Of a DNA stretch of 58,632 bases, positions 1-58,632 are shown piece after piece. The notes under the pieces were generated by a model that was not told the origin of the DNA, did not search any database, and worked only from the letters and a program-made list of their open reading frames with translations. The position numbers were made by a program, and so were the translations under genes. The DNA is from Patescibacteria group bacterium. Its GTDB lineage: Bacteria; Patescibacteriota; Minisyncoccia; Phycocordibacterales; SBAW01. The stretch covers positions 1 through 58,632 of the forward strand of contig JAIEMM010000005.1 in NCBI GenBank assembly GCA_019752125.1, given 5' to 3'. Positions within the stretch are counted from its first letter, which is position 1, and every line of letters starts with the position of its first letter.

Positions 1-907
1 GATTCACTTGCTCTTCGATGGCAAGTTTGAGCACTGTGAGCCTGATTGGTTCTGGCAACCAAACATACGAACTTGATGTGGTAGCAGATAGTATGTGTCT
101 CGCTCGCCCTAGCATCTTCCTTGCGGCCTCACGATGCGGGAACACTTTTACTTCCAGTATGTTCGCCGCCCCCACATAAGACTGATCTGTGAAGTCAGTT
201 AGCGTTGCTTGTCTGACTACCGCAAGAGCTGAAGCGGCGATCTGTGGAAACATCGCTTCGAGTTTAGCGAAACTTGGGTTGTGTATTTTCTTTCCCAGCT
301 TCACCTGCCTGATACGTAACGGCACTGTCGCAGCAACAAGCGAGAGAAATATATCGATCCCGTATCCATACACCGCCTCGACCGGTACTGTGCCCACCAA
401 CACATCTAAAAATAGACGGTTGAAAGCGAAATCGCCTGCAATTGGCTGACGAACTCGCTGTCCGGTAAATCCGTAGATAACCGGGTACGCGAAATGATTG
501 GTTGAACTCCCTTCAAATCGACTCCTCTCGTAAAGCGGGGTTACATAATCGGCTTCGCCACTCATTAACGGGTCGAGCAGTCGCCGCATCCAATCTTCAG
601 TAACTGACGTAATATCAGTATCGATCGTAACGCAGAAATCAGCATCTTCCTTACGGGCCACTTCAGTAAAAGACAGAAGATTCCTACCCTTTCCCGGCTC
701 TCCCTGAGGCACAATACTTGTCTTGGGATAGTAGGTGATTTCTTTATTGAACACCTCTCTAGTACCATCAACACTATTACTATCAACGTTTACAATGCGT
801 GCCGATGTAAGACCGGGCACAGATCGTAAACCCTTATCGACGATACGTGTAACCGTACCAATCGTCCCAGCCTCATTCAGGCTAGGTAAGCATACGAGCA
901 CTTTCAT
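1..907 (-). CDS. Glycosyltransferase, GT2/GT81/GT78-like (partial, runs off the left edge of the window)
   Basis: Manual translation of the minus strand from ATG at 907: MKVLVCLPSLNEAGTIGTVTRIVDKGL...NVDSNSVDGTREVF...GKGRNLLSF...CVTIDTDITSVTEDWMRRLLDP...QPIAGDFAFNR. NDP-sugar transferase style DxD and LPSLNE motifs; no stop before base 1. Not in the supplied ORF track because it is truncated. Confidence 0.8.
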   Translation of the reverse strand, partial: MKVLVCLPSLNEAGTIGTVTRIVDKGLRSVPGLTSARIVNVDSNSVDGTREVFNKEITYYPKTSIVPQGEPGKGRNLLSFTEVARKEDADFCVTIDTDITSVTEDWMRRLLDPLMSGEADYVTPLYERSRFEGSSTNHFAYPVIYGFTGQRVRQPIAGDFAFNRLFLDVLVGTVPVEAVYGYGIDIFLSLVAATVPLRIRQVKLGKKIHNPSFAKLEAMFPQIAASALAVVRQATLTDFTDQSYVGAANILEVKVFPHREAARKMLGRARHILSATTSSSYVWLPEPIRLTVLKLAIEEQVN

Positions 908-924
908 TTAGCCCTCCTGTGCTG

Positions 925-1473
925 TTATTTTTCCGTCTCAAAGCGTGCCACCTCGGCCTCATATCGAACCCGCAAACTCTTCCATGCAGGTTCGTCGCTG
1001 TATTCTTTTGTAAGGTCCAGGAAGTATTTCTCCTTGTTTATCAAGAATTCTTGCTTTTTTTTGTCCGGCACAAGCTTGACATAAATGCTATTTATTTGCA
1101 AATCTGCAGCCTTAATGACCACCGCTTCCCGACCCGCTGCCAATGTTCGAGTGTACATATCTTGATATTTTTTCATCTCGTCTGAAATACTTTCGTCATA
1201 TGAAACTGCCTTAACGAGTTGCAGGACTCGAGAACCAAACGCAGCTTCAAGTTGCTCTTCAGTCACTCCCGTGTCTTCAAGCACGTCATGGAGAATAGCC
1301 GGGATTACTATATCTTTTGGATAACCAGCCTCCAAAAGAGAGAAGGCAACCCTGAGTGTATGTAGAATTACCGGTTTAGGGTTGTTGCCAGTCTTAGCGT
1401 ATTCGCTAACAAAAAAGCTAATGGCTTTCTCAATCTCAAACCCATCTTCTGGCGAGACGAATATATTAAACAT
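925..1473 (-). CDS. HD-domain protein, RelA/SpoT-type (p)ppGpp hydrolase-like
   Basis: ORF 182 aa with HTLRVAF...ILHDVLEDTGVTEEQLEAAFG...VVIKAADL, typical of the SpoT HD hydrolase domain (HDxxED). Confidence 0.8.
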   Translation of the reverse strand: MFNIFVSPEDGFEIEKAISFFVSEYAKTGNNPKPVILHTLRVAFSLLEAGYPKDIVIPAILHDVLEDTGVTEEQLEAAFGSRVLQLVKAVSYDESISDEMKKYQDMYTRTLAAGREAVVIKAADLQINSIYVKLVPDKKKQEFLINKEKYFLDLTKEYSDEPAWKSLRVRYEAEVARFETEK

Positions 1474-1527
1474 GGCTCCATGTTACCAAAGAAAAAGGCG
1501 GTCAGATAGACCGCCTAAATTACTCAG

Positions 1528-2466
1528 TTAATTTATGTGACCTTTTATGTAGTCAGTCACATCCTTTAGAGGTCCTGATACATACATCATGGAAGGAACC
1601 CGGATAAGGTGCTCGATTAGGATTTTCCTTTTGCCGAACAACTCTTCGGTATCCAACGATGGTACGTAGCCCAAAAACTCCAGTTCCGCACCAAACAACG
1701 CTATTGAGGTGGCACGGATGTAACGCGAGAAGTTTTCGTTGAGATACAATCTTGTGACCACGCCGTCTGCTGGCCTCACAAACAACCCCTGCAGTGTATC
1801 GTCGACATGAACCAAAAACGAACGCGCTATGTCAACAGGAGTTGTCTGAACTTCTATTCCTAACTCGTCAGGCATCCGAAAAACCTTATGAAGCCATGGA
1901 TCCGTTCGAATTGGAGGAAACAGACTTAGCGTGTCTGGGAGATTACGTCGCATGGATTCGTAGCGAAGATGGAAATACTTTGTCCCATTCCTCGCAACTA
2001 CTTTTTGTCGTACCGAATCAAAACCGAGCTGGACTAAATCATTCCCTATTAGCTTTCCTCCATGCCACCGACACAAACCTAACGCCGTGGAAGTTTTTCC
2101 AGCGCCCTCTTTTCCAAAAAGCATTACTGCTCCGGAACTGAAGCCTACCGCGGCTGCATGTGCGGTGACATAACCCGTCTGTTGATTTTGTAATTCAACA
2201 AACGGCAGGGCCGCATACACTAACAAGTCTCCGCTCTGAACCAGGGATACTGGTCCTTCCACTTCAACCTGCCGGTCTCCGTATCTAACCTTGGGCGTAG
2301 CTGAAACTCGGTATCTAACCGTGTACTGATAGCCCGTATTTCTCTGCTCTACAGTTAGCCCAGCAAAATTCGACTCACGAGCCGTTTTCTGCAAAGCTCC
2401 TACGAGGTCTGTAGCTGATTCGACCCCGATTAACTGCCCGTCAATGCTTAGCGTGTAGGTAAACAT
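1528..2466 (-). CDS. HPr kinase/phosphorylase-like P-loop kinase (HprK-related)
   Basis: 312 aa ORF; Walker A in SGAVMLFGKEGAGKTSTALGLCRWHGGKLIGNDLVQLGFD resembles HprK C-domain layout. Confidence 0.65.
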   Translation of the reverse strand: MFTYTLSIDGQLIGVESATDLVGALQKTARESNFAGLTVEQRNTGYQYTVRYRVSATPKVRYGDRQVEVEGPVSLVQSGDLLVYAALPFVELQNQQTGYVTAHAAAVGFSSGAVMLFGKEGAGKTSTALGLCRWHGGKLIGNDLVQLGFDSVRQKVVARNGTKYFHLRYESMRRNLPDTLSLFPPIRTDPWLHKVFRMPDELGIEVQTTPVDIARSFLVHVDDTLQGLFVRPADGVVTRLYLNENFSRYIRATSIALFGAELEFLGYVPSLDTEELFGKRKILIEHLIRVPSMMYVSGPLKDVTDYIKGHIN

Positions 2467-2474
2467 TGAACCTC

Positions 2475-3665
2475 CTATAGTTCAAGCATCCATGGTCGGA
2501 AGTTAAGAATCTCCTGCACATAGTCCGCAGAGAGCATATCCTTCTCGACCAAACGCTCAACCTCCACCGGATCAACATCGTTGCTTGTTGCCACATGCAA
2601 CATTGCCGGCGGCAGCAGCGTGTCACCACAGCGAGTTAAGGCTGACACAGTGCAACGAACATTCAGTTCGATAGCGATGCTCTTGGAAAGCTTCGATACT
2701 AGATACCCCATCACCCTGCCTGTGTGATAAACAGGATTTTTACCGGCCCAAGACTCAAGCGTATGGACACGGTGAGACGAAATGACACCGTTGAGCGAGT
2801 TCCCTCGACCCACAATGCCCTCTTCGCCACATTCAATACAGCTCCCAAGTCCTAGCATGTACTGGTGCTGATATGGGTTCACCCGGACGACTATTTTTTG
2901 ATTATTGCCTGCGAACCGACCTACAAGAGCTGTGAGTTGCTCTTCATGGTATTTGATCAATTCAAGATATCGCTCTCGAGACGGTGTATGGATACTAATA
3001 GTAGGTACACACAACACCGCCTCCAGCTCGTTTCCTCGACGCAATACCATAACCTTAATGTCTTGACCGATTTCCGGAAACCTTGGGATGGCAAATCCAC
3101 CTACAGGCTCCCAAAAATATCGCTCCAGCCGATACGCGAGCATTTCAGCCAACGTCGGCGGCCAATGACCAACACAGAAGGAAGTGTCATTGGCTCTGGC
3201 ATGATCCGCATCAGGGATGTCTGCTCGGTCGCGAGGGGTGAACCAGTGTGCGACCTTCGTATGCTGAGTTGCATTGGGGTCGATAATAAGATCTTCGGGA
3301 GTAATGCGTGGCAAAACCTTGCTAAGATAGTTCCACACTGCATTATGCTGGATCTCTTCGATACCAATCGCCTCACCTCCGAACGTATTCGTCATTCGAC
3401 CATTCACCCGCACCACAACAGGCGCGAGGCGATTGCACTGACTATAGTCGTTTTTGTAGTAACCAGCGCCGATATAGAGTTTGTCCACGTTGTGGTGCGG
3501 GATAAGCCCATACCTCTGTAGACACTCTCTTGAAAAAGCGATGGACACTTCGTTCGCCAGAGCATCTGCAAGAGAGTCAGGATGTCCGACCCCTTTACGC
3601 TCTACTACTTCGACCGGTAGCACTGCGGGGTCAAAGTAGTCCTTCGTAATATTCAGATAGTTCAC
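2475..3665 (-). CDS. S-adenosylmethionine synthetase, archaeal type
   Basis: 396 aa; VVERKGVGHPDSLADALANEVS, DKLYIGAGYYKNDYSQCNRLAPVVVRVNGRMTNTFGGEAIGIEEI, SHRVHTLESWAGKNPVYHTGRVMGYLVSKLSKSI match archaeal MAT (PF01941). Confidence 0.9.
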   Translation of the reverse strand: MNYLNITKDYFDPAVLPVEVVERKGVGHPDSLADALANEVSIAFSRECLQRYGLIPHHNVDKLYIGAGYYKNDYSQCNRLAPVVVRVNGRMTNTFGGEAIGIEEIQHNAVWNYLSKVLPRITPEDLIIDPNATQHTKVAHWFTPRDRADIPDADHARANDTSFCVGHWPPTLAEMLAYRLERYFWEPVGGFAIPRFPEIGQDIKVMVLRRGNELEAVLCVPTISIHTPSRERYLELIKYHEEQLTALVGRFAGNNQKIVVRVNPYQHQYMLGLGSCIECGEEGIVGRGNSLNGVISSHRVHTLESWAGKNPVYHTGRVMGYLVSKLSKSIAIELNVRCTVSALTRCGDTLLPPAMLHVATSNDVDPVEVERLVEKDMLSADYVQEILNFRPWMLEL

Positions 3666-3677
3666 TTTGATTCCTCC

Positions 3678-4406
3678 TTACAAAAGGTCGGTGATTCGAG
3701 CTTTTTCCGAGACAGTGAATGTTAGGCCTCGGACCAACACAGCAGGCACCCCCTCTCCAGCTTGACCCATGAGAATTGAAGCAGCTGCAGCAATCTCATC
3801 AACCAAAGCAATACGAGGATGCGACACGTTGCCAAACAGATCAACTTTTTCAGCAGTTTCTATGGCACCGATACCAGCGATACCAATAGCCATTCCAACA
3901 GAACCGTCTCGATAATCTCTTCCGCACGAGTCGTTGATGATTACCGCTATGGTCTTGCCTGTGTGCTCGAGAACTCGAGCACGAACAACACGTGCGCTGT
4001 TGTCGGGATCTCGAGGCAGAAGCACAACCCGACCCGCCTCATGAGGCGCAATATTTGATCGGTCCACTCCCGAACTAGAGCCCACGAAACCTAGTTTGTG
4101 TCGCGTGATAATCATGCGACCTTTTACAGCTAGGACTTCTTTTGCTTCATCGAGATATACCTGCACCAACCGAGGATCTCGACCGGTCTGAGCGGCAAGC
4201 TGAAGAGCTTCCGCAGACGCAGTAATCGTTTGAAGGTCCACAACGGCCCCTTCGGCTTTAGAGACAATCTTTTGAGCCAAAACGAGTACGTCGCTGTCTT
4301 CGAAACTACCCGACGACTCAACGGCCCTTATTAAAAGAGCCGGCAAATCATCGCCTGGGTTAATAAGCGGCAAAGTGCCTATCGCACGCACGGTGTATGA
4401 TCCCAT
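3678..4406 (-). CDS. Coenzyme F420-0:L-glutamate ligase-like protein (CofE family)
   Basis: 242 aa; SFEDSDVLVLAQKIVSKAEGAVVDL, GFVGSSSGVDRSNIA...VLLPRDPDNSARVVRARVLEHTGKTIAVIINDSCGRDYRDGSVGMAIGIAGIGAI are CofE motifs. Confidence 0.85.
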   Translation of the reverse strand: MGSYTVRAIGTLPLINPGDDLPALLIRAVESSGSFEDSDVLVLAQKIVSKAEGAVVDLQTITASAEALQLAAQTGRDPRLVQVYLDEAKEVLAVKGRMIITRHKLGFVGSSSGVDRSNIAPHEAGRVVLLPRDPDNSARVVRARVLEHTGKTIAVIINDSCGRDYRDGSVGMAIGIAGIGAIETAEKVDLFGNVSHPRIALVDEIAAAASILMGQAGEGVPAVLVRGLTFTVSEKARITDLL

Positions 4407-4532
4407 GATTTTCTCCTTGTGAAGAACAGGTTGCAGAACTTAGCATCTGTCGGCTACTTTTCATTAATTTTTGAGTTTTGTCAACGTCATTTTATTTAAC
4501 ATTGCCAAGTGAGAAAACCGCTCCACTTTCCA

Positions 4533-4562
4533 CAAAAGCAGAAAACCGCCAGCAGTGGCGGT
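4533..4562 (-). terminator. Rho-independent terminator downstream of tRNA-Ala
   Basis: On the minus strand ACCGCCA CTGC TGGCGGT followed by TTTTCTGCTTTT. Confidence 0.65.
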
Positions 4563-4576
4563 GTTTCTGTCTTTTG

Positions 4577-4649
4577 TGGACCCTACCGGGATCGAACCGG
4601 TCGCCTCCTCATTGCAAATGAGGCGCTCTACCAAATGAGCTAAGGGCCC
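4577..4649 (-). tRNA. tRNA-Ala(TGC)
   Basis: Reverse complement GGGCCCTTAGCTCATTTGGTAGAGCGCCTCATTTGCAATGAGGAGGCGACCGGTTCGATCCCGGTAGGGTCCA folds as cloverleaf; anticodon loop TTTGCAA. Confidence 0.95.
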
Positions 4650-4700
4650 GAACGTCAATAATATATACCAGAAACCCAAAAAAACATAGTCCAGGAGGGC

Positions 4701-5144
4701 CTATGATTTGGGGGTTTCTACACTAAGCTCGTCGATCTTGGCAGCCAAGATGAAGTCGTTCTCTGAAAGACCATCAATGGCGTGAGTGGAGAGTTCGACG
4801 CCCACATTATCGTACGAAACGGTCATGTCTGGGTGATGATTCTCCCCTTCAGCAATAGCAGCAACTTTGTTTACAAAGAGGATAGTTTTTTTGTAGTTAG
4901 GGAACGAGAAGCTGCGTGCAAGAAGGCCGGCACCTTCAACAAGAGTCCATTCTGGGTTGAGTTGCTTAAGAAGCTCCTCAGCCTGCTCTTTTGTAAGAGG
5001 GTCTACTCCCCCTTCGCATGGAATGCAGCGCTTGCGGGCAAGCGGAAGGCTTTCATTATCAACAGCGATATCGTCGCAATCCTCAGAAGAGCTTTGGTCC
5101 TGTGCAGGAATGTCTTTGTCGTCGAATAGTTCAGATGAAATCAT
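4701..5144 (-). CDS. Pterin-4a-carbinolamine dehydratase (4a-hydroxytetrahydrobiopterin dehydratase) family
   Basis: PEWTLVEGAGLLARSFSFPNYKKTILFVNKVAAIAEGENHHPDMTVSYDNVGVELSTHAIDGLSENDFILAAKID is the PCD fold signature. Confidence 0.85.
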   Translation of the reverse strand: MISSELFDDKDIPAQDQSSSEDCDDIAVDNESLPLARKRCIPCEGGVDPLTKEQAEELLKQLNPEWTLVEGAGLLARSFSFPNYKKTILFVNKVAAIAEGENHHPDMTVSYDNVGVELSTHAIDGLSENDFILAAKIDELSVETPKS

Positions 5145-6139
5145 AGAGATGCAGAATATCCCCTCTGGCCTCTGCGGGCAAGCTCAACAATATGAGTTAG
5201 GAAGTCAGTAAGGGTTGAACCAACCGCCGCCACAGCTTTTGGAAACAAAGATTCTTTCGTCATACCCACACCCGCAGCGTTATTTACTTCTAAAAAGTAC
5301 ACGCCGCGCTTACTTACGATAAAGTCAGAGCGTGAGTAGTGCGACAAGCCCATTGCCTCATGCACCTCGCGCGCATGTTGCATAAGCTGATCTTTTTCGT
5401 CCGCAGTAAAGTTACCCGGCACACGTTCTGTTGTCTCCCCGCTGTATTTTGCATCGTAGGAAAAGAATCCGTGTTTTGGCGGTGGGATAATTTCAACTGG
5501 CAGCAATGCGTACGTTTTCTCTCCACGGAAATTGTCGATAACCCCAACCGTAGCTTCTTTGCCGCGGATAAATTCTTCTATAAGGATTTTCGGAGAAATA
5601 TCGAATGCTTTATGGAGCGCTGGTTCAAGGTCATGAAATGTATGTACAACGGTCGCGCCAACGGATGAGCCGCCTATTGCAGGTTTTACTATCGCAGGAT
5701 GCGGAAAACTACGGAATAGTTCGAACGCTCTCCTTTCCACATCCTCAACTTCGTCTCTATCAATCAGTACTGCATGCGCAGTCTTGATACCAAGCTTCGA
5801 CACAAGTTCTTTTGTGCTGTGTTTGTTGAAGGCAAGAGATGATGCAAACGCATCAGAGCCTGTATACGGCACCGCCACAGCGTCTAGAATGCGCTGTAGC
5901 TGGCCGTCTTCGCCATACTCTCCATGGATCACATTAAACGCCACATCTATACCGCGCAGCGCCTTTTCAGGCAGCACTGGGGCGCCGTGCAAATGCCACT
6001 GGCCGTCACGACCAATAAAAATATCGCGCGCTTCGTATTTATTTTTATCAAGCGCTTCAAGAATAGCTGCGCCGCTCTTAAGCGACACATCATATTCGCT
6101 CGACGGTCCACCTCGAAGTACTCCGACTACCGTTCTCAT
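5141..6139 (-). CDS. ddl: D-alanine--D-alanine ligase
   Basis: 332 aa; VGVLRGGPSSEYDVSLKSGAAI, NVIHGEYGEDGQLQ, VKPAIGGSSVGATV, FLEVNNAAGVGMT. Confidence 0.93.
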   Translation of the reverse strand: MRTVVGVLRGGPSSEYDVSLKSGAAILEALDKNKYEARDIFIGRDGQWHLHGAPVLPEKALRGIDVAFNVIHGEYGEDGQLQRILDAVAVPYTGSDAFASSLAFNKHSTKELVSKLGIKTAHAVLIDRDEVEDVERRAFELFRSFPHPAIVKPAIGGSSVGATVVHTFHDLEPALHKAFDISPKILIEEFIRGKEATVGVIDNFRGEKTYALLPVEIIPPPKHGFFSYDAKYSGETTERVPGNFTADEKDQLMQHAREVHEAMGLSHYSRSDFIVSKRGVYFLEVNNAAGVGMTKESLFPKAVAAVGSTLTDFLTHIVELARRGQRGYSASL

Positions 6140-6153
6140 ACCCCTATTCTAAC

Positions 6154-7413
6154 CTACAATCCGCGCAAAGGGTTTCGAAGTTTTTTGTGATATGTGATAG
6201 CAAAACGGTGCGCCTCTGCGTTAGCTAAAAGAATGTCTCGTTCGCGCCCAGCTATCACTTCTCGCTTGCCTTGGATAGAACGCGGGCGATGTTTTTCATC
6301 TTTAACGACACCAATGACAGGAATTTGTATGCCGTGTTCTTCTAGAACTTTTGTTGCTGCATTTATTTGCGCAGTGCTCCCGTCTACCGCAATCACGCGC
6401 GGCATCGGCCATTCATCATGGCCCAGGCGACGCGTAAGCACCTCTGTAAGCGAGCCTGCATCATCTCCACCCTTCGCTGTTTTGATTTTAAATTTACGGT
6501 ATTGATCTTTATTTGGATGGCCATCTTCAACAACGACCATCACTCCAACTACTGAAGTGCCTCCCATGTGGGCAATGTCGTATGCCTCGATGCGTGTATT
6601 GCCTACAGTGCTACCAGTTGAACGGTATTCGTCTTTGATAAGAGAAACATCTTGAATGTGTTGCAGTGCAAATATCTGCCCGCGCAAACGTGCAGCTTCT
6701 TCAAAGTCTTCTGTCTTTGCTGCAACTTTCATATCTTTCTCCAAGCTCTTAATAAGTTCTACTTTCTTACCCTGGAAAAGCAGCGCAATGCGGCGAATGA
6801 TTTTTCTATAATCAGTTTTTGAAATTTCTCCTGTGCAAACCCCCGGACACAAACCTATGTGGCGGTTAAAACAAGCCTTACCTGGTCCGCCAGCTGGCGG
6901 AGGAAAACACTTATCATCGCGGTACGGAAAAATCTTCCGAATTATTTTCATCGCGGCTTTTAATTGCAGACCGTGAGGAAAGGGTCCGAAGATGTGCATG
7001 TAGTCATCCGGATCCTGCATAGCTAGCTCGCGCCCACGAACATAGCGGATTATTGGGAATCCGCCAGCTGGCGGACTATCTTTCGTTATTACAACGTAAT
7101 TCCAACTTTTGTCATCTTTGAGGTCAGTGTTGTGTTTAGGCTTGTGCGTCTTAATTAAGTTCGCTTCAAGAAGTAGTGCTTCCAAGACAGAGTCTGTCTC
7201 GCGCCAATCTATCGCCTGCGCCTTCTCAAGCATCTTCACAAGCAACGGCCCGCGAGCCTTTGCCAAATCAGGAGAGAAATAGCTTCGCACACGGCTACGC
7301 AGAGATGTCGCCTTCCCTATATACAAAACCTCCTTGTTCTTACCAAGGAAAAAATACACCCCCGGCCCATCCGGGATCTTTTTCATGTTCTTTCTGAATT
7401 GCTCGAGGGTCAT
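6154..7413 (-). CDS. uvrC: UvrC-type excinuclease (GIY-YIG + UVR + endonuclease domain), C-terminally short
   Basis: 419 aa; DGPGVYFFLGKNKEVLYIGKATSLRSRVRSYF (GIY-YIG), KDMKVAAKTEDFEEAARLRGQI (UVR), RIEAYDIAHMGGTSVVGVMVV. Confidence 0.9.
   Translation of the reverse strand: MTLEQFRKNMKKIPDGPGVYFFLGKNKEVLYIGKATSLRSRVRSYFSPDLAKARGPLLVKMLEKAQAIDWRETDSVLEALLLEANLIKTHKPKHNTDLKDDKSWNYVVITKDSPPAGGFPIIRYVRGRELAMQDPDDYMHIFGPFPHGLQLKAAMKIIRKIFPYRDDKCFPPPAGGPGKACFNRHIGLCPGVCTGEISKTDYRKIIRRIALLFQGKKVELIKSLEKDMKVAAKTEDFEEAARLRGQIFALQHIQDVSLIKDEYRSTGSTVGNTRIEAYDIAHMGGTSVVGVMVVVEDGHPNKDQYRKFKIKTAKGGDDAGSLTEVLTRRLGHDEWPMPRVIAVDGSTAQINAATKVLEEHGIQIPVIGVVKDEKHRPRSIQGKREVIAGRERDILLANAEAHRFAITYHKKLRNPLRGL
6887..6900. 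repeat. Palindrome CCGCCAGCTGGCGG inside uvrC
   Basis: Exact 14-nt palindrome; contributes PPAGG in KCFPPPAGGPGKACF. Confidence 0.85.
7061..7074. repeat. Second copy of palindrome CCGCCAGCTGGCGG inside uvrC
   Basis: Exact copy; contributes PPAGG in TKDSPPAGGFPIIRYV. Confidence 0.85.
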
Positions 7414-7485
7414 AATTTGACAACACCATTATACCATGATATTACTGCAAACAAAGTTCCTCTCGCTCAAATAAGGATTCGTTCG

Positions 7486-7830
7486 ATGACCCGTGACGAA
7501 GCTTTACATACGGTTGTGCTCTCTAGCCTTTGGCCGGAAGAAATTCGTGATCAAAAATCTGCCGAAGCTTATTTCAATAGGTTGCCAGATGAAGCGCTTA
7601 TTGCCTCCGCGCAGAAGATCTTGGCGGCGCACACGCGACATTTCAAAGCTTGGGAGAAGTTCGGGAACGAAAACCGCAACCTTCCACTAGAAGAAATGGT
7701 TCGGAAATTTCTGAGTGAAGTCGTAAGAAAGGATCCCGAACGTACTGCAGACCTTCAACTGATCCAGGGAATCTGGCGCAACCCCAAACCACCAAACCCC
7801 TTCCTGTCTCCCGCCTCGCAACAAGTTTAG
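7486..7830 (+). CDS. Hypothetical protein
   Basis: ORF 7399-7830; start likely at internal ATG (MTRDEALHTVV...); followed by strong terminator. Confidence 0.55.
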   Translation: MTRDEALHTVVLSSLWPEEIRDQKSAEAYFNRLPDEALIASAQKILAAHTRHFKAWEKFGNENRNLPLEEMVRKFLSEVVRKDPERTADLQLIQGIWRNPKPPNPFLSPASQQV

Positions 7831-7849
7831 TTGCGAGGCTTTTATTTTC
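7813..7849 (+). terminator. Rho-independent terminator
   Basis: GCCTCGCAAC AAGTTTA GTTGCGAGGC TTTTATTTT, 10-bp perfect stem. Confidence 0.85.
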
Positions 7850-7850
7850 T

Positions 7851-7882
7851 AAAAAAGAAAAACTCCGGTTTGAGACCGGAGC
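7851..7882 (-). terminator. Rho-independent terminator for the 7882-8412 gene
   Basis: Minus strand AGCTCCGGTCTCAAACCGGAGTTTTTCTTTTTT. Confidence 0.85.
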
Positions 7883-8412
7883 TACTCTGCCGCAAGAAGC
7901 AAGTCCTTATCTTCCCCAAGTTCAAGCAGGGCTCGTTGGATTGCAGAACCAGTGGGCATGCGCTGTGCCAGCTTCCTCACCTGCTGAGGAGAGATTGTCC
8001 GCCGTTGCAATTCGCGCATAACCAGATCGTAGAATGGCCGATCGATTTCCTCGAGCCCGGCGATCTGCGTGACTTCGCGCCGGAAGACTCCGAGCCGCAT
8101 CAGATCTTCTACCTGGTTGAACTCGCGAACAATGTCGAGAGCTTCAAGATAGATTTTGATGCGACTTCTTTTACCTCGCCTGATGGACGGACGCACAGTC
8201 AACATTCTTGTTCCGTCCATTGTTTTGACGCGGCGGCCGAATAGCGGCTCGCACACCAAAGAGATATTCGGTTTGAACTCGAGCAATTGCTGCTCCGTCA
8301 CTCCCGGCTTGCCGCGCAAAAGCCAAAGCCATTTGCGCCAAACGTTTACTCTGGGCTGTGATGCCCAATAGGCAATCCAGCAGTAGATATGGGCAATCGG
8401 TTCTTCGTTCAC
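7882..8412 (-). CDS. Hypothetical protein
   Basis: 176 aa ORF, own terminator, no recognised domain. Confidence 0.6.
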   Translation of the reverse strand: MNEEPIAHIYCWIAYWASQPRVNVWRKWLWLLRGKPGVTEQQLLEFKPNISLVCEPLFGRRVKTMDGTRMLTVRPSIRRGKRSRIKIYLEALDIVREFNQVEDLMRLGVFRREVTQIAGLEEIDRPFYDLVMRELQRRTISPQQVRKLAQRMPTGSAIQRALLELGEDKDLLLAAE

Positions 8413-8488
8413 TTCACCCTCCTGGGGTTTTAAATGGGGCTGAGCACTGTACTAGAGGCTCTAAAGCCTAAGTATATCATGTATTTCG

Positions 8489-8513
8489 CTGAGCAAGGTC
8501 GAACCTTGCTCAG
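8489..8513. repeat. Palindromic intergenic repeat CTGAGCAAGGTCGAACCTTGCTCAG
   Basis: Near-perfect palindrome, similar to copies at 13682 and 14102; followed by T-run on plus strand. Confidence 0.75.
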
Positions 8514-8516
8514 TTT

Positions 8517-11195
8517 TTATCTCCCCTTCAACACCCGCTTGAGATATTTACCGGTGTGAGAATTCTTATTGTTTGCCACATCTTCTGGGGTGCCTTTTGC
8601 AATAAGTTTGCCGCCACCAACTCCACCCTCAGGACCAAAGTCCAACAAGTAGTCAGAACTCTTGATGATATCCATATTGTGTTCAATAAGAACGACTGAG
8701 TTCCCCGCCTGCACCAAGCGGTTTAAGATATCGATCAATTTCTGAACATCTTCGTAGTGCAGACCGACTGTTGGCTCATCGAGCAAGTAAATTGTTTTCT
8801 GCAAGTGAGGACGGTAGAGTTCTGCAGAGATTTTTACGCGCTGCGCCTCGCCGCCAGAAAGTGTTGTTGCTGACTGACCAAGGCGCAAATATCCCAAACC
8901 TACTTCGCCAAGCGTTTTAAGGCGATCATGAATTGCAGGGATGTCGTTAAAGAAATCGAGCGCTTCCTCCACCGTCATTTCAAGCACATCGTAGATGCTC
9001 TTCTTTTTATATTTCACTTCGAGCGTCTCTTTCATAAAGCGCTTTCCATCGCAGACATCGCAGGTCACATACACGGTCGGCAAGAATGACATTTCAACGG
9101 CAATTGTGCCGTTACCTTCGCAGGCCTCGCAGCGCCCTCCACCCTTTGCGGTTTGTACGTTAAAGGAGAAGCGATTTGCTTTCCATCCGCGCGCACGCGC
9201 CTCGGTCGTTGAAGCAAACATATCGCGAATAAACGTAAACGCACCTGTGTACGTTGACGGGTTTGAGCGTGGAGTACGGCCAATAGGCGACTGGTCGATC
9301 AAGATTGCACGAGAAAGATTCTCTGCGCCTTCAAAGCTTGCGACATTGAAAAGTTTATTGGTGCGGTAGCGCTTGTCGAAACGCGCACGAAGGTTTTCGT
9401 ATAAGATTTCATAGAGGAAGGTTGATTTGCCTGAGCCAGAAACTCCGGTAACCGTGACGAGTTTGCCAAGCGGAAGTTCTGCTGAAAGATTGTGGATGTT
9501 AAATGCTTTGCCACCTTTGATCTTGATCCACCCTCTGTCTTTTTCGCGGCGTTCATCTGGGACTTCAATTGCCTTTTCACCACGGAGGTATGCGAGCGTT
9601 ACTGAACCGCTGTCGTTTTTCTTTGCAGTAAGAAGTTTTTCAAGTTCGCCCGCAACAACGACGTTGCCGCCGTGCACACCAGCACCTGGGCCGATGTCTA
9701 CCAAGTAGTCGCTGGCATAAATAGTGTCTTCATCGTGTTCAACAACAATGATTGTGTTACCAAGATCACGAAGATCAACAAGAGTTTTAATCAAACGTTC
9801 GTTGTCGCGCTGGTGGAGGCCGATAGTTGGCTCGTCGAGAACGTACAACGCACCTACAAGGCCAGAGCCAAGCTGTGAGGCCAAGCGAATACGCTGCGCT
9901 TCCCCGCCAGAGAGCGTGTTGGCACGACGGTCGAGCGTTAGGTAATCCAACCCAACGTTCAACATAAACTTTAGGCGTGCTGTGATTTCTTTAATAATTG
10001 TCTTAGAGATTTCTTGATCTTTTTTCGACAGTTCTAGTTCTTCAAAGAATGTATACGCATCCTGAATAGACATGTCTGTGAGCTGAACAATATTTTTTGC
10101 GTCTTTCGGAATGAAAACTTCTGTTTCTGAACCGTCCCCTCGCTGACCTGCAGGTGAAGAAGCAGAAGTTTTCGTGGAGTTTTTATACAAAAATACATTG
10201 AGTGCTTCTGGGCGCAGACGCATACCGTGACAGACAGGGCACTTCTCATCGCTAAAGAAATGCTTTGTTCCCAAACCATTACATGCTGGGCAGGCGCCGT
10301 AGGGAGAGTTGAACGAGAAGAGACGAGGTTCGATTTCAGGGAAAGAGAATCCATCGTATGGACACATAAACTTTGCAGAGATAAGGCGAGATTTCACTGC
10401 CTCTTCTCCTGTGCCTGGCTCTTCTACCTGGACCAAGCCATCAGTTTCCTCCAATGCGCGTTCTACAGCTTCAGAAAGGCGTTCAAGAGCCGCTGCTTTC
10501 GAGCGTGTAAACTCCGGTACGAGAATTTCATCAACAAGCACAGAGATATCGTGCTTCTTATGTTTTGCGAGAATAATTTGTTCGCGAAGGCTCTTAAGCT
10601 CTCCATCAACTTTTACGCGCTCATACCCTTTACCGAGTAGATCGTACAAAAGTTGGTAGTACTCGCCTTTCCTACCTACGACAACAGGCGCATAGATTCG
10701 TACGACATCTTCGTTGATATTCACGCCCATAACGGTGCGAGTTTTCTTCGGCGTAGATTTTGTAACACTGTCTACAATGCTGTGAATAATTTCTTCGTTA
10801 GAAAGTTTTTTGATTTCGCGGCCGCAGGTAAGGCAGTGTGGTTTGCCGACACGTGCAAAGAGAATACGCTGGTAGTCGTAAATTTCTGTAATAGTCGCAA
10901 CCGTTGAGCGCGGGTTGTTTGAACGGCTCTTCTGGTCGATAGAGATAGCTGGTGAAAGACCGGTGATCTCCTCAACATCGGGCTTCTGCATCTGGCGCAA
11001 GAATTGGCGTGCGTAGGCAGAAAGAGACTCGATGTAGCGGCGCTGGCCTTCAGCAAAGATGGTGTCGAACGCCAAAGATGACTTGCCGCTGCCCGACAAG
11101 CCCGTAAATACAACCATCTTATTCCGCGGAATACTCAGCGAAATATTCTTGAGGTTGTGCGTCTTTGCGCCTTTTATTGTTATTTTGTCTTCCAT
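8517..11195 (-). CDS. uvrA: Excinuclease ABC subunit A
   Basis: 892 aa; two ABC cassettes (FTGLSGSGKSSLAFDTIFAEGQRRY, GVSGSGKSTFL), zinc CxxC motifs, LSGGEAQR twice. Confidence 0.97.
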   Translation of the reverse strand: MEDKITIKGAKTHNLKNISLSIPRNKMVVFTGLSGSGKSSLAFDTIFAEGQRRYIESLSAYARQFLRQMQKPDVEEITGLSPAISIDQKSRSNNPRSTVATITEIYDYQRILFARVGKPHCLTCGREIKKLSNEEIIHSIVDSVTKSTPKKTRTVMGVNINEDVVRIYAPVVVGRKGEYYQLLYDLLGKGYERVKVDGELKSLREQIILAKHKKHDISVLVDEILVPEFTRSKAAALERLSEAVERALEETDGLVQVEEPGTGEEAVKSRLISAKFMCPYDGFSFPEIEPRLFSFNSPYGACPACNGLGTKHFFSDEKCPVCHGMRLRPEALNVFLYKNSTKTSASSPAGQRGDGSETEVFIPKDAKNIVQLTDMSIQDAYTFFEELELSKKDQEISKTIIKEITARLKFMLNVGLDYLTLDRRANTLSGGEAQRIRLASQLGSGLVGALYVLDEPTIGLHQRDNERLIKTLVDLRDLGNTIIVVEHDEDTIYASDYLVDIGPGAGVHGGNVVVAGELEKLLTAKKNDSGSVTLAYLRGEKAIEVPDERREKDRGWIKIKGGKAFNIHNLSAELPLGKLVTVTGVSGSGKSTFLYEILYENLRARFDKRYRTNKLFNVASFEGAENLSRAILIDQSPIGRTPRSNPSTYTGAFTFIRDMFASTTEARARGWKANRFSFNVQTAKGGGRCEACEGNGTIAVEMSFLPTVYVTCDVCDGKRFMKETLEVKYKKKSIYDVLEMTVEEALDFFNDIPAIHDRLKTLGEVGLGYLRLGQSATTLSGGEAQRVKISAELYRPHLQKTIYLLDEPTVGLHYEDVQKLIDILNRLVQAGNSVVLIEHNMDIIKSSDYLLDFGPEGGVGGGKLIAKGTPEDVANNKNSHTGKYLKRVLKGR
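10113..10173. repeat. Palindromic in-frame element (family E) in uvrA
   Basis: Arms GAAAACTTCTG / CAGAAGTTTTC (11 bp perfect), 39 nt between arms; core GAACCGTCCCCTCGCTGACCTGCAGGTGA shares 24/29 bases with the uvrB copy. Confidence 0.85.
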
Positions 11196-11197
11196 AG

Positions 11198-13378
11198 TTA
11201 CTTTTTATTCGATAGCTTTGCTTTCGGCTGCTTCCCCATCAATACCGTAATTTCGTCTCGAAGGATAGCAGCAGTTTCGAAGTCGAGTTCCTTAACAGCA
11301 TCTGCCATCTGCTTCTTCTTGTCGGCAATAAAGCGGCGAGGATTCTTTTTGTATAAGTCTCTGTCTATGTCGAGCAGCACACCAACCGCCTTGCCGTGTT
11401 CTGTACGTAGGTGGTCGGTAATATCGTTAATCGCTTTTTTGATAGTAATCGGTGTAATGCCGTGTTTTTTGTTGTATGCAAGCTGTATCTCACGGCGGCG
11501 CTTTGTTTCACTCATCGCTTTCTCAAGCGAGCCTGTCATCTGGTCGGCATACATAATGACGCGACCGTGTACGTTGCGGGCTGCACGACCGATAGTTTGA
11601 ATAAGCGATGTTTCAGAACGTAGGAAGCCTTCTTTGTCAGCATCCAAGATGGCAACAAGCTCAACTTCTGGGAGGTCGAGGCCTTCGCGGAGAAGGTTCA
11701 CGCCTACAAGCACATCGTACAAACCCTTTCTGAAATCGGTCAAAATAGTAATACGGTCCAGGGTCAGCACTTCACTGTGGATATAGGCTGCTTTAAATTT
11801 TCTGTCTTTCAAATATTCAGAAAGATCTTCGGCCATCTTTTTAGTAAGCGTTGTAACAAGTACACGACCTCCGTGTTTAATTACTTTCTCTGCTTCGTCT
11901 AAGAAATCTTGGACTTGGCCTTTCTGAGACGCTTCATCCGCACCACGCCCTCCTCGCTCGCTCGGGCCGCTATCGCTTCCACTCGCTCGGATTGCGGGTG
12001 CGGATTTCGCTCCCGTAACAGGTCTAACAATAATTTCTGGGTCTATAAGACCAGTTGGGCGAATGATTTGCTCAACAATATTCTTTCCTGATTTTTCTTT
12101 TTCGTATGCGCCAGGTGTTGCAGATGTATATATTCTCTGGCCAATGTCCCCTTCAAATTCTTCGAACTGAAGCGGACGGTTATCTATTGCAGATGGAAGG
12201 CGGAAGCCGAATTCAATCAAGTTTTCTTTGCGTGCGCGGTCGCCGGCATACATGCCGCCAATCTGCGACACCGTAACATGGCTTTCGTCGATGATAGTTA
12301 GGAAGTCTGGAGTTCCATCTGCCTTGTGTGGGAAGTAGTCAAGCAATGTATATGGCGGCTCACCTGGTTTGCGACCACCAAAATGACGAGAATAGTTTTC
12401 AATGCCTGGACACACGCCGATCTCGCGGATAAGTGCGATGTCGTGGTTCGTGCGGCGCTTCAAGCGTTCTGCCTCAAGTACTTTTCCAGAGCGCTCAAGT
12501 ATTGCGAGACGTTCTTTAAGTTCGTGTTTGATATCTGCGATAGCGCGATTGCGTTCATCTTTTGGAGTAACGTAGTGCTTTGCTGGAAAGAGGAAGAGCG
12601 AAGAAAAAGCATTTTTTGAAGCGTCCCCTTGATGTCCTGCAGCTGAAAAAGATGCTTTTTCGGAGCGACTTATTGCATCAATAATCCTAACTTTAGAAAT
12701 AATTTCTCCTTCAAATTCAACGCGGTACAAGATGCGTTCACCTGTCGGCATAATCTCAACACTGTTTCCAAGCGCGCGGAATTTGCCAGGCATCAAGTCT
12801 GCTGTCGTGCGTTCAAAATATATGGCGATAAGTTCGCGGATAAGATCTGCGCGATTCTTTTTCATCCCCGGCGCAAGTTCCAAGTGAACTTTGCGATATT
12901 CTTCTGGGCTCCCTAGAGAATAGATGCAGGAAACAGAGGCAACGATAATCACATCGTCGCGCGTAAGTAATGCCTGGGTAGACGCATGGCGGAGACGGTC
13001 AATTTCTTCATTGATCTGCGCTTCTTTTTCTATATATGTATCTGAATGCGGAACGTAGGCTTCTGGTTGATAGTAGTCGTAGTAAGACACAAAATAGTGG
13101 ACCGCATTGTCTGGGAAAAATTCTCTGTACTCTTGTGCGAGCTGTGCAGCGAGAGTTTTGTTATGAGCGATGACAAGAGTCGGTTTGCCGATTTGCTGAA
13201 TGACATTTGCAGCAGTATAGGTTTTACCCGAACCAGTCACGCCCAAAAGCGTCTGGTGTTTTTCACCTTTTTTAATGCCTTTCACCAACGCTTCAATAGC
13301 CTTAGGCTGATCGCCGGCTGGTTTGTATTCAGATTTGAGTTTGAATTTCCCCATAAAGGACTTGACAGTATAGCACAA
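11198..13378 (-). CDS. uvrB: Excinuclease ABC subunit B
   Basis: 726 aa; LLGVTGSGKTYTAANVI, YYDYYQPEAYVP, LREGLDLPEVELVAILDADKEGFLRS. Likely start at internal MGKFKLKSEYKPAGDQPKAIEAL. Confidence 0.97.
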   Translation of the reverse strand: MCYTVKSFMGKFKLKSEYKPAGDQPKAIEALVKGIKKGEKHQTLLGVTGSGKTYTAANVIQQIGKPTLVIAHNKTLAAQLAQEYREFFPDNAVHYFVSYYDYYQPEAYVPHSDTYIEKEAQINEEIDRLRHASTQALLTRDDVIIVASVSCIYSLGSPEEYRKVHLELAPGMKKNRADLIRELIAIYFERTTADLMPGKFRALGNSVEIMPTGERILYRVEFEGEIISKVRIIDAISRSEKASFSAAGHQGDASKNAFSSLFLFPAKHYVTPKDERNRAIADIKHELKERLAILERSGKVLEAERLKRRTNHDIALIREIGVCPGIENYSRHFGGRKPGEPPYTLLDYFPHKADGTPDFLTIIDESHVTVSQIGGMYAGDRARKENLIEFGFRLPSAIDNRPLQFEEFEGDIGQRIYTSATPGAYEKEKSGKNIVEQIIRPTGLIDPEIIVRPVTGAKSAPAIRASGSDSGPSERGGRGADEASQKGQVQDFLDEAEKVIKHGGRVLVTTLTKKMAEDLSEYLKDRKFKAAYIHSEVLTLDRITILTDFRKGLYDVLVGVNLLREGLDLPEVELVAILDADKEGFLRSETSLIQTIGRAARNVHGRVIMYADQMTGSLEKAMSETKRRREIQLAYNKKHGITPITIKKAINDITDHLRTEHGKAVGVLLDIDRDLYKKNPRRFIADKKKQMADAVKELDFETAAILRDEITVLMGKQPKAKLSNKK
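11937..12006. repeat. In-frame inverted-repeat element (family F) in uvrB
   Basis: Arms ATCCGCACC (11937-11945) / GGTGCGGAT (11998-12006) around a CTCGCTCGCTCGG-rich core; adds residues between conserved RPxTG and KGQVxDxL. Confidence 0.7.
12603..12661. repeat. Palindromic in-frame element (family E) in uvrB
   Basis: Arms GAAAAAGCAT / ATGCTTTTTC (10 bp perfect), again 39 nt between arms; core GAAGCGTCCCCTTGATGTCCTGCAGCTGA. Confidence 0.85.
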
Positions 13379-13419
13379 AACGTTACATTCAGCATAGATA
13401 CACGAAAGGGAGGCTCTGT

Positions 13420-13647
13420 ATGAAAAGATCTGGGCTCGGCGTCTTTCTGATCTGCTTAGCGATAAGTCTGGGCATTGGGTTCTTCGTCGCCAAGGATCTC
13501 GAGGGGTCCTTGCACGTGACCTCGACGCTCCAATACTGGGGTGCCATCACCTTCATCTGGCTCATCGGCTGCTGTGTAGCCTTCCTGGTCTTCGCGGCTC
13601 TACTCTTCGTGATCCCAGCCCCCAAGGTCCAGCAGACCATCAACTGA
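13420..13647 (+). CDS. Small membrane protein (two predicted TM segments)
   Basis: 75 aa hydrophobic ORF with RBS-like GGGAGG upstream and terminator downstream. Confidence 0.65.
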   Translation: MKRSGLGVFLICLAISLGIGFFVAKDLEGSLHVTSTLQYWGAITFIWLIGCCVAFLVFAALLFVIPAPKVQQTIN

Positions 13648-13651
13648 ACGT

Positions 13652-13680
13652 ACCGCTCTCGAAAGAGGGCGGTTTATTTT
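13652..13680 (+). terminator. Rho-independent terminator
   Basis: ACCGCTCTCGAAAGAGGGCGGTTTATTTTT. Confidence 0.8.
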
Positions 13681-13681
13681 T

Positions 13682-13702
13682 GAGCAAGGTCCGACCTTGT
13701 CC
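13682..13702. repeat. Palindromic intergenic repeat GAGCAAGGTCCGACCTTGTCC
   Basis: Shares CAAGGTC(C)GACCTTG palindrome with 14102 and (variant) 8489. Confidence 0.75.
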
Positions 13703-13742
13703 AGCTAAAGAAAAACTGCTCCACAAAATTATGTGAAAGCAG

Positions 13743-14039
13743 TTACGAAACACATTCCGGCGGCTTGTCCGTCCAGCCGAGTTTACTCCGAAGTTGGGTG
13801 AATTCCGGCTCCTCGAGCATAAACTCCACAAAAGTGATGGCATTGCCCTGCCGGTCCCGGCCTTGGTGAGTGACACCAAACACGTGCTGGACACCCAATT
13901 CCTTGTCGAGCGAATACCACTCATCTATCCGTGGAAGTACTGGCCAGCGATCTTTTTTGTAGATGACTGGGTTCATATGGTTTTCACCATCGGGAGAAGA
14001 CCAGACCTTCAACCAAAATTCAATCATCTCTGCCTCCAA
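13743..14039 (-). CDS. Hypothetical protein
   Basis: 98 aa ORF MEAEMIEFWLKVWSSPDGENHMNPVIY... Confidence 0.55.
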   Translation of the reverse strand: MEAEMIEFWLKVWSSPDGENHMNPVIYKKDRWPVLPRIDEWYSLDKELGVQHVFGVTHQGRDRQGNAITFVEFMLEEPEFTQLRSKLGWTDKPPECVS

Positions 14040-14101
14040 GCAGGTTGGTGTTCTGGCAAACAGATTACATTAGACCCCTGAGCTGTCAACGATTTGAATT
14101 A

Positions 14102-14120
14102 GACAAGGTCCGACCTTGTC
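14102..14120. repeat. Palindromic intergenic repeat GACAAGGTCCGACCTTGTC
   Basis: Palindrome apart from central position; third copy of the family. Confidence 0.75.
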
Positions 14121-14123
14121 CAA

Positions 14124-14181
14124 CAAAAAAAAGAAAAGCCATCGACCAGGATGTGAGTGAACACATCTGATCGATGGCTTT
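14124..14181 (-). terminator. Rho-independent terminator
   Basis: Minus strand AAAGCCATCGA ... TCGATGGCTTTTCTTTTTTT with inner GATGTG/CACATC stem. Confidence 0.8.
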
Positions 14182-14196
14182 GGTTGCGCGCGTCGC

Positions 14197-14604
14197 CTAG
14201 CTCTGGCAGGAGCAGGTAGCGCAGATCGCCGTGCGTGGTCTCAGCTTGAAGAACGCGAGGTGAAGGGCGCCGACGATGCCGAACACTGCGGCGTGAAAGA
14301 AGAGCCTCTCTGGCGTCCAGGACGACATGCTCACGCCGATGACGGCAGTGTAGTAGATGCCGGTAATGAACACTGCCAGCATGGCGAGACCTCGAAGACG
14401 AGAATCCGCCGGATTGCGCGGGCAGGTCAGCCAGACGCCGGCCAGGCCGATGAGCGTCGATGCCACCCAGATGCCGAAGAAGCCGTAAAGCCAAGTATCG
14501 TTGATCCGGCTTGGATTGATGTCGGTGAAGCCGACAAGCATGGCCGCATAGACGAATGCAGTGGCCAGACACCAGAACATCCCAATCATTTTCTGTCTCT
14601 GCAC
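14197..14604 (-). CDS. Multi-pass membrane protein, hypothetical
   Basis: 135 aa with four hydrophobic stretches; own terminator. Confidence 0.65.
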   Translation of the reverse strand: MQRQKMIGMFWCLATAFVYAAMLVGFTDINPSRINDTWLYGFFGIWVASTLIGLAGVWLTCPRNPADSRLRGLAMLAVFITGIYYTAVIGVSMSSWTPERLFFHAAVFGIVGALHLAFFKLRPRTAICATCSCQS

Positions 14605-14673
14605 AATTTCCTCCTATGCTTCGGCCGCAAGATAAAGCGGTCAGATATATTTTTACTACAGAAATTTAGTCTG

Positions 14674-15966
14674 TCAATTACCTTTATATGTTTCTAAAAA
14701 CGAATTTTTAAACTGCTCAAATTGCCCGTTCAAAATTGATTCGCGGATGTCACTGCAGAGCTTGGTGAGGAAATAGATATTGTGCATGCTGGCAAGAATA
14801 GGCCCCAATATTTCGCGTGTGCGGAAAAGGTGGTGCACATAGGCGCGGGTATGATTCTGGCACGTTGGGCACTGACACCCTTCATCTATTGGAGAGTAGT
14901 CATATTGATGCTCAGCATTTGGAATTTGAATCTTCCCGCGCTTTGTATACAAACCTCCATTTCTTCCATTGCGAGTTGGAGTAACGCAGTCGAACGTATC
15001 AACACCGTGCGCAGCGCCAAGAAGAATATCTTCAGGCTCTCCTACTCCCAAACCATGCACTGACATGCCTTCTGGAAGTTCTGTAAGCATTGCAAGAGCG
15101 GATTGCAGAGAATGGTCGCCGTATTTGCGACTGAATGAACCGCCGAGGCCAAACCCATCAAAACCCATGTTACCGATGGTTCGTGCGCTTTCGCGACGGA
15201 GGTCGTCAAACTGCCCTCCCTGCCCTATACCATAGATACCCTGCTTAGTATTTGCATCGAGGTTCTGTCGATGTGTGCTCAAAGAACGCTTTGCCCACGC
15301 GTGCGTTCTCTCCATCGCTTCTTTTTGTTCCTCATAACTATCGGTAGGTGCGGTGCACTGGTCAAAGGCAAAAAAGATATCTGCACCGAGACGGTGTTGA
15401 ATCTCTACCGAGCGCTCCGGAGTAAAACGATGAAGCGAGCCGTCGAGATGTGAGGTAAAAGAAACTCCCTCGTCATCTACTATCGCAAGTTTTCCATGGC
15501 TAGTTGCAAGATCTTCATCGTATACAGCCGGCGCCGACGAAGAAAGATCTCCATCAAAAGATCCTCGGGGATCCTCGCTCCCTTCGGGAGCTTTCGCCAG
15601 ACCATTTTGCTGTAAATCTTTCTTCTCTGGTGTAAATTTTGAAATCTTTTTCCCAAATCCAGTTCCAAGAGAGAATACTTGGAAGCCGCCGGAGTCTGTC
15701 ATCGTTGGACCGTTCCAGTTCATAAACTTCGCAACACCTCCCCCTTTTTCAACAGCATCGAGTCCTGAAAGATAGAGGTGATACGTGTTTGCGATGAGAG
15801 TTTGAACACCGAGGGATGGAAACTTTGCTGATTCTATACCCTTTATGTCTGCCTTAGTGGCCACAGGCACAAAGGCCGGCGTCAAAATATCGCCACGGGG
15901 TGTATGCAAAACACCCGCCCTTGCGGACGAGTGCTTTGCTTCAATTGTAAGTCGAACTGGAGGCAT
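14674..15966 (-). CDS. tgt: Queuine/preQ1 tRNA-ribosyltransferase
   Basis: 430 aa; LIANTYHLYLSGLD, TMTDSGGFQVFSLG, GLGVGEPEDILLGAAHGVDTFDCVTPTRNGRNGG, CQCPTCQ. Confidence 0.93.
   Translation of the reverse strand: MPPVRLTIEAKHSSARAGVLHTPRGDILTPAFVPVATKADIKGIESAKFPSLGVQTLIANTYHLYLSGLDAVEKGGGVAKFMNWNGPTMTDSGGFQVFSLGTGFGKKISKFTPEKKDLQQNGLAKAPEGSEDPRGSFDGDLSSSAPAVYDEDLATSHGKLAIVDDEGVSFTSHLDGSLHRFTPERSVEIQHRLGADIFFAFDQCTAPTDSYEEQKEAMERTHAWAKRSLSTHRQNLDANTKQGIYGIGQGGQFDDLRRESARTIGNMGFDGFGLGGSFSRKYGDHSLQSALAMLTELPEGMSVHGLGVGEPEDILLGAAHGVDTFDCVTPTRNGRNGGLYTKRGKIQIPNAEHQYDYSPIDEGCQCPTCQNHTRAYVHHLFRTREILGPILASMHNIYFLTKLCSDIRESILNGQFEQFKNSFLETYKGN
15539..15625. repeat. Palindromic in-frame element (family D) in tgt
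   Basis: Outer arms GAAGAAAGAT / ATCTTTCTTC; inner CAAAAGATCCTCGGGGATCCTCGCTCCCTTCGGGAGCTTTCGCCAGACCATTTTG; 87 nt = 29 codons. Confidence 0.85.
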
Positions 15967-16454
15967 TACTGCGCGCTTGTTCCTTCTGTTGGTGCTGTTT
16001 TTTGTGCACCGACGAGGGTTACTTCGAAGATAAGAGTTGAACCGCCTGGAATTGGTCCGTAGTCTTGCATACCATATGCAAGCATTGGTGGAATGATAAG
16101 TAAACGTTTACCGCCAACCTTCATGCCCTGCAGACCTTGGTCCCATCCTGCGATAACACGTCCTGTACCAAGAGTGAACCTAATAGGGTCTCTTCCTACA
16201 GAAGAATCGAAGACGGTTCCGTCTTGTAATTTGCCTGTGTAATGAACGCTAACGAGATCACCCGCTTCTGCGGTATCGCCAGTGCCGACGATTTCATCTT
16301 GAACTACGAGTTGTTGGTCAGACATAGATGCTGCTGAAGTTTGGCTCGCCTGCTGTCGCGCGAGCATTAAAGGATTAAGTAATGCGAAGAAAAATGCGAC
16401 TACGACAAGCGAGGTGGTAACCGCGATGCCAGTTGTTAATTGTTTACGAGTCAT
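15966..16454 (-). CDS. FKBP-type peptidyl-prolyl cis-trans isomerase, membrane anchored
   Basis: GDLVSVHYTGKLQDGTVFDSSVGRDPIRFTLGTGRVIAGWDQGLQGMKVGGKRLLIIPPMLAYG. Confidence 0.93.
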   Translation of the reverse strand: MTRKQLTTGIAVTTSLVVVAFFFALLNPLMLARQQASQTSAASMSDQQLVVQDEIVGTGDTAEAGDLVSVHYTGKLQDGTVFDSSVGRDPIRFTLGTGRVIAGWDQGLQGMKVGGKRLLIIPPMLAYGMQDYGPIPGGSTLIFEVTLVGAQKTAPTEGTSAQ

Positions 16455-16458
16455 ATAC

Positions 16459-16905
16459 CTACAGTATACCCAAAATATGAACGTTAGTAATCATCAGAGA
16501 AAAGGCGAATAAGGCAACAAGTGCCCCACTAAACAACATCTCAGACTGCTGAATTTGTATATGAACGAAAAAGGCAACTAGCACCGCAATAGTCATCATA
16601 GTTCCAATAATCCCAAGTGCCCATGGAATATATGGCTCAGACTCTACCGCAATACGAGCCAAGTTCTTACCAAAATTGTTTAAGAACGATGAAGCGGCAC
16701 TTCCAACTGCAGCTGTTTGAGAACTCTCAGCTACTGCGACTGAAGGGGCTACTTGCTGGACATATAACCCAGACACGAACATCCCCTCGCCTGCCATAAT
16801 TATTGCAACAAAAAATAGTAGCCAATTTTTGCGCAATATATGCGGCCTATAGGAGTTGTGGTGCGAAGGCACAAAATGCCGATGGAGATGCGTGTGAACA
16901 GACAT
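16459..16905 (-). CDS. Membrane protein, hypothetical
   Basis: 148 aa with hydrophobic segments. Confidence 0.6.
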   Translation of the reverse strand: MSVHTHLHRHFVPSHHNSYRPHILRKNWLLFFVAIIMAGEGMFVSGLYVQQVAPSVAVAESSQTAAVGSAASSFLNNFGKNLARIAVESEPYIPWALGIIGTMMTIAVLVAFFVHIQIQQSEMLFSGALVALFAFSLMITNVHILGIL

Positions 16906-16961
16906 ACAAATATGTTACCACAAGTGGTATAGTGCCTCCGGACATTACATGGAGGTGTTCC

Positions 16962-17480
16962 ATGAACAAGCGTGCCAATATCGTTCAAATTGAGTTCTTC
17001 CTGGTGAACACGCGGGCGAATTCGCTGGAATCACTGATGGCAGACACTCATTCACGTAACGCAGATGGCGCTGCCCTGAAATTTACTCTGCGCTTCTTTG
17101 ATTCAATGGGTGAAGTTACCGCCATGTCACTGAGACTTCATCGGTTGGAGCGATGGAAAAAGCGTCTGGAAATCTGCGTAGCAGCCAAAACAGGCTGGCG
17201 ACAAGGGGTTGCTGATTCTCTCCATCAAACGGTTTCCAGGTGGATAGAGCAGGTAAAGGAATCCTGCGTTACGTGCGCTATTGACCAACTCCATCTTGCG
17301 ATTGATAGGCATGATGAGATTGCGGTCGAGCAGCCCGACCGCTCCTTCCGACCTCTTCGTGGAGACGAGACCTACGAGACGTTAACTTCGGTGGAAAAAT
17401 CGAAAGGCGCATGGATATTTATATTCAGTCCAAACAACTTGACTGGCAACCTTAATGAATCTGTAAGTTACGTAATGTGA
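16962..17480 (+). CDS. Hypothetical protein
   Basis: RBS-like GGAGGTGTTCC before ATG at 16962 (MNKRANIVQIEFFLVNTRANS...); terminator follows. Confidence 0.6.
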   Translation: MNKRANIVQIEFFLVNTRANSLESLMADTHSRNADGAALKFTLRFFDSMGEVTAMSLRLHRLERWKKRLEICVAAKTGWRQGVADSLHQTVSRWIEQVKESCVTCAIDQLHLAIDRHDEIAVEQPDRSFRPLRGDETYETLTSVEKSKGAWIFIFSPNNLTGNLNESVSYVM

Positions 17481-17482
17481 TA

Positions 17483-17513
17483 AACAGCCCAACTCTCCCG
17501 GGCTGTTTTTTCT
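17483..17513 (+). terminator. Rho-independent terminator
   Basis: AACAGCCC AACTCTCC CGGGCTGTTTTTTC. Confidence 0.85.
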
Positions 17514-17531
17514 TTGCTATACTTTTTATTG

Positions 17532-18293
17532 ATGAAACGGTTTCTCTTTGGAACATTTTTATTCCTAACTCCTACACTTGTATTCGCTGCAGGGTTTGCG
17601 AAGCAAAGTATTTTCCTTTCCTCCACCGCACCAGTGGAAGGCCAGACGGTTTTGATTTATGCATCTGTGTCAAACCCAGCAACTACCGTCTTTAATGGGA
17701 CTCTTCTTATCAAAGATGAGGCGTCAGAAATTGGTAGCGTTCCTGTATCATTAAAAGCTGGAGGGGCAGACAATGTATCTGTTTCTTGGAAACCAAATGC
17801 TGGCACACACACCATTGTTGCAGTCTTGAAAGACGCAGGAGGCTCTACGCTCGAAGAAAATAAAGAAACTTTTACTATTGCAGCAACTTCAGTTACTTTT
17901 TCCACAACTCAAAGTGATGACGTACAGCCTTCAACTGCCATCCAAGAATCTATTACCAATGTTTCCCCAGTGGTCGCAGAATACACGTCTCCAGTATTGA
18001 AGACGATCGATTCTGGTCGCACATTTGCGGCAAAGAAACTAAACTCTGCGCTCGACTGGTCAAAGTCACAGATAGCGACATCATCCAAGGCAGCTGCAAA
18101 CATGAGCGATACGGAGGAGAAGAAAAGTTCTCTTATGCAAACAGCATGGAGAATACTCGCAACCGTTGCGCTTTACGTAGTAACAATACTTCTCTATATA
18201 GTCACAAACGTTGGAGTCTTCTACCCTATTCTTGCGATAGGGTTTCTCTACACTCTGTGGAGACTATGGCGTAAATATCGCCGAGGCTACTAA
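17532..18293 (+). CDS. Secreted/membrane-anchored protein with CARDB-like (Ig-like) domain
   Basis: Signal peptide MKRFLFGTFLFLTPTLVFA, Ig-like repeat ...VEGQTVLIYASVSNPATTVFNGTLLI..., C-terminal TM. Confidence 0.6.
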   Translation: MKRFLFGTFLFLTPTLVFAAGFAKQSIFLSSTAPVEGQTVLIYASVSNPATTVFNGTLLIKDEASEIGSVPVSLKAGGADNVSVSWKPNAGTHTIVAVLKDAGGSTLEENKETFTIAATSVTFSTTQSDDVQPSTAIQESITNVSPVVAEYTSPVLKTIDSGRTFAAKKLNSALDWSKSQIATSSKAAANMSDTEEKKSSLMQTAWRILATVALYVVTILLYIVTNVGVFYPILAIGFLYTLWRLWRKYRRGY

Positions 18294-18325
18294 CTATTTA
18301 GTTATCTTCCCCTCCTTCGCTAAAG

Positions 18326-18739
18326 CTACGGACGGGCACGGCAATGCCATACCGCAAGGACAAACAACAGGAGGCTTGTTGCAGCTGAGATGCCGCAGTA
18401 CAGGCAAAGTGCGCCGATCACAAAGAACTGGAAGAGTTCAAAGCCAATTGAGAATAGAAGGCCTATAGCTGTGTAGGTGAGCATTCCAAAACGAAGACCT
18501 TTTGATTCTGGATCTATAGCGAGCAATACTGCGAGAGCGAGCATATAGACGTAGTAGACAAGACCAATGTATGAAAGTGGTACGCCAAGTAACGACGAAT
18601 ATTGACTGTTGAGAACTATTTCACAACCGCCCACTGCACAGGTCGGGATAAGGCCAAGGAAGTGATAGTACGCAAGATATAGCGTGTCACCAATGCCGAT
18701 AAACGACGCAGCTATGAGCCAATATGGTGTGAGTTTCAT
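18326..18739 (-). CDS. Vitamin K epoxide reductase (VKOR) family protein
   Basis: 137 aa, CAVGGCEIVLNSQYSSLLGVPLSYIGLVYY and CLYC redox motif. Confidence 0.88.
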   Translation of the reverse strand: MKLTPYWLIAASFIGIGDTLYLAYYHFLGLIPTCAVGGCEIVLNSQYSSLLGVPLSYIGLVYYVYMLALAVLLAIDPESKGLRFGMLTYTAIGLLFSIGFELFQFFVIGALCLYCGISAATSLLLFVLAVWHCRARP

Positions 18740-19311
18740 TATTTAAATTCTACACTGTCCAGAAGCTCCTGGAAATCATGGCGCATTGGGTCATTTTGAT
18801 CCATCCACGACACGGCAAATAAGAATATTTTTCCATCATGTTCTACAGCAACAGCATCTGACTCATATAATCCACTGAAACGGTACGCCACTCCATCTTC
18901 CCCATCTATATTTTTTGGAGTAAATGTTTTGTCAGGAGAGAGGTTGAAATTAGAGATTGTTGCGTTGCGTACCCACTGCTCAAGATCAGGGCTGCCTGAA
19001 ACTGGAATCTCTATAACAGAAATTGCAGTTGGGCCCTCGCTCATATCAGGCACAGTTGTAGATGCGTTAATGAGTGTCAGTACATGGATTTCTGCACTCG
19101 CATATGAGTCGTGACGTACGGTAAGGGTGTAGGTTTTTGGATACAGGAACTCCAGTCCGACTTCTTGTGACGTATACGTCAGAGAATCTTTTTTATCTGG
19201 TGTTTGTAAAAAAGCAAACATCAATCCAAAAATAAGAAACCCTACCCAGATGAAGACGATGCCCGAGGCAATGCCGAGATAGATCCGTGATTTTAGTTTG
19301 GTTGGTTTCAT
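18739..19311 (-). CDS. Single-TM hypothetical protein (PsbP-like C-domain possible)
   Basis: 190 aa; N-terminal TM then LTYTSQEVGLEFLYPKTYTLTV... Confidence 0.55.
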   Translation of the reverse strand: MKPTKLKSRIYLGIASGIVFIWVGFLIFGLMFAFLQTPDKKDSLTYTSQEVGLEFLYPKTYTLTVRHDSYASAEIHVLTLINASTTVPDMSEGPTAISVIEIPVSGSPDLEQWVRNATISNFNLSPDKTFTPKNIDGEDGVAYRFSGLYESDAVAVEHDGKIFLFAVSWMDQNDPMRHDFQELLDSVEFK

Positions 19312-19847
19312 TTCAGTAAGTCTTTAAATTTCTGTTGCACTTTTTCAACCTTAGGGTCGATAACAAGCTGGCAATACCCTGCTGATTTATTGCGCTCGTA
19401 ATAATTTTTGTGATAATCCTCGGCTATATAAAAAGTGTCGAGTGGGCGGACCTGGGTAACTATAGGTTGAACGTGTCCCGCTTTGTTGATGACATCTATA
19501 TAGTGCTGAGCTTTTTCCTGTTGCCGAGGGGTTGTATAAAAAATTGCAGAATTGTATTGCGTACCAATGTCATTATCCTGTCGGTCTATTGTCGTTGCGT
19601 CATGCGTTGCAAAAAACACGCGCAGCAATTCTTCAAACGCAATCTCGTCTGGATTGTATACAATTTTAATAACTTCTATGTGTCCGGTTTTTCCACCGGA
19701 CACCTGTTCGTATGTTGGGTTGGCAACAGTACCACCGGCATACCCTGGCTCGACCGACTTCACTCCTTTGAGCATTTGAAAGACGGCCTCAGTGCACCAA
19801 AAACATCCGCCTCCAAACACTATTGTTTCAGTATCCACATCTTGCAT
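19308..19847 (-). CDS. msrA: Peptide-methionine (S)-S-oxide reductase
   Basis: ETIVFGGGCFWCTEAVFQMLKGVKSVEPGYAGG...AEDYHKNYY. Confidence 0.95.
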   Translation of the reverse strand: MQDVDTETIVFGGGCFWCTEAVFQMLKGVKSVEPGYAGGTVANPTYEQVSGGKTGHIEVIKIVYNPDEIAFEELLRVFFATHDATTIDRQDNDIGTQYNSAIFYTTPRQQEKAQHYIDVINKAGHVQPIVTQVRPLDTFYIAEDYHKNYYERNKSAGYCQLVIDPKVEKVQQKFKDLLK

Positions 19848-19874
19848 TTTACACCAAATATCTTATTATCGTTT

Positions 19875-20040
19875 TTCTGGAAGCCGTTTCGTCGTACTTT
19901 CACGTACTATGACGGACGGATGGACATGCGGACCTTGTAAGGCACCTCCCAGACCTACTACGTTGTTTGCGAACTGCACGTTCGAAACGGCTTCCAGAAC
20001 TTATCGCGGCCGCGACTCTTTGAGTCCGGCCGTTTTTCTT
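19875..20040 (+). ncRNA. Candidate structured small RNA with 17-bp closing inverted repeat and terminator
   Basis: TTCTGGAAGCCGTTTCG (19875-19891) is the exact reverse complement of CGAAACGGCTTCCAGAA (19983-19999); immediately followed by terminator hairpin CGGCCGCGACT...AGTCCGGCCG + T-run. Confidence 0.5.
20007..20040 (+). terminator. Rho-independent terminator
   Basis: CGGCCGCGACTCTTTGAGTCCGGCCGTTTTTC. Confidence 0.8.
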
Positions 20041-20041
20041 T

Positions 20042-21199
20042 TTATTTTAAATATTTCTTCCCTTTAAGTTTCTCAGGCAAATAGCTTTCTTTATCGTAAA
20101 GTTTATAGCCTTTGTGGTAATCCATATCTTTCATAAGCTTAGTCGGAGCGTTTCTGATTTTGAGCGGCACAGGCAGGTTGCCATGCTTTTTTACATCAGC
20201 AAGAGCTTCAAAGTACGCATCGTAGCTTTTACGGCTCTTTTTAGATTCAGCCAGATACGCAACGCCGTGCGCCAAATTTATCTGAGCTTCGGGGTACCCT
20301 ATTTTTTGGCAGGCTTCAAAAACAGCATTCGCAACAACAAGCGCCGTTGGTTGCGCCAGCCCAATATCTTCACTGGCAAAGATAACCATGCGTCGTGCAA
20401 TAAAGAGCGGATCTTCTCCCGCATCAACCATACGCGCCAAGTAGTAGAGTGCAGCATCGCCTTGGCTTGCCCGCATAGATTTTATAAACGCCGAGATGGT
20501 GTTGTAGTGCTCTTCGCCCCTCTTGTCGTAGCGTAGATGTTTTGACTGAACAGTTTCTTTTAGTGTCTCAAGCGTAATTTTCCCATACAACTTCTGCGTG
20601 TTCTCCAATACCCCTATCGCCTGTCGTGCATCACCGGCAGCAAGCTGCACAAGCCAATCTTTCGCATCTTTAGGAACCTTGAGCTTCGTACTTTTGATGA
20701 TTTTTTCCATATCATCCTCTCCGTGTTCGTTCAGTACAAACACGCGGCAGCGGGACAAGAGCGCAGGAATAACTTCAAACGAGGGATTCTCTGTTGTCGC
20801 ACCGATGAATGTAATGTCGCCACGCTCTACAAAGGGCAAAAGAAAATCCTGTTGCGCTTTATTGAAGCGATGGATTTCATCAATAAACAGAATCTTTGGC
20901 TTTCCAGAAAAATTTATCTTGCCAGATTCAAGCACGCGCTTAATATCTTCCTTGCCGGAATCAACTGCAGAGAGTTCGAAAAACTCTGCATCAAGTGCGT
21001 TCGCGTAGATGCGCGCAAGTGTTGTTTTGCCGCTGCCTGGCGGCCCCCACAAAATAAAAGAGAAAAGATGCTTGCCTTCAATCGCTTCACGAAGTGGTTT
21101 TCCTTTACCAACCAAGTGTTCTTGGCCAAAGAAATCATCCAGGTTCTGGGGTCGTATTCTTGACGCCAAGGGCTCTTGCTGCATGTAGCTAGTATACAT
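20042..21199 (-). CDS. rarA: Replication-associated recombination protein A (AAA+ ATPase)
   Basis: 385 aa; PLASRIRPQNLDDFFGQEHLVGKGKPLR, LWGPPGSGKTTLARI, FIDEIHRFNKAQQD, GATTENPSFEV. Confidence 0.93.
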   Translation of the reverse strand: MYTSYMQQEPLASRIRPQNLDDFFGQEHLVGKGKPLREAIEGKHLFSFILWGPPGSGKTTLARIYANALDAEFFELSAVDSGKEDIKRVLESGKINFSGKPKILFIDEIHRFNKAQQDFLLPFVERGDITFIGATTENPSFEVIPALLSRCRVFVLNEHGEDDMEKIIKSTKLKVPKDAKDWLVQLAAGDARQAIGVLENTQKLYGKITLETLKETVQSKHLRYDKRGEEHYNTISAFIKSMRASQGDAALYYLARMVDAGEDPLFIARRMVIFASEDIGLAQPTALVVANAVFEACQKIGYPEAQINLAHGVAYLAESKKSRKSYDAYFEALADVKKHGNLPVPLKIRNAPTKLMKDMDYHKGYKLYDKESYLPEKLKGKKYLK

Positions 21200-21237
21200 T
21201 TTGGGCTATAAAAACCCATTGTGATATAATTTCAAAC

Positions 21238-21714
21238 ATGAAAAAATTCCTTATCGGCGGCATCATAGTGGTTCTCTTGGGAGGGTATGCACTGTGGGCA
21301 GCATCACGTACATCACAGCCAACAACTGTTACGGGTAACCAGACCGGGTCAGTCTCAGCAACAACTACTCCTGGTACAGGTGTAGGCATCGGCGACACGT
21401 CAAAACCTGGCGATGTTACTCCTGCCCAGTACAAAGATGGCGCATATACTGGCAAGGTTGGCTCTGCGGCACCGTATGGCAACGTACAGGTACAAGTAAC
21501 CGTCGCAAGCGGCAAAATTACAAAGATCGATTTATTGCAAAAACCTCAAGGCCCAGGCGAAACAAATGAGATTGCAGCCCGCTCATTCCCTATCCTTGTG
21601 CAAGAAGCTATCACAACACAAAACTCGCACGTAAACATCGTTTCAGGTGCGACTCAAAATGTAGAAGGCTTCAACACCTCACTCTCTTCAGCGCTCCAGC
21701 AAGCACAGATCTAG
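21238..21714 (+). CDS. FMN-binding domain protein, exported/membrane-anchored
   Basis: N-terminal TM; KDGAYTGKVGSAAPYGNVQVQVTVASGKITKIDLL...SHVNIVSGATQNVEGF with putative flavinylation motif SGAT. Confidence 0.88.
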   Translation: MKKFLIGGIIVVLLGGYALWAASRTSQPTTVTGNQTGSVSATTTPGTGVGIGDTSKPGDVTPAQYKDGAYTGKVGSAAPYGNVQVQVTVASGKITKIDLLQKPQGPGETNEIAARSFPILVQEAITTQNSHVNIVSGATQNVEGFNTSLSSALQQAQI

Positions 21715-21718
21715 CCCA

Positions 21719-22573
21719 ATGAAAGAAACTCGATTGATCATGGGAATGCCCATCACAGTCGAGGTAGCGGAGCAAAAAAGCCCCGAAGCTTTTTGCGCAG
21801 ATGCGATGGAAGAGGTGTTTTCGTATTTTGTTTCAGTAGATGAGCGATTTAGTACTTATAAGGAAACTAGTGAGATTTCAAAAATTAATCAAAGCCTCCA
21901 CGAACAAGCTTCTTTCACAAAAGTCCTCGGGGGTCCTCGGTTTCCTTCGGAAACCTTGCGCCAGACTTTTGCTCAAGAACTTGTTCGCTTTGGTCTTAGC
22001 GAAGATATGCTAGAAGTTCTGGCTTTGGCAGAAAAAACTAAGAAAGAGACAGCTGGCTACTTTGATATTCACCTGCCTGCCCAGGCAGGAAAACCCGATG
22101 GCGGCATTGACCCATCAGGCATTGTAAAAGGCTGGGCAATTAAAAATGCTGCAGAACTTTTGAAAGAAAGAGGTGTAGAAAATTTTTACATAGAAGCGGG
22201 CGGTGATATCCAAACCAGCGGCATGAATGCAGAAGGAAATGAATGGAACGTGGGCATCCGCAACCCCTTCAACAAAAACGAAATAGTCAAAGTCATATAC
22301 CCACGCGGGCGCGGGGTTGCTACATCTGGCAGCTACGAACGCGGGAATCATATCTACAACCCTCTCGCCCCAGAAGAATCTTTACGCGAAGTTGTGAGCA
22401 TCACTGTCATAGGCCCAGACGTACTTGAAGCAGACAGGTTCGCAACCGCTGCATTTGCTATGGGGCAGAAAGGCGTTGAGTTCATTGAAACTTTGGGTGG
22501 TTTCGAGGCATACTCAATAGACAAGAACGGTATAGCGACTATGACTAGTAAGTTCCTGGAATTAACACAATGA
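21719..22573 (+). CDS. apbE: FAD:protein FMN transferase
   Basis: MGMPITVEV, DERFSTYKETSEISKINQ, DPSGIVKGWAI, FYIEAGGDIQTSG, VATSGSYERG. Confidence 0.92.
   Translation: MKETRLIMGMPITVEVAEQKSPEAFCADAMEEVFSYFVSVDERFSTYKETSEISKINQSLHEQASFTKVLGGPRFPSETLRQTFAQELVRFGLSEDMLEVLALAEKTKKETAGYFDIHLPAQAGKPDGGIDPSGIVKGWAIKNAAELLKERGVENFYIEAGGDIQTSGMNAEGNEWNVGIRNPFNKNEIVKVIYPRGRGVATSGSYERGNHIYNPLAPEESLREVVSITVIGPDVLEADRFATAAFAMGQKGVEFIETLGGFEAYSIDKNGIATMTSKFLELTQ
21901..21987. repeat. Palindromic in-frame element (family D) in apbE
   Basis: Arms CGAACAAG / CTTGTTCG and CAAAAGTC / GACTTTTG; core CTCGGGGGTCCTCGGTTTCCTTCGGAAACCTTGCGCCA homologous to tgt copy. Confidence 0.85.
22072..22089. repeat. Palindrome CCTGCCTGCCCAGGCAGG in apbE
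   Basis: Contributes LPAQAG in DIHLPAQAGKPDGGIDPSGIVKG; related sequence at 53286. Confidence 0.7.
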
Positions 22574-24057
22574 ACATAAACATTCCCTTTGTGGATGCAT
22601 TTTTGAACCGCATTACGATGTACCGCCTTGTGCTGTGGCATCTTTTGTTTTTGATTGTCGTTGCTTTTGTATTGAGCTTCTTCAGTCTTTTCTCATTTAC
22701 TCCATGGGCACTGCTCTTCTCATTCTTTCTTATCATCGCTGCGTGCTGGGTAACCAATGAAGCGATCGCCTGGGTCTTTAAGGTTACACCAAACACTGAG
22801 TCGGTATATATTACGGCGTTTATTTTGACACTTATTTTAAACCCTGTTGCGTTTAGTAACTTCACCGGTGCACTGATGCTCGTTATTGCTAGCGTCGTAG
22901 CTATAGCTTCAAAATATGTACTCACGATTGATAAGAAGCATGTGTTCAACCCTGCAGCTATCGGAGTTGCAGTAACTGGCGTGGTATTTGGAACCTACGC
23001 AAGCTGGTGGGTAGGCGGCACGCTTTCCCTTCTTCCTTTTGTGTTTATCGGAGGCTTGCTTGTAGTACGAAAGGTGCAGCGCTTTGACCAGCTCTGGGTT
23101 TTCTCTGCAGTCGCGCTTGCTGGCGTGGCTATACATTTCTTGCCCCACAACCCCTTCAACTCTATCTGGCAAACAATTCTCCATTCTTCTCTTCTGTTCT
23201 TCGTAAGTATTATGCTGACGGAGCCCCTCACCTCTCCGATAACACGCATGCACCGCTTTATCTATGCTGGCATAGTCGCACTATTCTTTATACCGGAGGT
23301 TCATATAATGTCGTTCTATTTCTCTCCCGAAACTGCACTTCTCGTTGGCAACGTCTACGCCTATGTAGTTAGTCCAAAGGTTCGTCGAGTACTTACACTT
23401 AAAGAACGCAGCCAGATTGCTGAAGGCGTATATAATTTTGCGTTTACCGCAAACAAACCATTTTCATTTAAGCCGGGGCAGTACTTGGAATGGACATTGG
23501 GCCATACAAAACCGGACCAGCGCGGTAATAGACGCTACTTCACTATCGCCTCTTCTCCTACAGAAAAAGAAATCCATCTTGGTATAAAAACCTACGAACC
23601 TTCGAGTACGTTTAAGAAGGCTCTCCTTGCGCTTGAACCAGGCGACACTCTTTCAGTTGGACAGCTATCAGGCGAATTTATCTTGCCAAGAGATCCGGGC
23701 AGAAAAATTGCATTTATTGCCGGCGGTATCGGCATTACCCCATTCCGTTCGATGATTCAATATTTGGTAGATACTAACCAGAAACGCGACACTGTGTTGC
23801 TATATTCAACCAAAAAAGAAAATGAGTTGGCGTATAAAGAAGTCTTTACTGAAGCAGAAGAAAAAATTGGCCTCAAAACATACTACGACAATAGAATAAC
23901 GACAGAGGAACTCATTCGCGAAGTCCCTGACTACAAAGACCGCGTCTTCTATATCTCAGGACCCCGATCAATGGTCGTAGCATTCGAAAAGACACTCAAA
24001 GAACTCGGTGTTCATCGCCGCAATATCAAAATCGACTTCTTCCCTGGCTTTGCCTAA
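22570..24057 (+). CDS. Fusion of NqrB/RnfD-like membrane domain with ferredoxin-NADP reductase-type FAD/NAD(P)H domain
   Basis: 495 aa; N-half multi-TM with KHVFNPAAIGVAVTG, C-half RRYFTIASSPTEKEIHLGIKTY...IAFIAGGIGITPFRSMIQYL...FYISGPRSMV. Confidence 0.88.
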   Translation: MNINIPFVDAFLNRITMYRLVLWHLLFLIVVAFVLSFFSLFSFTPWALLFSFFLIIAACWVTNEAIAWVFKVTPNTESVYITAFILTLILNPVAFSNFTGALMLVIASVVAIASKYVLTIDKKHVFNPAAIGVAVTGVVFGTYASWWVGGTLSLLPFVFIGGLLVVRKVQRFDQLWVFSAVALAGVAIHFLPHNPFNSIWQTILHSSLLFFVSIMLTEPLTSPITRMHRFIYAGIVALFFIPEVHIMSFYFSPETALLVGNVYAYVVSPKVRRVLTLKERSQIAEGVYNFAFTANKPFSFKPGQYLEWTLGHTKPDQRGNRRYFTIASSPTEKEIHLGIKTYEPSSTFKKALLALEPGDTLSVGQLSGEFILPRDPGRKIAFIAGGIGITPFRSMIQYLVDTNQKRDTVLLYSTKKENELAYKEVFTEAEEKIGLKTYYDNRITTEELIREVPDYKDRVFYISGPRSMVVAFEKTLKELGVHRRNIKIDFFPGFA

Positions 24058-24125
24058 ACATTTTTTGACTTTTTGAGTTTCGTATTGTATTTTTCTTCCT
24101 AGATCGCAACTCGAAAGGATCGCCG

Positions 24126-24473
24126 GTGAGAACCATTTTATCTCTGTGCGCTGTCCTATGGAGCCTGTCGCCCGCAGTAGCGCAAGCTCAAAGATTTCCT
24201 CAGCCTGAAACCACCATGGAACTGTCTAGGGATTGGATCTTCCGCTCAAGTTCAAGCAAGACCATCCTTAACTGCACGGTCTTGGCAGGAGGTACTCTAA
24301 AGGTGCTGGGGCGCGACAACGAGTACGTATACGTTCTCTATACTCCCCCACAAGGGCCACCTAGTCCGAACTGCAGCGAACTTCGGATCCTTTGGGATGA
24401 TATCGACTATCTCAAAGAGGCCGAACTTGAAAACCGGAAGTTGCGAAAACTTCTGGAAGGAACCTCCAAATAG
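24126..24473 (+). CDS. Secreted hypothetical protein
   Basis: 115 aa with signal peptide MRTILSLCAVLWSLSPAVAQA; terminator follows. Confidence 0.6.
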   Translation: MRTILSLCAVLWSLSPAVAQAQRFPQPETTMELSRDWIFRSSSSKTILNCTVLAGGTLKVLGRDNEYVYVLYTPPQGPPSPNCSELRILWDDIDYLKEAELENRKLRKLLEGTSK

Positions 24474-24497
24474 CCGCCGACAAGGTGGCCTTTTTTA
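24473..24497 (+). terminator. Rho-independent terminator
   Basis: GCCGCCGACAAGGTGGCCTTTTTT. Confidence 0.65.
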
Positions 24498-24665
24498 TTA
24501 TCATTCCGTCGTGAACTCCAAATGCCAACGGGGCTTTAATTATTTTTGCAAAATTTATAGCGTCTGACATTTTCATCCGTGGCCTAATTTAGTGATCTTC
24601 ATATTGCCAGTATAACAAAAAGGTTTTATAGTGCCCGTGTCCTTTGTACCAACCCGGAGAGTTCG

Positions 24666-24926
24666 ATGAACTACCGAAAAGAGCTTGTGAGGCGAGGAAT
24701 ACCCGACCCTGAAGCTGGAGGTCGGCGAGTGCTGGGCTGGGTACTGATTGGCGCGATTGTGATGGCCGCAGTCCTGATCATCTACCCGCCGCGGTCAACC
24801 CGATGCTTCAACAGCATCGATGCGTTTTTGAAGGAATATCCGAACAGCAAACAGTGGTTCCAGAACGGGTTACGGACCGGCTGTCCGGACGAGGAGGTCT
24901 CCATAACCTTCCGTCGCTGGGGTTAA
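24666..24926 (+). CDS. Single-TM hypothetical protein
   Basis: 86 aa; VLGWVLIGAIVMAAVLIIYPP TM; RBS-like GGAG; terminator follows. Confidence 0.55.
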   Translation: MNYRKELVRRGIPDPEAGGRRVLGWVLIGAIVMAAVLIIYPPRSTRCFNSIDAFLKEYPNSKQWFQNGLRTGCPDEEVSITFRRWG

Positions 24927-24945
24927 TCTCAGCACCGAAACGTTG

Positions 24946-24975
24946 CCTACATCGAAAGATGTAGGTTTTCTTTTT
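24946..24975 (+). terminator. Rho-independent terminator
   Basis: CCTACATCGAAAGATGTAGGTTTTCTTTTT. Confidence 0.8.
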
Positions 24976-26650
24976 ATTTTCCCTTCGGAAGATCCAAGTG
25001 CGCCAAAGCGTCGCTGAAGGTAGAGCCGACTTTTTTGCCAGGGTTAAAGATGTTGTGTGGGTCAAAAATTTTCTTTACTTCCAAAAATAGGGCGTACATG
25101 TCGGCGCCGAACATCTTTTTAACGTACGGGGTACGGATAAAACCATCGTTGTGTTCCCCACTAATGGAGCCGTGATATTCGAGTACCAAGTCATACACTT
25201 TATGTGACAGTTCATCGATTATGCGCGCCGTGTCAGTGCGGGTTGGGTCAACAAGCGGAATGATATGAAAATTGCCATCGCCTACGTGGCCCGCAACAGT
25301 GTACATCATATTTTTTTCGTATGGCTTCAAAATAGCCTCGAGCTTTGGCAAAAACTCTGGAAGCGTACTGGGAGGAACTACGAAGTCATCGATAAATGGC
25401 GCCGTGCGCTTCCCACGAACTTTCTGGCGCAGCAGGTTAAAGCTCTCGCGGCGGATGGTCCAATATTTTCGCGCAGCCTTTTCGTTTTTCGCGACACGGG
25501 TACTTACTTTGGGATTGTTTTGCTTAATCTCCAATGCCAACTCCTCTGCTTTTTTAAGAGCTTCCTCTTGAGTATCCGCACGGAACTCGATCATAAGCAC
25601 CAGCTTCGGAACGCCTCCTGTTAAAATCATCCCGATCTCAGGCAAGAAAGAAATACCGAGCGAAATAATTCCCGCCTTCATCTGCGTCGCAAATTCTGGG
25701 AAATATTTTACTGCCAGTTTAAACGTATTGTCATCGTAGGACTCAAAGCTATCAGGTTTTTTCTCAAGCACTTCTGGAACAATTTTTCCAAGCTCAGAAA
25801 GAGAGTCTAGGAATGCGATGGTCATTGCAGCATACGGCTTTGGGTGTACGAGTTTAAATTTTATTTTTGTCACAATACCAAGTGTTCCCTGAGAGCCAAC
25901 CATAAGGCGCGCAAGGTTAAGAGAATTCTTACCATCGCCTATATCCCAGAGGGCATAGCCTGATGAATTTTTCTCAACAGTTGGCTTATTTTTGTCTATA
26001 ACATCCCAGTGGTCTCGCACTATGCGGGCAACACCGCGATATACGTCTCCTTCAAGCCCTGGTTCGCGTAATTTGAGCTGTAGAGGGTCGCCGCTGAGGT
26101 TTTTGAGCGTATGTACTTGTCCGTCTGCAAGCACCACATCAAGCTCTTCTACATACCGAGCAGTCTTTCCATACTTAAGATTCTTCTCCCCGCCTGAGTT
26201 ATTCGCGACCATTCCACCAACCGTGTTGATCTGTCGTGACGCAGTATAGCTTGGAAGTTCTAGATTCTTTTCTTGTGTCTTTTTATCAAAATCGCGGAAA
26301 TACATTCCCGGTTCAACGACAGCATATCCACCATCTGGTGAGTCATGGAGTTCAAGCAGCTTGTCGAAGTGTGTCGTCATATCGACAATGATCGATGTAT
26401 TGAGCGGCCCGCCCGACATATCAGTTCCTGCTGAGCGCGCAGTAATAGAAACCGTGCTGTCTGGGCTTATTTCTTTTTGGTGCACCGCATAGCGAACCGC
26501 AATGCCCAGATCTGTCGCATCTTTTGCTTTAAATACAGCACCAGGTTTTACAACAAAAAGGCTCGCGTCGCGAGAATACTTTTCAAGCGTCTGCGGAGAG
26601 TCTTCAACCTCACCACGCACAAGTTTCCGCAGGTCATCTCCAAGGGACAT
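24974..26650 (-). CDS. FAD-linked oxidase (GlcD/D-lactate dehydrogenase family)
   Basis: 558 aa; SITARSAGTDMSGGPLNTSIIVDM, NTVGGMVANNSGGEKNLKYGKT, GSQGTLGIVTKI, HVGDGNFH, EHNDGFIRTPYV. Confidence 0.9.
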   Translation of the reverse strand: MSLGDDLRKLVRGEVEDSPQTLEKYSRDASLFVVKPGAVFKAKDATDLGIAVRYAVHQKEISPDSTVSITARSAGTDMSGGPLNTSIIVDMTTHFDKLLELHDSPDGGYAVVEPGMYFRDFDKKTQEKNLELPSYTASRQINTVGGMVANNSGGEKNLKYGKTARYVEELDVVLADGQVHTLKNLSGDPLQLKLREPGLEGDVYRGVARIVRDHWDVIDKNKPTVEKNSSGYALWDIGDGKNSLNLARLMVGSQGTLGIVTKIKFKLVHPKPYAAMTIAFLDSLSELGKIVPEVLEKKPDSFESYDDNTFKLAVKYFPEFATQMKAGIISLGISFLPEIGMILTGGVPKLVLMIEFRADTQEEALKKAEELALEIKQNNPKVSTRVAKNEKAARKYWTIRRESFNLLRQKVRGKRTAPFIDDFVVPPSTLPEFLPKLEAILKPYEKNMMYTVAGHVGDGNFHIIPLVDPTRTDTARIIDELSHKVYDLVLEYHGSISGEHNDGFIRTPYVKKMFGADMYALFLEVKKIFDPHNIFNPGKKVGSTFSDALAHLDLPKGK

Positions 26651-26669
26651 AAACCCTATTATACAGCTG

Positions 26670-28121
26670 TTATTTCAACACGTTCCAAATATTTGGATCT
26701 TCTGAGCCGTCGAACTTGAAGACGGAGACGCCGCGGACGCCGAGTTTCTTTGCGAGGGCAACTTTGTCAGCAATAGCTTTTGAGTCGCTCCACCACACGA
26801 TGTTAAACGGAGGTTGGAGAGAGGTTGCAAGCGCGCTTTGGGTATATACGTCTGTTGGAGGCAACACTGTATTGCCCCCCGCAGCTACACTGCCAGGAAC
26901 ACTCGCCTGGTCTGAAAGCGACTGAGTCTGTGCTGTCGATTTATACATAAACGAGAGCTCGTTTGCGCTGTTGCGCGATGGTGTTACACCAAGGAGCGAC
27001 GCAAGTTGCGTTGCATAGTTTTGGTTAAAGGCCCATTGAAGTTTGTATTGGTATCCGGAGCCAGATGATGTGACCTTATATTCGTAGCCATAGGTTGGCA
27101 CACCAATAAGAATTTTCTTTCTATCTATAGATTGTGCTGCAAGGCTGACGATAGTCTCTACCCATGTTGGGTCAGCAACTGGAACGTATGGTTGGGCGCG
27201 TGATCCGTTCAAAAGTGTATCAATTGACCCTTGGTCATACGCCATGATCTGTACGCGGTCACAATATTTGTTTATAGCAGCATAGTCGTTAGCATACTCA
27301 GTTGAACCAGCGGGTGGCGTAGCGCCAATACCATAGCGATGCTCAAGCGGCATACGCGCCTCGATAGAGCAATATACCCATTTGTTACCCATGCGCTGAT
27401 ACAGACCTTTCAAGAACGTTGAGAAGTAATCCTTTGTTTCCGCTTTTTTTGCCTCAAAGTCGATATCTATACCGTCAAAGCCCTGCGCTTTTACAAGCGC
27501 GGCAATCTGGTCCTCCATGGCAACACGCTTCTTTGCGTCGCTAAGAACTGCGTGTTCAGCATCGCCATCTCCCCACATAACTGTTGGGATAACACGTACA
27601 CCCTTTGCTTTTGCAGCTTTGATAAATGAAGTCCACGGCTCAGCATTAATATCTCCTGCGTCGGTCACAAGGCCACTACTGGTGACCGTGTATTGAAACG
27701 GGCTTATGTGCGCAAGTTGAGAAAGATGCGGCAAAACATCTGCAGTGCCCTTCGTTGCGTGCCAGTATGGAATCCACCCGCCAAATTCAAGCGGCTTAGT
27801 ATTAGCCGCGGAAGCAGCTGTACTGAGATCTGTATTTAAAATACGCAGCGCTGCTTGAGTCTTAGGGCCCACAACACCATAGCTAGATCCTGAACAGGTA
27901 ATCTTGTTCTGACACTGGAATTTCTTAACTGCAGTAAGAGTTGCTGGACCGAATGTGCCAACATTGTTGCCCGCAGCAAGGAAGTTTTGTGAGATAAGAA
28001 TATTCTGGAGATTCGTAATATCATCTCCCGACATTCCTATAGACATCGTACGCGCCAATGCACTACTTGGAACAAGAACCAGCATAAAAGCTGCGATTAG
28101 TATCGCGCGTTTGAACATCAT
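26670..28121 (-). CDS. Peptidoglycan-binding domain + glycoside hydrolase family 18-type protein, secreted
   Basis: 483 aa; signal peptide, MSGDDITNLQNILISQNF...FGPATLTAVKKFQ (PGB), QGFDGIDIDFEAKKAE (GH18 DxxDxDxE), VQIMAYDQGS. Confidence 0.85.
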   Translation of the reverse strand: MMFKRAILIAAFMLVLVPSSALARTMSIGMSGDDITNLQNILISQNFLAAGNNVGTFGPATLTAVKKFQCQNKITCSGSSYGVVGPKTQAALRILNTDLSTAASAANTKPLEFGGWIPYWHATKGTADVLPHLSQLAHISPFQYTVTSSGLVTDAGDINAEPWTSFIKAAKAKGVRVIPTVMWGDGDAEHAVLSDAKKRVAMEDQIAALVKAQGFDGIDIDFEAKKAETKDYFSTFLKGLYQRMGNKWVYCSIEARMPLEHRYGIGATPPAGSTEYANDYAAINKYCDRVQIMAYDQGSIDTLLNGSRAQPYVPVADPTWVETIVSLAAQSIDRKKILIGVPTYGYEYKVTSSGSGYQYKLQWAFNQNYATQLASLLGVTPSRNSANELSFMYKSTAQTQSLSDQASVPGSVAAGGNTVLPPTDVYTQSALATSLQPPFNIVWWSDSKAIADKVALAKKLGVRGVSVFKFDGSEDPNIWNVLK

Positions 28122-28137
28122 AATTTTATTATAGCAT

Positions 28138-28151
28138 CCGCCAGTTGGCGG
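28138..28151. repeat. Intergenic palindrome CCGCCAGTTGGCGG
   Basis: One mismatch to the two uvrC copies. Confidence 0.7.
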
Positions 28152-28153
28152 GA

Positions 28154-29974
28154 TTATCTACGAGCCTTCGTACGATCCATTTCCGTCAGCCCTTGTTTAC
28201 GTAGACGTACAGAGAGCGGAGTTATTTCAAGATATTCATCTTCAACCATAACTTCCAATCCGCGTTCAATAGTTATCTCGTACGGTGGAACCAAGTTCAT
28301 CGCCTCGTCAGTACCTGAAGCTCTCATGTTTGTGAGTTGCTTGCCCTTGGTTGGGTTTACTGTCATTTCTTCGCCCTTTGATGTGTTGCCGATAACCATG
28401 CCCTCATATACTTCAGTAGCTGGTTTGATATAGAGTGTTCCGCGATCCTGCAAGTTCCAGAGCGAGAAGCCGAGCGTCTTGCCTGATGCCATAGAGATCA
28501 TAGAACCTACCGCGCGTTTTACGATTTCGCCGGCGTATGGGCGGAATTCTACGAAACGTGATGAAAGAATGCCTTCGCCTTTGGTATCCAAGACGAATTG
28601 GCTGCGGTAGCCAAGGAGGCCGCGTGTAGGGCCTTCAAATGTAAGGCGGACTCCATCGCCCTCGCCCATCTTGATATCTTTGAGAATAAATTTGCGTGTG
28701 CCCAAGCGCTCGATAATTGCGCCCTGGTATGTGCTTGGAGTGTCGATAACGACTTCTTCAAACGGCTCGTGCTTTTCCCCGTTCACTTCATGGAAGATAA
28801 CTTGTGGTTGAGAGACCTGCATTTCGTACCCTTCACGGCGCATGTTTTCCAAAAGAATCGCAATGTGCAATTCGCCGCGACCAGACACTTTAAATACATC
28901 GCCGCCGCCTTGTGCGCCGCCCGCTTCATTGCCGAAATCAACTTTAAGGCCCACGTTTACTTCAAGTTCGCGTTCAAGGCGTTCACGGATCTGGCGAGTT
29001 GTAACGAACTTGCCTTCGCGACCTGCGAACGGCGAGTTGTTAACCAAGAAGTTAAGGGTGATCGTAGGCTCATCGACTGCGATTGCTGGCAACGGTTCAG
29101 CATCTACTGAGTCGCAGATAGTTTCTCCGATGAAAATGTCTGTAAGGCCTGCAATAAGGACGATGTCCCCTGCCTGCGCTTCTGTTGCTTCGACTTTCTG
29201 CAAGCCTTTGAAGCTAAACATCCTGATAACCTTGCCGGTACGAACTTCGCCGGTTGGCTTTTTGATAGTTACAGACTGACCTGTTTTAATTTTGCCTTCG
29301 TAGATGCGGGCAACTGCCAAGCGGCCAAGGAAGTTGTCGTAGCCGAGGTTGAAAGGCTGCGCGCGGAGAGGCTTGTCTTCCAAACCCTTACCTGCTGCAG
29401 GAACTTTCTCCAAGATCATATCCAAAAGCGGAGTAAGGTCTGTTGATTCGTCAGTGAGTTTGCGCTTTGCGATGCCCTGGCGGCCAATGGCATACATAAC
29501 TGGGAAGTCAGATTGTTCATCTGTAGCACCGAGTTCCAAGAAAAGTTCAAGCACTTGTTCTTCTGCACGTGCAGGGTCTGCAGCTGGCTTGTCGATCTTG
29601 TTAATAACAACGATAGGCTTGAGGCCAAGCTCAAGAGACTTCTTCAATACAAAGCGGGTCTGGGGCATTGGGCCTTCCTGTGCGTCAACAACAAGAAGCA
29701 CAGAGTCGATAGAGCGGAGCACGCGCTCAACTTCAGAACCGAAGTCTGCGTGGCCCGGAGTGTCTACGATATTGATCTTTACGTCTTTATAGAAAATTGC
29801 CGCAGGCTTCGAGTAGATGGTGATACCGCGTTCGCGCTCGAGGTCGTTTGAGTCCATTGAAACGCCTTCTTCTGCAGCGCCAGTCTGGCGCATCAAAGCG
29901 TCGGTCAAGGTAGTCTTGCCGTGGTCCACGTGAGCGATAATTGCAATATTTCTTATTTCCATAGTTTTAAACAA
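28154..29974 (-). CDS. typA: Translational GTPase TypA/BipA
   Basis: 606 aa; [60 protein letters not shown]. Confidence 0.96.
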
Positions 29975-30027
29975 AAATGCGGGCGATTCCCGCGATTACC
30001 CTCATACAATACCAGAAAAATTGATTT

Positions 30028-30324
30028 TTACAACATCTGTTTGACCTGCTCGCCTATCATCTTTTCAATGCGGCCTTCGAACATGCGAAGCATGAGGGGA
30101 AGCTTTGCATCGACTATAAATTCTTTCTCATCCACCACGAGAGTGCCTGAAATATGCTGGCCTTGGCCAGTAAATGCGAAAGTGAGTTTGTTGCCCTCCC
30201 ACTCCTCTTTTTCAATAGTGAGTTGGTCTTTAACCTGAGGGTTTACCTTAACCTGTTCGAGTGCAGATTTTACACGGTCTATTCCTTGCTGTGTTCCGAA
30301 TTTATTTGGTACTTGGATATGCAT
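30028..30324 (-). CDS. Polyhydroxyalkanoic acid system (PHA_gran_rgn)-like small protein
   Basis: MHIQVPNKFGTQQGIDRVKSALEQV...FTGQGQHISGTLVVDEKEFIVDAKLPLMLRMFEGRIEKMIGEQVKQML. Confidence 0.65.
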   Translation of the reverse strand: MHIQVPNKFGTQQGIDRVKSALEQVKVNPQVKDQLTIEKEEWEGNKLTFAFTGQGQHISGTLVVDEKEFIVDAKLPLMLRMFEGRIEKMIGEQVKQML

Positions 30325-30369
30325 TACTAGAGTATATAAAGTCAGGGGCGAACGTGCTAGCATGCGTTC

Positions 30370-31656
30370 ATGAAAAACCCTGGGGAGCAGATATGGGACG
30401 TGTGCGTTATAGGAGGCGGCCCTGCCGGCATGATGGCGGCTATTAGCGCGGCCGAACTTGGCGCCGAAGTCATCCTTATTGAAAAGAACGCTACGCTTGG
30501 CAAAAAACTCCTTATAACCGGTGGCGGACGCTGCAATGTCTGCAACGCACAGGAAGATGTACGAAAACTGCTTTCAAAATTTAAAGGCAGCGATAAATTT
30601 CTTTTTTCAGCATTTTCTCAGTGGGCTACGAAAGAAACGTTGGACTTTTTCCATTCGCACGGCATGGAAACAAAAGAAGAAGCACTGATGCGTGTATTTC
30701 CAGCAAGTAATACAGCGCAGTCAGTATGGGATGTATTGGTATCAGACCTTAAAAAATATTCTGTAACAGTACTTTCAAACTCCCCCGTCGTACATATGGA
30801 GAAAGAAGGAGAAGAGATTATCTCTGTAACACTGAAAACCCCCACAAAAGGAGCTCGCGGGGCAGGTAAAGAAATTCGGGCAAAAAAATTTATTTTGGCA
30901 ACAGGCGGCAAATCACGCCCAGAAACAGGTTCAACTGGTGATGGGTATGAGTGGTTAAAAGAAATTGGCCACAACGTTACTGGAACAAACGCTGCACTAG
31001 TGCCCGTAGAAGTTAAAGATTCGTGGGTAAGGAAACTTGCAGGTGTGAGTGTGCCGGAAGTAAAAATCAGCATCTTTCAAAACGATGTAAAGCAAGATTC
31101 TAAAATTGGGAAACTACTCTTTACTCATGTCGGCGTAAGCGGCCCCACTATTTTAAATATGAGCCGTGATATTGGAGAGCTTTTGAAATATGGAGAAGTG
31201 GTGCTTGAAATAGATTTCTGCCCAACCCTCGCCTACGATGCGCTCAATACGAAGCTCCAAAAAATATTTGCTGCGAACGACAAGAAGAAACTTAAAAATA
31301 GTTTGGCTGATGTACTTCCTTCAGCGGCTGTTCCAATACTTTTAGCTGAAGTAGATATTGATGGCGAGACGCCATGCAACAGCGTTACACGCGAGGTACG
31401 CCTTTTGCTTATGAAAGTACTTAAACACGCTTCTATGGAAGTAACCAAACTACAGGGTATGGAAAAAGCGGTCATTACCTCCGGCGGTGTCGTTCTTGAA
31501 GAAGTAGATTTTAAAACAATGCAGTCGCGCCTTTTCCCTAACCTCTATCTCATTGGAGATATATTAAATGTAGACAGGCCGTCCGGCGGCTACAGCTTGC
31601 AGCTGTGCTGGACGACAGGACACGTCGCCGGCACACACGCAGCAAAATACTTATGA
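30370..31656 (+). CDS. NAD(P)/FAD-dependent flavoprotein of the HI0933/BaiN/YhiN family
   Basis: 428 aa; VCVIGGGPAGMMAAISAAELGAEVILIEKNATLGKKLLITGGGRCNVCN...ITSGGVVLEEVDFKTMQSRLFPNLYLIGDILNVDRPSGGYSLQLCWTTGHVAG. Confidence 0.92.
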   Translation: MKNPGEQIWDVCVIGGGPAGMMAAISAAELGAEVILIEKNATLGKKLLITGGGRCNVCNAQEDVRKLLSKFKGSDKFLFSAFSQWATKETLDFFHSHGMETKEEALMRVFPASNTAQSVWDVLVSDLKKYSVTVLSNSPVVHMEKEGEEIISVTLKTPTKGARGAGKEIRAKKFILATGGKSRPETGSTGDGYEWLKEIGHNVTGTNAALVPVEVKDSWVRKLAGVSVPEVKISIFQNDVKQDSKIGKLLFTHVGVSGPTILNMSRDIGELLKYGEVVLEIDFCPTLAYDALNTKLQKIFAANDKKKLKNSLADVLPSAAVPILLAEVDIDGETPCNSVTREVRLLLMKVLKHASMEVTKLQGMEKAVITSGGVVLEEVDFKTMQSRLFPNLYLIGDILNVDRPSGGYSLQLCWTTGHVAGTHAAKYL

Positions 31657-31690
31657 AAAGAAAAACCGCCAATCTCGAAAGATGGCGGCG
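31656..31690 (-). terminator. Rho-independent terminator of the 23S-like RNA
   Basis: Minus strand CCGCCATCTTTCGAGATTGGCGGTTTTTCTTTTC. Confidence 0.8.
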
Positions 31691-32045
31691 AAGAATGAGG
31701 TGAGGAACTTGGTTTAGGCTTAGAAGATTTAACGCTCCCGAGACGCTGACCGAGAGGTCAGTTCTCTGGCGGAACTTGGCTGCACCTAACGGCTTAACCT
31801 ATGTCTCCCATATTCTCCATGAGCTGTTACCACTCATAGATACTCGAATCCAACCGCGACCCTTTTCATACGGGGCTGTAACCCTCTGTGGCGCTACTTC
31901 TCAGAAGCTTTTTATAAGGTCTTTGGTGGCCTTGGCCCACTCCAGCCGATTTCTCAACCGGAATCTCGTTTGATTTCTTCCTCGTTCCTCTGAGTGGAGT
32001 CTACACCTAGAAAATACTGGTTGCAAGACGTTCATGCAGCCCACT
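31656..32045 (-). ncRNA. Orphan structured RNA homologous to part of 23S rRNA domain I (diverged fragment)
   Basis: Minus strand has, in order, CGAGGAAGAAATCAAACGAGATTCC (cf. 23S CGAGGAAAAGAAATCAACCGAGATTCC), CACAGAGGGTTACAGCCCCGTA (cf. GATACAGGGTGACAGCCCCGTA) and GAATATGGGAGACATAGGTTAAGCC (cf. GAATATGGGGGGACCATCCTCCAAGGCT) with near-23S spacing; closing helix GGCTGCA/TGCAGCC (32041-32035 with 31784-31778); terminator at 31656-31690. Confidence 0.7.
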
Positions 32046-32046
32046 C

Positions 32047-33180
32047 TTAATCGACCTTAAATAGTCGTTGATATTTTTTATCTTTTCCTTTGCGCCATGC
32101 GGCAAGCAGATACCCTGACATAAAACTCATAACAAAGCCTGCTCCGCCAAAACCAGCCGAAAGAAAAATTGGTTTGCCGGGCACTTTCCCAATGTACGGC
32201 ACGCTACGTTTTGTAGGAAAAAAGATTCCACTCCAACCACCTTCGTGTTTGTGCGATGCGTCGATCCCAAGCACAGTGCGAGAAAATGTATGCAAACTGG
32301 TGTGATATTTTTCTTCTGTGTTTTTATTTTTTTGATACTGTGCCTCCTGTATATCTTCGCCTCCTACCCACAAGCGGTTCCCGCCGAAGCTCCGTATGTA
32401 GTGGTACGGGCGCTCAATGTCCGAAGACACCGACGAGCGAAACAGCTTCTTCATGTTGTTCTTTTTATAGGAAAGTACAAACGTACGGATACGGCCAACA
32501 TGTTTTGCATACTGAGGCAACAAGTCGAGACCACCTGTGGCAACAATAACTTCTTTGCACGATATAACGTTTCCATTTTCCAAATGCACCTGCGCAACTG
32601 TTTTTTGGGTAGCGATTTTTGAAACAGGCGCATTGTATGTGATGCTGCCACCATGTTTTTGTATTCCACGTTTTAATGCCTTCAACAGTGCCTGGTTGTT
32701 TGACTGGCCTTCATCTACAATGGTCAGGGCAGAATAAAAGTTTGGGTGGAGTGCGCGTGCATCTTCAGTAAACGTAACGTTAGCGCCAATTTTTTTATAC
32801 AATTCATATTTCTTCCTGAGTATCTCTCTCCCGCGCTCGTGTGTGCTCACAATATGTCCAGGCAGACGACGCGTCTCAAAATGAACCTCCCCTTTTCTAT
32901 GTGCAAACGCCTCAAGATGCTTGAACCCCTCTTCTGAAAGATTCCATATATCGCGTGCACCTGCGAGGCCAAACTTTTTCAGCACATACTCCCAATCTAT
33001 ATCTGCATCGTGATTCATCTCTGCTGTGGAAGCGAAGCTCGCGCTTTCTGTACCGGCACCCTTTTCAAACACTGCGACAGAGTATCCGTCTAACAATAGA
33101 TGGTACGCCGCAGACAACCCGGCAATACCGGCCCCTATCACAACCATGTCGTATATCTTTGTATCCTGATCCATTTTCAT
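32047..33180 (-). CDS. FAD-dependent oxidoreductase (DAO/glycine oxidase-like)
   Basis: 377 aa; DMVVIGAGIAGLSAAYHLLLDGYSVAVFEKG...KPIFLSAGFGGAGFVMSFMSGYLLA. Confidence 0.88.
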   Translation of the reverse strand: MKMDQDTKIYDMVVIGAGIAGLSAAYHLLLDGYSVAVFEKGAGTESASFASTAEMNHDADIDWEYVLKKFGLAGARDIWNLSEEGFKHLEAFAHRKGEVHFETRRLPGHIVSTHERGREILRKKYELYKKIGANVTFTEDARALHPNFYSALTIVDEGQSNNQALLKALKRGIQKHGGSITYNAPVSKIATQKTVAQVHLENGNVISCKEVIVATGGLDLLPQYAKHVGRIRTFVLSYKKNNMKKLFRSSVSSDIERPYHYIRSFGGNRLWVGGEDIQEAQYQKNKNTEEKYHTSLHTFSRTVLGIDASHKHEGGWSGIFFPTKRSVPYIGKVPGKPIFLSAGFGGAGFVMSFMSGYLLAAWRKGKDKKYQRLFKVD

Positions 33181-33187
33181 GGAGCTT

Positions 33188-34657
33188 TTATTTATCCAAA
33201 TCTAGAACTTCGTCCATACGAATTTTCTCTACGAATTCTGGGACGTGTGAGACAAGAACCATCGCACCTTCATATTTATTGAGAGCTTCAGCAATAACAG
33301 GAATATGGCGGAAGTTTATATGGTTGGTTGGTTCGTCGAGAATAAGAAGGCCTGGGCGGAGCAACATCAAGCGCGCAAAGGCAACGAGACCCTTCTGCCC
33401 CTCTGAGAGATTTCCAATCTTTGCATAGACAAGGTCGCCAGTGATCAAGAAGCGTGCAGCCATGCGGCGCAGATCTTCCTCAATAAGTTTTTCCATTACC
33501 GCACCAAGCTCTTGGTAGACGGTTTTATCAAAATCCAAGTTCGAGAAGTCTTGGCGGTAATACCCCACACGAGTGCCTTCCAAAATAGTTGTTCCCTCTG
33601 CTGTACCGTTAACAATACTTTCAAGGAGAGTCGTTTTACCGATGCCGTTAGGGCCTCTCAAAAGGAGGTGCTGATTTCTCTTAAGTTTTATTTCTGCCTT
33701 ACGCTTTGTCTCCTTACCATTCTTTATTGTTTTAAAGCTGGTGATAGTAAGAATGTCGCCGATCAAATCTGGCTGTGATGGAATGACAAAGGGAGCAATG
33801 GTGCGGTCTTCTTTGCGCACATCAACAATCTCCTCTTCAAGCTCTTCTGCTTTTTCGCGCATGCGCTTTGCCACCATACGCATCTGGCCTCCCTTGTTCG
33901 CAAAGAAGTTAGCTTTGTCTTTATTTTCTTGAATCTGCTTTGCGAGGAGTGCATTTGCGCGGTTTTCTTTTTCAATACGTATTGTGATTTCCTTCACCAC
34001 GTCAAAATAGTTACCGACATACTGCTCTACCTTGTGTGTATGTACGTCCAAGTACAGAACTCCTTGTGTAAACGAGTTTAGGAATTCTGCATCGTGAGAA
34101 ATGACGATAACTGTCTTCTTATATTCCTGGAGGAATTTCTTGAGGTGGTCGATACCCGCCTTGTCGAGATTGTTTGTAGGCTCGTCCAAAAGCAAAAGGT
34201 CCGGGTCTTGTATAAGCGCAGAGGCAAGGAGAAGACGCGCCTGCTGTCCACCAGAAAATGACTTAATGATACGGTCATGGTCTGGGATGCTCAGATTTAC
34301 TGCATCAAGCACCTTGTCGATGCGTGGGTCGATATCGTACTTCTTTTCTGTAAACATCTTCTGGAAAAAATCACGGATGGTGAGTTCTAGGTCAGGACGA
34401 GGAATAACTTGGCGAGCTGTTGCTACGCTCATTCCCTCTTCGACAATAATCTCTCCTTCGGCTGTATCTGATGAATCCAAATCAAGTTCGCCTGTAAGCA
34501 ACTTAAACAAGGTGCTCTTACCTGCACCGTTCTGCCCCATGAGGGTAATCTTCCCACCACGGCGCACATTGAAGCTCACCTCATCAAGGATTTTCTTTTT
34601 TGGTCCGAAGTCGAAAGACACCTCTTCGAACCGAACTATAGTATCGCCCTTAGCCAT
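33188..34657 (-). CDS. ABC-F family ATP-binding protein
   Basis: 489 aa; two ABC cassettes (LMGQNGAGKSTLFKLLTGE, LLRGPNGIGKTTLLESIV), FSGGQQARLLLASALIQDPDLLLLDEPTNNLD. Confidence 0.93.
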   Translation of the reverse strand: MAKGDTIVRFEEVSFDFGPKKKILDEVSFNVRRGGKITLMGQNGAGKSTLFKLLTGELDLDSSDTAEGEIIVEEGMSVATARQVIPRPDLELTIRDFFQKMFTEKKYDIDPRIDKVLDAVNLSIPDHDRIIKSFSGGQQARLLLASALIQDPDLLLLDEPTNNLDKAGIDHLKKFLQEYKKTVIVISHDAEFLNSFTQGVLYLDVHTHKVEQYVGNYFDVVKEITIRIEKENRANALLAKQIQENKDKANFFANKGGQMRMVAKRMREKAEELEEEIVDVRKEDRTIAPFVIPSQPDLIGDILTITSFKTIKNGKETKRKAEIKLKRNQHLLLRGPNGIGKTTLLESIVNGTAEGTTILEGTRVGYYRQDFSNLDFDKTVYQELGAVMEKLIEEDLRRMAARFLITGDLVYAKIGNLSEGQKGLVAFARLMLLRPGLLILDEPTNHINFRHIPVIAEALNKYEGAMVLVSHVPEFVEKIRMDEVLDLDK

Positions 34658-34681
34658 CGCTCTAAGGTAGCGTATTTTTAC

Positions 34682-35323
34682 TTATTTTGAAAGCTTTTTC
34701 TTCACTACCTTCTTTATCGGTTTTGCCTCATCAGCCAAACGCCACATATACCACGAAGCAATTGATGCATGTTCGCGCCAGTCTTTTGCCAGCTTTTCCA
34801 TCTGTGCAGGGCTTGGGAGTTTTTTGAGACCGTAAAAGATCTGAAATCCTTTTTGAACACCTAAGTCCCCTGTTGGAAGCACGTCCAAGCGCTCAAGTGT
34901 GAACATTAAAAACATATGCGCAGTCCAAACACCAATTCCCTTTACTGCTGTTACGTGCGCAATAACCTCCTCGTTGGTCATCTTCTTAAACTTCTTATGC
35001 TGCACAGTGCCATCTACAAACTTTTCAGCCAAGTCTTTTATATATGAAGATTTTTGAGACGAGAGTCCTGCCTCACGCAATTTCTGCAAAGGCATTGCAA
35101 GCACATCTTCAGGCGTAGGAAATCTCTTATTAGGAAAGAGTTCAGTGAAACGTTTAAAAATAGTTGCAGCAGCTTTTCCAGAAACCTGCTGGTACACGAT
35201 AGAGCGGACAAGTGCTTCAAAGGGCTTGGCTTCACGGCCAAGTTTTGCTTCGCCGTGTTTTTTGATCAGCGCAGCAAAGCGCTTATCTTTTTTGAGAACC
35301 TTTAGGGACGCTTCGTATGCCAT
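34682..35323 (-). CDS. DNA-3-methyladenine glycosylase II-like (HhH-GPD)
   Basis: 213 aa; FEALVRSIVYQQVSGKAAATIFKRF...VTAVKGIGVWTAHMFLMFTLERLDVLPTGDLGVQKG. Confidence 0.9.
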   Translation of the reverse strand: MAYEASLKVLKKDKRFAALIKKHGEAKLGREAKPFEALVRSIVYQQVSGKAAATIFKRFTELFPNKRFPTPEDVLAMPLQKLREAGLSSQKSSYIKDLAEKFVDGTVQHKKFKKMTNEEVIAHVTAVKGIGVWTAHMFLMFTLERLDVLPTGDLGVQKGFQIFYGLKKLPSPAQMEKLAKDWREHASIASWYMWRLADEAKPIKKVVKKKLSK

Positions 35324-36027
35324 TGGTAGAGCGTAATAGCTGCCGCTGCTGCAACGTTGAGAGATTCTGCGTGCGGTTCGATCGGAATAGAAATAACTTT
35401 ATCGCAAAGCTGAGTAACTTTACCTAAGCCTTGAGCTTCGTTACCCATAATAAAGACTGCTGGTGTATCAAACACTTCTGTGTGTAGTGAGTTTTTACCC
35501 TCGCCTGCCAAACCATAGACACGATAGCCTTTCTTCTTTAGATCAGAAATAGTTTGCTGAAGGTTTGAGATAGAAACAAGTGGTACGGTAAATGCTAGCC
35601 CAGCTGATGCCTTGATAACTGCGCCGCTAATAGGTGCCTGCTTTACGCTTGGCATAAGCACTGCACCTGCACCAAAAGCTGCAGCTGAACGAATCACCGC
35701 GCCGACGTTGTGGGGATCTTGAACTTCATTGAGCAGCACGATGGGTTTTGAAGTATCCGTAGGCTGCCACTTTTCGTACGGAATCAAAATGCTTGAAAGC
35801 GAGATAAGTGCCACCGCGCCTTGATGTGGAGCGTTTCTCTCAACCCAAGACGTTGCCTTGCGTGGGTCGAGTACTTCAATAGGCACACCGCTTTGCTGCG
35901 CGAGTTTTTTCAACCCGCCGTCCTTCATGTCCTTTGCAAAATAGACGTGGCGCACTGCAAGCGGAACGTTCTTAAGCGCTTCTGTGAGCGCATGCCTACC
36001 GTATATGTAAATTTTATTTTGTTTCAT
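35302..36027 (-). CDS. rlmB: TrmH-family RNA 2'-O-methyltransferase (RlmB-like)
   Basis: 241 aa; IYIYGRHALTEALKN, VLLNEVQDPHNVGAVIRSAAAFGAGAVLM, FIMGNEAQGL, SIPIEPHAESLNVAAAAAI. Confidence 0.88.
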   Translation of the reverse strand: MKQNKIYIYGRHALTEALKNVPLAVRHVYFAKDMKDGGLKKLAQQSGVPIEVLDPRKATSWVERNAPHQGAVALISLSSILIPYEKWQPTDTSKPIVLLNEVQDPHNVGAVIRSAAAFGAGAVLMPSVKQAPISGAVIKASAGLAFTVPLVSISNLQQTISDLKKKGYRVYGLAGEGKNSLHTEVFDTPAVFIMGNEAQGLGKVTQLCDKVISIPIEPHAESLNVAAAAAITLYQWHTKRP

Positions 36028-36746
36028 TATATTGAGATTACGCTTTCGAGCTTTTCAAACCACAGTTCGTACCCGTCTGATGATGGATGAAATCCATCTA
36101 TCGCTAGATATTTTTCAGGATCAGCCCGAAATGGGTCGATTGCTGGCGGTTCATACAAATTGATGTATGTAGCACCCTCCTTCGCGGCCATAGTGCCAAA
36201 TGCCTCATGAAAGCGCAAGGTGAGCTTTGTATACGATGGTCGTATAGGTTCTGGGAAAATTGTTGTAGCGCCGACATCTCCCGCAGACATTAGTATTGTT
36301 TTACTGCTGTGCTCAACTGCTGTGCGTACGCTTTCTGACAACACATCAGCTGTTTTATTAGGATCGTGAAAACGTACGATGTCATTGCCTCCAACCTGAA
36401 TCAAGATGACGTCGTAGTTTGCAAGTTTTGCATTTTCAAACTGTTTTTCTATGTCTGCAGCAACAGCACCCGACACTGCCCTATTTTCTACATAGCTTGC
36501 TCCCATAGAGACAGCTACCCGCCCCGCAACAGAATCTTCAGGGCGTGTAGCGCCCACACCTACACCAGTACTGTCACCCAACACAAGCAATGTTTTTGAG
36601 TAGTTATTGCTCAGCTGCGTATAGCACGTTGTCTCCCCTATGAGAGCCTGCGTAATTTGGTATTTTTGAAGAAAGACAACGCCCCAATACGTGAGCGGAG
36701 CCGCTGCGAGCATGAGGAGAAATACAATGAAAAACAGAGTTTTCAC
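36027..36746 (-). CDS. SGNH/GDSL hydrolase family protein
   Basis: 239 aa; VLGDSTGVGVGA, VENRAVSGA, VILIQVGGNDI, IDGFHPSSDGYELW. Confidence 0.88.
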   Translation of the reverse strand: MKTLFFIVFLLMLAAAPLTYWGVVFLQKYQITQALIGETTCYTQLSNNYSKTLLVLGDSTGVGVGATRPEDSVAGRVAVSMGASYVENRAVSGAVAADIEKQFENAKLANYDVILIQVGGNDIVRFHDPNKTADVLSESVRTAVEHSSKTILMSAGDVGATTIFPEPIRPSYTKLTLRFHEAFGTMAAKEGATYINLYEPPAIDPFRADPEKYLAIDGFHPSSDGYELWFEKLESVISI

Positions 36747-36748
36747 AA

Positions 36749-37417
36749 CTATTGAGTCACCGTGACGCTTTTGATCACTACTGGTTCAAGAGGTCGGTCG
36801 CTTGAGTCTGTCTTCACTTTATTGATTACTTCTACAACGTCCATACCCTCTGTGACTTTTCCAAAGACCGTATACTTTCCATCGAGGAAATGGTTATCTA
36901 TTGCATTGATAAAGAATTGGCTGCCTGCAGAATTTGGCTGGCCAGTATTTGCCATCGCTATCGTACCTGCAAGGTTACCCATATTTGCTGAGATTTCGTC
37001 AGGAATGGTGTAGCCTGGGCCGCCTGTACCCCATCGTGCCTTTTGCGAATCATCTTTTGTAAGAGGGTCACCGGCTTGGTCCATAAAACCTTCTATGACT
37101 CGGTGGAATTTTACTCCATCATAAAAACCTTCCTGGGCAAGCTTTGTGAAATTCGCTACAGTTTGAGGTGCGATTGTCGCGAAGAGCATGAGTGAAATGT
37201 CGCCCTTGTTTGTGTGTAGTGTGACAGTCATAGGTTGATCTCGTATAACGTTAGGTTCAGTAGTTGATGCAATTTTTACCGTGCTCGTTGCCTGCGCTGC
37301 AGCAGGATCCTGAACAGGAGGCGTTCCTGATAAATACCAGTACCCTCCACTAAGCGCAAGCACCGCTGCCATAAGTCCAAATCCAATTCTCCACATATGC
37401 TCCAAATTATATCGCAC
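36749..37417 (-). CDS. Cyclophilin-type peptidylprolyl isomerase, membrane anchored
   Basis: 222 aa; VTLHTNKGDISLMLFATIAPQTVANFTKLAQEGFYDGVKFHRVIEGFMDQAGDP...NSAGSQFFI. Confidence 0.93.
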   Translation of the reverse strand: MRYNLEHMWRIGFGLMAAVLALSGGYWYLSGTPPVQDPAAAQATSTVKIASTTEPNVIRDQPMTVTLHTNKGDISLMLFATIAPQTVANFTKLAQEGFYDGVKFHRVIEGFMDQAGDPLTKDDSQKARWGTGGPGYTIPDEISANMGNLAGTIAMANTGQPNSAGSQFFINAIDNHFLDGKYTVFGKVTEGMDVVEVINKVKTDSSDRPLEPVVIKSVTVTQ

Positions 37418-37505
37418 ATATATAGTGTAGACGAGACTCCTAGACTAAATTAATAAATATGGTATTTTGTCGAAGTAACGTAGTTCCTCTAGAGGGAGAG
37501 AGCCA

Positions 37506-37892
37506 GTGCTGAGAATATTGTTTGTGGAAGACGATACAGGTGTCCGTGAAGCTGCGTTGCGGATGCTTACCCGGCTTGGCCACACAGTGGTGGCTGTCGA
37601 TAAGGCAGAATTAGCCTTAATCGAATTGGGTCGCGGCACCTTCGACCTCATCCTCACCGACGACGACACTGGGTCGGACATGCGCGGCCGAGACGTGGTC
37701 AAGAAAATTCGTAGCGATCCGTTCTTTCGAGAAATTATGCATATCCCCATCATCATTCAGTCTGGCAACATCACTGAACAGGAGGTGTGCGCCCTGAAGG
37801 CTGTGTTCCTTCCCAAACCCTGGGGAGTGCAGCAGCTGAGAGACGCTCTCGACGCTGCTGTGCTAGAGCAGACAGGGTCGCTCTTTCGGTAG
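37506..37892 (+). CDS. Single-domain response regulator (receiver domain)
   Basis: 128 aa from GTG; RILFVEDDTGVREAALRMLTRLGHTVV...FDLILTDDDTGSDMRGRDVVKKIR...IPIIIQSGN...FLPKPWGVQQLRDAL. Confidence 0.85.
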   Translation: MLRILFVEDDTGVREAALRMLTRLGHTVVAVDKAELALIELGRGTFDLILTDDDTGSDMRGRDVVKKIRSDPFFREIMHIPIIIQSGNITEQEVCALKAVFLPKPWGVQQLRDALDAAVLEQTGSLFR

Positions 37893-37901
37893 CGACAAAA
37901 C

Positions 37902-37930
37902 AAAGGCGATCTTCGGATCGCCTTTTATTT
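37902..37930 (+). terminator. Rho-independent terminator
   Basis: AAAGGCGATCTTCGGATCGCCTTTTATTTTT. Confidence 0.85.
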
Positions 37931-38818
37931 TTACCAACTGCCTGATGAACCGCCACCACCTGATGAGCCTCCCCCGAACCCACCAAACCCTCCGCCCGAG
38001 CGGCCACCCCCACCAAATCCACCTCCTCCTATCCACCATGGAATATGAGCCCCTGTAGCTTTTGCTGCGGTGTAATATTTTGAAACAATATAATCGAGCA
38101 ACAAACCGAACCCTATTAAGACCACCGTCATCAACCCTCCCCACACAAGTGCGAAACTGAATACGGCCCACACCCCCACGCCCAATACCCCACCCACAAC
38201 TCCTCCCGCCCACCACGACTTACTTCGTGCCAACACGGCAGCAACCCACTGCAGTATAAAGAACACTGCGAAGAAGATAACTTCGACGGTGTTTCCAGAA
38301 AATGGGAATGAGGATTTTTGTTCAGTAGCTGTATATTCGTTTTGTGTCGCTGCTTCGATGTTATGAACTGCTTGTATCACACCTTCATCAAAAGCCCCTG
38401 CTTTGAGATTTGGAGTGAGGTCGTTATTGATGATGCTCTGTGCGACGCTGTCTGGCAGTGCGCCTTCAAGACCGTACCCAACTTCAATTCGAATTTTATG
38501 TTCTTCTACTGCAAGCAATAGGAGCACGCCATTGTCTTTATCTTTTTTTCCGATTTTCCACTCTTGAAACAGTTTCTCTGCATAATTCTCAACATAATCC
38601 CCACCCATATTTGGAACGGTGACAACGGCAATTTGGTTTGACGTAGACGCTTCAAACTGCTGAAGCTCGGTATTAAGATTCTGCACGGTCTCTGTAGAGA
38701 GGACATGTGCAAAGTCGTTTACATAACCAGTTGGATTCCCTGGTGACGAATACGCAAAAGCCGGCGTCGCATAGAACGCCGCAACAAATGCTAGCGCTAT
38801 GACGAGCCGGCTTTTCAT
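37931..38818 (-). CDS. TPM domain-containing membrane protein (YgcG-like) with Gly-rich tail
   Basis: 295 aa; GYVNDFAHVLSTETVQNLNTELQQFEASTSNQIAVVTVPNMGG...GVLLLLAVEEHKIRIEVGYGLEGALPD...GGGFGGGGRSGGGFGGFGGGSSGGGG. Confidence 0.9.
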   Translation of the reverse strand: MKSRLVIALAFVAAFYATPAFAYSSPGNPTGYVNDFAHVLSTETVQNLNTELQQFEASTSNQIAVVTVPNMGGDYVENYAEKLFQEWKIGKKDKDNGVLLLLAVEEHKIRIEVGYGLEGALPDSVAQSIINNDLTPNLKAGAFDEGVIQAVHNIEAATQNEYTATEQKSSFPFSGNTVEVIFFAVFFILQWVAAVLARSKSWWAGGVVGGVLGVGVWAVFSFALVWGGLMTVVLIGFGLLLDYIVSKYYTAAKATGAHIPWWIGGGGFGGGGRSGGGFGGFGGGSSGGGGSSGSW

Positions 38819-38819
38819 A

Positions 38820-39395
38820 TTAGAGGTTTACCGTAGGAGGAGTTTCTGTGCCTTCCTGAGCTTTGAAGAGTTCGCGTGTATGGAAGCCAAACATTTTTGC
38901 TACGAGCGAACCTGGGACCATCTGTACACTCGCGTTGTAGCTTGCAACCATATCGTTGTAACGCATGCGCTCAACCGCAACACGATTTTCCGTACCAGCA
39001 AGCTCTGCCATCAAACCCTGCACCGTATCAATAGATTTGAGCTGAGGATAGTTTTCCATCACCACAAGCAAGCGAGCAAGCGAGCCTTCAACTTGAGACG
39101 CTGCTGCAGCCTGCGCATCTGGAGTTTTTGCACCTGCGTACTGTGTACGTGCCTGTGCGATTGCATCAAACACGGTCTTCTCTTGTGTCATTGCACCCTT
39201 AACTGAATTTACGAGGTTGGGAATAAGATCAAAGCGGCGCTGGTATTGAGACTCTACCTGTGCCCACTGCTGGTCTACAGCAATATTTGCCTTAACCAAA
39301 CCATTATATTTCGCGAGTCCGTAGAGCAGAACAAGTGCGAGAACAACAATACTAATTATTGGCCACGTAAGCCATTTCTTAAATGAGTTTTCCAT
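38820..39395 (-). CDS. LemA family protein
   Basis: 191 aa; YNGLVKANIAVDQQWAQVESQYQRRFDLIPNLVNSVKG...ENYPQLKS...YNDMVASYNASVQMVPG. Confidence 0.93.
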   Translation of the reverse strand: MENSFKKWLTWPIISIVVLALVLLYGLAKYNGLVKANIAVDQQWAQVESQYQRRFDLIPNLVNSVKGAMTQEKTVFDAIAQARTQYAGAKTPDAQAAAASQVEGSLARLLVVMENYPQLKSIDTVQGLMAELAGTENRVAVERMRYNDMVASYNASVQMVPGSLVAKMFGFHTRELFKAQEGTETPPTVNL

Positions 39396-39419
39396 ACTGC
39401 AATTATAGAGTCCTTTGGC

Positions 39420-40130
39420 CTATATTCCAAGCCCACCCAAAAACTTGCCCGCAGCAAAGGTAATCACCATCGCCACCGTACCACCCGCCAAGACACGCGC
39501 TATTGCTTTAAATTTATTTGCCCCACCTGCATAGGCGCTCAAGAAGCCAGTGACGATAAGAACAAAGAACACTGCGGCCAACATAACAGGGATACGGTAG
39601 CCAGCAGGGGCAAGCATGACAATGGCGAGGGGGATGATTGCACCCACAAAGAAGGCGCCCGCGGAAGCGACTCCTGCATGTAGAGGGTTAGCAAGTTCAT
39701 GTTGATCTATTTTTAATTCTGCTTCAACATGCGCTGCAAATGCATCGTGCGCGGTTAATTCTTCTGCAACCTTAAGTGCAGTTTCCCTACTTAAACCTTT
39801 TGATTCGTAAATGTGTGCAAGTTCTTCCAGCTCTTCTTCCGGTTGGGTTTCAAGTTCCCTACGCTCCTTTTCCAAAAGCGCTCTCTCTGTATCACGCTGG
39901 GTACTGACAGATACATATTCTCCCGCCGCCATCGACAGCGCACCTGCAACAAGACCAGCTACACCTGCAGTTAAAATAAATGCTCTAGAGTCGGAAGCGC
40001 CGGCAACACCAACAATGATAGAAGAAACGGATACAACGCCGTCTTGAGCGCCAAGTACTGCCGCGCGTAGCCAATTGAGCTTACTACTCACCCCAACATT
40101 TGATTCAAAATGCAAATTGTCCATATACAA
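39420..40130 (-). CDS. VIT1/CCC1 family metal transporter
   Basis: 236 aa; LRAAVLGAQDGVVSVSSIIVGVAGA...AAGEYVSVSTQRDTE. Confidence 0.9.
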   Translation of the reverse strand: MYMDNLHFESNVGVSSKLNWLRAAVLGAQDGVVSVSSIIVGVAGASDSRAFILTAGVAGLVAGALSMAAGEYVSVSTQRDTERALLEKERRELETQPEEELEELAHIYESKGLSRETALKVAEELTAHDAFAAHVEAELKIDQHELANPLHAGVASAGAFFVGAIIPLAIVMLAPAGYRIPVMLAAVFFVLIVTGFLSAYAGGANKFKAIARVLAGGTVAMVITFAAGKFLGGLGI

Positions 40131-40138
40131 TAAGTTTA

Positions 40139-40645
40139 CTACATCTCTTCAGATTTAATTTTCTCGATAAGAGGACCTTGCGTGCAAGAGAACGTGAAGC
40201 CGTTGATGTCCACGTTGTGAGTAGTGTGATGTGGGCGCTCAATTTTTACCACAGTAGCTCCCCCACGCTCTAGATGAGCCACCATTTCGTCATACGTTAT
40301 CTGCGTTCCATACACCTCAATATGGTCGTATGAGTCGATTTGGGAATTATCAGGTTTTTGATCTGAAAGTTCTATGAACCACGTCGGTCCGAGCGCTGTT
40401 TCAATTGGTTGTTTCAACTTTATATACGCAATGCGACGCCCGGAAATAATCGTTTGATGGATATATTCACCTGCCCATTCAAACATTGCCCGCATCGCTT
40501 CAAAAGACTCGTGAGACCCGCACTTATAACAGAGATGGTCTGGTGCTGTTTTTCCTACCAAACCATGGCTTTCGGCAAATGTATTGAATAGGGCAATGGA
40601 AAATTCTGCGCCTTTAAAAAACTCATCGATTGTTTTAGGATACAT
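40139..40645 (-). CDS. YecM-like/VOC-superfamily protein
   Basis: 168 aa; DHLCYKCGSHESFEAMRAMF...RRIAYIKLKQPIETALGPTWFIELSDQKPDNSQIDSYDHIEVY. Confidence 0.6.
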   Translation of the reverse strand: MYPKTIDEFFKGAEFSIALFNTFAESHGLVGKTAPDHLCYKCGSHESFEAMRAMFEWAGEYIHQTIISGRRIAYIKLKQPIETALGPTWFIELSDQKPDNSQIDSYDHIEVYGTQITYDEMVAHLERGGATVVKIERPHHTTHNVDINGFTFSCTQGPLIEKIKSEEM

Positions 40646-40650
40646 ATATT

Positions 40651-41652
40651 GTGAATTATAAACTGCTTCTCATAGGTGGCATGTTAGTTGGGTTTATCGC
40701 AGGAGGAGCCAGTGTATGGGTATATACGGGTGGAACGAGCGCCGAAACATATATTCCACCCCTTCGTCTCAAGGGACAGTATGCGCTTGTGTCTCCCATC
40801 CTTGCCTGCCAAGCACCCAACTATAATTCCACCCCCGAAAACAGATCTCTTGAACAAAAACTCCAGGCTGTTATTGATTCAGACAAGAGTGCGGGTAAGG
40901 CTTCTGAGGCTTCTGTATACGCTATACAGTTCAATACAGGTATCTGGGCTGGCGTACATGAAAACGAACTGTACGCTCCTGCAAGCATGAACAAGGTTCC
41001 CTTACTCATTGCCTACTTGGAACTTGCGCACGAACAGCCATCAATTTTGCGAAAAGAAGTTTTGTATAGTGGACCACGAGCGGGTACTACTAACGATGAA
41101 GAAACAGTTGCCCTTATGGTCCCCGGAAAAACATACACGATCCAAGATCTTCTCTATCGACTTATTGTCTATTCTGACAACGACGCAAAAGATTACCTAC
41201 ACGACTTTATAAACCAGCAACTTGTAGATTACGTGTACAGCGATTTCGGTCTGCCTGTACCTGACGTACATGACACGGGCGATTCTCTATCTCCAAAACA
41301 ATATTCGTTCTTTTTCCGCACACTATATAACTCAACATATCTAGACCCAGAGATGTCAGAGTTGGCTCTAGAATTATTGAGTAAGACAACGTTCACGCAA
41401 GGGTTGGTTGCGGGTGTCGCCACAAGCGATATGGCAACGACGACAGTAGCGCACAAATTTGGCCTTCGCGTTTTCCCTTCGCCTCAAACGGACCAGAACA
41501 ATATCACGCAAGAACTAAGCGACTGCGGCATTGTATACACAAGCCCCAACCCATACTTTATCTGTGTCATGACAAAGGGTTGGAATACAGTTGACCTAGA
41601 ATCAACCATTGCGGATGTGTCTCGTGCGGCATATCAATACTTCGCACAATAA
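40651..41652 (+). CDS. Serine hydrolase, class A beta-lactamase-like, membrane anchored
   Basis: 333 aa from GTG; YAPASMNKVPLLIAYLELA (SxxK), RLIVYSDNDAKDYL, TVAHKFGL (KxG-like). Confidence 0.8.
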   Translation: MNYKLLLIGGMLVGFIAGGASVWVYTGGTSAETYIPPLRLKGQYALVSPILACQAPNYNSTPENRSLEQKLQAVIDSDKSAGKASEASVYAIQFNTGIWAGVHENELYAPASMNKVPLLIAYLELAHEQPSILRKEVLYSGPRAGTTNDEETVALMVPGKTYTIQDLLYRLIVYSDNDAKDYLHDFINQQLVDYVYSDFGLPVPDVHDTGDSLSPKQYSFFFRTLYNSTYLDPEMSELALELLSKTTFTQGLVAGVATSDMATTTVAHKFGLRVFPSPQTDQNNITQELSDCGIVYTSPNPYFICVMTKGWNTVDLESTIADVSRAAYQYFAQ

Positions 41653-41682
41653 AAGAAAAGCCGCCCAGGAATGCTGAGCGGC
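41651..41682 (-). terminator. Rho-independent terminator
   Basis: Minus strand GCCGCTCAGCATTCCTGGGCGGCTTTTCTTTT. Confidence 0.75.
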
Positions 41683-41690
41683 GCCGACTA

Positions 41691-42497
41691 TTACGAACGT
41701 ATTGCGTCGATGAGACCGAATGTAAGGGCTTCCTGGGCCGTCATGTCGGCCTCCTTGTCACAGGCCAACTCAATCTCATGAGCACTACGCTTTGTGCGCT
41801 TCATCATGATTTTTTCGATCTGCCTCTCGTTTGGCTCAGCAAAAAAAAGCATCTTTTCGATTTGACTTCGGTCCTTCAAGGTCTTGAGCGTGACATCCTT
41901 GTACCTTGTATGATGGATGAGAATTTTTGCATGAGGAGAGGCCTCCCGATGATCGCACGCTTGGAGTATCACCGCTGCCATAGAGCGTGCGTAATTGAGA
42001 ACCACTCCGACACGTCTACGAACGCGGGCGCCGCGAATATAATCGTAGATCTCAAGTCCTACTCGCGTCTGTCCACCATCACTCTCGATCCTAAATTCAA
42101 GCGTGTCGGTATTTCCAGTTTCTTCGGCAATAGTGAGCAGCTTGCGTATGCGCACGCCCATTTCTTCGTCCACAGAACCGGAGATGATGATGATTCCTTG
42201 GCGCGCAAAGCCTTCAGGATTTTCAGGCTGCCGATTGAATCGAGTCATCTCTGCATCTTCAGGAAGAGTGCATGTAACACAGCCCTCCTTAAATGGGCAG
42301 GCCCCACCACACCATTTACGTGGGTTACCATCAAACGGACGACGGAAACCCTCGGGCTCGCCATCGTTCAATGACTTACACCTAAGCGCGTGCTCAAGCG
42401 CCCACCGCTCTCCTCTCATCAGAGCCACTGCATATTCTGGATTGAGTGCGAGAAGCGCATCGGTATCGACTACCTTTTTGGTCATAGACCACCTCAC
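41691..42497 (-). CDS. ClpP/SDH-fold protease-like protein with N-terminal Cys cluster
   Basis: 268 aa; IIIISGSVDEEMGVRIRKLLTIAEETG...FRIESDGGQTRVGLEIYDYIRG...VVLNYARSMAAVILQACDHREASPHAKILIHHT...ALTFGLIDAI resembles ClpP; N-term KWCGGACPFKEGCVTC. Confidence 0.75.
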   Translation of the reverse strand: MRWSMTKKVVDTDALLALNPEYAVALMRGERWALEHALRCKSLNDGEPEGFRRPFDGNPRKWCGGACPFKEGCVTCTLPEDAEMTRFNRQPENPEGFARQGIIIISGSVDEEMGVRIRKLLTIAEETGNTDTLEFRIESDGGQTRVGLEIYDYIRGARVRRRVGVVLNYARSMAAVILQACDHREASPHAKILIHHTRYKDVTLKTLKDRSQIEKMLFFAEPNERQIEKIMMKRTKRSAHEIELACDKEADMTAQEALTFGLIDAIRS

Positions 42498-42544
42498 GTA
42501 TGTGCTGAAATTCTAAAAGAGATACTACAATAAAAATTATAGAA

Positions 42545-42588
42545 GTCTAATGGCAAGACAGCGGCCCTTGAAGCCGTTAATTGGGGTT
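42545..42588 (+). pseudogene. Truncated tRNA-Gln copy (D-arm through start of T-arm, no acceptor stem)
   Basis: GTCTAATGGCAAGACAGCGGCCCTTGAAGCCGTTAATTGGGGTT versus real tRNA GTCTAATGGTAGGACAGCGGCCTTTGAAGCCGTTAATTGGGGTT. Confidence 0.85.
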
Positions 42589-42590
42589 AG

Positions 42591-42619
42591 AAAAAGAAAA
42601 AGCGGCACTAAGGCCGCTA
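42591..42619 (-). terminator. Rho-independent terminator
   Basis: Minus strand AGCGGCCTTAGTGCCGCTTTTTCTTTTT. Confidence 0.8.
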
Positions 42620-42802
42620 GAATTGTTTCGGAATTATGCCACAGCAAGTGCAGCGCACCGACAAAGGCCACACTTCGAGCGAAAATTCCTCCTCTTCAGG
42701 AGTTAGCTTCTCGCCACGGTGTATTTTGTCATGGACACGCTTAGTCTCATTAAGCTGCTCAGAAAGCTCCTGAAAGGTCATTGCCATCGCTCTCCCCTCC
42801 AA
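42617..42802 (-). CDS. Small hypothetical protein with CxxC
   Basis: 61 aa (likely start at internal MAMTFQELSEQLNETKRVHDKIHRGEKLTPEEEEF...RCTCCGIIPKQF); own terminator. Confidence 0.55.
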   Translation of the reverse strand: MEGRAMAMTFQELSEQLNETKRVHDKIHRGEKLTPEEEEFSLEVWPLSVRCTCCGIIPKQF

Positions 42803-42870
42803 TCTAATTTCTTCCTATATCTAATCACCAATTCGCAATATCTTCAATTTTTGATATTCTCTGTATGTAT

Positions 42871-42941
42871 TGCCCGATCGTCTAATGGTAGGACAGCGGC
42901 CTTTGAAGCCGTTAATTGGGGTTCGAATCCCTGTCGGGCAG
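42871..42941 (+). tRNA. tRNA-Gln(TTG)
   Basis: TGCCCGA...TCGGGCA acceptor; anticodon stem-loop GCGGC CTTTGAA GCCGT; T-loop GTTCGAATCC. Confidence 0.93.
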
Positions 42942-42947
42942 CAGAAT

Positions 42948-43280
42948 ATGAATGAGTTTGAAAATGAGAATATTTTTGTCGGACCTTCGCAAATTGAGGG
43001 TCTGGGCGTTTTTGCAAAACGAAATTTTGTGAAAGGAGAAACAGTGTTGAGATGGAACCCAAAAGCTTTGACGGAGCAGGAATTCAAAAATATTCCCCCT
43101 GAACAAAAGCGATACCTTTTTAAACTTGAAAATGGAATAAACGTTCTTATGCAAAGCCCAGAGAAATTTGTTAATAGCTCCGATAGCCCAAACACCCACA
43201 CTGTTGGCCAATCAGATGTTGCGATACGAGACATAAAAGTTGGGGAAGAAATCACAAGCAACTATCCGCTTGGGGATTGA
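42948..43280 (+). CDS. SET domain-containing protein (putative lysine methyltransferase)
   Basis: 110 aa; FVGPSQIEGLGVFAKRNFVKGETVLRW...NTHTVGQSDVAIRDIKVGEEITSNY. Confidence 0.85.
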   Translation: MNEFENENIFVGPSQIEGLGVFAKRNFVKGETVLRWNPKALTEQEFKNIPPEQKRYLFKLENGINVLMQSPEKFVNSSDSPNTHTVGQSDVAIRDIKVGEEITSNYPLGD

Positions 43281-43308
43281 AATTCGCTCGTTTGTTATAG
43301 TTATTTTA

Positions 43309-43635
43309 ATGCTTGAAGGAACTATAGTTGAAAACAGTCTGGATGACAGAGCTGTATTAGATAGTCTAGAAATTCTACGAAGTTGGACGGATGAAGACTG
43401 GAAACTACACCAAGTCCGCACGACAAGAGAGACTGCCCTTGGGCTTGCAGACCATCTTGTGGAAGGGCCTTGGTACGTACATTTTTGGGAACGCGGGAAA
43501 GACGATGTCCTTGTTGTCTTCAAACACAAAATCTTTGATATACAGCATTCAGATAAATCAACATGGAAAGATGCTGTTGCCTACGGCAAATCTATAGGCA
43601 TCCCTGAGGAACAATTAGATTTTTTGATTGATTAA
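43309..43635 (+). CDS. Hypothetical protein
   Basis: About 108 aa from internal Met (MLEGTIVENSLDDRAVLDSLEILRSW...). Confidence 0.6.
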   Translation: MLEGTIVENSLDDRAVLDSLEILRSWTDEDWKLHQVRTTRETALGLADHLVEGPWYVHFWERGKDDVLVVFKHKIFDIQHSDKSTWKDAVAYGKSIGIPEEQLDFLID

Positions 43636-43679
43636 AGTTCCAACTTCGTACCACACACCCAGCAGCGTATAATTAAAGT

Positions 43680-44042
43680 ATGAAAAAAGAGCTGAATCTT
43701 GTAAAAGAATTTCATGAGAAATTCCACCAACCTGTATTGAACAAGGCTTCTCTTATTCCCTCCGACCGATCAGATAATCGGTACCGCCTTATGAAGGATG
43801 AAGTTGAGGAATATCTTATAGGTGTTCATAATGGAGATATAGAGAATGTTGCAAAAGAACTTTCAGATATCTTATACGCAGTATACGGAACAATCCTCGA
43901 GCATGGCCTTCAGGACAAAATGGAAGATGTATTTACGGAAGTACATCGCTCAAACATGAGTAAGGATTACGATGAGTACAAGATGGTTAAAGGTTCAAAT
44001 TATTTCAAAGCTGATATCAAGAAGGTTCTAGGGTCTCAATAA
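43680..44042 (+). CDS. MazG/PRA-PH-like nucleotide pyrophosphohydrolase
   Basis: 120 aa; RYRLMKDEVEEYLIGVHNGDIENVAKELSDILYAVYGTILEHGL. Confidence 0.75.
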   Translation: MKKELNLVKEFHEKFHQPVLNKASLIPSDRSDNRYRLMKDEVEEYLIGVHNGDIENVAKELSDILYAVYGTILEHGLQDKMEDVFTEVHRSNMSKDYDEYKMVKGSNYFKADIKKVLGSQ

Positions 44043-44383
44043 AAGTTCCAGTGAGGTCTAGCAAACATTAGAACACATTTTTGCAATTTAATTGGTGTCA
44101 GACACCAATTCTGAGGATGCATCAGCTTGTATGCCTCATACAAAGGCTTCTGAAACTCATCGTGCCCGAAGTAATCTTTTCCTTTACTGGCGTACAGCTC
44201 CTGCAACTGTGAAGCCATCTGAGCGAATTCGGGAGACGAGATGCAGTGTTTGTACGCATCACAGGCATCGCGAAACAAATCTCCTATTTCATGCTCACCG
44301 GGTTTGCCAACGAAACGCATATAGAAGTTATTTTGACGTCGCTTGAACTCGTCAAAATCCAGAAGCGGATCTTGATTTTTCAT
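44036..44383 (-). CDS. Hypothetical protein
   Basis: 115 aa ORF. Confidence 0.5.
   Translation of the reverse strand: MKNQDPLLDFDEFKRRQNNFYMRFVGKPGEHEIGDLFRDACDAYKHCISSPEFAQMASQLQELYASKGKDYFGHDEFQKPLYEAYKLMHPQNWCLTPIKLQKCVLMFARPHWNFY
44090..44110. repeat. 21-nt palindrome AATTGGTGTCAGACACCAATT
   Basis: 10-bp perfect arms with 1-nt centre, inside the 3' end of the 44036-44383 ORF. Confidence 0.75.
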
Positions 44384-44489
44384 AGCACGACTCCTCTGTG
44401 TCGTTTTGCTCTGGACAACATCCTACCACAGTTGATGACTTTTTAATGTAAACAGTGTAAATTCTTTTTGGAACAGAGGGGATATCCGC

Positions 44490-45014
44490 ATGGATCAAGA
44501 TATGGAAAGTGCTATTCGTTTTTACGAAGAAACGCGGGCCGGAAGCTTTGGGCGCCAGGCCCATCACCACTTTATGGAAGCGATGAAGCAGGGCTATGCC
44601 GCTACACCCACTAAGGGCACGTTGGCCGAACTCCCTGGTTCAAAGACCATCGAGTATGTCCACGGGAAGTGGCGCACCATCGACACTTATATCGTCACGC
44701 CGAACAGCTCATACAGTGGCGGCATGACGATGTTGTACTACGGACCTCTCCCAGTGTTCGTGATGCAGTACGCTGGCTACTACGAGGGACGAGCGATCCA
44801 TTGTCTGAAAGCCGCGCTGAAGCATACCTACGATGCCGGCAAGTTCAACGGCGGCCGAGGTCCAGGTCTTTTTTCGTTAGCGGGATTCACCTACGTCAAT
44901 CACGTGGAACATAGCGACTTCTTCGGTCTATCCCGGGGTAAAGAGTGGATCTGCGATATGTCGGGCAACACCATCGGTTGGCACGTGTATCAGTCAACCT
45001 ACATGCTCGAGTAA
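44490..45014 (+). CDS. DUF5680-like protein
   Basis: 174 aa; SYSGGMTMLYYGPLPVFVMQYAGYYEGRAIHCLKAALKHTYDAGKFNGGRGP. Confidence 0.6.
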   Translation: MDQDMESAIRFYEETRAGSFGRQAHHHFMEAMKQGYAATPTKGTLAELPGSKTIEYVHGKWRTIDTYIVTPNSSYSGGMTMLYYGPLPVFVMQYAGYYEGRAIHCLKAALKHTYDAGKFNGGRGPGLFSLAGFTYVNHVEHSDFFGLSRGKEWICDMSGNTIGWHVYQSTYMLE

Positions 45015-45022
45015 GCAATCGT

Positions 45023-45052
45023 ATAGGCCGCCAATCGGCGGCCTATTTCTTT
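45023..45052 (+). terminator. Rho-independent terminator
   Basis: ATAGGCCGCCAATCGGCGGCCTATTTCTTTT. Confidence 0.8.
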
Positions 45053-45054
45053 TC

Positions 45055-45540
45055 CTAAATCTCTCCCCCTTTGCGTGCCGCATCGATAGCAGCAACGTCG
45101 ATCTTTTTCATTGTCATCATTGCATCGAATGCGCGCTTTGCTTCTTCCCCACCCACGGCAAGCGCCTCTGTAAGGGTGCGCGGCGTGATCTGCCAAGAGA
45201 GTCCCCATTTATCCTTACACCAACCACACTCGCTCTCTTGCCCGCCATTTCCCACAATTGCGTTCCAATAACGATCTGTCTCTTCTTGATTGTCTGTTGC
45301 GATCTGGAAAGAAAATGCCTCGCTTTGTTTAAACACTGGGCCACCATTAAGACCCATACAAGGAATCCCGCAGACGGTGAATTCAACCGTCAGCACATCA
45401 CCTGCCTTGCCGCCTGGAAAATCACTCGGCGCCTTAAATACATTGGTTACTTTGCTGTCTGGGAAGGTTGCTGCGTAAAAATTTGCCGCTTCTTCTGCGC
45501 CCTTATCAAACCAAAGACAAATTGTGTTTTTAGATATCAT
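45055..45540 (-). CDS. PhnB-like VOC family protein
   Basis: MISKNTICLWFDKGAEEAANFYAATFPDSKVTNVFKAP...GGQESECGWCKDKWGLSWQITPRTL. Confidence 0.93.
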   Translation of the reverse strand: MISKNTICLWFDKGAEEAANFYAATFPDSKVTNVFKAPSDFPGGKAGDVLTVEFTVCGIPCMGLNGGPVFKQSEAFSFQIATDNQEETDRYWNAIVGNGGQESECGWCKDKWGLSWQITPRTLTEALAVGGEEAKRAFDAMMTMKKIDVAAIDAARKGGEI

Positions 45541-45601
45541 GGTTGTTATTTTATAGCGACTTGCGGCAATGTACAAAACGATCACTGGTATACTTTAAGA
45601 G

Positions 45602-46165
45602 ATGAAAGAAAGTTTCGCGATCGTAGCCGCTCTCCTCGCCATTGCGGGCAACCTTCCGTATCTCATCGATATTGTTCGAGGACGCGTCAAACCCCACCCC
45701 TACACATGGTTTGTATGGAGCATTGTCTCCTGCATTATCTTTTTTGGGCAAATTGCAAAAGGTGCAGGTATAGGAGCACTGCCAACGGGCGCGTCAGAGA
45801 TCTTTACCATTATTATCTTCCTCTTCTCACTCAAGTACGGGTTCAAAGGAATTACGCGAACGGACACAGTGTTTCTTATTGCTGCTCTCGCGGGGTTGAT
45901 ACCGTGGATAATTACAAAGGATCCGACGCTGTCGGTAGTGATCGCGGTTGGGATCGACCTTATAGCGTTTGCGCCAACACTCCGAAAAACTTGGAGGCGT
46001 CCTGACACAGAAACCCCCATTCTGTACGGCTCCAATGTCCTGAGACACGCACTAGCCCTCTTTTCACTTCAAACATATAACCTCGCAACCACACTCCATT
46101 CAATAGTCATGATAACGACCAATGCATGGATGACCGGTACTATTCTCTTGCGGAAAAAGAAGTAG
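45602..46165 (+). CDS. Multi-pass membrane protein, hypothetical
   Basis: 187 aa; LLAIAGNLPYLIDIVRGRVKPHPYTWFVWSIVSCIIFFGQ... Confidence 0.75.
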   Translation: MKESFAIVAALLAIAGNLPYLIDIVRGRVKPHPYTWFVWSIVSCIIFFGQIAKGAGIGALPTGASEIFTIIIFLFSLKYGFKGITRTDTVFLIAALAGLIPWIITKDPTLSVVIAVGIDLIAFAPTLRKTWRRPDTETPILYGSNVLRHALALFSLQTYNLATTLHSIVMITTNAWMTGTILLRKKK

Positions 46166-46183
46166 GAGTATACTTAAAGACAT

Positions 46184-46657
46184 ATGGATACTGATTTAGA
46201 TAACGCTCGAAAAGACGCCCTCGCATTTCTTACACGTAACAAAATCGGGGTGCTTGGAACAAGCTCATCCGAAGGCAACGTTCATGCAAGTATGGTGTAT
46301 TACACCGCAGACGCTGATTTTAATATCTACATCATTACGCTTATGAATAGCCGCAAGTTCAAAGCGATACAAGAACATCCTCAAGTCGCGTTTACTGTAT
46401 CGGTACCCGATGTACCTCAAACATTACAAATCGAAGGTGTGGCGATGGACATATCGCTTGACGAAGGCGCTGCAAAAAAGAAAGACGAACTCTTTGCAGT
46501 TCTTGATTCAAATAACTGGTTTTACGCACCAATTACAAAACTCGATCCCACAGAGTCAGTGGTTGTCTGGATCAAACCTACATGGATACGTTGGGCAGAC
46601 TATGCTTTTGAAGAAAGTGGGAATAAGCATATCTTTAAAGAAATTCCTTTACCATAA
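46184..46657 (+). CDS. Pyridoxamine 5'-phosphate oxidase family protein
   Basis: 157 aa; LGTSSSEGNVHASMVYYTADADFNIYIITLMNSRKFKAIQEHPQVAFTV. Confidence 0.85.
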   Translation: MDTDLDNARKDALAFLTRNKIGVLGTSSSEGNVHASMVYYTADADFNIYIITLMNSRKFKAIQEHPQVAFTVSVPDVPQTLQIEGVAMDISLDEGAAKKKDELFAVLDSNNWFYAPITKLDPTESVVVWIKPTWIRWADYAFEESGNKHIFKEIPLP

Positions 46658-46664
46658 TAAAAAT

Positions 46665-47135
46665 ATGAGACGAACACTATCTCTTGTTGTGTCCCTGCTG
46701 TTAGCCTACAGTGCCGCATTTATTGGCTCGATCTTTACGGTAGGAACCATCACAACCTGGTACGCAACACTCGCAAGACCAACACTAAGCCCTCCTAACT
46801 GGTTGTTTGGGCCTGTATGGACAATTCTGTATGCACTTATGGCTATAGCTGCCTGGAGAATCTACGAGAAAAAGAAGGGTAATAAAAAGACAATGCGTCT
46901 TCTGTGGATATACGTCGCACACTTGGCAGTGAATGCCTTTTGGTCAATTTCATTCTTCGGTCTTCATAGCCCCGCACTTGCGCTTGCTATCATAGCTGTT
47001 CTCTGGCTCTTGATTGTGTATTTGATGGTGAGTTTTTACCGCGTGGACCGTACGGCCGGTCTTCTACTAGTGCCATATTTGGCATGGGTGTCCTTTGCTT
47101 CATACCTCAACCTTTCGATCGTCCTGCTAAATTAA
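46665..47135 (+). CDS. TspO/MBR family protein
   Basis: WYATLARPTLSPPNWLFGPVWTILYALMAIAAWRI...LAVNAFWSISFFGLHSPALALAII. Confidence 0.92.
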   Translation: MRRTLSLVVSLLLAYSAAFIGSIFTVGTITTWYATLARPTLSPPNWLFGPVWTILYALMAIAAWRIYEKKKGNKKTMRLLWIYVAHLAVNAFWSISFFGLHSPALALAIIAVLWLLIVYLMVSFYRVDRTAGLLLVPYLAWVSFASYLNLSIVLLN

Positions 47136-47171
47136 CCTAAAAGTCCTCCATTCCGTGCCATACTTAAAGGC

Positions 47172-47267
47172 ATGGAAAACAAACACAAGGCAGCTGGTAA
47201 AGAATCTATGGTGATTAGGGCTCAAAAGCAGAAAGCCGTAGATATAAAAAAGAAGAAAAACAAATAA
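47172..47267 (+). CDS. 31-aa Lys-rich peptide
   Basis: Manual translation MENKHKAAGKESMVIRAQKQKAVDIKKKKNK*; below ORF-track size cutoff. Confidence 0.4.
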   Translation: MENKHKAAGKESMVIRAQKQKAVDIKKKKNK

Positions 47268-47296
47268 AAAGGATCGGGTTATACTTAGTAGGTCTT

Positions 47297-47650
47297 ATGA
47301 ACGAGAAGCAGTTGTGGAGCTACTTTTTAGAGAGGCAAGTCTCTCTTTCTACCCCTCTTAACCGTAAACAGGTGTGGGTTAAACGTGAGGATTTTGAAGT
47401 AGTAAAAACCTACTTTATGAAAGATTTCAACATCCTCCATCCAAATCGTAGCTTCCGTTCTCACGGCTATTTTTTGCATATCCAGTGTGTTGACCAAGGC
47501 GAGTATGTCCTCGTCCACCGCGACATGGCCAACCATGCGCGCTTCTTCCCTCTCATTGTGCTTCACTTCTTTCTAGATGTTCTTCCGTACATGGTCCTCG
47601 CGTGGCGGAAGCGTGTTTCTTTTTATTCTATCTTCACAAAACCGCAGTAA
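47297..47650 (+). CDS. Hypothetical protein
   Basis: 117 aa ORF. Confidence 0.6.
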   Translation: MNEKQLWSYFLERQVSLSTPLNRKQVWVKREDFEVVKTYFMKDFNILHPNRSFRSHGYFLHIQCVDQGEYVLVHRDMANHARFFPLIVLHFFLDVLPYMVLAWRKRVSFYSIFTKPQ

Positions 47651-48418
47651 TTAGCGGACGTAGAAGCTTGCGCGAACAGTAACCATTATTTGTTTCTGGA
47701 TAGTTGAGGTGTCGTACTGACCGTAGTCTTCAACATTGGTTGAGTTAGGTGCAAGCACCTGCACTACACCAGATGACGCTGTTTTGAGTGGACCAACCTT
47801 TCCTCCGCCATTTTGTGCAATCTGCAGTGCACGAGCTTTTGCATCCTTCACAGCTGCACCAAGAAGGGAGATGCGCATGCTTGAAAGGTCGGAAACAAAA
47901 TATTGAGGTTGCGATGGAGACACTACCGTGCCAGACGAGACGGCTGCACTGAGCGCAGCTATGGAACGCGACATCGTGTCGATAGTGCGGACATCGCTTG
48001 AAGTTACCGTAACTGAGTCGTTGATTGCATACGTAAGAGGTGCGTTCTGGTCAGACGAATAGTTCTGATATACAGAAACTGCGGCAATCGTGACAGTCGA
48101 TGATGCAAGATTTTGTTTTCTGAAATACTCAGCTATGGCAGCGGCATCGTTTGAAACATGCGTGGAGTCCGCAGCAACGGAAGAACCGTAGGAGGTTCTT
48201 TGCAAATTTATAACCCACGTTGCCTCATCAGCGACCGCCTCCTGCGAGGCAGAACCTGTGGTTGTGATCATGTCATCCTGTCCGCGTGCGGAGATTCCCC
48301 AGCCGACAATCCAAAGTCCAATAATAAGTGCAGCGCCTCCGATAATGGTTGGTATAACGAGCGGACGATCAAAGAATTTCATACTCCTATTCAAACACAC
48401 GATACAGGGCAAGTTCAA
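47651..48418 (-). CDS. SIMPL (DUF541) domain protein, membrane anchored
   Basis: GSASQEAVADEATWVINLQRTSYG...AAVKDAKARALQIAQNGGGKVGPLKTASSGVVQV. Start probably internal MKFFDRPLV. Confidence 0.85.
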   Translation of the reverse strand: MNLPCIVCLNRSMKFFDRPLVIPTIIGGAALIIGLWIVGWGISARGQDDMITTTGSASQEAVADEATWVINLQRTSYGSSVAADSTHVSNDAAAIAEYFRKQNLASSTVTIAAVSVYQNYSSDQNAPLTYAINDSVTVTSSDVRTIDTMSRSIAALSAAVSSGTVVSPSQPQYFVSDLSSMRISLLGAAVKDAKARALQIAQNGGGKVGPLKTASSGVVQVLAPNSTNVEDYGQYDTSTIQKQIMVTVRASFYVR

Positions 48419-49439
48419 GCGGTATGGCAGGTATAGGCGCTCGGTTCATATCTAAAAGAGCTGTTATAAGCTCTGCGAGCAAGGCTGCATTGAGAGCAGC
48501 TCCCTTTGGGCCAGCGAATTCTGAGAGGGTTTGTATATCATCTTCACTAAACTGTTCGCTGAGTTCTTTTGTAAGATCAGGCGCAAAACGGATCAACAAT
48601 ACCGCACGGATTTTTGCGAGTGCAAGCAACGTAAACACTTTTGGCTCAGTGCCCCCTGCAATCGCCGCATGGAACACGGTGAGGGCCTTTGCCATATCCT
48701 TCACAGAGAGCGCTTCCAAAAATTCATTAACTGTTTTAGATGATGGCGCACCAACAACACGCGCAACTTCTTCTTCAGAAAGTTTCTTATCTTCTGAAAT
48801 AGTCAGTACCTTCTGCAAAATACCGAGCGTATCGCGGAAGGAACCATCTCCCATAAGCGCAACAAGCTCAGCTCCTGCAGGAGTGATTGAGCCGCCCTCT
48901 TTCTTTGCGACATCGAGCACAAGCTTTTTAAGTGTTTCGTGCGAAGGATTTTTAAACTGGAATACTTGGCAGCGCGAGCGGATAGTTTCTGGAACCTTAT
49001 CAAGCTCTGTTGTCGCTAATACAAACACGACATGTTCAGGCGGCTCCTCAAGAGTTTTAAGCAGTGCCCCCCACGCAGCACCTGTAAGCGCGTGCGCTTC
49101 GTCTATTATGTAGAACTTATACGTCGACTCAAACGGTAGCGTTGCAACGCCCTCGCGCAGTTCACGAATTTCATCGATGCCGCGATTGCTGGCCGCATCC
49201 ATTTCATAGATGTCATTGTCGCTTGTACCAACAGCATGTGCGAGCGCGCGCGCCATAGATGTTTTTCCTGTTCCTCTGCCGCCAGCAAACAAATAGGCGT
49301 GTGCAATTTTCTTCTGTCCAACAGCAGCGGTAAGGACCGCAACAATAGTGTCCTGGTCGCGGAATTCAGAAAACCCCGCAGGCCTGTACTTACGGTACAG
49401 AGCAAGCGGGGCTCGCTGTAATGTAGGTGGTTTGGCCAT
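48387..49439 (-). CDS. dnaX: DNA polymerase III subunit gamma/tau (short)
   Basis: 350 aa; LYRKYRPAGFSEFRDQDTIVAVL, LFAGGRGTGKTSMARALAHAV, FYIIDEAHALTGAAWGALLKTLEEPPEHVVFVLATTE. Confidence 0.93.
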   Translation of the reverse strand: MAKPPTLQRAPLALYRKYRPAGFSEFRDQDTIVAVLTAAVGQKKIAHAYLFAGGRGTGKTSMARALAHAVGTSDNDIYEMDAASNRGIDEIRELREGVATLPFESTYKFYIIDEAHALTGAAWGALLKTLEEPPEHVVFVLATTELDKVPETIRSRCQVFQFKNPSHETLKKLVLDVAKKEGGSITPAGAELVALMGDGSFRDTLGILQKVLTISEDKKLSEEEVARVVGAPSSKTVNEFLEALSVKDMAKALTVFHAAIAGGTEPKVFTLLALAKIRAVLLIRFAPDLTKELSEQFSEDDIQTLSEFAGPKGAALNAALLAELITALLDMNRAPIPAIPLELALYRVFE

Positions 49440-49454
49440 CTACACCAGTATATA

Positions 49455-49844
49455 TTATTTCTTCTTAGAAACCTTTTTTACTGCTTTTGTAACCGATTTC
49501 TTTGCTCCAGCATCAATGTGCGCCCAAGTACCCATAAGGTCTTTTTTCATGTGCGCCAGTTCACCCACAGTAGCTCCAGCTGTTTTAGAATAGCGAGCCA
49601 CTACTTGCTGAACGATGGCAATATATTTTTTCTTATCTATATCGCTTACCTTCTCGACGGCTTCCATAACTTCTGCACGTGCTTTAAGCATCCAGCTCTT
49701 TACCTGTTTGCGATGCTGCGATGCGTGGTCTGAACCATAAAACCAATAGGCCCCTGCCGCTGCAACTGCGGCCGCCGCTGCAACTCCGACACCAAGCGCC
49801 ACTCCTGAATTATTTTGTTTTTTAGCCATGGAGCAAGTATACAC
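49455..49844 (-). CDS. Hypothetical Ala/Lys-rich protein with N-terminal TM
   Basis: 129 aa; GVALGVGVAAAAAVAAAGAYWFYGSDHASQHRKQVKSWMLKARAEVMEAVEKVSDI. Confidence 0.7.
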   Translation of the reverse strand: MYTCSMAKKQNNSGVALGVGVAAAAAVAAAGAYWFYGSDHASQHRKQVKSWMLKARAEVMEAVEKVSDIDKKKYIAIVQQVVARYSKTAGATVGELAHMKKDLMGTWAHIDAGAKKSVTKAVKKVSKKK

Positions 49845-49861
49845 CCACGGATGATGAAATT

Positions 49862-50185
49862 TTACTGAACGTCTTCAATGTGCTCAGGTGGCGTAGCTGG
49901 TTTTGGTTTTCGAGTAGCGCGTTTCTGTACCCGTGAGAGGAAAAAACCGAGAGCGACATCGATAATACTACGCACCTTTACACCTTCGTTCTTAATTTCA
50001 TGGCGGAGATCCTGGAAATCACGCTCGAGATCATCACTTACATTATTTATTTTGCGAACGATATCGCTTATATCTCGCATTATGCGTGCAATATAGAAAA
50101 GGATAACTCCAACCAAGATAGCAATCAGAATGGTTGAGACTGAGGAAATAAAGAAGAAAATATTCGCGTGCAAAATATCGTTCAT
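49862..50185 (-). CDS. Single-TM coiled-coil protein, hypothetical
   Basis: 107 aa; ILIAILVGVILFYIARIMRDISDIVRKINNVSDDL. Confidence 0.65.
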   Translation of the reverse strand: MNDILHANIFFFISSVSTILIAILVGVILFYIARIMRDISDIVRKINNVSDDLERDFQDLRHEIKNEGVKVRSIIDVALGFFLSRVQKRATRKPKPATPPEHIEDVQ

Positions 50186-50189
50186 ACAC

Positions 50190-51155
50190 CTATTCTACTC
50201 TGTCTTCCAAAAAAGCTCCGATTATATTTTCGATCTCCTGTGCATTAGTCGTTTCCATAAGCTTCATTCTCAGTTCCTTCGCTCCAGTAAAGCCTTCAAC
50301 ATACGCTTTAAAGTGCTTCTTCATCAGTGCGAAGTTTTTTATGTCTCCAAGCATCTCTTCAAACATCTTTGAATGCTCTACCGCGACTCGGAGGCGAGTT
50401 CCTAGATCAGGTTTTACCTCAGAAAACAACCATGGGTTACCGAAGATGGCGCGGCCGAGCATTGCACCATCCGCGCCACTCTCTGCAACTTTCTGTTTTG
50501 CATCTTCTAAATCTTTCAAATCGCCATTTCCAAGAATAAGAGTTTTGCTTCCAAGTTCATTACGAATCTCAACTGCACATTTGACCCTCTCCCATCTGGC
50601 AGGCACAGCGGACATTTCTTTGCGTGTACGAGCGTGGATAGTAACCGCTGCTGGCTCTGCAGAGAGAATTTTTGGCAACCATTCTTCGAGAACATCTTTG
50701 TTATATCCCAGTCGCGTCTTCACTGACACAGGGAGGTTTGGAGCCCCTCGCTTTGCGGCTTCTATAATTTCCACAGCAAGTTCGGGTGTCGTGATAAGCT
50801 TCGCGCCCGCGCCCTGTTTTTCAATAGATTTGTCTGGGCAGCCCATGTTTATATCGATTCCGTCAAAACCCAACTCCTGCGCAAGCGCAGCCGCCTTCTC
50901 CATCATTTCTGGTTTTGAAGTAAAAAGCTGTGCAACAATTGGGCGTTCTGCTTCACTAAATTTCAAATCGCGAAGGAGTTTCTCTTTTCCTTCTGGGGTA
51001 GCCAGTATCAAACCATCTGCAGACACAAATTCAGTCCACAGCACGTCCGGTTTGCCGTACTTCGCTATAAGCGCGCGAAATGCCATGTCTGTGACATTCG
51101 CAAGCGGCGCAAGCACGAAAAATGGCTTTGGCAGGTCTTCCCAGAATCCTTTCAT
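50190..51155 (-). CDS. dus: tRNA-dihydrouridine synthase
   Basis: 321 aa; LAPLANVTDMAFRALIAKYGKPDVLWTEFVSADGL, GFDGIDINMGCPDKSIEKQGAGAKL, VSVKTRLGY, GADGAMLGRAIFGNPWLF. Confidence 0.95.
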   Translation of the reverse strand: MKGFWEDLPKPFFVLAPLANVTDMAFRALIAKYGKPDVLWTEFVSADGLILATPEGKEKLLRDLKFSEAERPIVAQLFTSKPEMMEKAAALAQELGFDGIDINMGCPDKSIEKQGAGAKLITTPELAVEIIEAAKRGAPNLPVSVKTRLGYNKDVLEEWLPKILSAEPAAVTIHARTRKEMSAVPARWERVKCAVEIRNELGSKTLILGNGDLKDLEDAKQKVAESGADGAMLGRAIFGNPWLFSEVKPDLGTRLRVAVEHSKMFEEMLGDIKNFALMKKHFKAYVEGFTGAKELRMKLMETTNAQEIENIIGAFLEDRVE

Positions 51156-51167
51156 AGAGACACCGTA

Positions 51168-51977
51168 CTAATTTTTGAGCTTGTAGTAAACCTTGTCACC
51201 AAAACGCAGGTCAATGTAGTCAAACTCAGAAAGTGCATGGGTTGTAAAGGGGGCGGCTGTCAGCGTTAGAGTAAAGCGCTGGAAAATATCTCCCCCACTC
51301 TCTCCGAGTGCGAATACTATTTCATACCCGCCAGAGCTACTGAGACGAACGTCATTATGCTCATCCACTGTAACTGTTGTGATGGTGGCCGGAGCAATTT
51401 TTTTTGCAAACGTTTCAACTAAGGCAGACAGTGAGTGAAATGTTGCAGGTGTGAGAAATTGTTTAGGTAATGGACCATCTGAAAGTGCGCCGAGGTATAC
51501 CCTGTACACATTGCCTGAATATTCTGGCGCATGTGCATACGCAAGTCCACTTTCATCAAGCAACACACACTGGGTTGAATCTGCAGAAGGACACCATAGC
51601 GCAGAGGGTGTGCGCTCAGCTACTGTGATAGCGACGGTATGGAAATCGAGCGCGCGCACATCAACACTCCCAAGCGTTGGGTACAGTCTGTGAAGATCCT
51701 CTTCTATATTCTTTTTAGGGTAGAGAAAAATGTTTGCTTTTGAAAATAGCCCGGCGTAGCTGCCAACGATATCATCACGAACAACTTCTTCTATTGAAGT
51801 TTGCGGAATCACATTTTCCCCCGACACAGACACGTGCGTAATGCGCAGCAGCGAAGTGTTCGCAACCCATAGGCACAGCAAAAACAAGAGCACGAGAATC
51901 GCAAAAATAATTCCTGCTACTATCAGCAGTCTCTTACGACGTTTCTGTTTAATACTTGAAGATGCAATACGAACCAC
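51168..51977 (-). CDS. FtsQ/DivIB-like POTRA membrane protein
   Basis: 269 aa; N-term TM then LRITHVSVSGENVIPQTSIEEVVRDDIVGSYAGLFSKANIFLYPKKNIEEDLHRLYPTLGSVDVR. Confidence 0.75.
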   Translation of the reverse strand: MVRIASSSIKQKRRKRLLIVAGIIFAILVLLFLLCLWVANTSLLRITHVSVSGENVIPQTSIEEVVRDDIVGSYAGLFSKANIFLYPKKNIEEDLHRLYPTLGSVDVRALDFHTVAITVAERTPSALWCPSADSTQCVLLDESGLAYAHAPEYSGNVYRVYLGALSDGPLPKQFLTPATFHSLSALVETFAKKIAPATITTVTVDEHNDVRLSSSGGYEIVFALGESGGDIFQRFTLTLTAAPFTTHALSEFDYIDLRFGDKVYYKLKN

Positions 51978-51991
51978 CTTCTGATTTTAAC

Positions 51992-53278
51992 CTATTTCTG
52001 AGGCTCTATTTTTTCGCGGCCGCCCATGTATGGACGAAGGACTTCTGGGATGGTGACCGTACCATCTTCGTGTTGATTGTTTTCAAGAATGGCAGCCAGT
52101 GGGCGCTGTGAGAAGGCAGTTGCGTCGTTCATGTGGACTGGCTCAAGCGTTCCGTCCGTACGGCGCACGCGTGTGTTCAAACGGCGCGCCTGGAACCCGC
52201 CAATATAGTCAGATGTGTTTGTTTCGCGGTATGTATCTTGGCCTGGCATCCAGGTTTCAATGTCTATTTGTCGCTGGTCTGGGAAACCCATGTCTCCTGT
52301 GCAGATTGAAACTACCTGGTACGGAAGTTTAAGCTGCTGCAACAAATATTCCTGGATTGCCACCATCAAATTCTGTTCCGCCAAGCCGTCTTCGGGCTTA
52401 GAGAACGTTTCCATCTCGAGTTTGTCGAATTGGTGCAAACGCAAAATACCGCGAGTGTCTTTTCCTGCAGCACCTGCTTCACGACGGAAGGCTGGAGTCA
52501 TAGCTGCGTATCGCAAAGGCAATTGTTCTTCCTTCAAGATTTCATCCATGTGTATAGGCCCAAGCGTATGTTCAGCGCTGCCCACGAACACCATGTCGTC
52601 TTTCTCAAAGTAGTAGCGTTCATCTATAGGGTCGAGACGTGCCATGCGGTTCATCACCTGCGAACGCATAAGGATTGGTGGAATCACTGGAGTGAATGGT
52701 TTGCTACTTACCGTAAGACCAGCTCCTTCAATAATTTTTTTAAGAGTTTCCTCTGAAATAAGAGTGTCAAACCCAAAACGCATCATCGCCATTTCAAGCA
52801 ACGCCATGTCGCCTTTCAAATATACAAAACGAGCACCGCTCACTTCTGCAGCTTTTTCGCCATCAATTATTCCTAAATTTTTTCCCAAATCCCAATGAGC
52901 TTTGGGGGCAAATGGGAACTGTGGTTTTTCTCCCCATTGGCGAATTACTACGTTGCCAGATTCATCGGGGCCGATTGGAGTATCGGCAGAAGGGATGTTT
53001 GGAATCTTTATTAAAAGAGATACAAGTTCTTTTTCTGTTGCCTGGTGTTTCTCTTCAGCGACCCTAAGCTCTTCTTTTAAGCGCTTTCCTGCTTCAAAGT
53101 CGCGAGCTTCCTGCGCCTGGTTGCGCTTCTGGTTGATATCGCCTATCTCGGTAGAGTTTTTCTTACGTTCTTCGGCAAGCACTAAAATGCGGTCGAGGTC
53201 TATACCCTCCCGGTTCTTGTTTTTGATTGCTGCGCGGACGATGTCCGGGTTTTCGCGAATGAAAGCGATGTCTAACAT
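51992..53278 (-). CDS. serS: Seryl-tRNA synthetase
   Basis: MLDIAFIRENPDIVRAAIKNKNREGIDLDRIL...TPAFRREAGAAGKDTRGILRLHQFDKLEM...NDATAFSQRPLAAILENNQHEDGTVTIPEVLRPYMGG. Confidence 0.97.
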   Translation of the reverse strand: MLDIAFIRENPDIVRAAIKNKNREGIDLDRILVLAEERKKNSTEIGDINQKRNQAQEARDFEAGKRLKEELRVAEEKHQATEKELVSLLIKIPNIPSADTPIGPDESGNVVIRQWGEKPQFPFAPKAHWDLGKNLGIIDGEKAAEVSGARFVYLKGDMALLEMAMMRFGFDTLISEETLKKIIEGAGLTVSSKPFTPVIPPILMRSQVMNRMARLDPIDERYYFEKDDMVFVGSAEHTLGPIHMDEILKEEQLPLRYAAMTPAFRREAGAAGKDTRGILRLHQFDKLEMETFSKPEDGLAEQNLMVAIQEYLLQQLKLPYQVVSICTGDMGFPDQRQIDIETWMPGQDTYRETNTSDYIGGFQARRLNTRVRRTDGTLEPVHMNDATAFSQRPLAAILENNQHEDGTVTIPEVLRPYMGGREKIEPQK

Positions 53279-53285
53279 ATAGGTG

Positions 53286-53307
53286 GCCTGCCTGCCGACA
53301 GGCAAGC
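53286..53307. repeat. Intergenic palindrome GCCTGCCTGCCGACAGGCAAGC
   Basis: Related to the apbE copy at 22072; lies between divergent serS and dprA starts. Confidence 0.7.
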
Positions 53308-53321
53308 TCTACAATACTATA

Positions 53322-54191
53322 ATGCGTTTCCCTATAGGACAACTAGAGTTTGAGGACTTCCCAGAGCGGCTTAGAGAAATACCGGACGCACCAGAAAGAC
53401 TCTTTATACGAGGGCGGATGCCGGAAAAAGAACGTGTGCTCCTGTGTGTCGTTGGCTCCCGAAGCGCAACATCGTATGGACGGCGAATCACACACAAACT
53501 TATTGCGGGTTTGGCTCAGTATCCTATTGCCATAGTTTCGGGCCTGGCGCACGGTATAGACACCGAAGCTCACAAAGCCGCACTCGACGTTGGCCTTCCA
53601 ACTATTGCCGTACTTCCCTCCTCACTCGACGAAGCATCTATCTATCCTGCGGGCAATAGTATTCTCGCTCAAAACATACTATTAAAAGGAGGGTGTTTGT
53701 TGAGCGAGAATGAAGCTCCATTTAAAGCCATGTTGCATTCGTTTGCAGAGCGCAACCGCGTAATGGCTGGGATGTCTAAAGCAACTCTTATTATAGAAGC
53801 GGGAGAACGGTCGGGAACGCTTATTACGGCAAAACTTGCCCTCTCATATAACAGCGAAGTACTCGCCATACCCCACGAGCTTGGGCGGCCAACAGGTGCA
53901 GGTGTAAACCGCCTTATCCACGAAGGCGCAACGCTAGTGCGCGACAGTATTGATATCGCCCAATCTCTTGGATTTAAAACAGACCCTTCGACAAGCTCAG
54001 GGCAAGCGACCTTGCCAACCGACCTCACAGACACAGAAGCTGCCGTGCTTGAAATTTTAATTGAGCCTCTTATGCACGATGAAATAATAGAGAGTTTGAG
54101 CGTAGCTACGAAGGATATTCATATAGCATTATCGTCGTTATTGCTTCGCGGTTTGATTATCGAGCGATTAGGAAAAATTGAACGTGTATGA
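53322..54191 (+). CDS. dprA: DNA processing protein DprA/Smf
   Basis: VVGSRSATSYGRRITHKLIAGLAQYPIAIVSGLAHGIDTEAHKAAL...EAGERSGTLITAKLALSYNSEVLAIPHELGRPTGAGVNRLIHEGA. Confidence 0.95.
   Translation: MRFPIGQLEFEDFPERLREIPDAPERLFIRGRMPEKERVLLCVVGSRSATSYGRRITHKLIAGLAQYPIAIVSGLAHGIDTEAHKAALDVGLPTIAVLPSSLDEASIYPAGNSILAQNILLKGGCLLSENEAPFKAMLHSFAERNRVMAGMSKATLIIEAGERSGTLITAKLALSYNSEVLAIPHELGRPTGAGVNRLIHEGATLVRDSIDIAQSLGFKTDPSTSSGQATLPTDLTDTEAAVLEILIEPLMHDEIIESLSVATKDIHIALSSLLLRGLIIERLGKIERV
53984..54002. repeat. Palindromic repeat CCCTTCGACAAGCTCAGGG in dprA
   Basis: Gives in-frame DPSTSSGQAT; sequence type recurrent in many environmental bacterial genomes (from memory). Confidence 0.75.
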
Positions 54192-54204
54192 TAGAAGATA
54201 CTGC

Positions 54205-56553
54205 ATGAAGCTTGTAATTGTTGAGTCCCCAGCAAAAGCAAAGACGATCGAAAAGTATCTGAAGGAGGTAGATGCCGCCGGTGACTTTATCGTACGCGCA
54301 TCAGTGGGCCATGTACGCGACCTCCCCAAGAGCAACAAGAAAGCTATCGACATCGAGGCTGGCTTCGTGCCGCACTACGAGGTGGTGCCTGGCAAACAAG
54401 AAGTAATCAGCGACCTCAAAGCACTCGCAAAAAAAGCTGATGAAGTTATCCTCGCAACCGACCCCGACCGTGAGGGTGAAGCTATCGCCTGGCACATCCA
54501 GGAGGAGCTAGGCCTTAAGAAACCAGAACGCATCGTCTTCCACGAAATCACCAAGGAGGCTATCCAAGAGGCACTCGAGCATCCGCGCAAAATTGATGAA
54601 AACCTCCGCCAAGCGCAGGAAGCACGCCGCGTGTTGGACCGCCTTGTAGGCTACGACCTCTCCGGCCTTATTTGGAAAAAGGTACGATACGGCCTGTCCG
54701 CTGGCCGCGTACAGTCTCCTGCACTCCGCATATTGATGGAGCGCGAGCGCGAAATTAGAAAATTCGTACCGCAAACATTCTATGTAGTTTCTGCTAACAC
54801 TGAAACAAAAAAGAAAGAGGGTCTCTCACTTACCGCAAACCGCGACTTGGGAGATAAAAATGATGCCGACAAAGTTATAGACCTTGTTAAAAAAGAAGGG
54901 CTCACAGTTGCAGGCGTCACAGAAACTGAAGCGAAGCGCTCAACTCGCGCACCTTTCACAACCTCGACTCTTCAGCAGGCGGCGAGCTCCCGCCTTGGCT
55001 TCTCCCCTGCCAACACTATGCGCATTGCGCAGAAACTCTACGAAGCCGGCCATATCACCTATATGCGTACGGACTCGACCAACCTCGGCAAGCCAGCTCA
55101 GGCGGCGATTCTCAAACAAATAGAAAAGAAATACGGCAAGGAGTACGCCGTGCCACATGTATTTACTGCAAAATCTAAAAACGCTCAGGAGGCACACGAA
55201 GCTGTTCGCCCTACACACGTAGAAAAAGAATCGCTTGGCACAACTCCTGAACAAAAGCGTTTGTATGAACTTATTTGGGCGCGCACAGTTGCGTCACAAA
55301 TGGCAGATGCAAAAATACTCCGCACGCGCATTACTGCAAAAACAGACACAAATATTGTTGCGTATGAAAAGGCTCACGTAGAGTCGCACACAGGCGACGA
55401 TGAGGTGCAGGAAACTGAAGGTCAGTCGGATTTCGTTACCTACTCTCTTGAGTTTGGAAAAGATAAGAAAAAAGATGGAGATGATTTTGTATTCGTCGCA
55501 AACGGTTCCCGTGTTCTTTTTGACGGATGGCTTAAGGCCGACCCAGCTGCACGCGGAGAAGATGTTGAGCTTCCTGAAGTAAAAGAAGGCGAAACGCTTA
55601 AAGTGAATGATGTCCACGCTGATGCAAAGCAGACAACTCCTCCTCAACGCTACACAGAAGCAGGTCTTATTAAAGAACTTGAAAAACGCGGCATTGGCCG
55701 CCCTTCAACATACGCATCTATTATGCGAACGCTTGAAGTGCGCGGCTACGTTACAAAAGAAGGCCGTGCGCTTACGCCAACAGACACAGGCGATGTCGTT
55801 TCAACATTCTTGGAAGATAACTTCCCTACGTATATCAGCGATACTTTTACCGCAGAGATGGAAGACGAGCTCGACGACATCGCTCAAGGTAAGCGTGAAT
55901 ATGTAAAAACCCTTAAAGATTTCTACACTCCGTTTCTTAAAGAAATAAAAATAAAAGACAAAGAGGCTGGAAAGATTACAGACTTGGGGCCTGCTCCGGA
56001 AGAATTTACCTGCCCTATCTGCAACTCGCCGATGGTGTTCAAACTTTCTCGCCAAGGAAAGTTTATGAGCTGTTCTCGTTTCCCAGACTGTATGGGCGCA
56101 CGCACAGAGTTGGGTGAAGTTATTTCAAACGATCCCGCAAAACCAATAGGCACTCACCCAGAGACGGGGCTACCTATCTATATCCTTTCCGGCCGCTTTG
56201 GCCCGTATGTGCAGATGGGAGAAATGCCAACAGGCAAAGGTTCTACTAAAAAAGCAAAACCAAAACGCGCGTCAATTCCAAAAGAAAAAGATCCAGCAAC
56301 TCTTACAGTTGATGAAGCTGTTCACTATTTGGCACTTCCTCGTCTGCTCGGGACACACCCAGACACTGGCATAGATATCGTCGCCAACACTGGCCGCTTT
56401 GGCCCCTACATCGCCCACCTCACAAAACCTAAAGCTGACTTCCGTTCTATAAAACAAGAAAGCCCATACGATATCACCTTCGAACGCGCACTAGAAATTC
56501 TCAAAGAAGAAAAGAAACGCCGCGGCTTCCGCGCAAAGAAAGTAGCTGAATAA
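54205..56553 (+). CDS. topA: DNA topoisomerase I
   Basis: MKLVIVESPAKAKTIEKYL, DPDREGEAIAWHI, GHITYMRTDSTNL, CPICNSPMVFKLSRQGKFMSCSRFPDC. Confidence 0.97.
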   Translation: MKLVIVESPAKAKTIEKYLKEVDAAGDFIVRASVGHVRDLPKSNKKAIDIEAGFVPHYEVVPGKQEVISDLKALAKKADEVILATDPDREGEAIAWHIQEELGLKKPERIVFHEITKEAIQEALEHPRKIDENLRQAQEARRVLDRLVGYDLSGLIWKKVRYGLSAGRVQSPALRILMEREREIRKFVPQTFYVVSANTETKKKEGLSLTANRDLGDKNDADKVIDLVKKEGLTVAGVTETEAKRSTRAPFTTSTLQQAASSRLGFSPANTMRIAQKLYEAGHITYMRTDSTNLGKPAQAAILKQIEKKYGKEYAVPHVFTAKSKNAQEAHEAVRPTHVEKESLGTTPEQKRLYELIWARTVASQMADAKILRTRITAKTDTNIVAYEKAHVESHTGDDEVQETEGQSDFVTYSLEFGKDKKKDGDDFVFVANGSRVLFDGWLKADPAARGEDVELPEVKEGETLKVNDVHADAKQTTPPQRYTEAGLIKELEKRGIGRPSTYASIMRTLEVRGYVTKEGRALTPTDTGDVVSTFLEDNFPTYISDTFTAEMEDELDDIAQGKREYVKTLKDFYTPFLKEIKIKDKEAGKITDLGPAPEEFTCPICNSPMVFKLSRQGKFMSCSRFPDCMGARTELGEVISNDPAKPIGTHPETGLPIYILSGRFGPYVQMGEMPTGKGSTKKAKPKRASIPKEKDPATLTVDEAVHYLALPRLLGTHPDTGIDIVANTGRFGPYIAHLTKPKADFRSIKQESPYDITFERALEILKEEKKRRGFRAKKVAE

Positions 56554-56578
56554 AAAAATCCGGACATTCGTCCGGATT
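56552..56578 (-). terminator. Rho-independent terminator
   Basis: Minus strand AATCCGGACGAATGTCCGGATTTTTTTA. Confidence 0.8.
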
Positions 56579-56916
56579 CATTCTGTAAAGATGTACTTGT
56601 CCATAAGCTCTTCTGCGGTCTCCTCGGTGAGCCCAAGAAGGGTAAGGCTGAGGGTCGTGAAATCTCGAAGCTCTTTCATGTTCGTGAGCTGTGGCCCTCG
56701 ATACATCGACAGAACCTTGTGGTCAGGAGGTGAGGCATAGACCCTGAGTTTGATCAGGGCAGACTGTACCGACATGTCCAGGGCGCCGTCGGCCATCTCT
56801 TCGGCCACAAAGCCTGCTTCCATGGAACCCTCCAGACCATTCTGCCTGAGGATGTTCTGTTTGATTTCCGCAATTGCCTTCTTGCGCAAATGCTGATCGA
56901 TTACAATCTCAACCAT
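56578..56916 (-). CDS. Hypothetical protein
   Basis: 112 aa ORF with own terminator. Confidence 0.6.
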   Translation of the reverse strand: MVEIVIDQHLRKKAIAEIKQNILRQNGLEGSMEAGFVAEEMADGALDMSVQSALIKLRVYASPPDHKVLSMYRGPQLTNMKELRDFTTLSLTLLGLTEETAEELMDKYIFTE

Positions 56917-57003
56917 TTTTTCTCCCTTGGAACTTAATTCATTTCTAGTTCTACTAAAAGCCCTGCTTTTGTCAATTAAACAACAAGGAGTAGACTAGGA
57001 GTA

Positions 57004-58581
57004 ATGCCAGACGTACAAGAAATACTCAGTCTTATGCATGGCCCGTCCAAACAGGACGCAGCCTTAATTGAGAAAGCGTATGCCTTCGCAGCAGAGGCCC
57101 ATAAAGATCATAAAAGGCTTTCTGGCGAACCGTACGTCACCCATCTAGTAGAGACCGCAAAAAGTCTCGCCAAGATAGGTATGAGCGCTAAGACAGTAGC
57201 CGCTGGGCTACTCCACGACTCCGTCGAGGATGTCGGAGTTAAACCAGAAACAATAGAGAGAGAATTTGATAAAGAGGTTCGCTTTTTGGTAGAAGGCGTC
57301 ACTAAGCTGGGTCAATTTAAATATCGCGGCACAGAACGCCATCGCGAAAGTCTTCGTAAACTTCTTGTGGCAACAGGTAAAGATGCGCGCGTACTCATCA
57401 TTAAGTTGATGGATCGCCTACACAACATGCGCACACTCGCGCACGTGCCAGAAGAAAAACGCAAACGTATCGCGCTTGAAACACTCGAAATCTACGCCGC
57501 TATCGCACACCGTCTTGGTATGGGTCTTGTTCGTCGTGAATTGGAGGATCTTGCCTTCCAACATGCGTACCCTGAACAATATACAGAGGCAAGAAAACTT
57601 TTAAGTGAGCGTTCTAAAGAAACGTCCGATCGGTTGGAAAAAATGTCACGTGCGCTCAAGACAGAGCTCGGTAAAAACGGTATCAAAGGCTTCCATGTTG
57701 AACAGCGCGTAAAAGGCCTGTGGAGCTTGTGGCAAAAACTCCAGCGCAAAGGTGGTGATATTGAAAACGTGTTCGATATAGCAGCGTTGCGCGTTATTGT
57801 TCCAGATATTACAGACTGTTATCGCGTGCTCGGCCTTGTACACAATCTCTGGCAGCCGCTACCAAATAAAATCAAAGACTATATCGCCTTTCCTAAACCA
57901 AACGGCTACCAAGGACTGCACACAACCATCTTTTCAGGCGACGGCGGCATAGTTGAAATACAAATCCGCACCGAAGACATGCATACAGAGGCACAGTTTG
58001 GTATTGCGGCGCACGTGAAATACAAAGAACCTCCTTTGCAAAGCACCAAAGAGGCGCCCTTGAAAGGCCAAGGGCGCGGAGGAACAAGCTTCGACTGGAT
58101 ACGCAGCCTTATTCCAGGGTTCCGAAAATCACATAACCCTTCGGGAGAAATAAAAGAAAAAGAAGATGTACGTTCTCGCTCCCGCTATGGCGCACCTGAA
58201 ACACCTACGTGGCTTTCAGAACTTGAAGACGAGACGAGTGACCCTGATTTTGAAATGACACTCAAGACCGATATCTTTACCCACCGCGTATTTGCCTTCA
58301 CTCCAAAAGGAGATGTGGTAGACCTACCTGCCAACTCAAGCCCAATAGACTTTGCGTATGCAATCCATTCAGACATTGGCGACCATGTCTTTGGTGCGAA
58401 AGTAAATGGCAAACTTGTTTCGCTCGACACAGTGCTCCACAATGGCGACATTGTTGAAATTCAAACAAAGAAAAATGCAAAACCTAAACCAAAATGGTTA
58501 GATTTTGCAAAAACCACACTTGCCAGACGCCATATCCGTAACGCTCTTGAAAGAGACGGGGCTTCTATCGCGCGGAAATAG
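57004..58581 (+). CDS. RelA/SpoT bifunctional (p)ppGpp synthetase/hydrolase (HD + synthetase + TGS)
   Basis: 525 aa; GLLHDSVEDVGV, NVFDIAALRVIVPDITDCYRVLGLVHNLWQPLPNKIKDYIAFPKPNGYQGLHTTI, TPKGDVVDLPANSSPIDFAYAIHSDIGDHVFGAKVNGKLVSLDTVLHNGDIVEI. Confidence 0.95.
   Translation: MPDVQEILSLMHGPSKQDAALIEKAYAFAAEAHKDHKRLSGEPYVTHLVETAKSLAKIGMSAKTVAAGLLHDSVEDVGVKPETIEREFDKEVRFLVEGVTKLGQFKYRGTERHRESLRKLLVATGKDARVLIIKLMDRLHNMRTLAHVPEEKRKRIALETLEIYAAIAHRLGMGLVRRELEDLAFQHAYPEQYTEARKLLSERSKETSDRLEKMSRALKTELGKNGIKGFHVEQRVKGLWSLWQKLQRKGGDIENVFDIAALRVIVPDITDCYRVLGLVHNLWQPLPNKIKDYIAFPKPNGYQGLHTTIFSGDGGIVEIQIRTEDMHTEAQFGIAAHVKYKEPPLQSTKEAPLKGQGRGGTSFDWIRSLIPGFRKSHNPSGEIKEKEDVRSRSRYGAPETPTWLSELEDETSDPDFEMTLKTDIFTHRVFAFTPKGDVVDLPANSSPIDFAYAIHSDIGDHVFGAKVNGKLVSLDTVLHNGDIVEIQTKKNAKPKPKWLDFAKTTLARRHIRNALERDGASIARK
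58054..58077. repeat. Palindrome GCGCCCTTG AAAGGC CAAGGGCGC in relA/spoT
   Basis: 9-bp perfect arms, in the linker after GIAAHVKYKEPP; encodes EAPLKGQGRG. Confidence 0.7.
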
Positions 58582-58632
58582 ACTAGAGAGAAAAACTACT
58601 TGGATCGAAGGTATTTTCGTCTGCGATTTTTT

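Follow-up and report, generated by a model that had tools for sequence, protein, structure and literature searches.

A family of short palindromic elements with copy-specific arms within protein-coding genes of Patescibacteria

Two related palindromes in apbE and tgt

The window analyzed here is the whole 58,632-nt stretch of contig JAIEMM010000005.1 (assembly GCA_019752125.1), from a 702-kb patescibacterial genome. Two of its genes, apbE and tgt, lie on opposite strands and each contain an 87-nt palindrome (Table 1). The preliminary description of the apbE element, including its sequence, coordinates, arms, nested hairpin and reading frame, was reproduced when the region was read again from the sequence, with a minor correction concerning the span of the tgt palindrome, as given in Table 1. 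The two elements also have the same orientation on the DNA, as had been reported: the hairpin of the tgt copy, GCTCCCTTCGGGAGC (positions 15577–15591), is on the same DNA strand as the apbE element. Folding of the apbE copy is 4.7 standard deviations below that of dinucleotide shuffles, none of which (0 of 200) was as low. A covariance model built from 66 members, with both window copies in its training set, matched the two at 80 and 53.6 bits. The apbE and tgt elements are members of one family.

Table 1 Features of the window related to the palindromic elements
Feature	Position	Strand	Evidence or remark
apbE (FAD:protein FMN transferase), host gene	21719..22573	+	ORF/translation, NCBIfam ApbE match, PDB ApbE relatives; frame open through element
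Whole palindromic element in apbE, 87 nt	21901..21987	+ (sense to gene)	Fold z -4.7; family-model matches
Outer arm left, copy-specific, CGAACAAG	21901..21908	+	
Inner arm left, TTCTTTCACAAAAGTC	21910..21925	+	Inverted repeat
Conserved core TCCTCGGGGGTCCTCG, type NN=GG	21924..21939	+	Common to family
Variable covarying inner hairpin GGTTTCC-TTC-GGAAACC	21939..21955	+	
Conserved 3′ core GCCAGAC	21960..21966	+	Common to family
Inner arm right, GACTTTTGCTCAAGAA	21964..21979	+	Inverted repeat
Outer arm right, copy-specific, CTTGTTCG	21980..21987	+	
tgt (tRNA-guanine transglycosylase), host gene	14674..15966	-	
Second copy, antisense to tgt, type NN=GA, arms GAAGAAAGAT/ATCTTTCTTC	15539..15625	+	
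Other family of same design (copy-specific arms), core CTGCAGGACATCAAGGGGACG	12603..12661	-	In 782-aa ORF
Second copy of that other family, core CTGCAGGTCAGCGAGGGGACG	10113..10173	-	In 895-aa ORF

The family has a constant architecture, in which a conserved core, TCCTCGGGNNTCCTCG followed by a variable hairpin and GCCAGAC, is enclosed by AAAAG/CTTTT and then by the outer arms. From the outside inward, the element consists of outer arms of about 8–12 bp (some much longer), an internal loop, the AAAAGTC/GACTTTT stem, an asymmetric loop in which conserved CTCGGGNNTCCTCG faces GCCA, and a hairpin whose length varies. The NN positions of the core and their apparent partner are exchanged together, as TC/GA or GA/TC. 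Elements are about 60–125 nt long and carry no gene of their own.

Other repeats were noted in the same window. The two genes containing the second in-gene palindrome family look like uvrA and uvrB, judging by sequence; its copies have private arms (GAAAACTTCTG.., GAAAAAGCATC..) around a shared core, CTGCAGGWCANCRAGGGGACG, and the second copy is bordered by CTCC/G..C/TTCG (slashes mark the borders). Three related short intergenic palindromes are built on AAGGTC..GACCTTG (8490–8513, 13681–13713 and 14104–14132), and a perfect 17-bp inverted repeat, TTCTGGAAGCCGTTTCG, surrounds 91 nt at 19875–19999. In addition, 48 nt of a tRNA gene recur with 92% identity upstream of the intact tRNA (42545–42592 and 42880–42927), apparently as a degraded tRNA copy.

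Extent and taxonomic distribution of the family

A 21-nt core string occurs three times without mismatch in the 702-kb genome, and its reversed control not at all. Looser sequence searches combined with the covariance model identified seven family copies in this genome, so that the family is not limited to the two loci at which it was initially noticed. Besides apbE and tgt, these copies reside in genes for an HTH-type protein (C1), a methyltransferase (C11) and a peptide deformylase (C8), and two (C3 and C4) are apparently located outside genes. Of 35 genomes of the genus, six contain the pattern TCCTCGGGNNTCCTCG, in 16 copies altogether, and the reversed control gave no match. The covariance model matched 31 of the 397 genomes examined in the order and, at the genus level, 10 of the 13 sampled; across the phylum, it matched only 7 of 380 genomes, six of which belong to the same order. 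In total, 103 distinct copies were read from the original genome and its relatives.

A pattern scan of 85,462 species yielded matches almost only in Patescibacteria (Adler-, Kaiser-, Nomura- and Zambryskibacteria), including Adlerbacteria RIFOXYC1_FULL_48_26, and none in Rickettsiales. Matches in Granulicella, Geodermatophilaceae, Streptomyces and a deltaproteobacterium were rejected, given that they have no matching arms and their number is close to the chance expectation; the short pattern with two mismatches allowed returned mostly noise. The viral contigs searched contained no match to the element. The hosts of the element are tiny Patescibacteria related to Candidatus Adlerbacteria, and essential genes are among those that contain it.

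Copies within genes occupy all six phases

The majority of the copies, 63 of 103, are located inside open reading frames; a frame was counted if it spanned 150 codons or more and extended for 20 or more on each side of the element. Tabulation of frame and strand showed that 41 of these are in sense and 22 in antisense orientation and that all six phases are used (15, 19 and 7 copies in the three sense phases; 11, 7 and 4 in the antisense ones). The palindromes are accordingly carried in frame by conserved genes, which they do not destroy. The 63 copies fall into 33 host-gene clusters, 13 of which were hit more than once, and in nine of these 13 both orientations are represented, in one case by two inserts in a single gene. 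The most frequently occupied hosts are polA (8 inserts), tgt (6), tsaD (5), ileS (4) and recG (3); these, together with ksgA, ligA, the gene for RNase R, argS, lepA, uvrA and others, are among the confirmed hosts, with identity confirmed for 18 of the 20 proteins tested. One metagenome-assembled genome (G265) contains two polA-like ORFs (L083 and L194) with different insert phases, perhaps owing to a mixed bin.

Among 12 ApbE relatives from the genus, 11 have no insert and the twelfth carries a different insert. The AlphaFold prediction for ApbE is good overall (mean pLDDT of 86) but weak over the insert, with block means of 66, 52 and 62. From the open frames, the host protein would be expected to include the insert peptide, and the element accounts for the odd insertion peptides KVLGSP, NGLAE..ENRGPF, KSSGLL and GDPRTF in predicted proteins of Patescibacteria.

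Several of the occupied loops, namely those in tgt (before DEDLATSHGK), recG, apbE and the methyltransferase gene, also take unrelated inserts in sister species, indicating that they are permissive sites for several families. The recG gene of the original genome (G000:C2:54745-54861, L234) carries an insert of another family, SGMQGG.TAPYVGEFLAENSPRSGK, at the loop where its nearest relative, G002, has an apbE-type element, and this other family recurs in several other places of the same genome. Three more insert peptides, GGAPQGDGPRTEQ, LQGDIPRPSAESF and KGRDERDPNSLLQ, recur in the same protein loops of sister species (L118, L215, L216 and L233; L144 and L221; L148 and L158).

The preliminary description had proposed selection both for nucleic acid structure and for open reading frames in the two orientations. 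With respect to frames, use in both orientations is evident, but the signal of selection is weak: the cores of non-genic copies have 4.8 of six frames open, compared to 3.9 in shuffles. This modest excess suggests that the element is inherently rather innocuous for coding sequence, and the remaining openness follows from the survival of in-frame insertions.

Outer arms change in pairs and differ between copies

The covariation noted for the nested hairpin of the two window copies holds throughout the family. In an alignment of 66 matches, pairing extends to 92.3% of cells and double changes to 27 of the 32 pairs; the covariation score is 0.550, whereas shuffles gave 0.132 and slid partners no more than 0.104. 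Because this alignment had been fitted to the model, arm complementarity was also evaluated independently of it: the median is 13.0 within a copy and 2.0 between copies, and a further measurement gave 12.5 and 5.0, respectively. These results bear out the structural part of the earlier proposal, namely that some force preserves nucleic acid structure.

The outer arms are complementary within a copy and mostly different between copies. Three copies in the original genome have their central 42 nt in common. Among 52 same-genome pairs of copies with cores at least 90% identical, pooled from the original genome and G002, left-arm identity declines from 0.93 beside the core to 0.35 at 20–25 nt and to background beyond, reaching 0.27 by 25–30 nt. 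The 8-bp outer stems of the apbE and C11 copies differ at several positions, yet each is fully paired, and insertions at a single site of RseP in two species (L084 and L174) have compensated changes in otherwise matched arms. It is this combination that is unusual: cores are common within a genome, and arms are copy-specific and, inside genes, change in pairs.

A probable mobile origin

We consider it likely that the element is a short, non-autonomous mobile DNA palindrome that inserts in frame and is translated through, in the manner of the Rickettsia palindromic elements (RPE). The dispersal of the family, the insertion of an entire palindrome in tsaD, the use of all phases and the covariation are direct observations; movement is the reading that we derive from them. 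Under such a mechanism, the element would insert in either orientation at permissive loops or linkers of protein genes, or between genes; insertions whose length leaves the frame intact would survive, with the host gene translated straight through them. The hairpin or cruciform presumably acts as DNA and could be the substrate of a transposition enzyme. Alternatively, one arm may template the rewriting of the other during replication (quasipalindrome correction), and such arm-to-arm correction would keep the arms complementary while they drift apart between copies. A core common to the copies of a genome would be due to a single source from which they spread recently, or to conversion among them.

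More tentatively, and with less than an even chance in our estimation, these could be mobile palindromes that rewrite their own ends: the conserved core would move or be copied, and each outer arm would be made anew or continually corrected from its partner in the DNA, so that the arms of every copy stay private but matched. The occurrence of unrelated cores with the same design, both in the second family of the window (Table 1) and at the loops of sister species, suggests one insertion machinery with interchangeable cores.

A different history, in which the insertions are ancient and rarely move, their cores being homogenized within each genome by gene conversion and their arms remaining locus-specific, appears somewhat unlikely. 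It would fit the observation that core similarity tracks the genome (0.79 within a genome, compared to 0.63 for the same gene in other genomes and 0.64 for unrelated copies), that arms from the same gene are somewhat more similar (0.55–0.57) than those of unrelated copies (0.49), and that the RseP arms are common to G147 and G265, with the G265 core being of its own genome's type. However, arms from the same genome (0.59) are as alike as those from the same gene, most of the same-gene pairs may represent independent insertions, and the sites in tgt, apbE, recG and the methyltransferase gene are not shared between the original genome and its nearest relative, G002, which implies fast turnover.

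Insertion borders and the search for a mover

In tsaD, four genomes carry an insertion about as long as the entire palindrome or longer, indicating that the arms came with the element. Derivation of the outer arms from the target, with one arm native and the other its inverted copy, was therefore rejected for tsaD; such target-derived arms may still apply at tgt, where the estimated insertion is shorter (72–75 nt for the 87-nt palindrome). An insertion shared by the tsaD genes of G031 and G032 has preserved its palindrome almost unchanged, and the surrounding gene differs at many sites. The G031 copy (L291) contains a nested perfect 20-nt palindrome, CCTGCCTGCCGGCAGGCAGG, which is absent from the otherwise nearly identical copy of G032.

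The borders tend toward CTYC/GC...GC/TYCG (slashes mark the borders), although exact ends cannot be fixed because loop lengths vary between species. Exact 5-mer direct repeats flank the element weakly more often within copies (15%) than between them (7%). No mover and no full-length parent was found among the transposases searched, which were those of the Y1 families.

These features allow the mobile palindrome to be compared with a classical MITE, i.e., a deletion derivative of an insertion sequence that is moved in trans by the cognate transposase and generates target-site duplications, an origin that we regard as unlikely. Inverted arms, both orientations and multiple copies would all be expected of a MITE, as would direct repeats such as CTYCG, a possible target-site duplication that borders 13 of 87 copies on either side and none when examined 60 nt farther out. 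Nevertheless, only 8 of these 13 copies have the same sequence on both sides, no parent emerged from the Y1 search, and the ends of a MITE should be fixed within the family, whereas here arms are mostly unrelated even between copies with near-identical cores.

The pairing probably reflects DNA rather than RNA

The palindromes could in principle be structured RNA (a riboregulator, ribozyme, mini-intron or bypass signal), cis-acting or excised, and maintained by selection on an mRNA hairpin. Unpaired conserved linkers (CTCGGGNNTCCTCG and GCCA) next to strongly covarying stems have the classic look of such RNAs. In a selected RNA helix, G-U is expected to be the commonest departure from pairing; however, among 1355 cells of the outer arms, mismatches comprise 27 G-T, 56 A-C and 62 others, and sense and antisense copies do not differ significantly. 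Read from the opposite strand, the twofold excess of A-C would be an excess of G-U, though a modest one by the standard of typical RNA helices. Since G-T is no commoner than A-C, in either orientation, pairing looks Watson-Crick, as in a DNA palindrome. Moreover, no Rfam family matches the element at gathering score; at permissive thresholds, nothing was obtained for the window copy, and only generic microRNA hairpins for one long-armed copy. Occurrence in both orientations with six open phases would also be needless for an excised or strand-specific RNA, and we judge this explanation improbable. From the mismatches, the pairing is most simply read as a property of DNA, be it a hairpin or cruciform that serves mobility, or template switching by which one arm corrects the other. 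More generally, strong covariation in a repeat need not imply a functional RNA.

Discussion

Among known repeats, an affiliation that we regard as very improbable is a REP-type repeat mobilized by a RAYT (Y1) transposase: RAYT genes co-occur weakly with the element (26 of 31 element-bearing genomes compared to 222 of 366 others) and intragenic REPs have been described, including in polA and uvrA (PMC3733652), but the GTAG and CGTC end tags are at background level (8 and 8 of 87 copies; background of 7 and 9), none of the 37 Y1 transposase loci examined has a copy nearby, and the copy-rich genome G202, with at least eight near-identical copies, has no Y1 gene. There is nonetheless a likeness to the GTAG- and CGTC-tagged REPs, which are palindromes found within the DNA repair genes uvrA, uvrB and polA, the CGTC type being, like the element described here, without a dedicated transposase (PMC3733652). 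The patescibacterial element, in contrast, is longer, has neither tag, and possesses a nested three-part structure with a conserved core.

Bacterial MITEs such as ERIC, Correia/NEMIS and RUP are likewise small, non-autonomous, inverted-repeat elements, some of which form in-frame fusions, but they have family-fixed terminal repeats and target-site duplications (PMC10969869, PMC2229807), whereas the arms of the patescibacterial element are copy-specific. Inverted repeats in the coding sequences of nematomorph mitochondria are possibly maintained by arm-to-arm conversion; however, they consist of conserved codons that belong to the gene itself, and the patescibacterial palindrome is a foreign insert with a repeated core (PMC6649704).

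The closest parallel is provided by the RPEs, which are described as palindromes of about 100 nt located in frame in conserved genes (Ogata et al. 2000, 2002; PMC3767692, PMC10969869, PMC2229807). RPEs are said, on the basis of earlier work, to lose repeat identity over time (PMC6649704), unlike the patescibacterial arms, which are copy-specific and kept complementary. Like RPEs and the Wolbachia WPEs, the patescibacterial elements are short palindromes lying in frame within conserved genes; the bacteria concerned have small genomes and depend on hosts, several families use the same hot spots, and no transposase is known. They differ from RPEs in sequence and phylum, and in the use of both orientations and six phases within one family. 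The NCBIfam library includes RPE models, and no NCBIfam model matched the five insert peptides at E-values of up to 10. By the sequence and tag comparisons, the element appears to be a member of neither the RPE, the REP nor any Rfam family. The open-licence literature searched contained work on RPEs, REPs and MITEs and no report of such elements for Patescibacteria, and we know of no description of them in this phylum. Most earlier descriptions of proteins carrying palindromic insertions in frame come, to our knowledge, from Rickettsia and Wolbachia, and no mechanism is known for them. In Patescibacteria, a second and unrelated lineage of bacteria that are reduced and depend on hosts, several families occur in both orientations and at common protein loops, which makes the mechanism of such insertions and their effects on essential enzymes testable by comparison.
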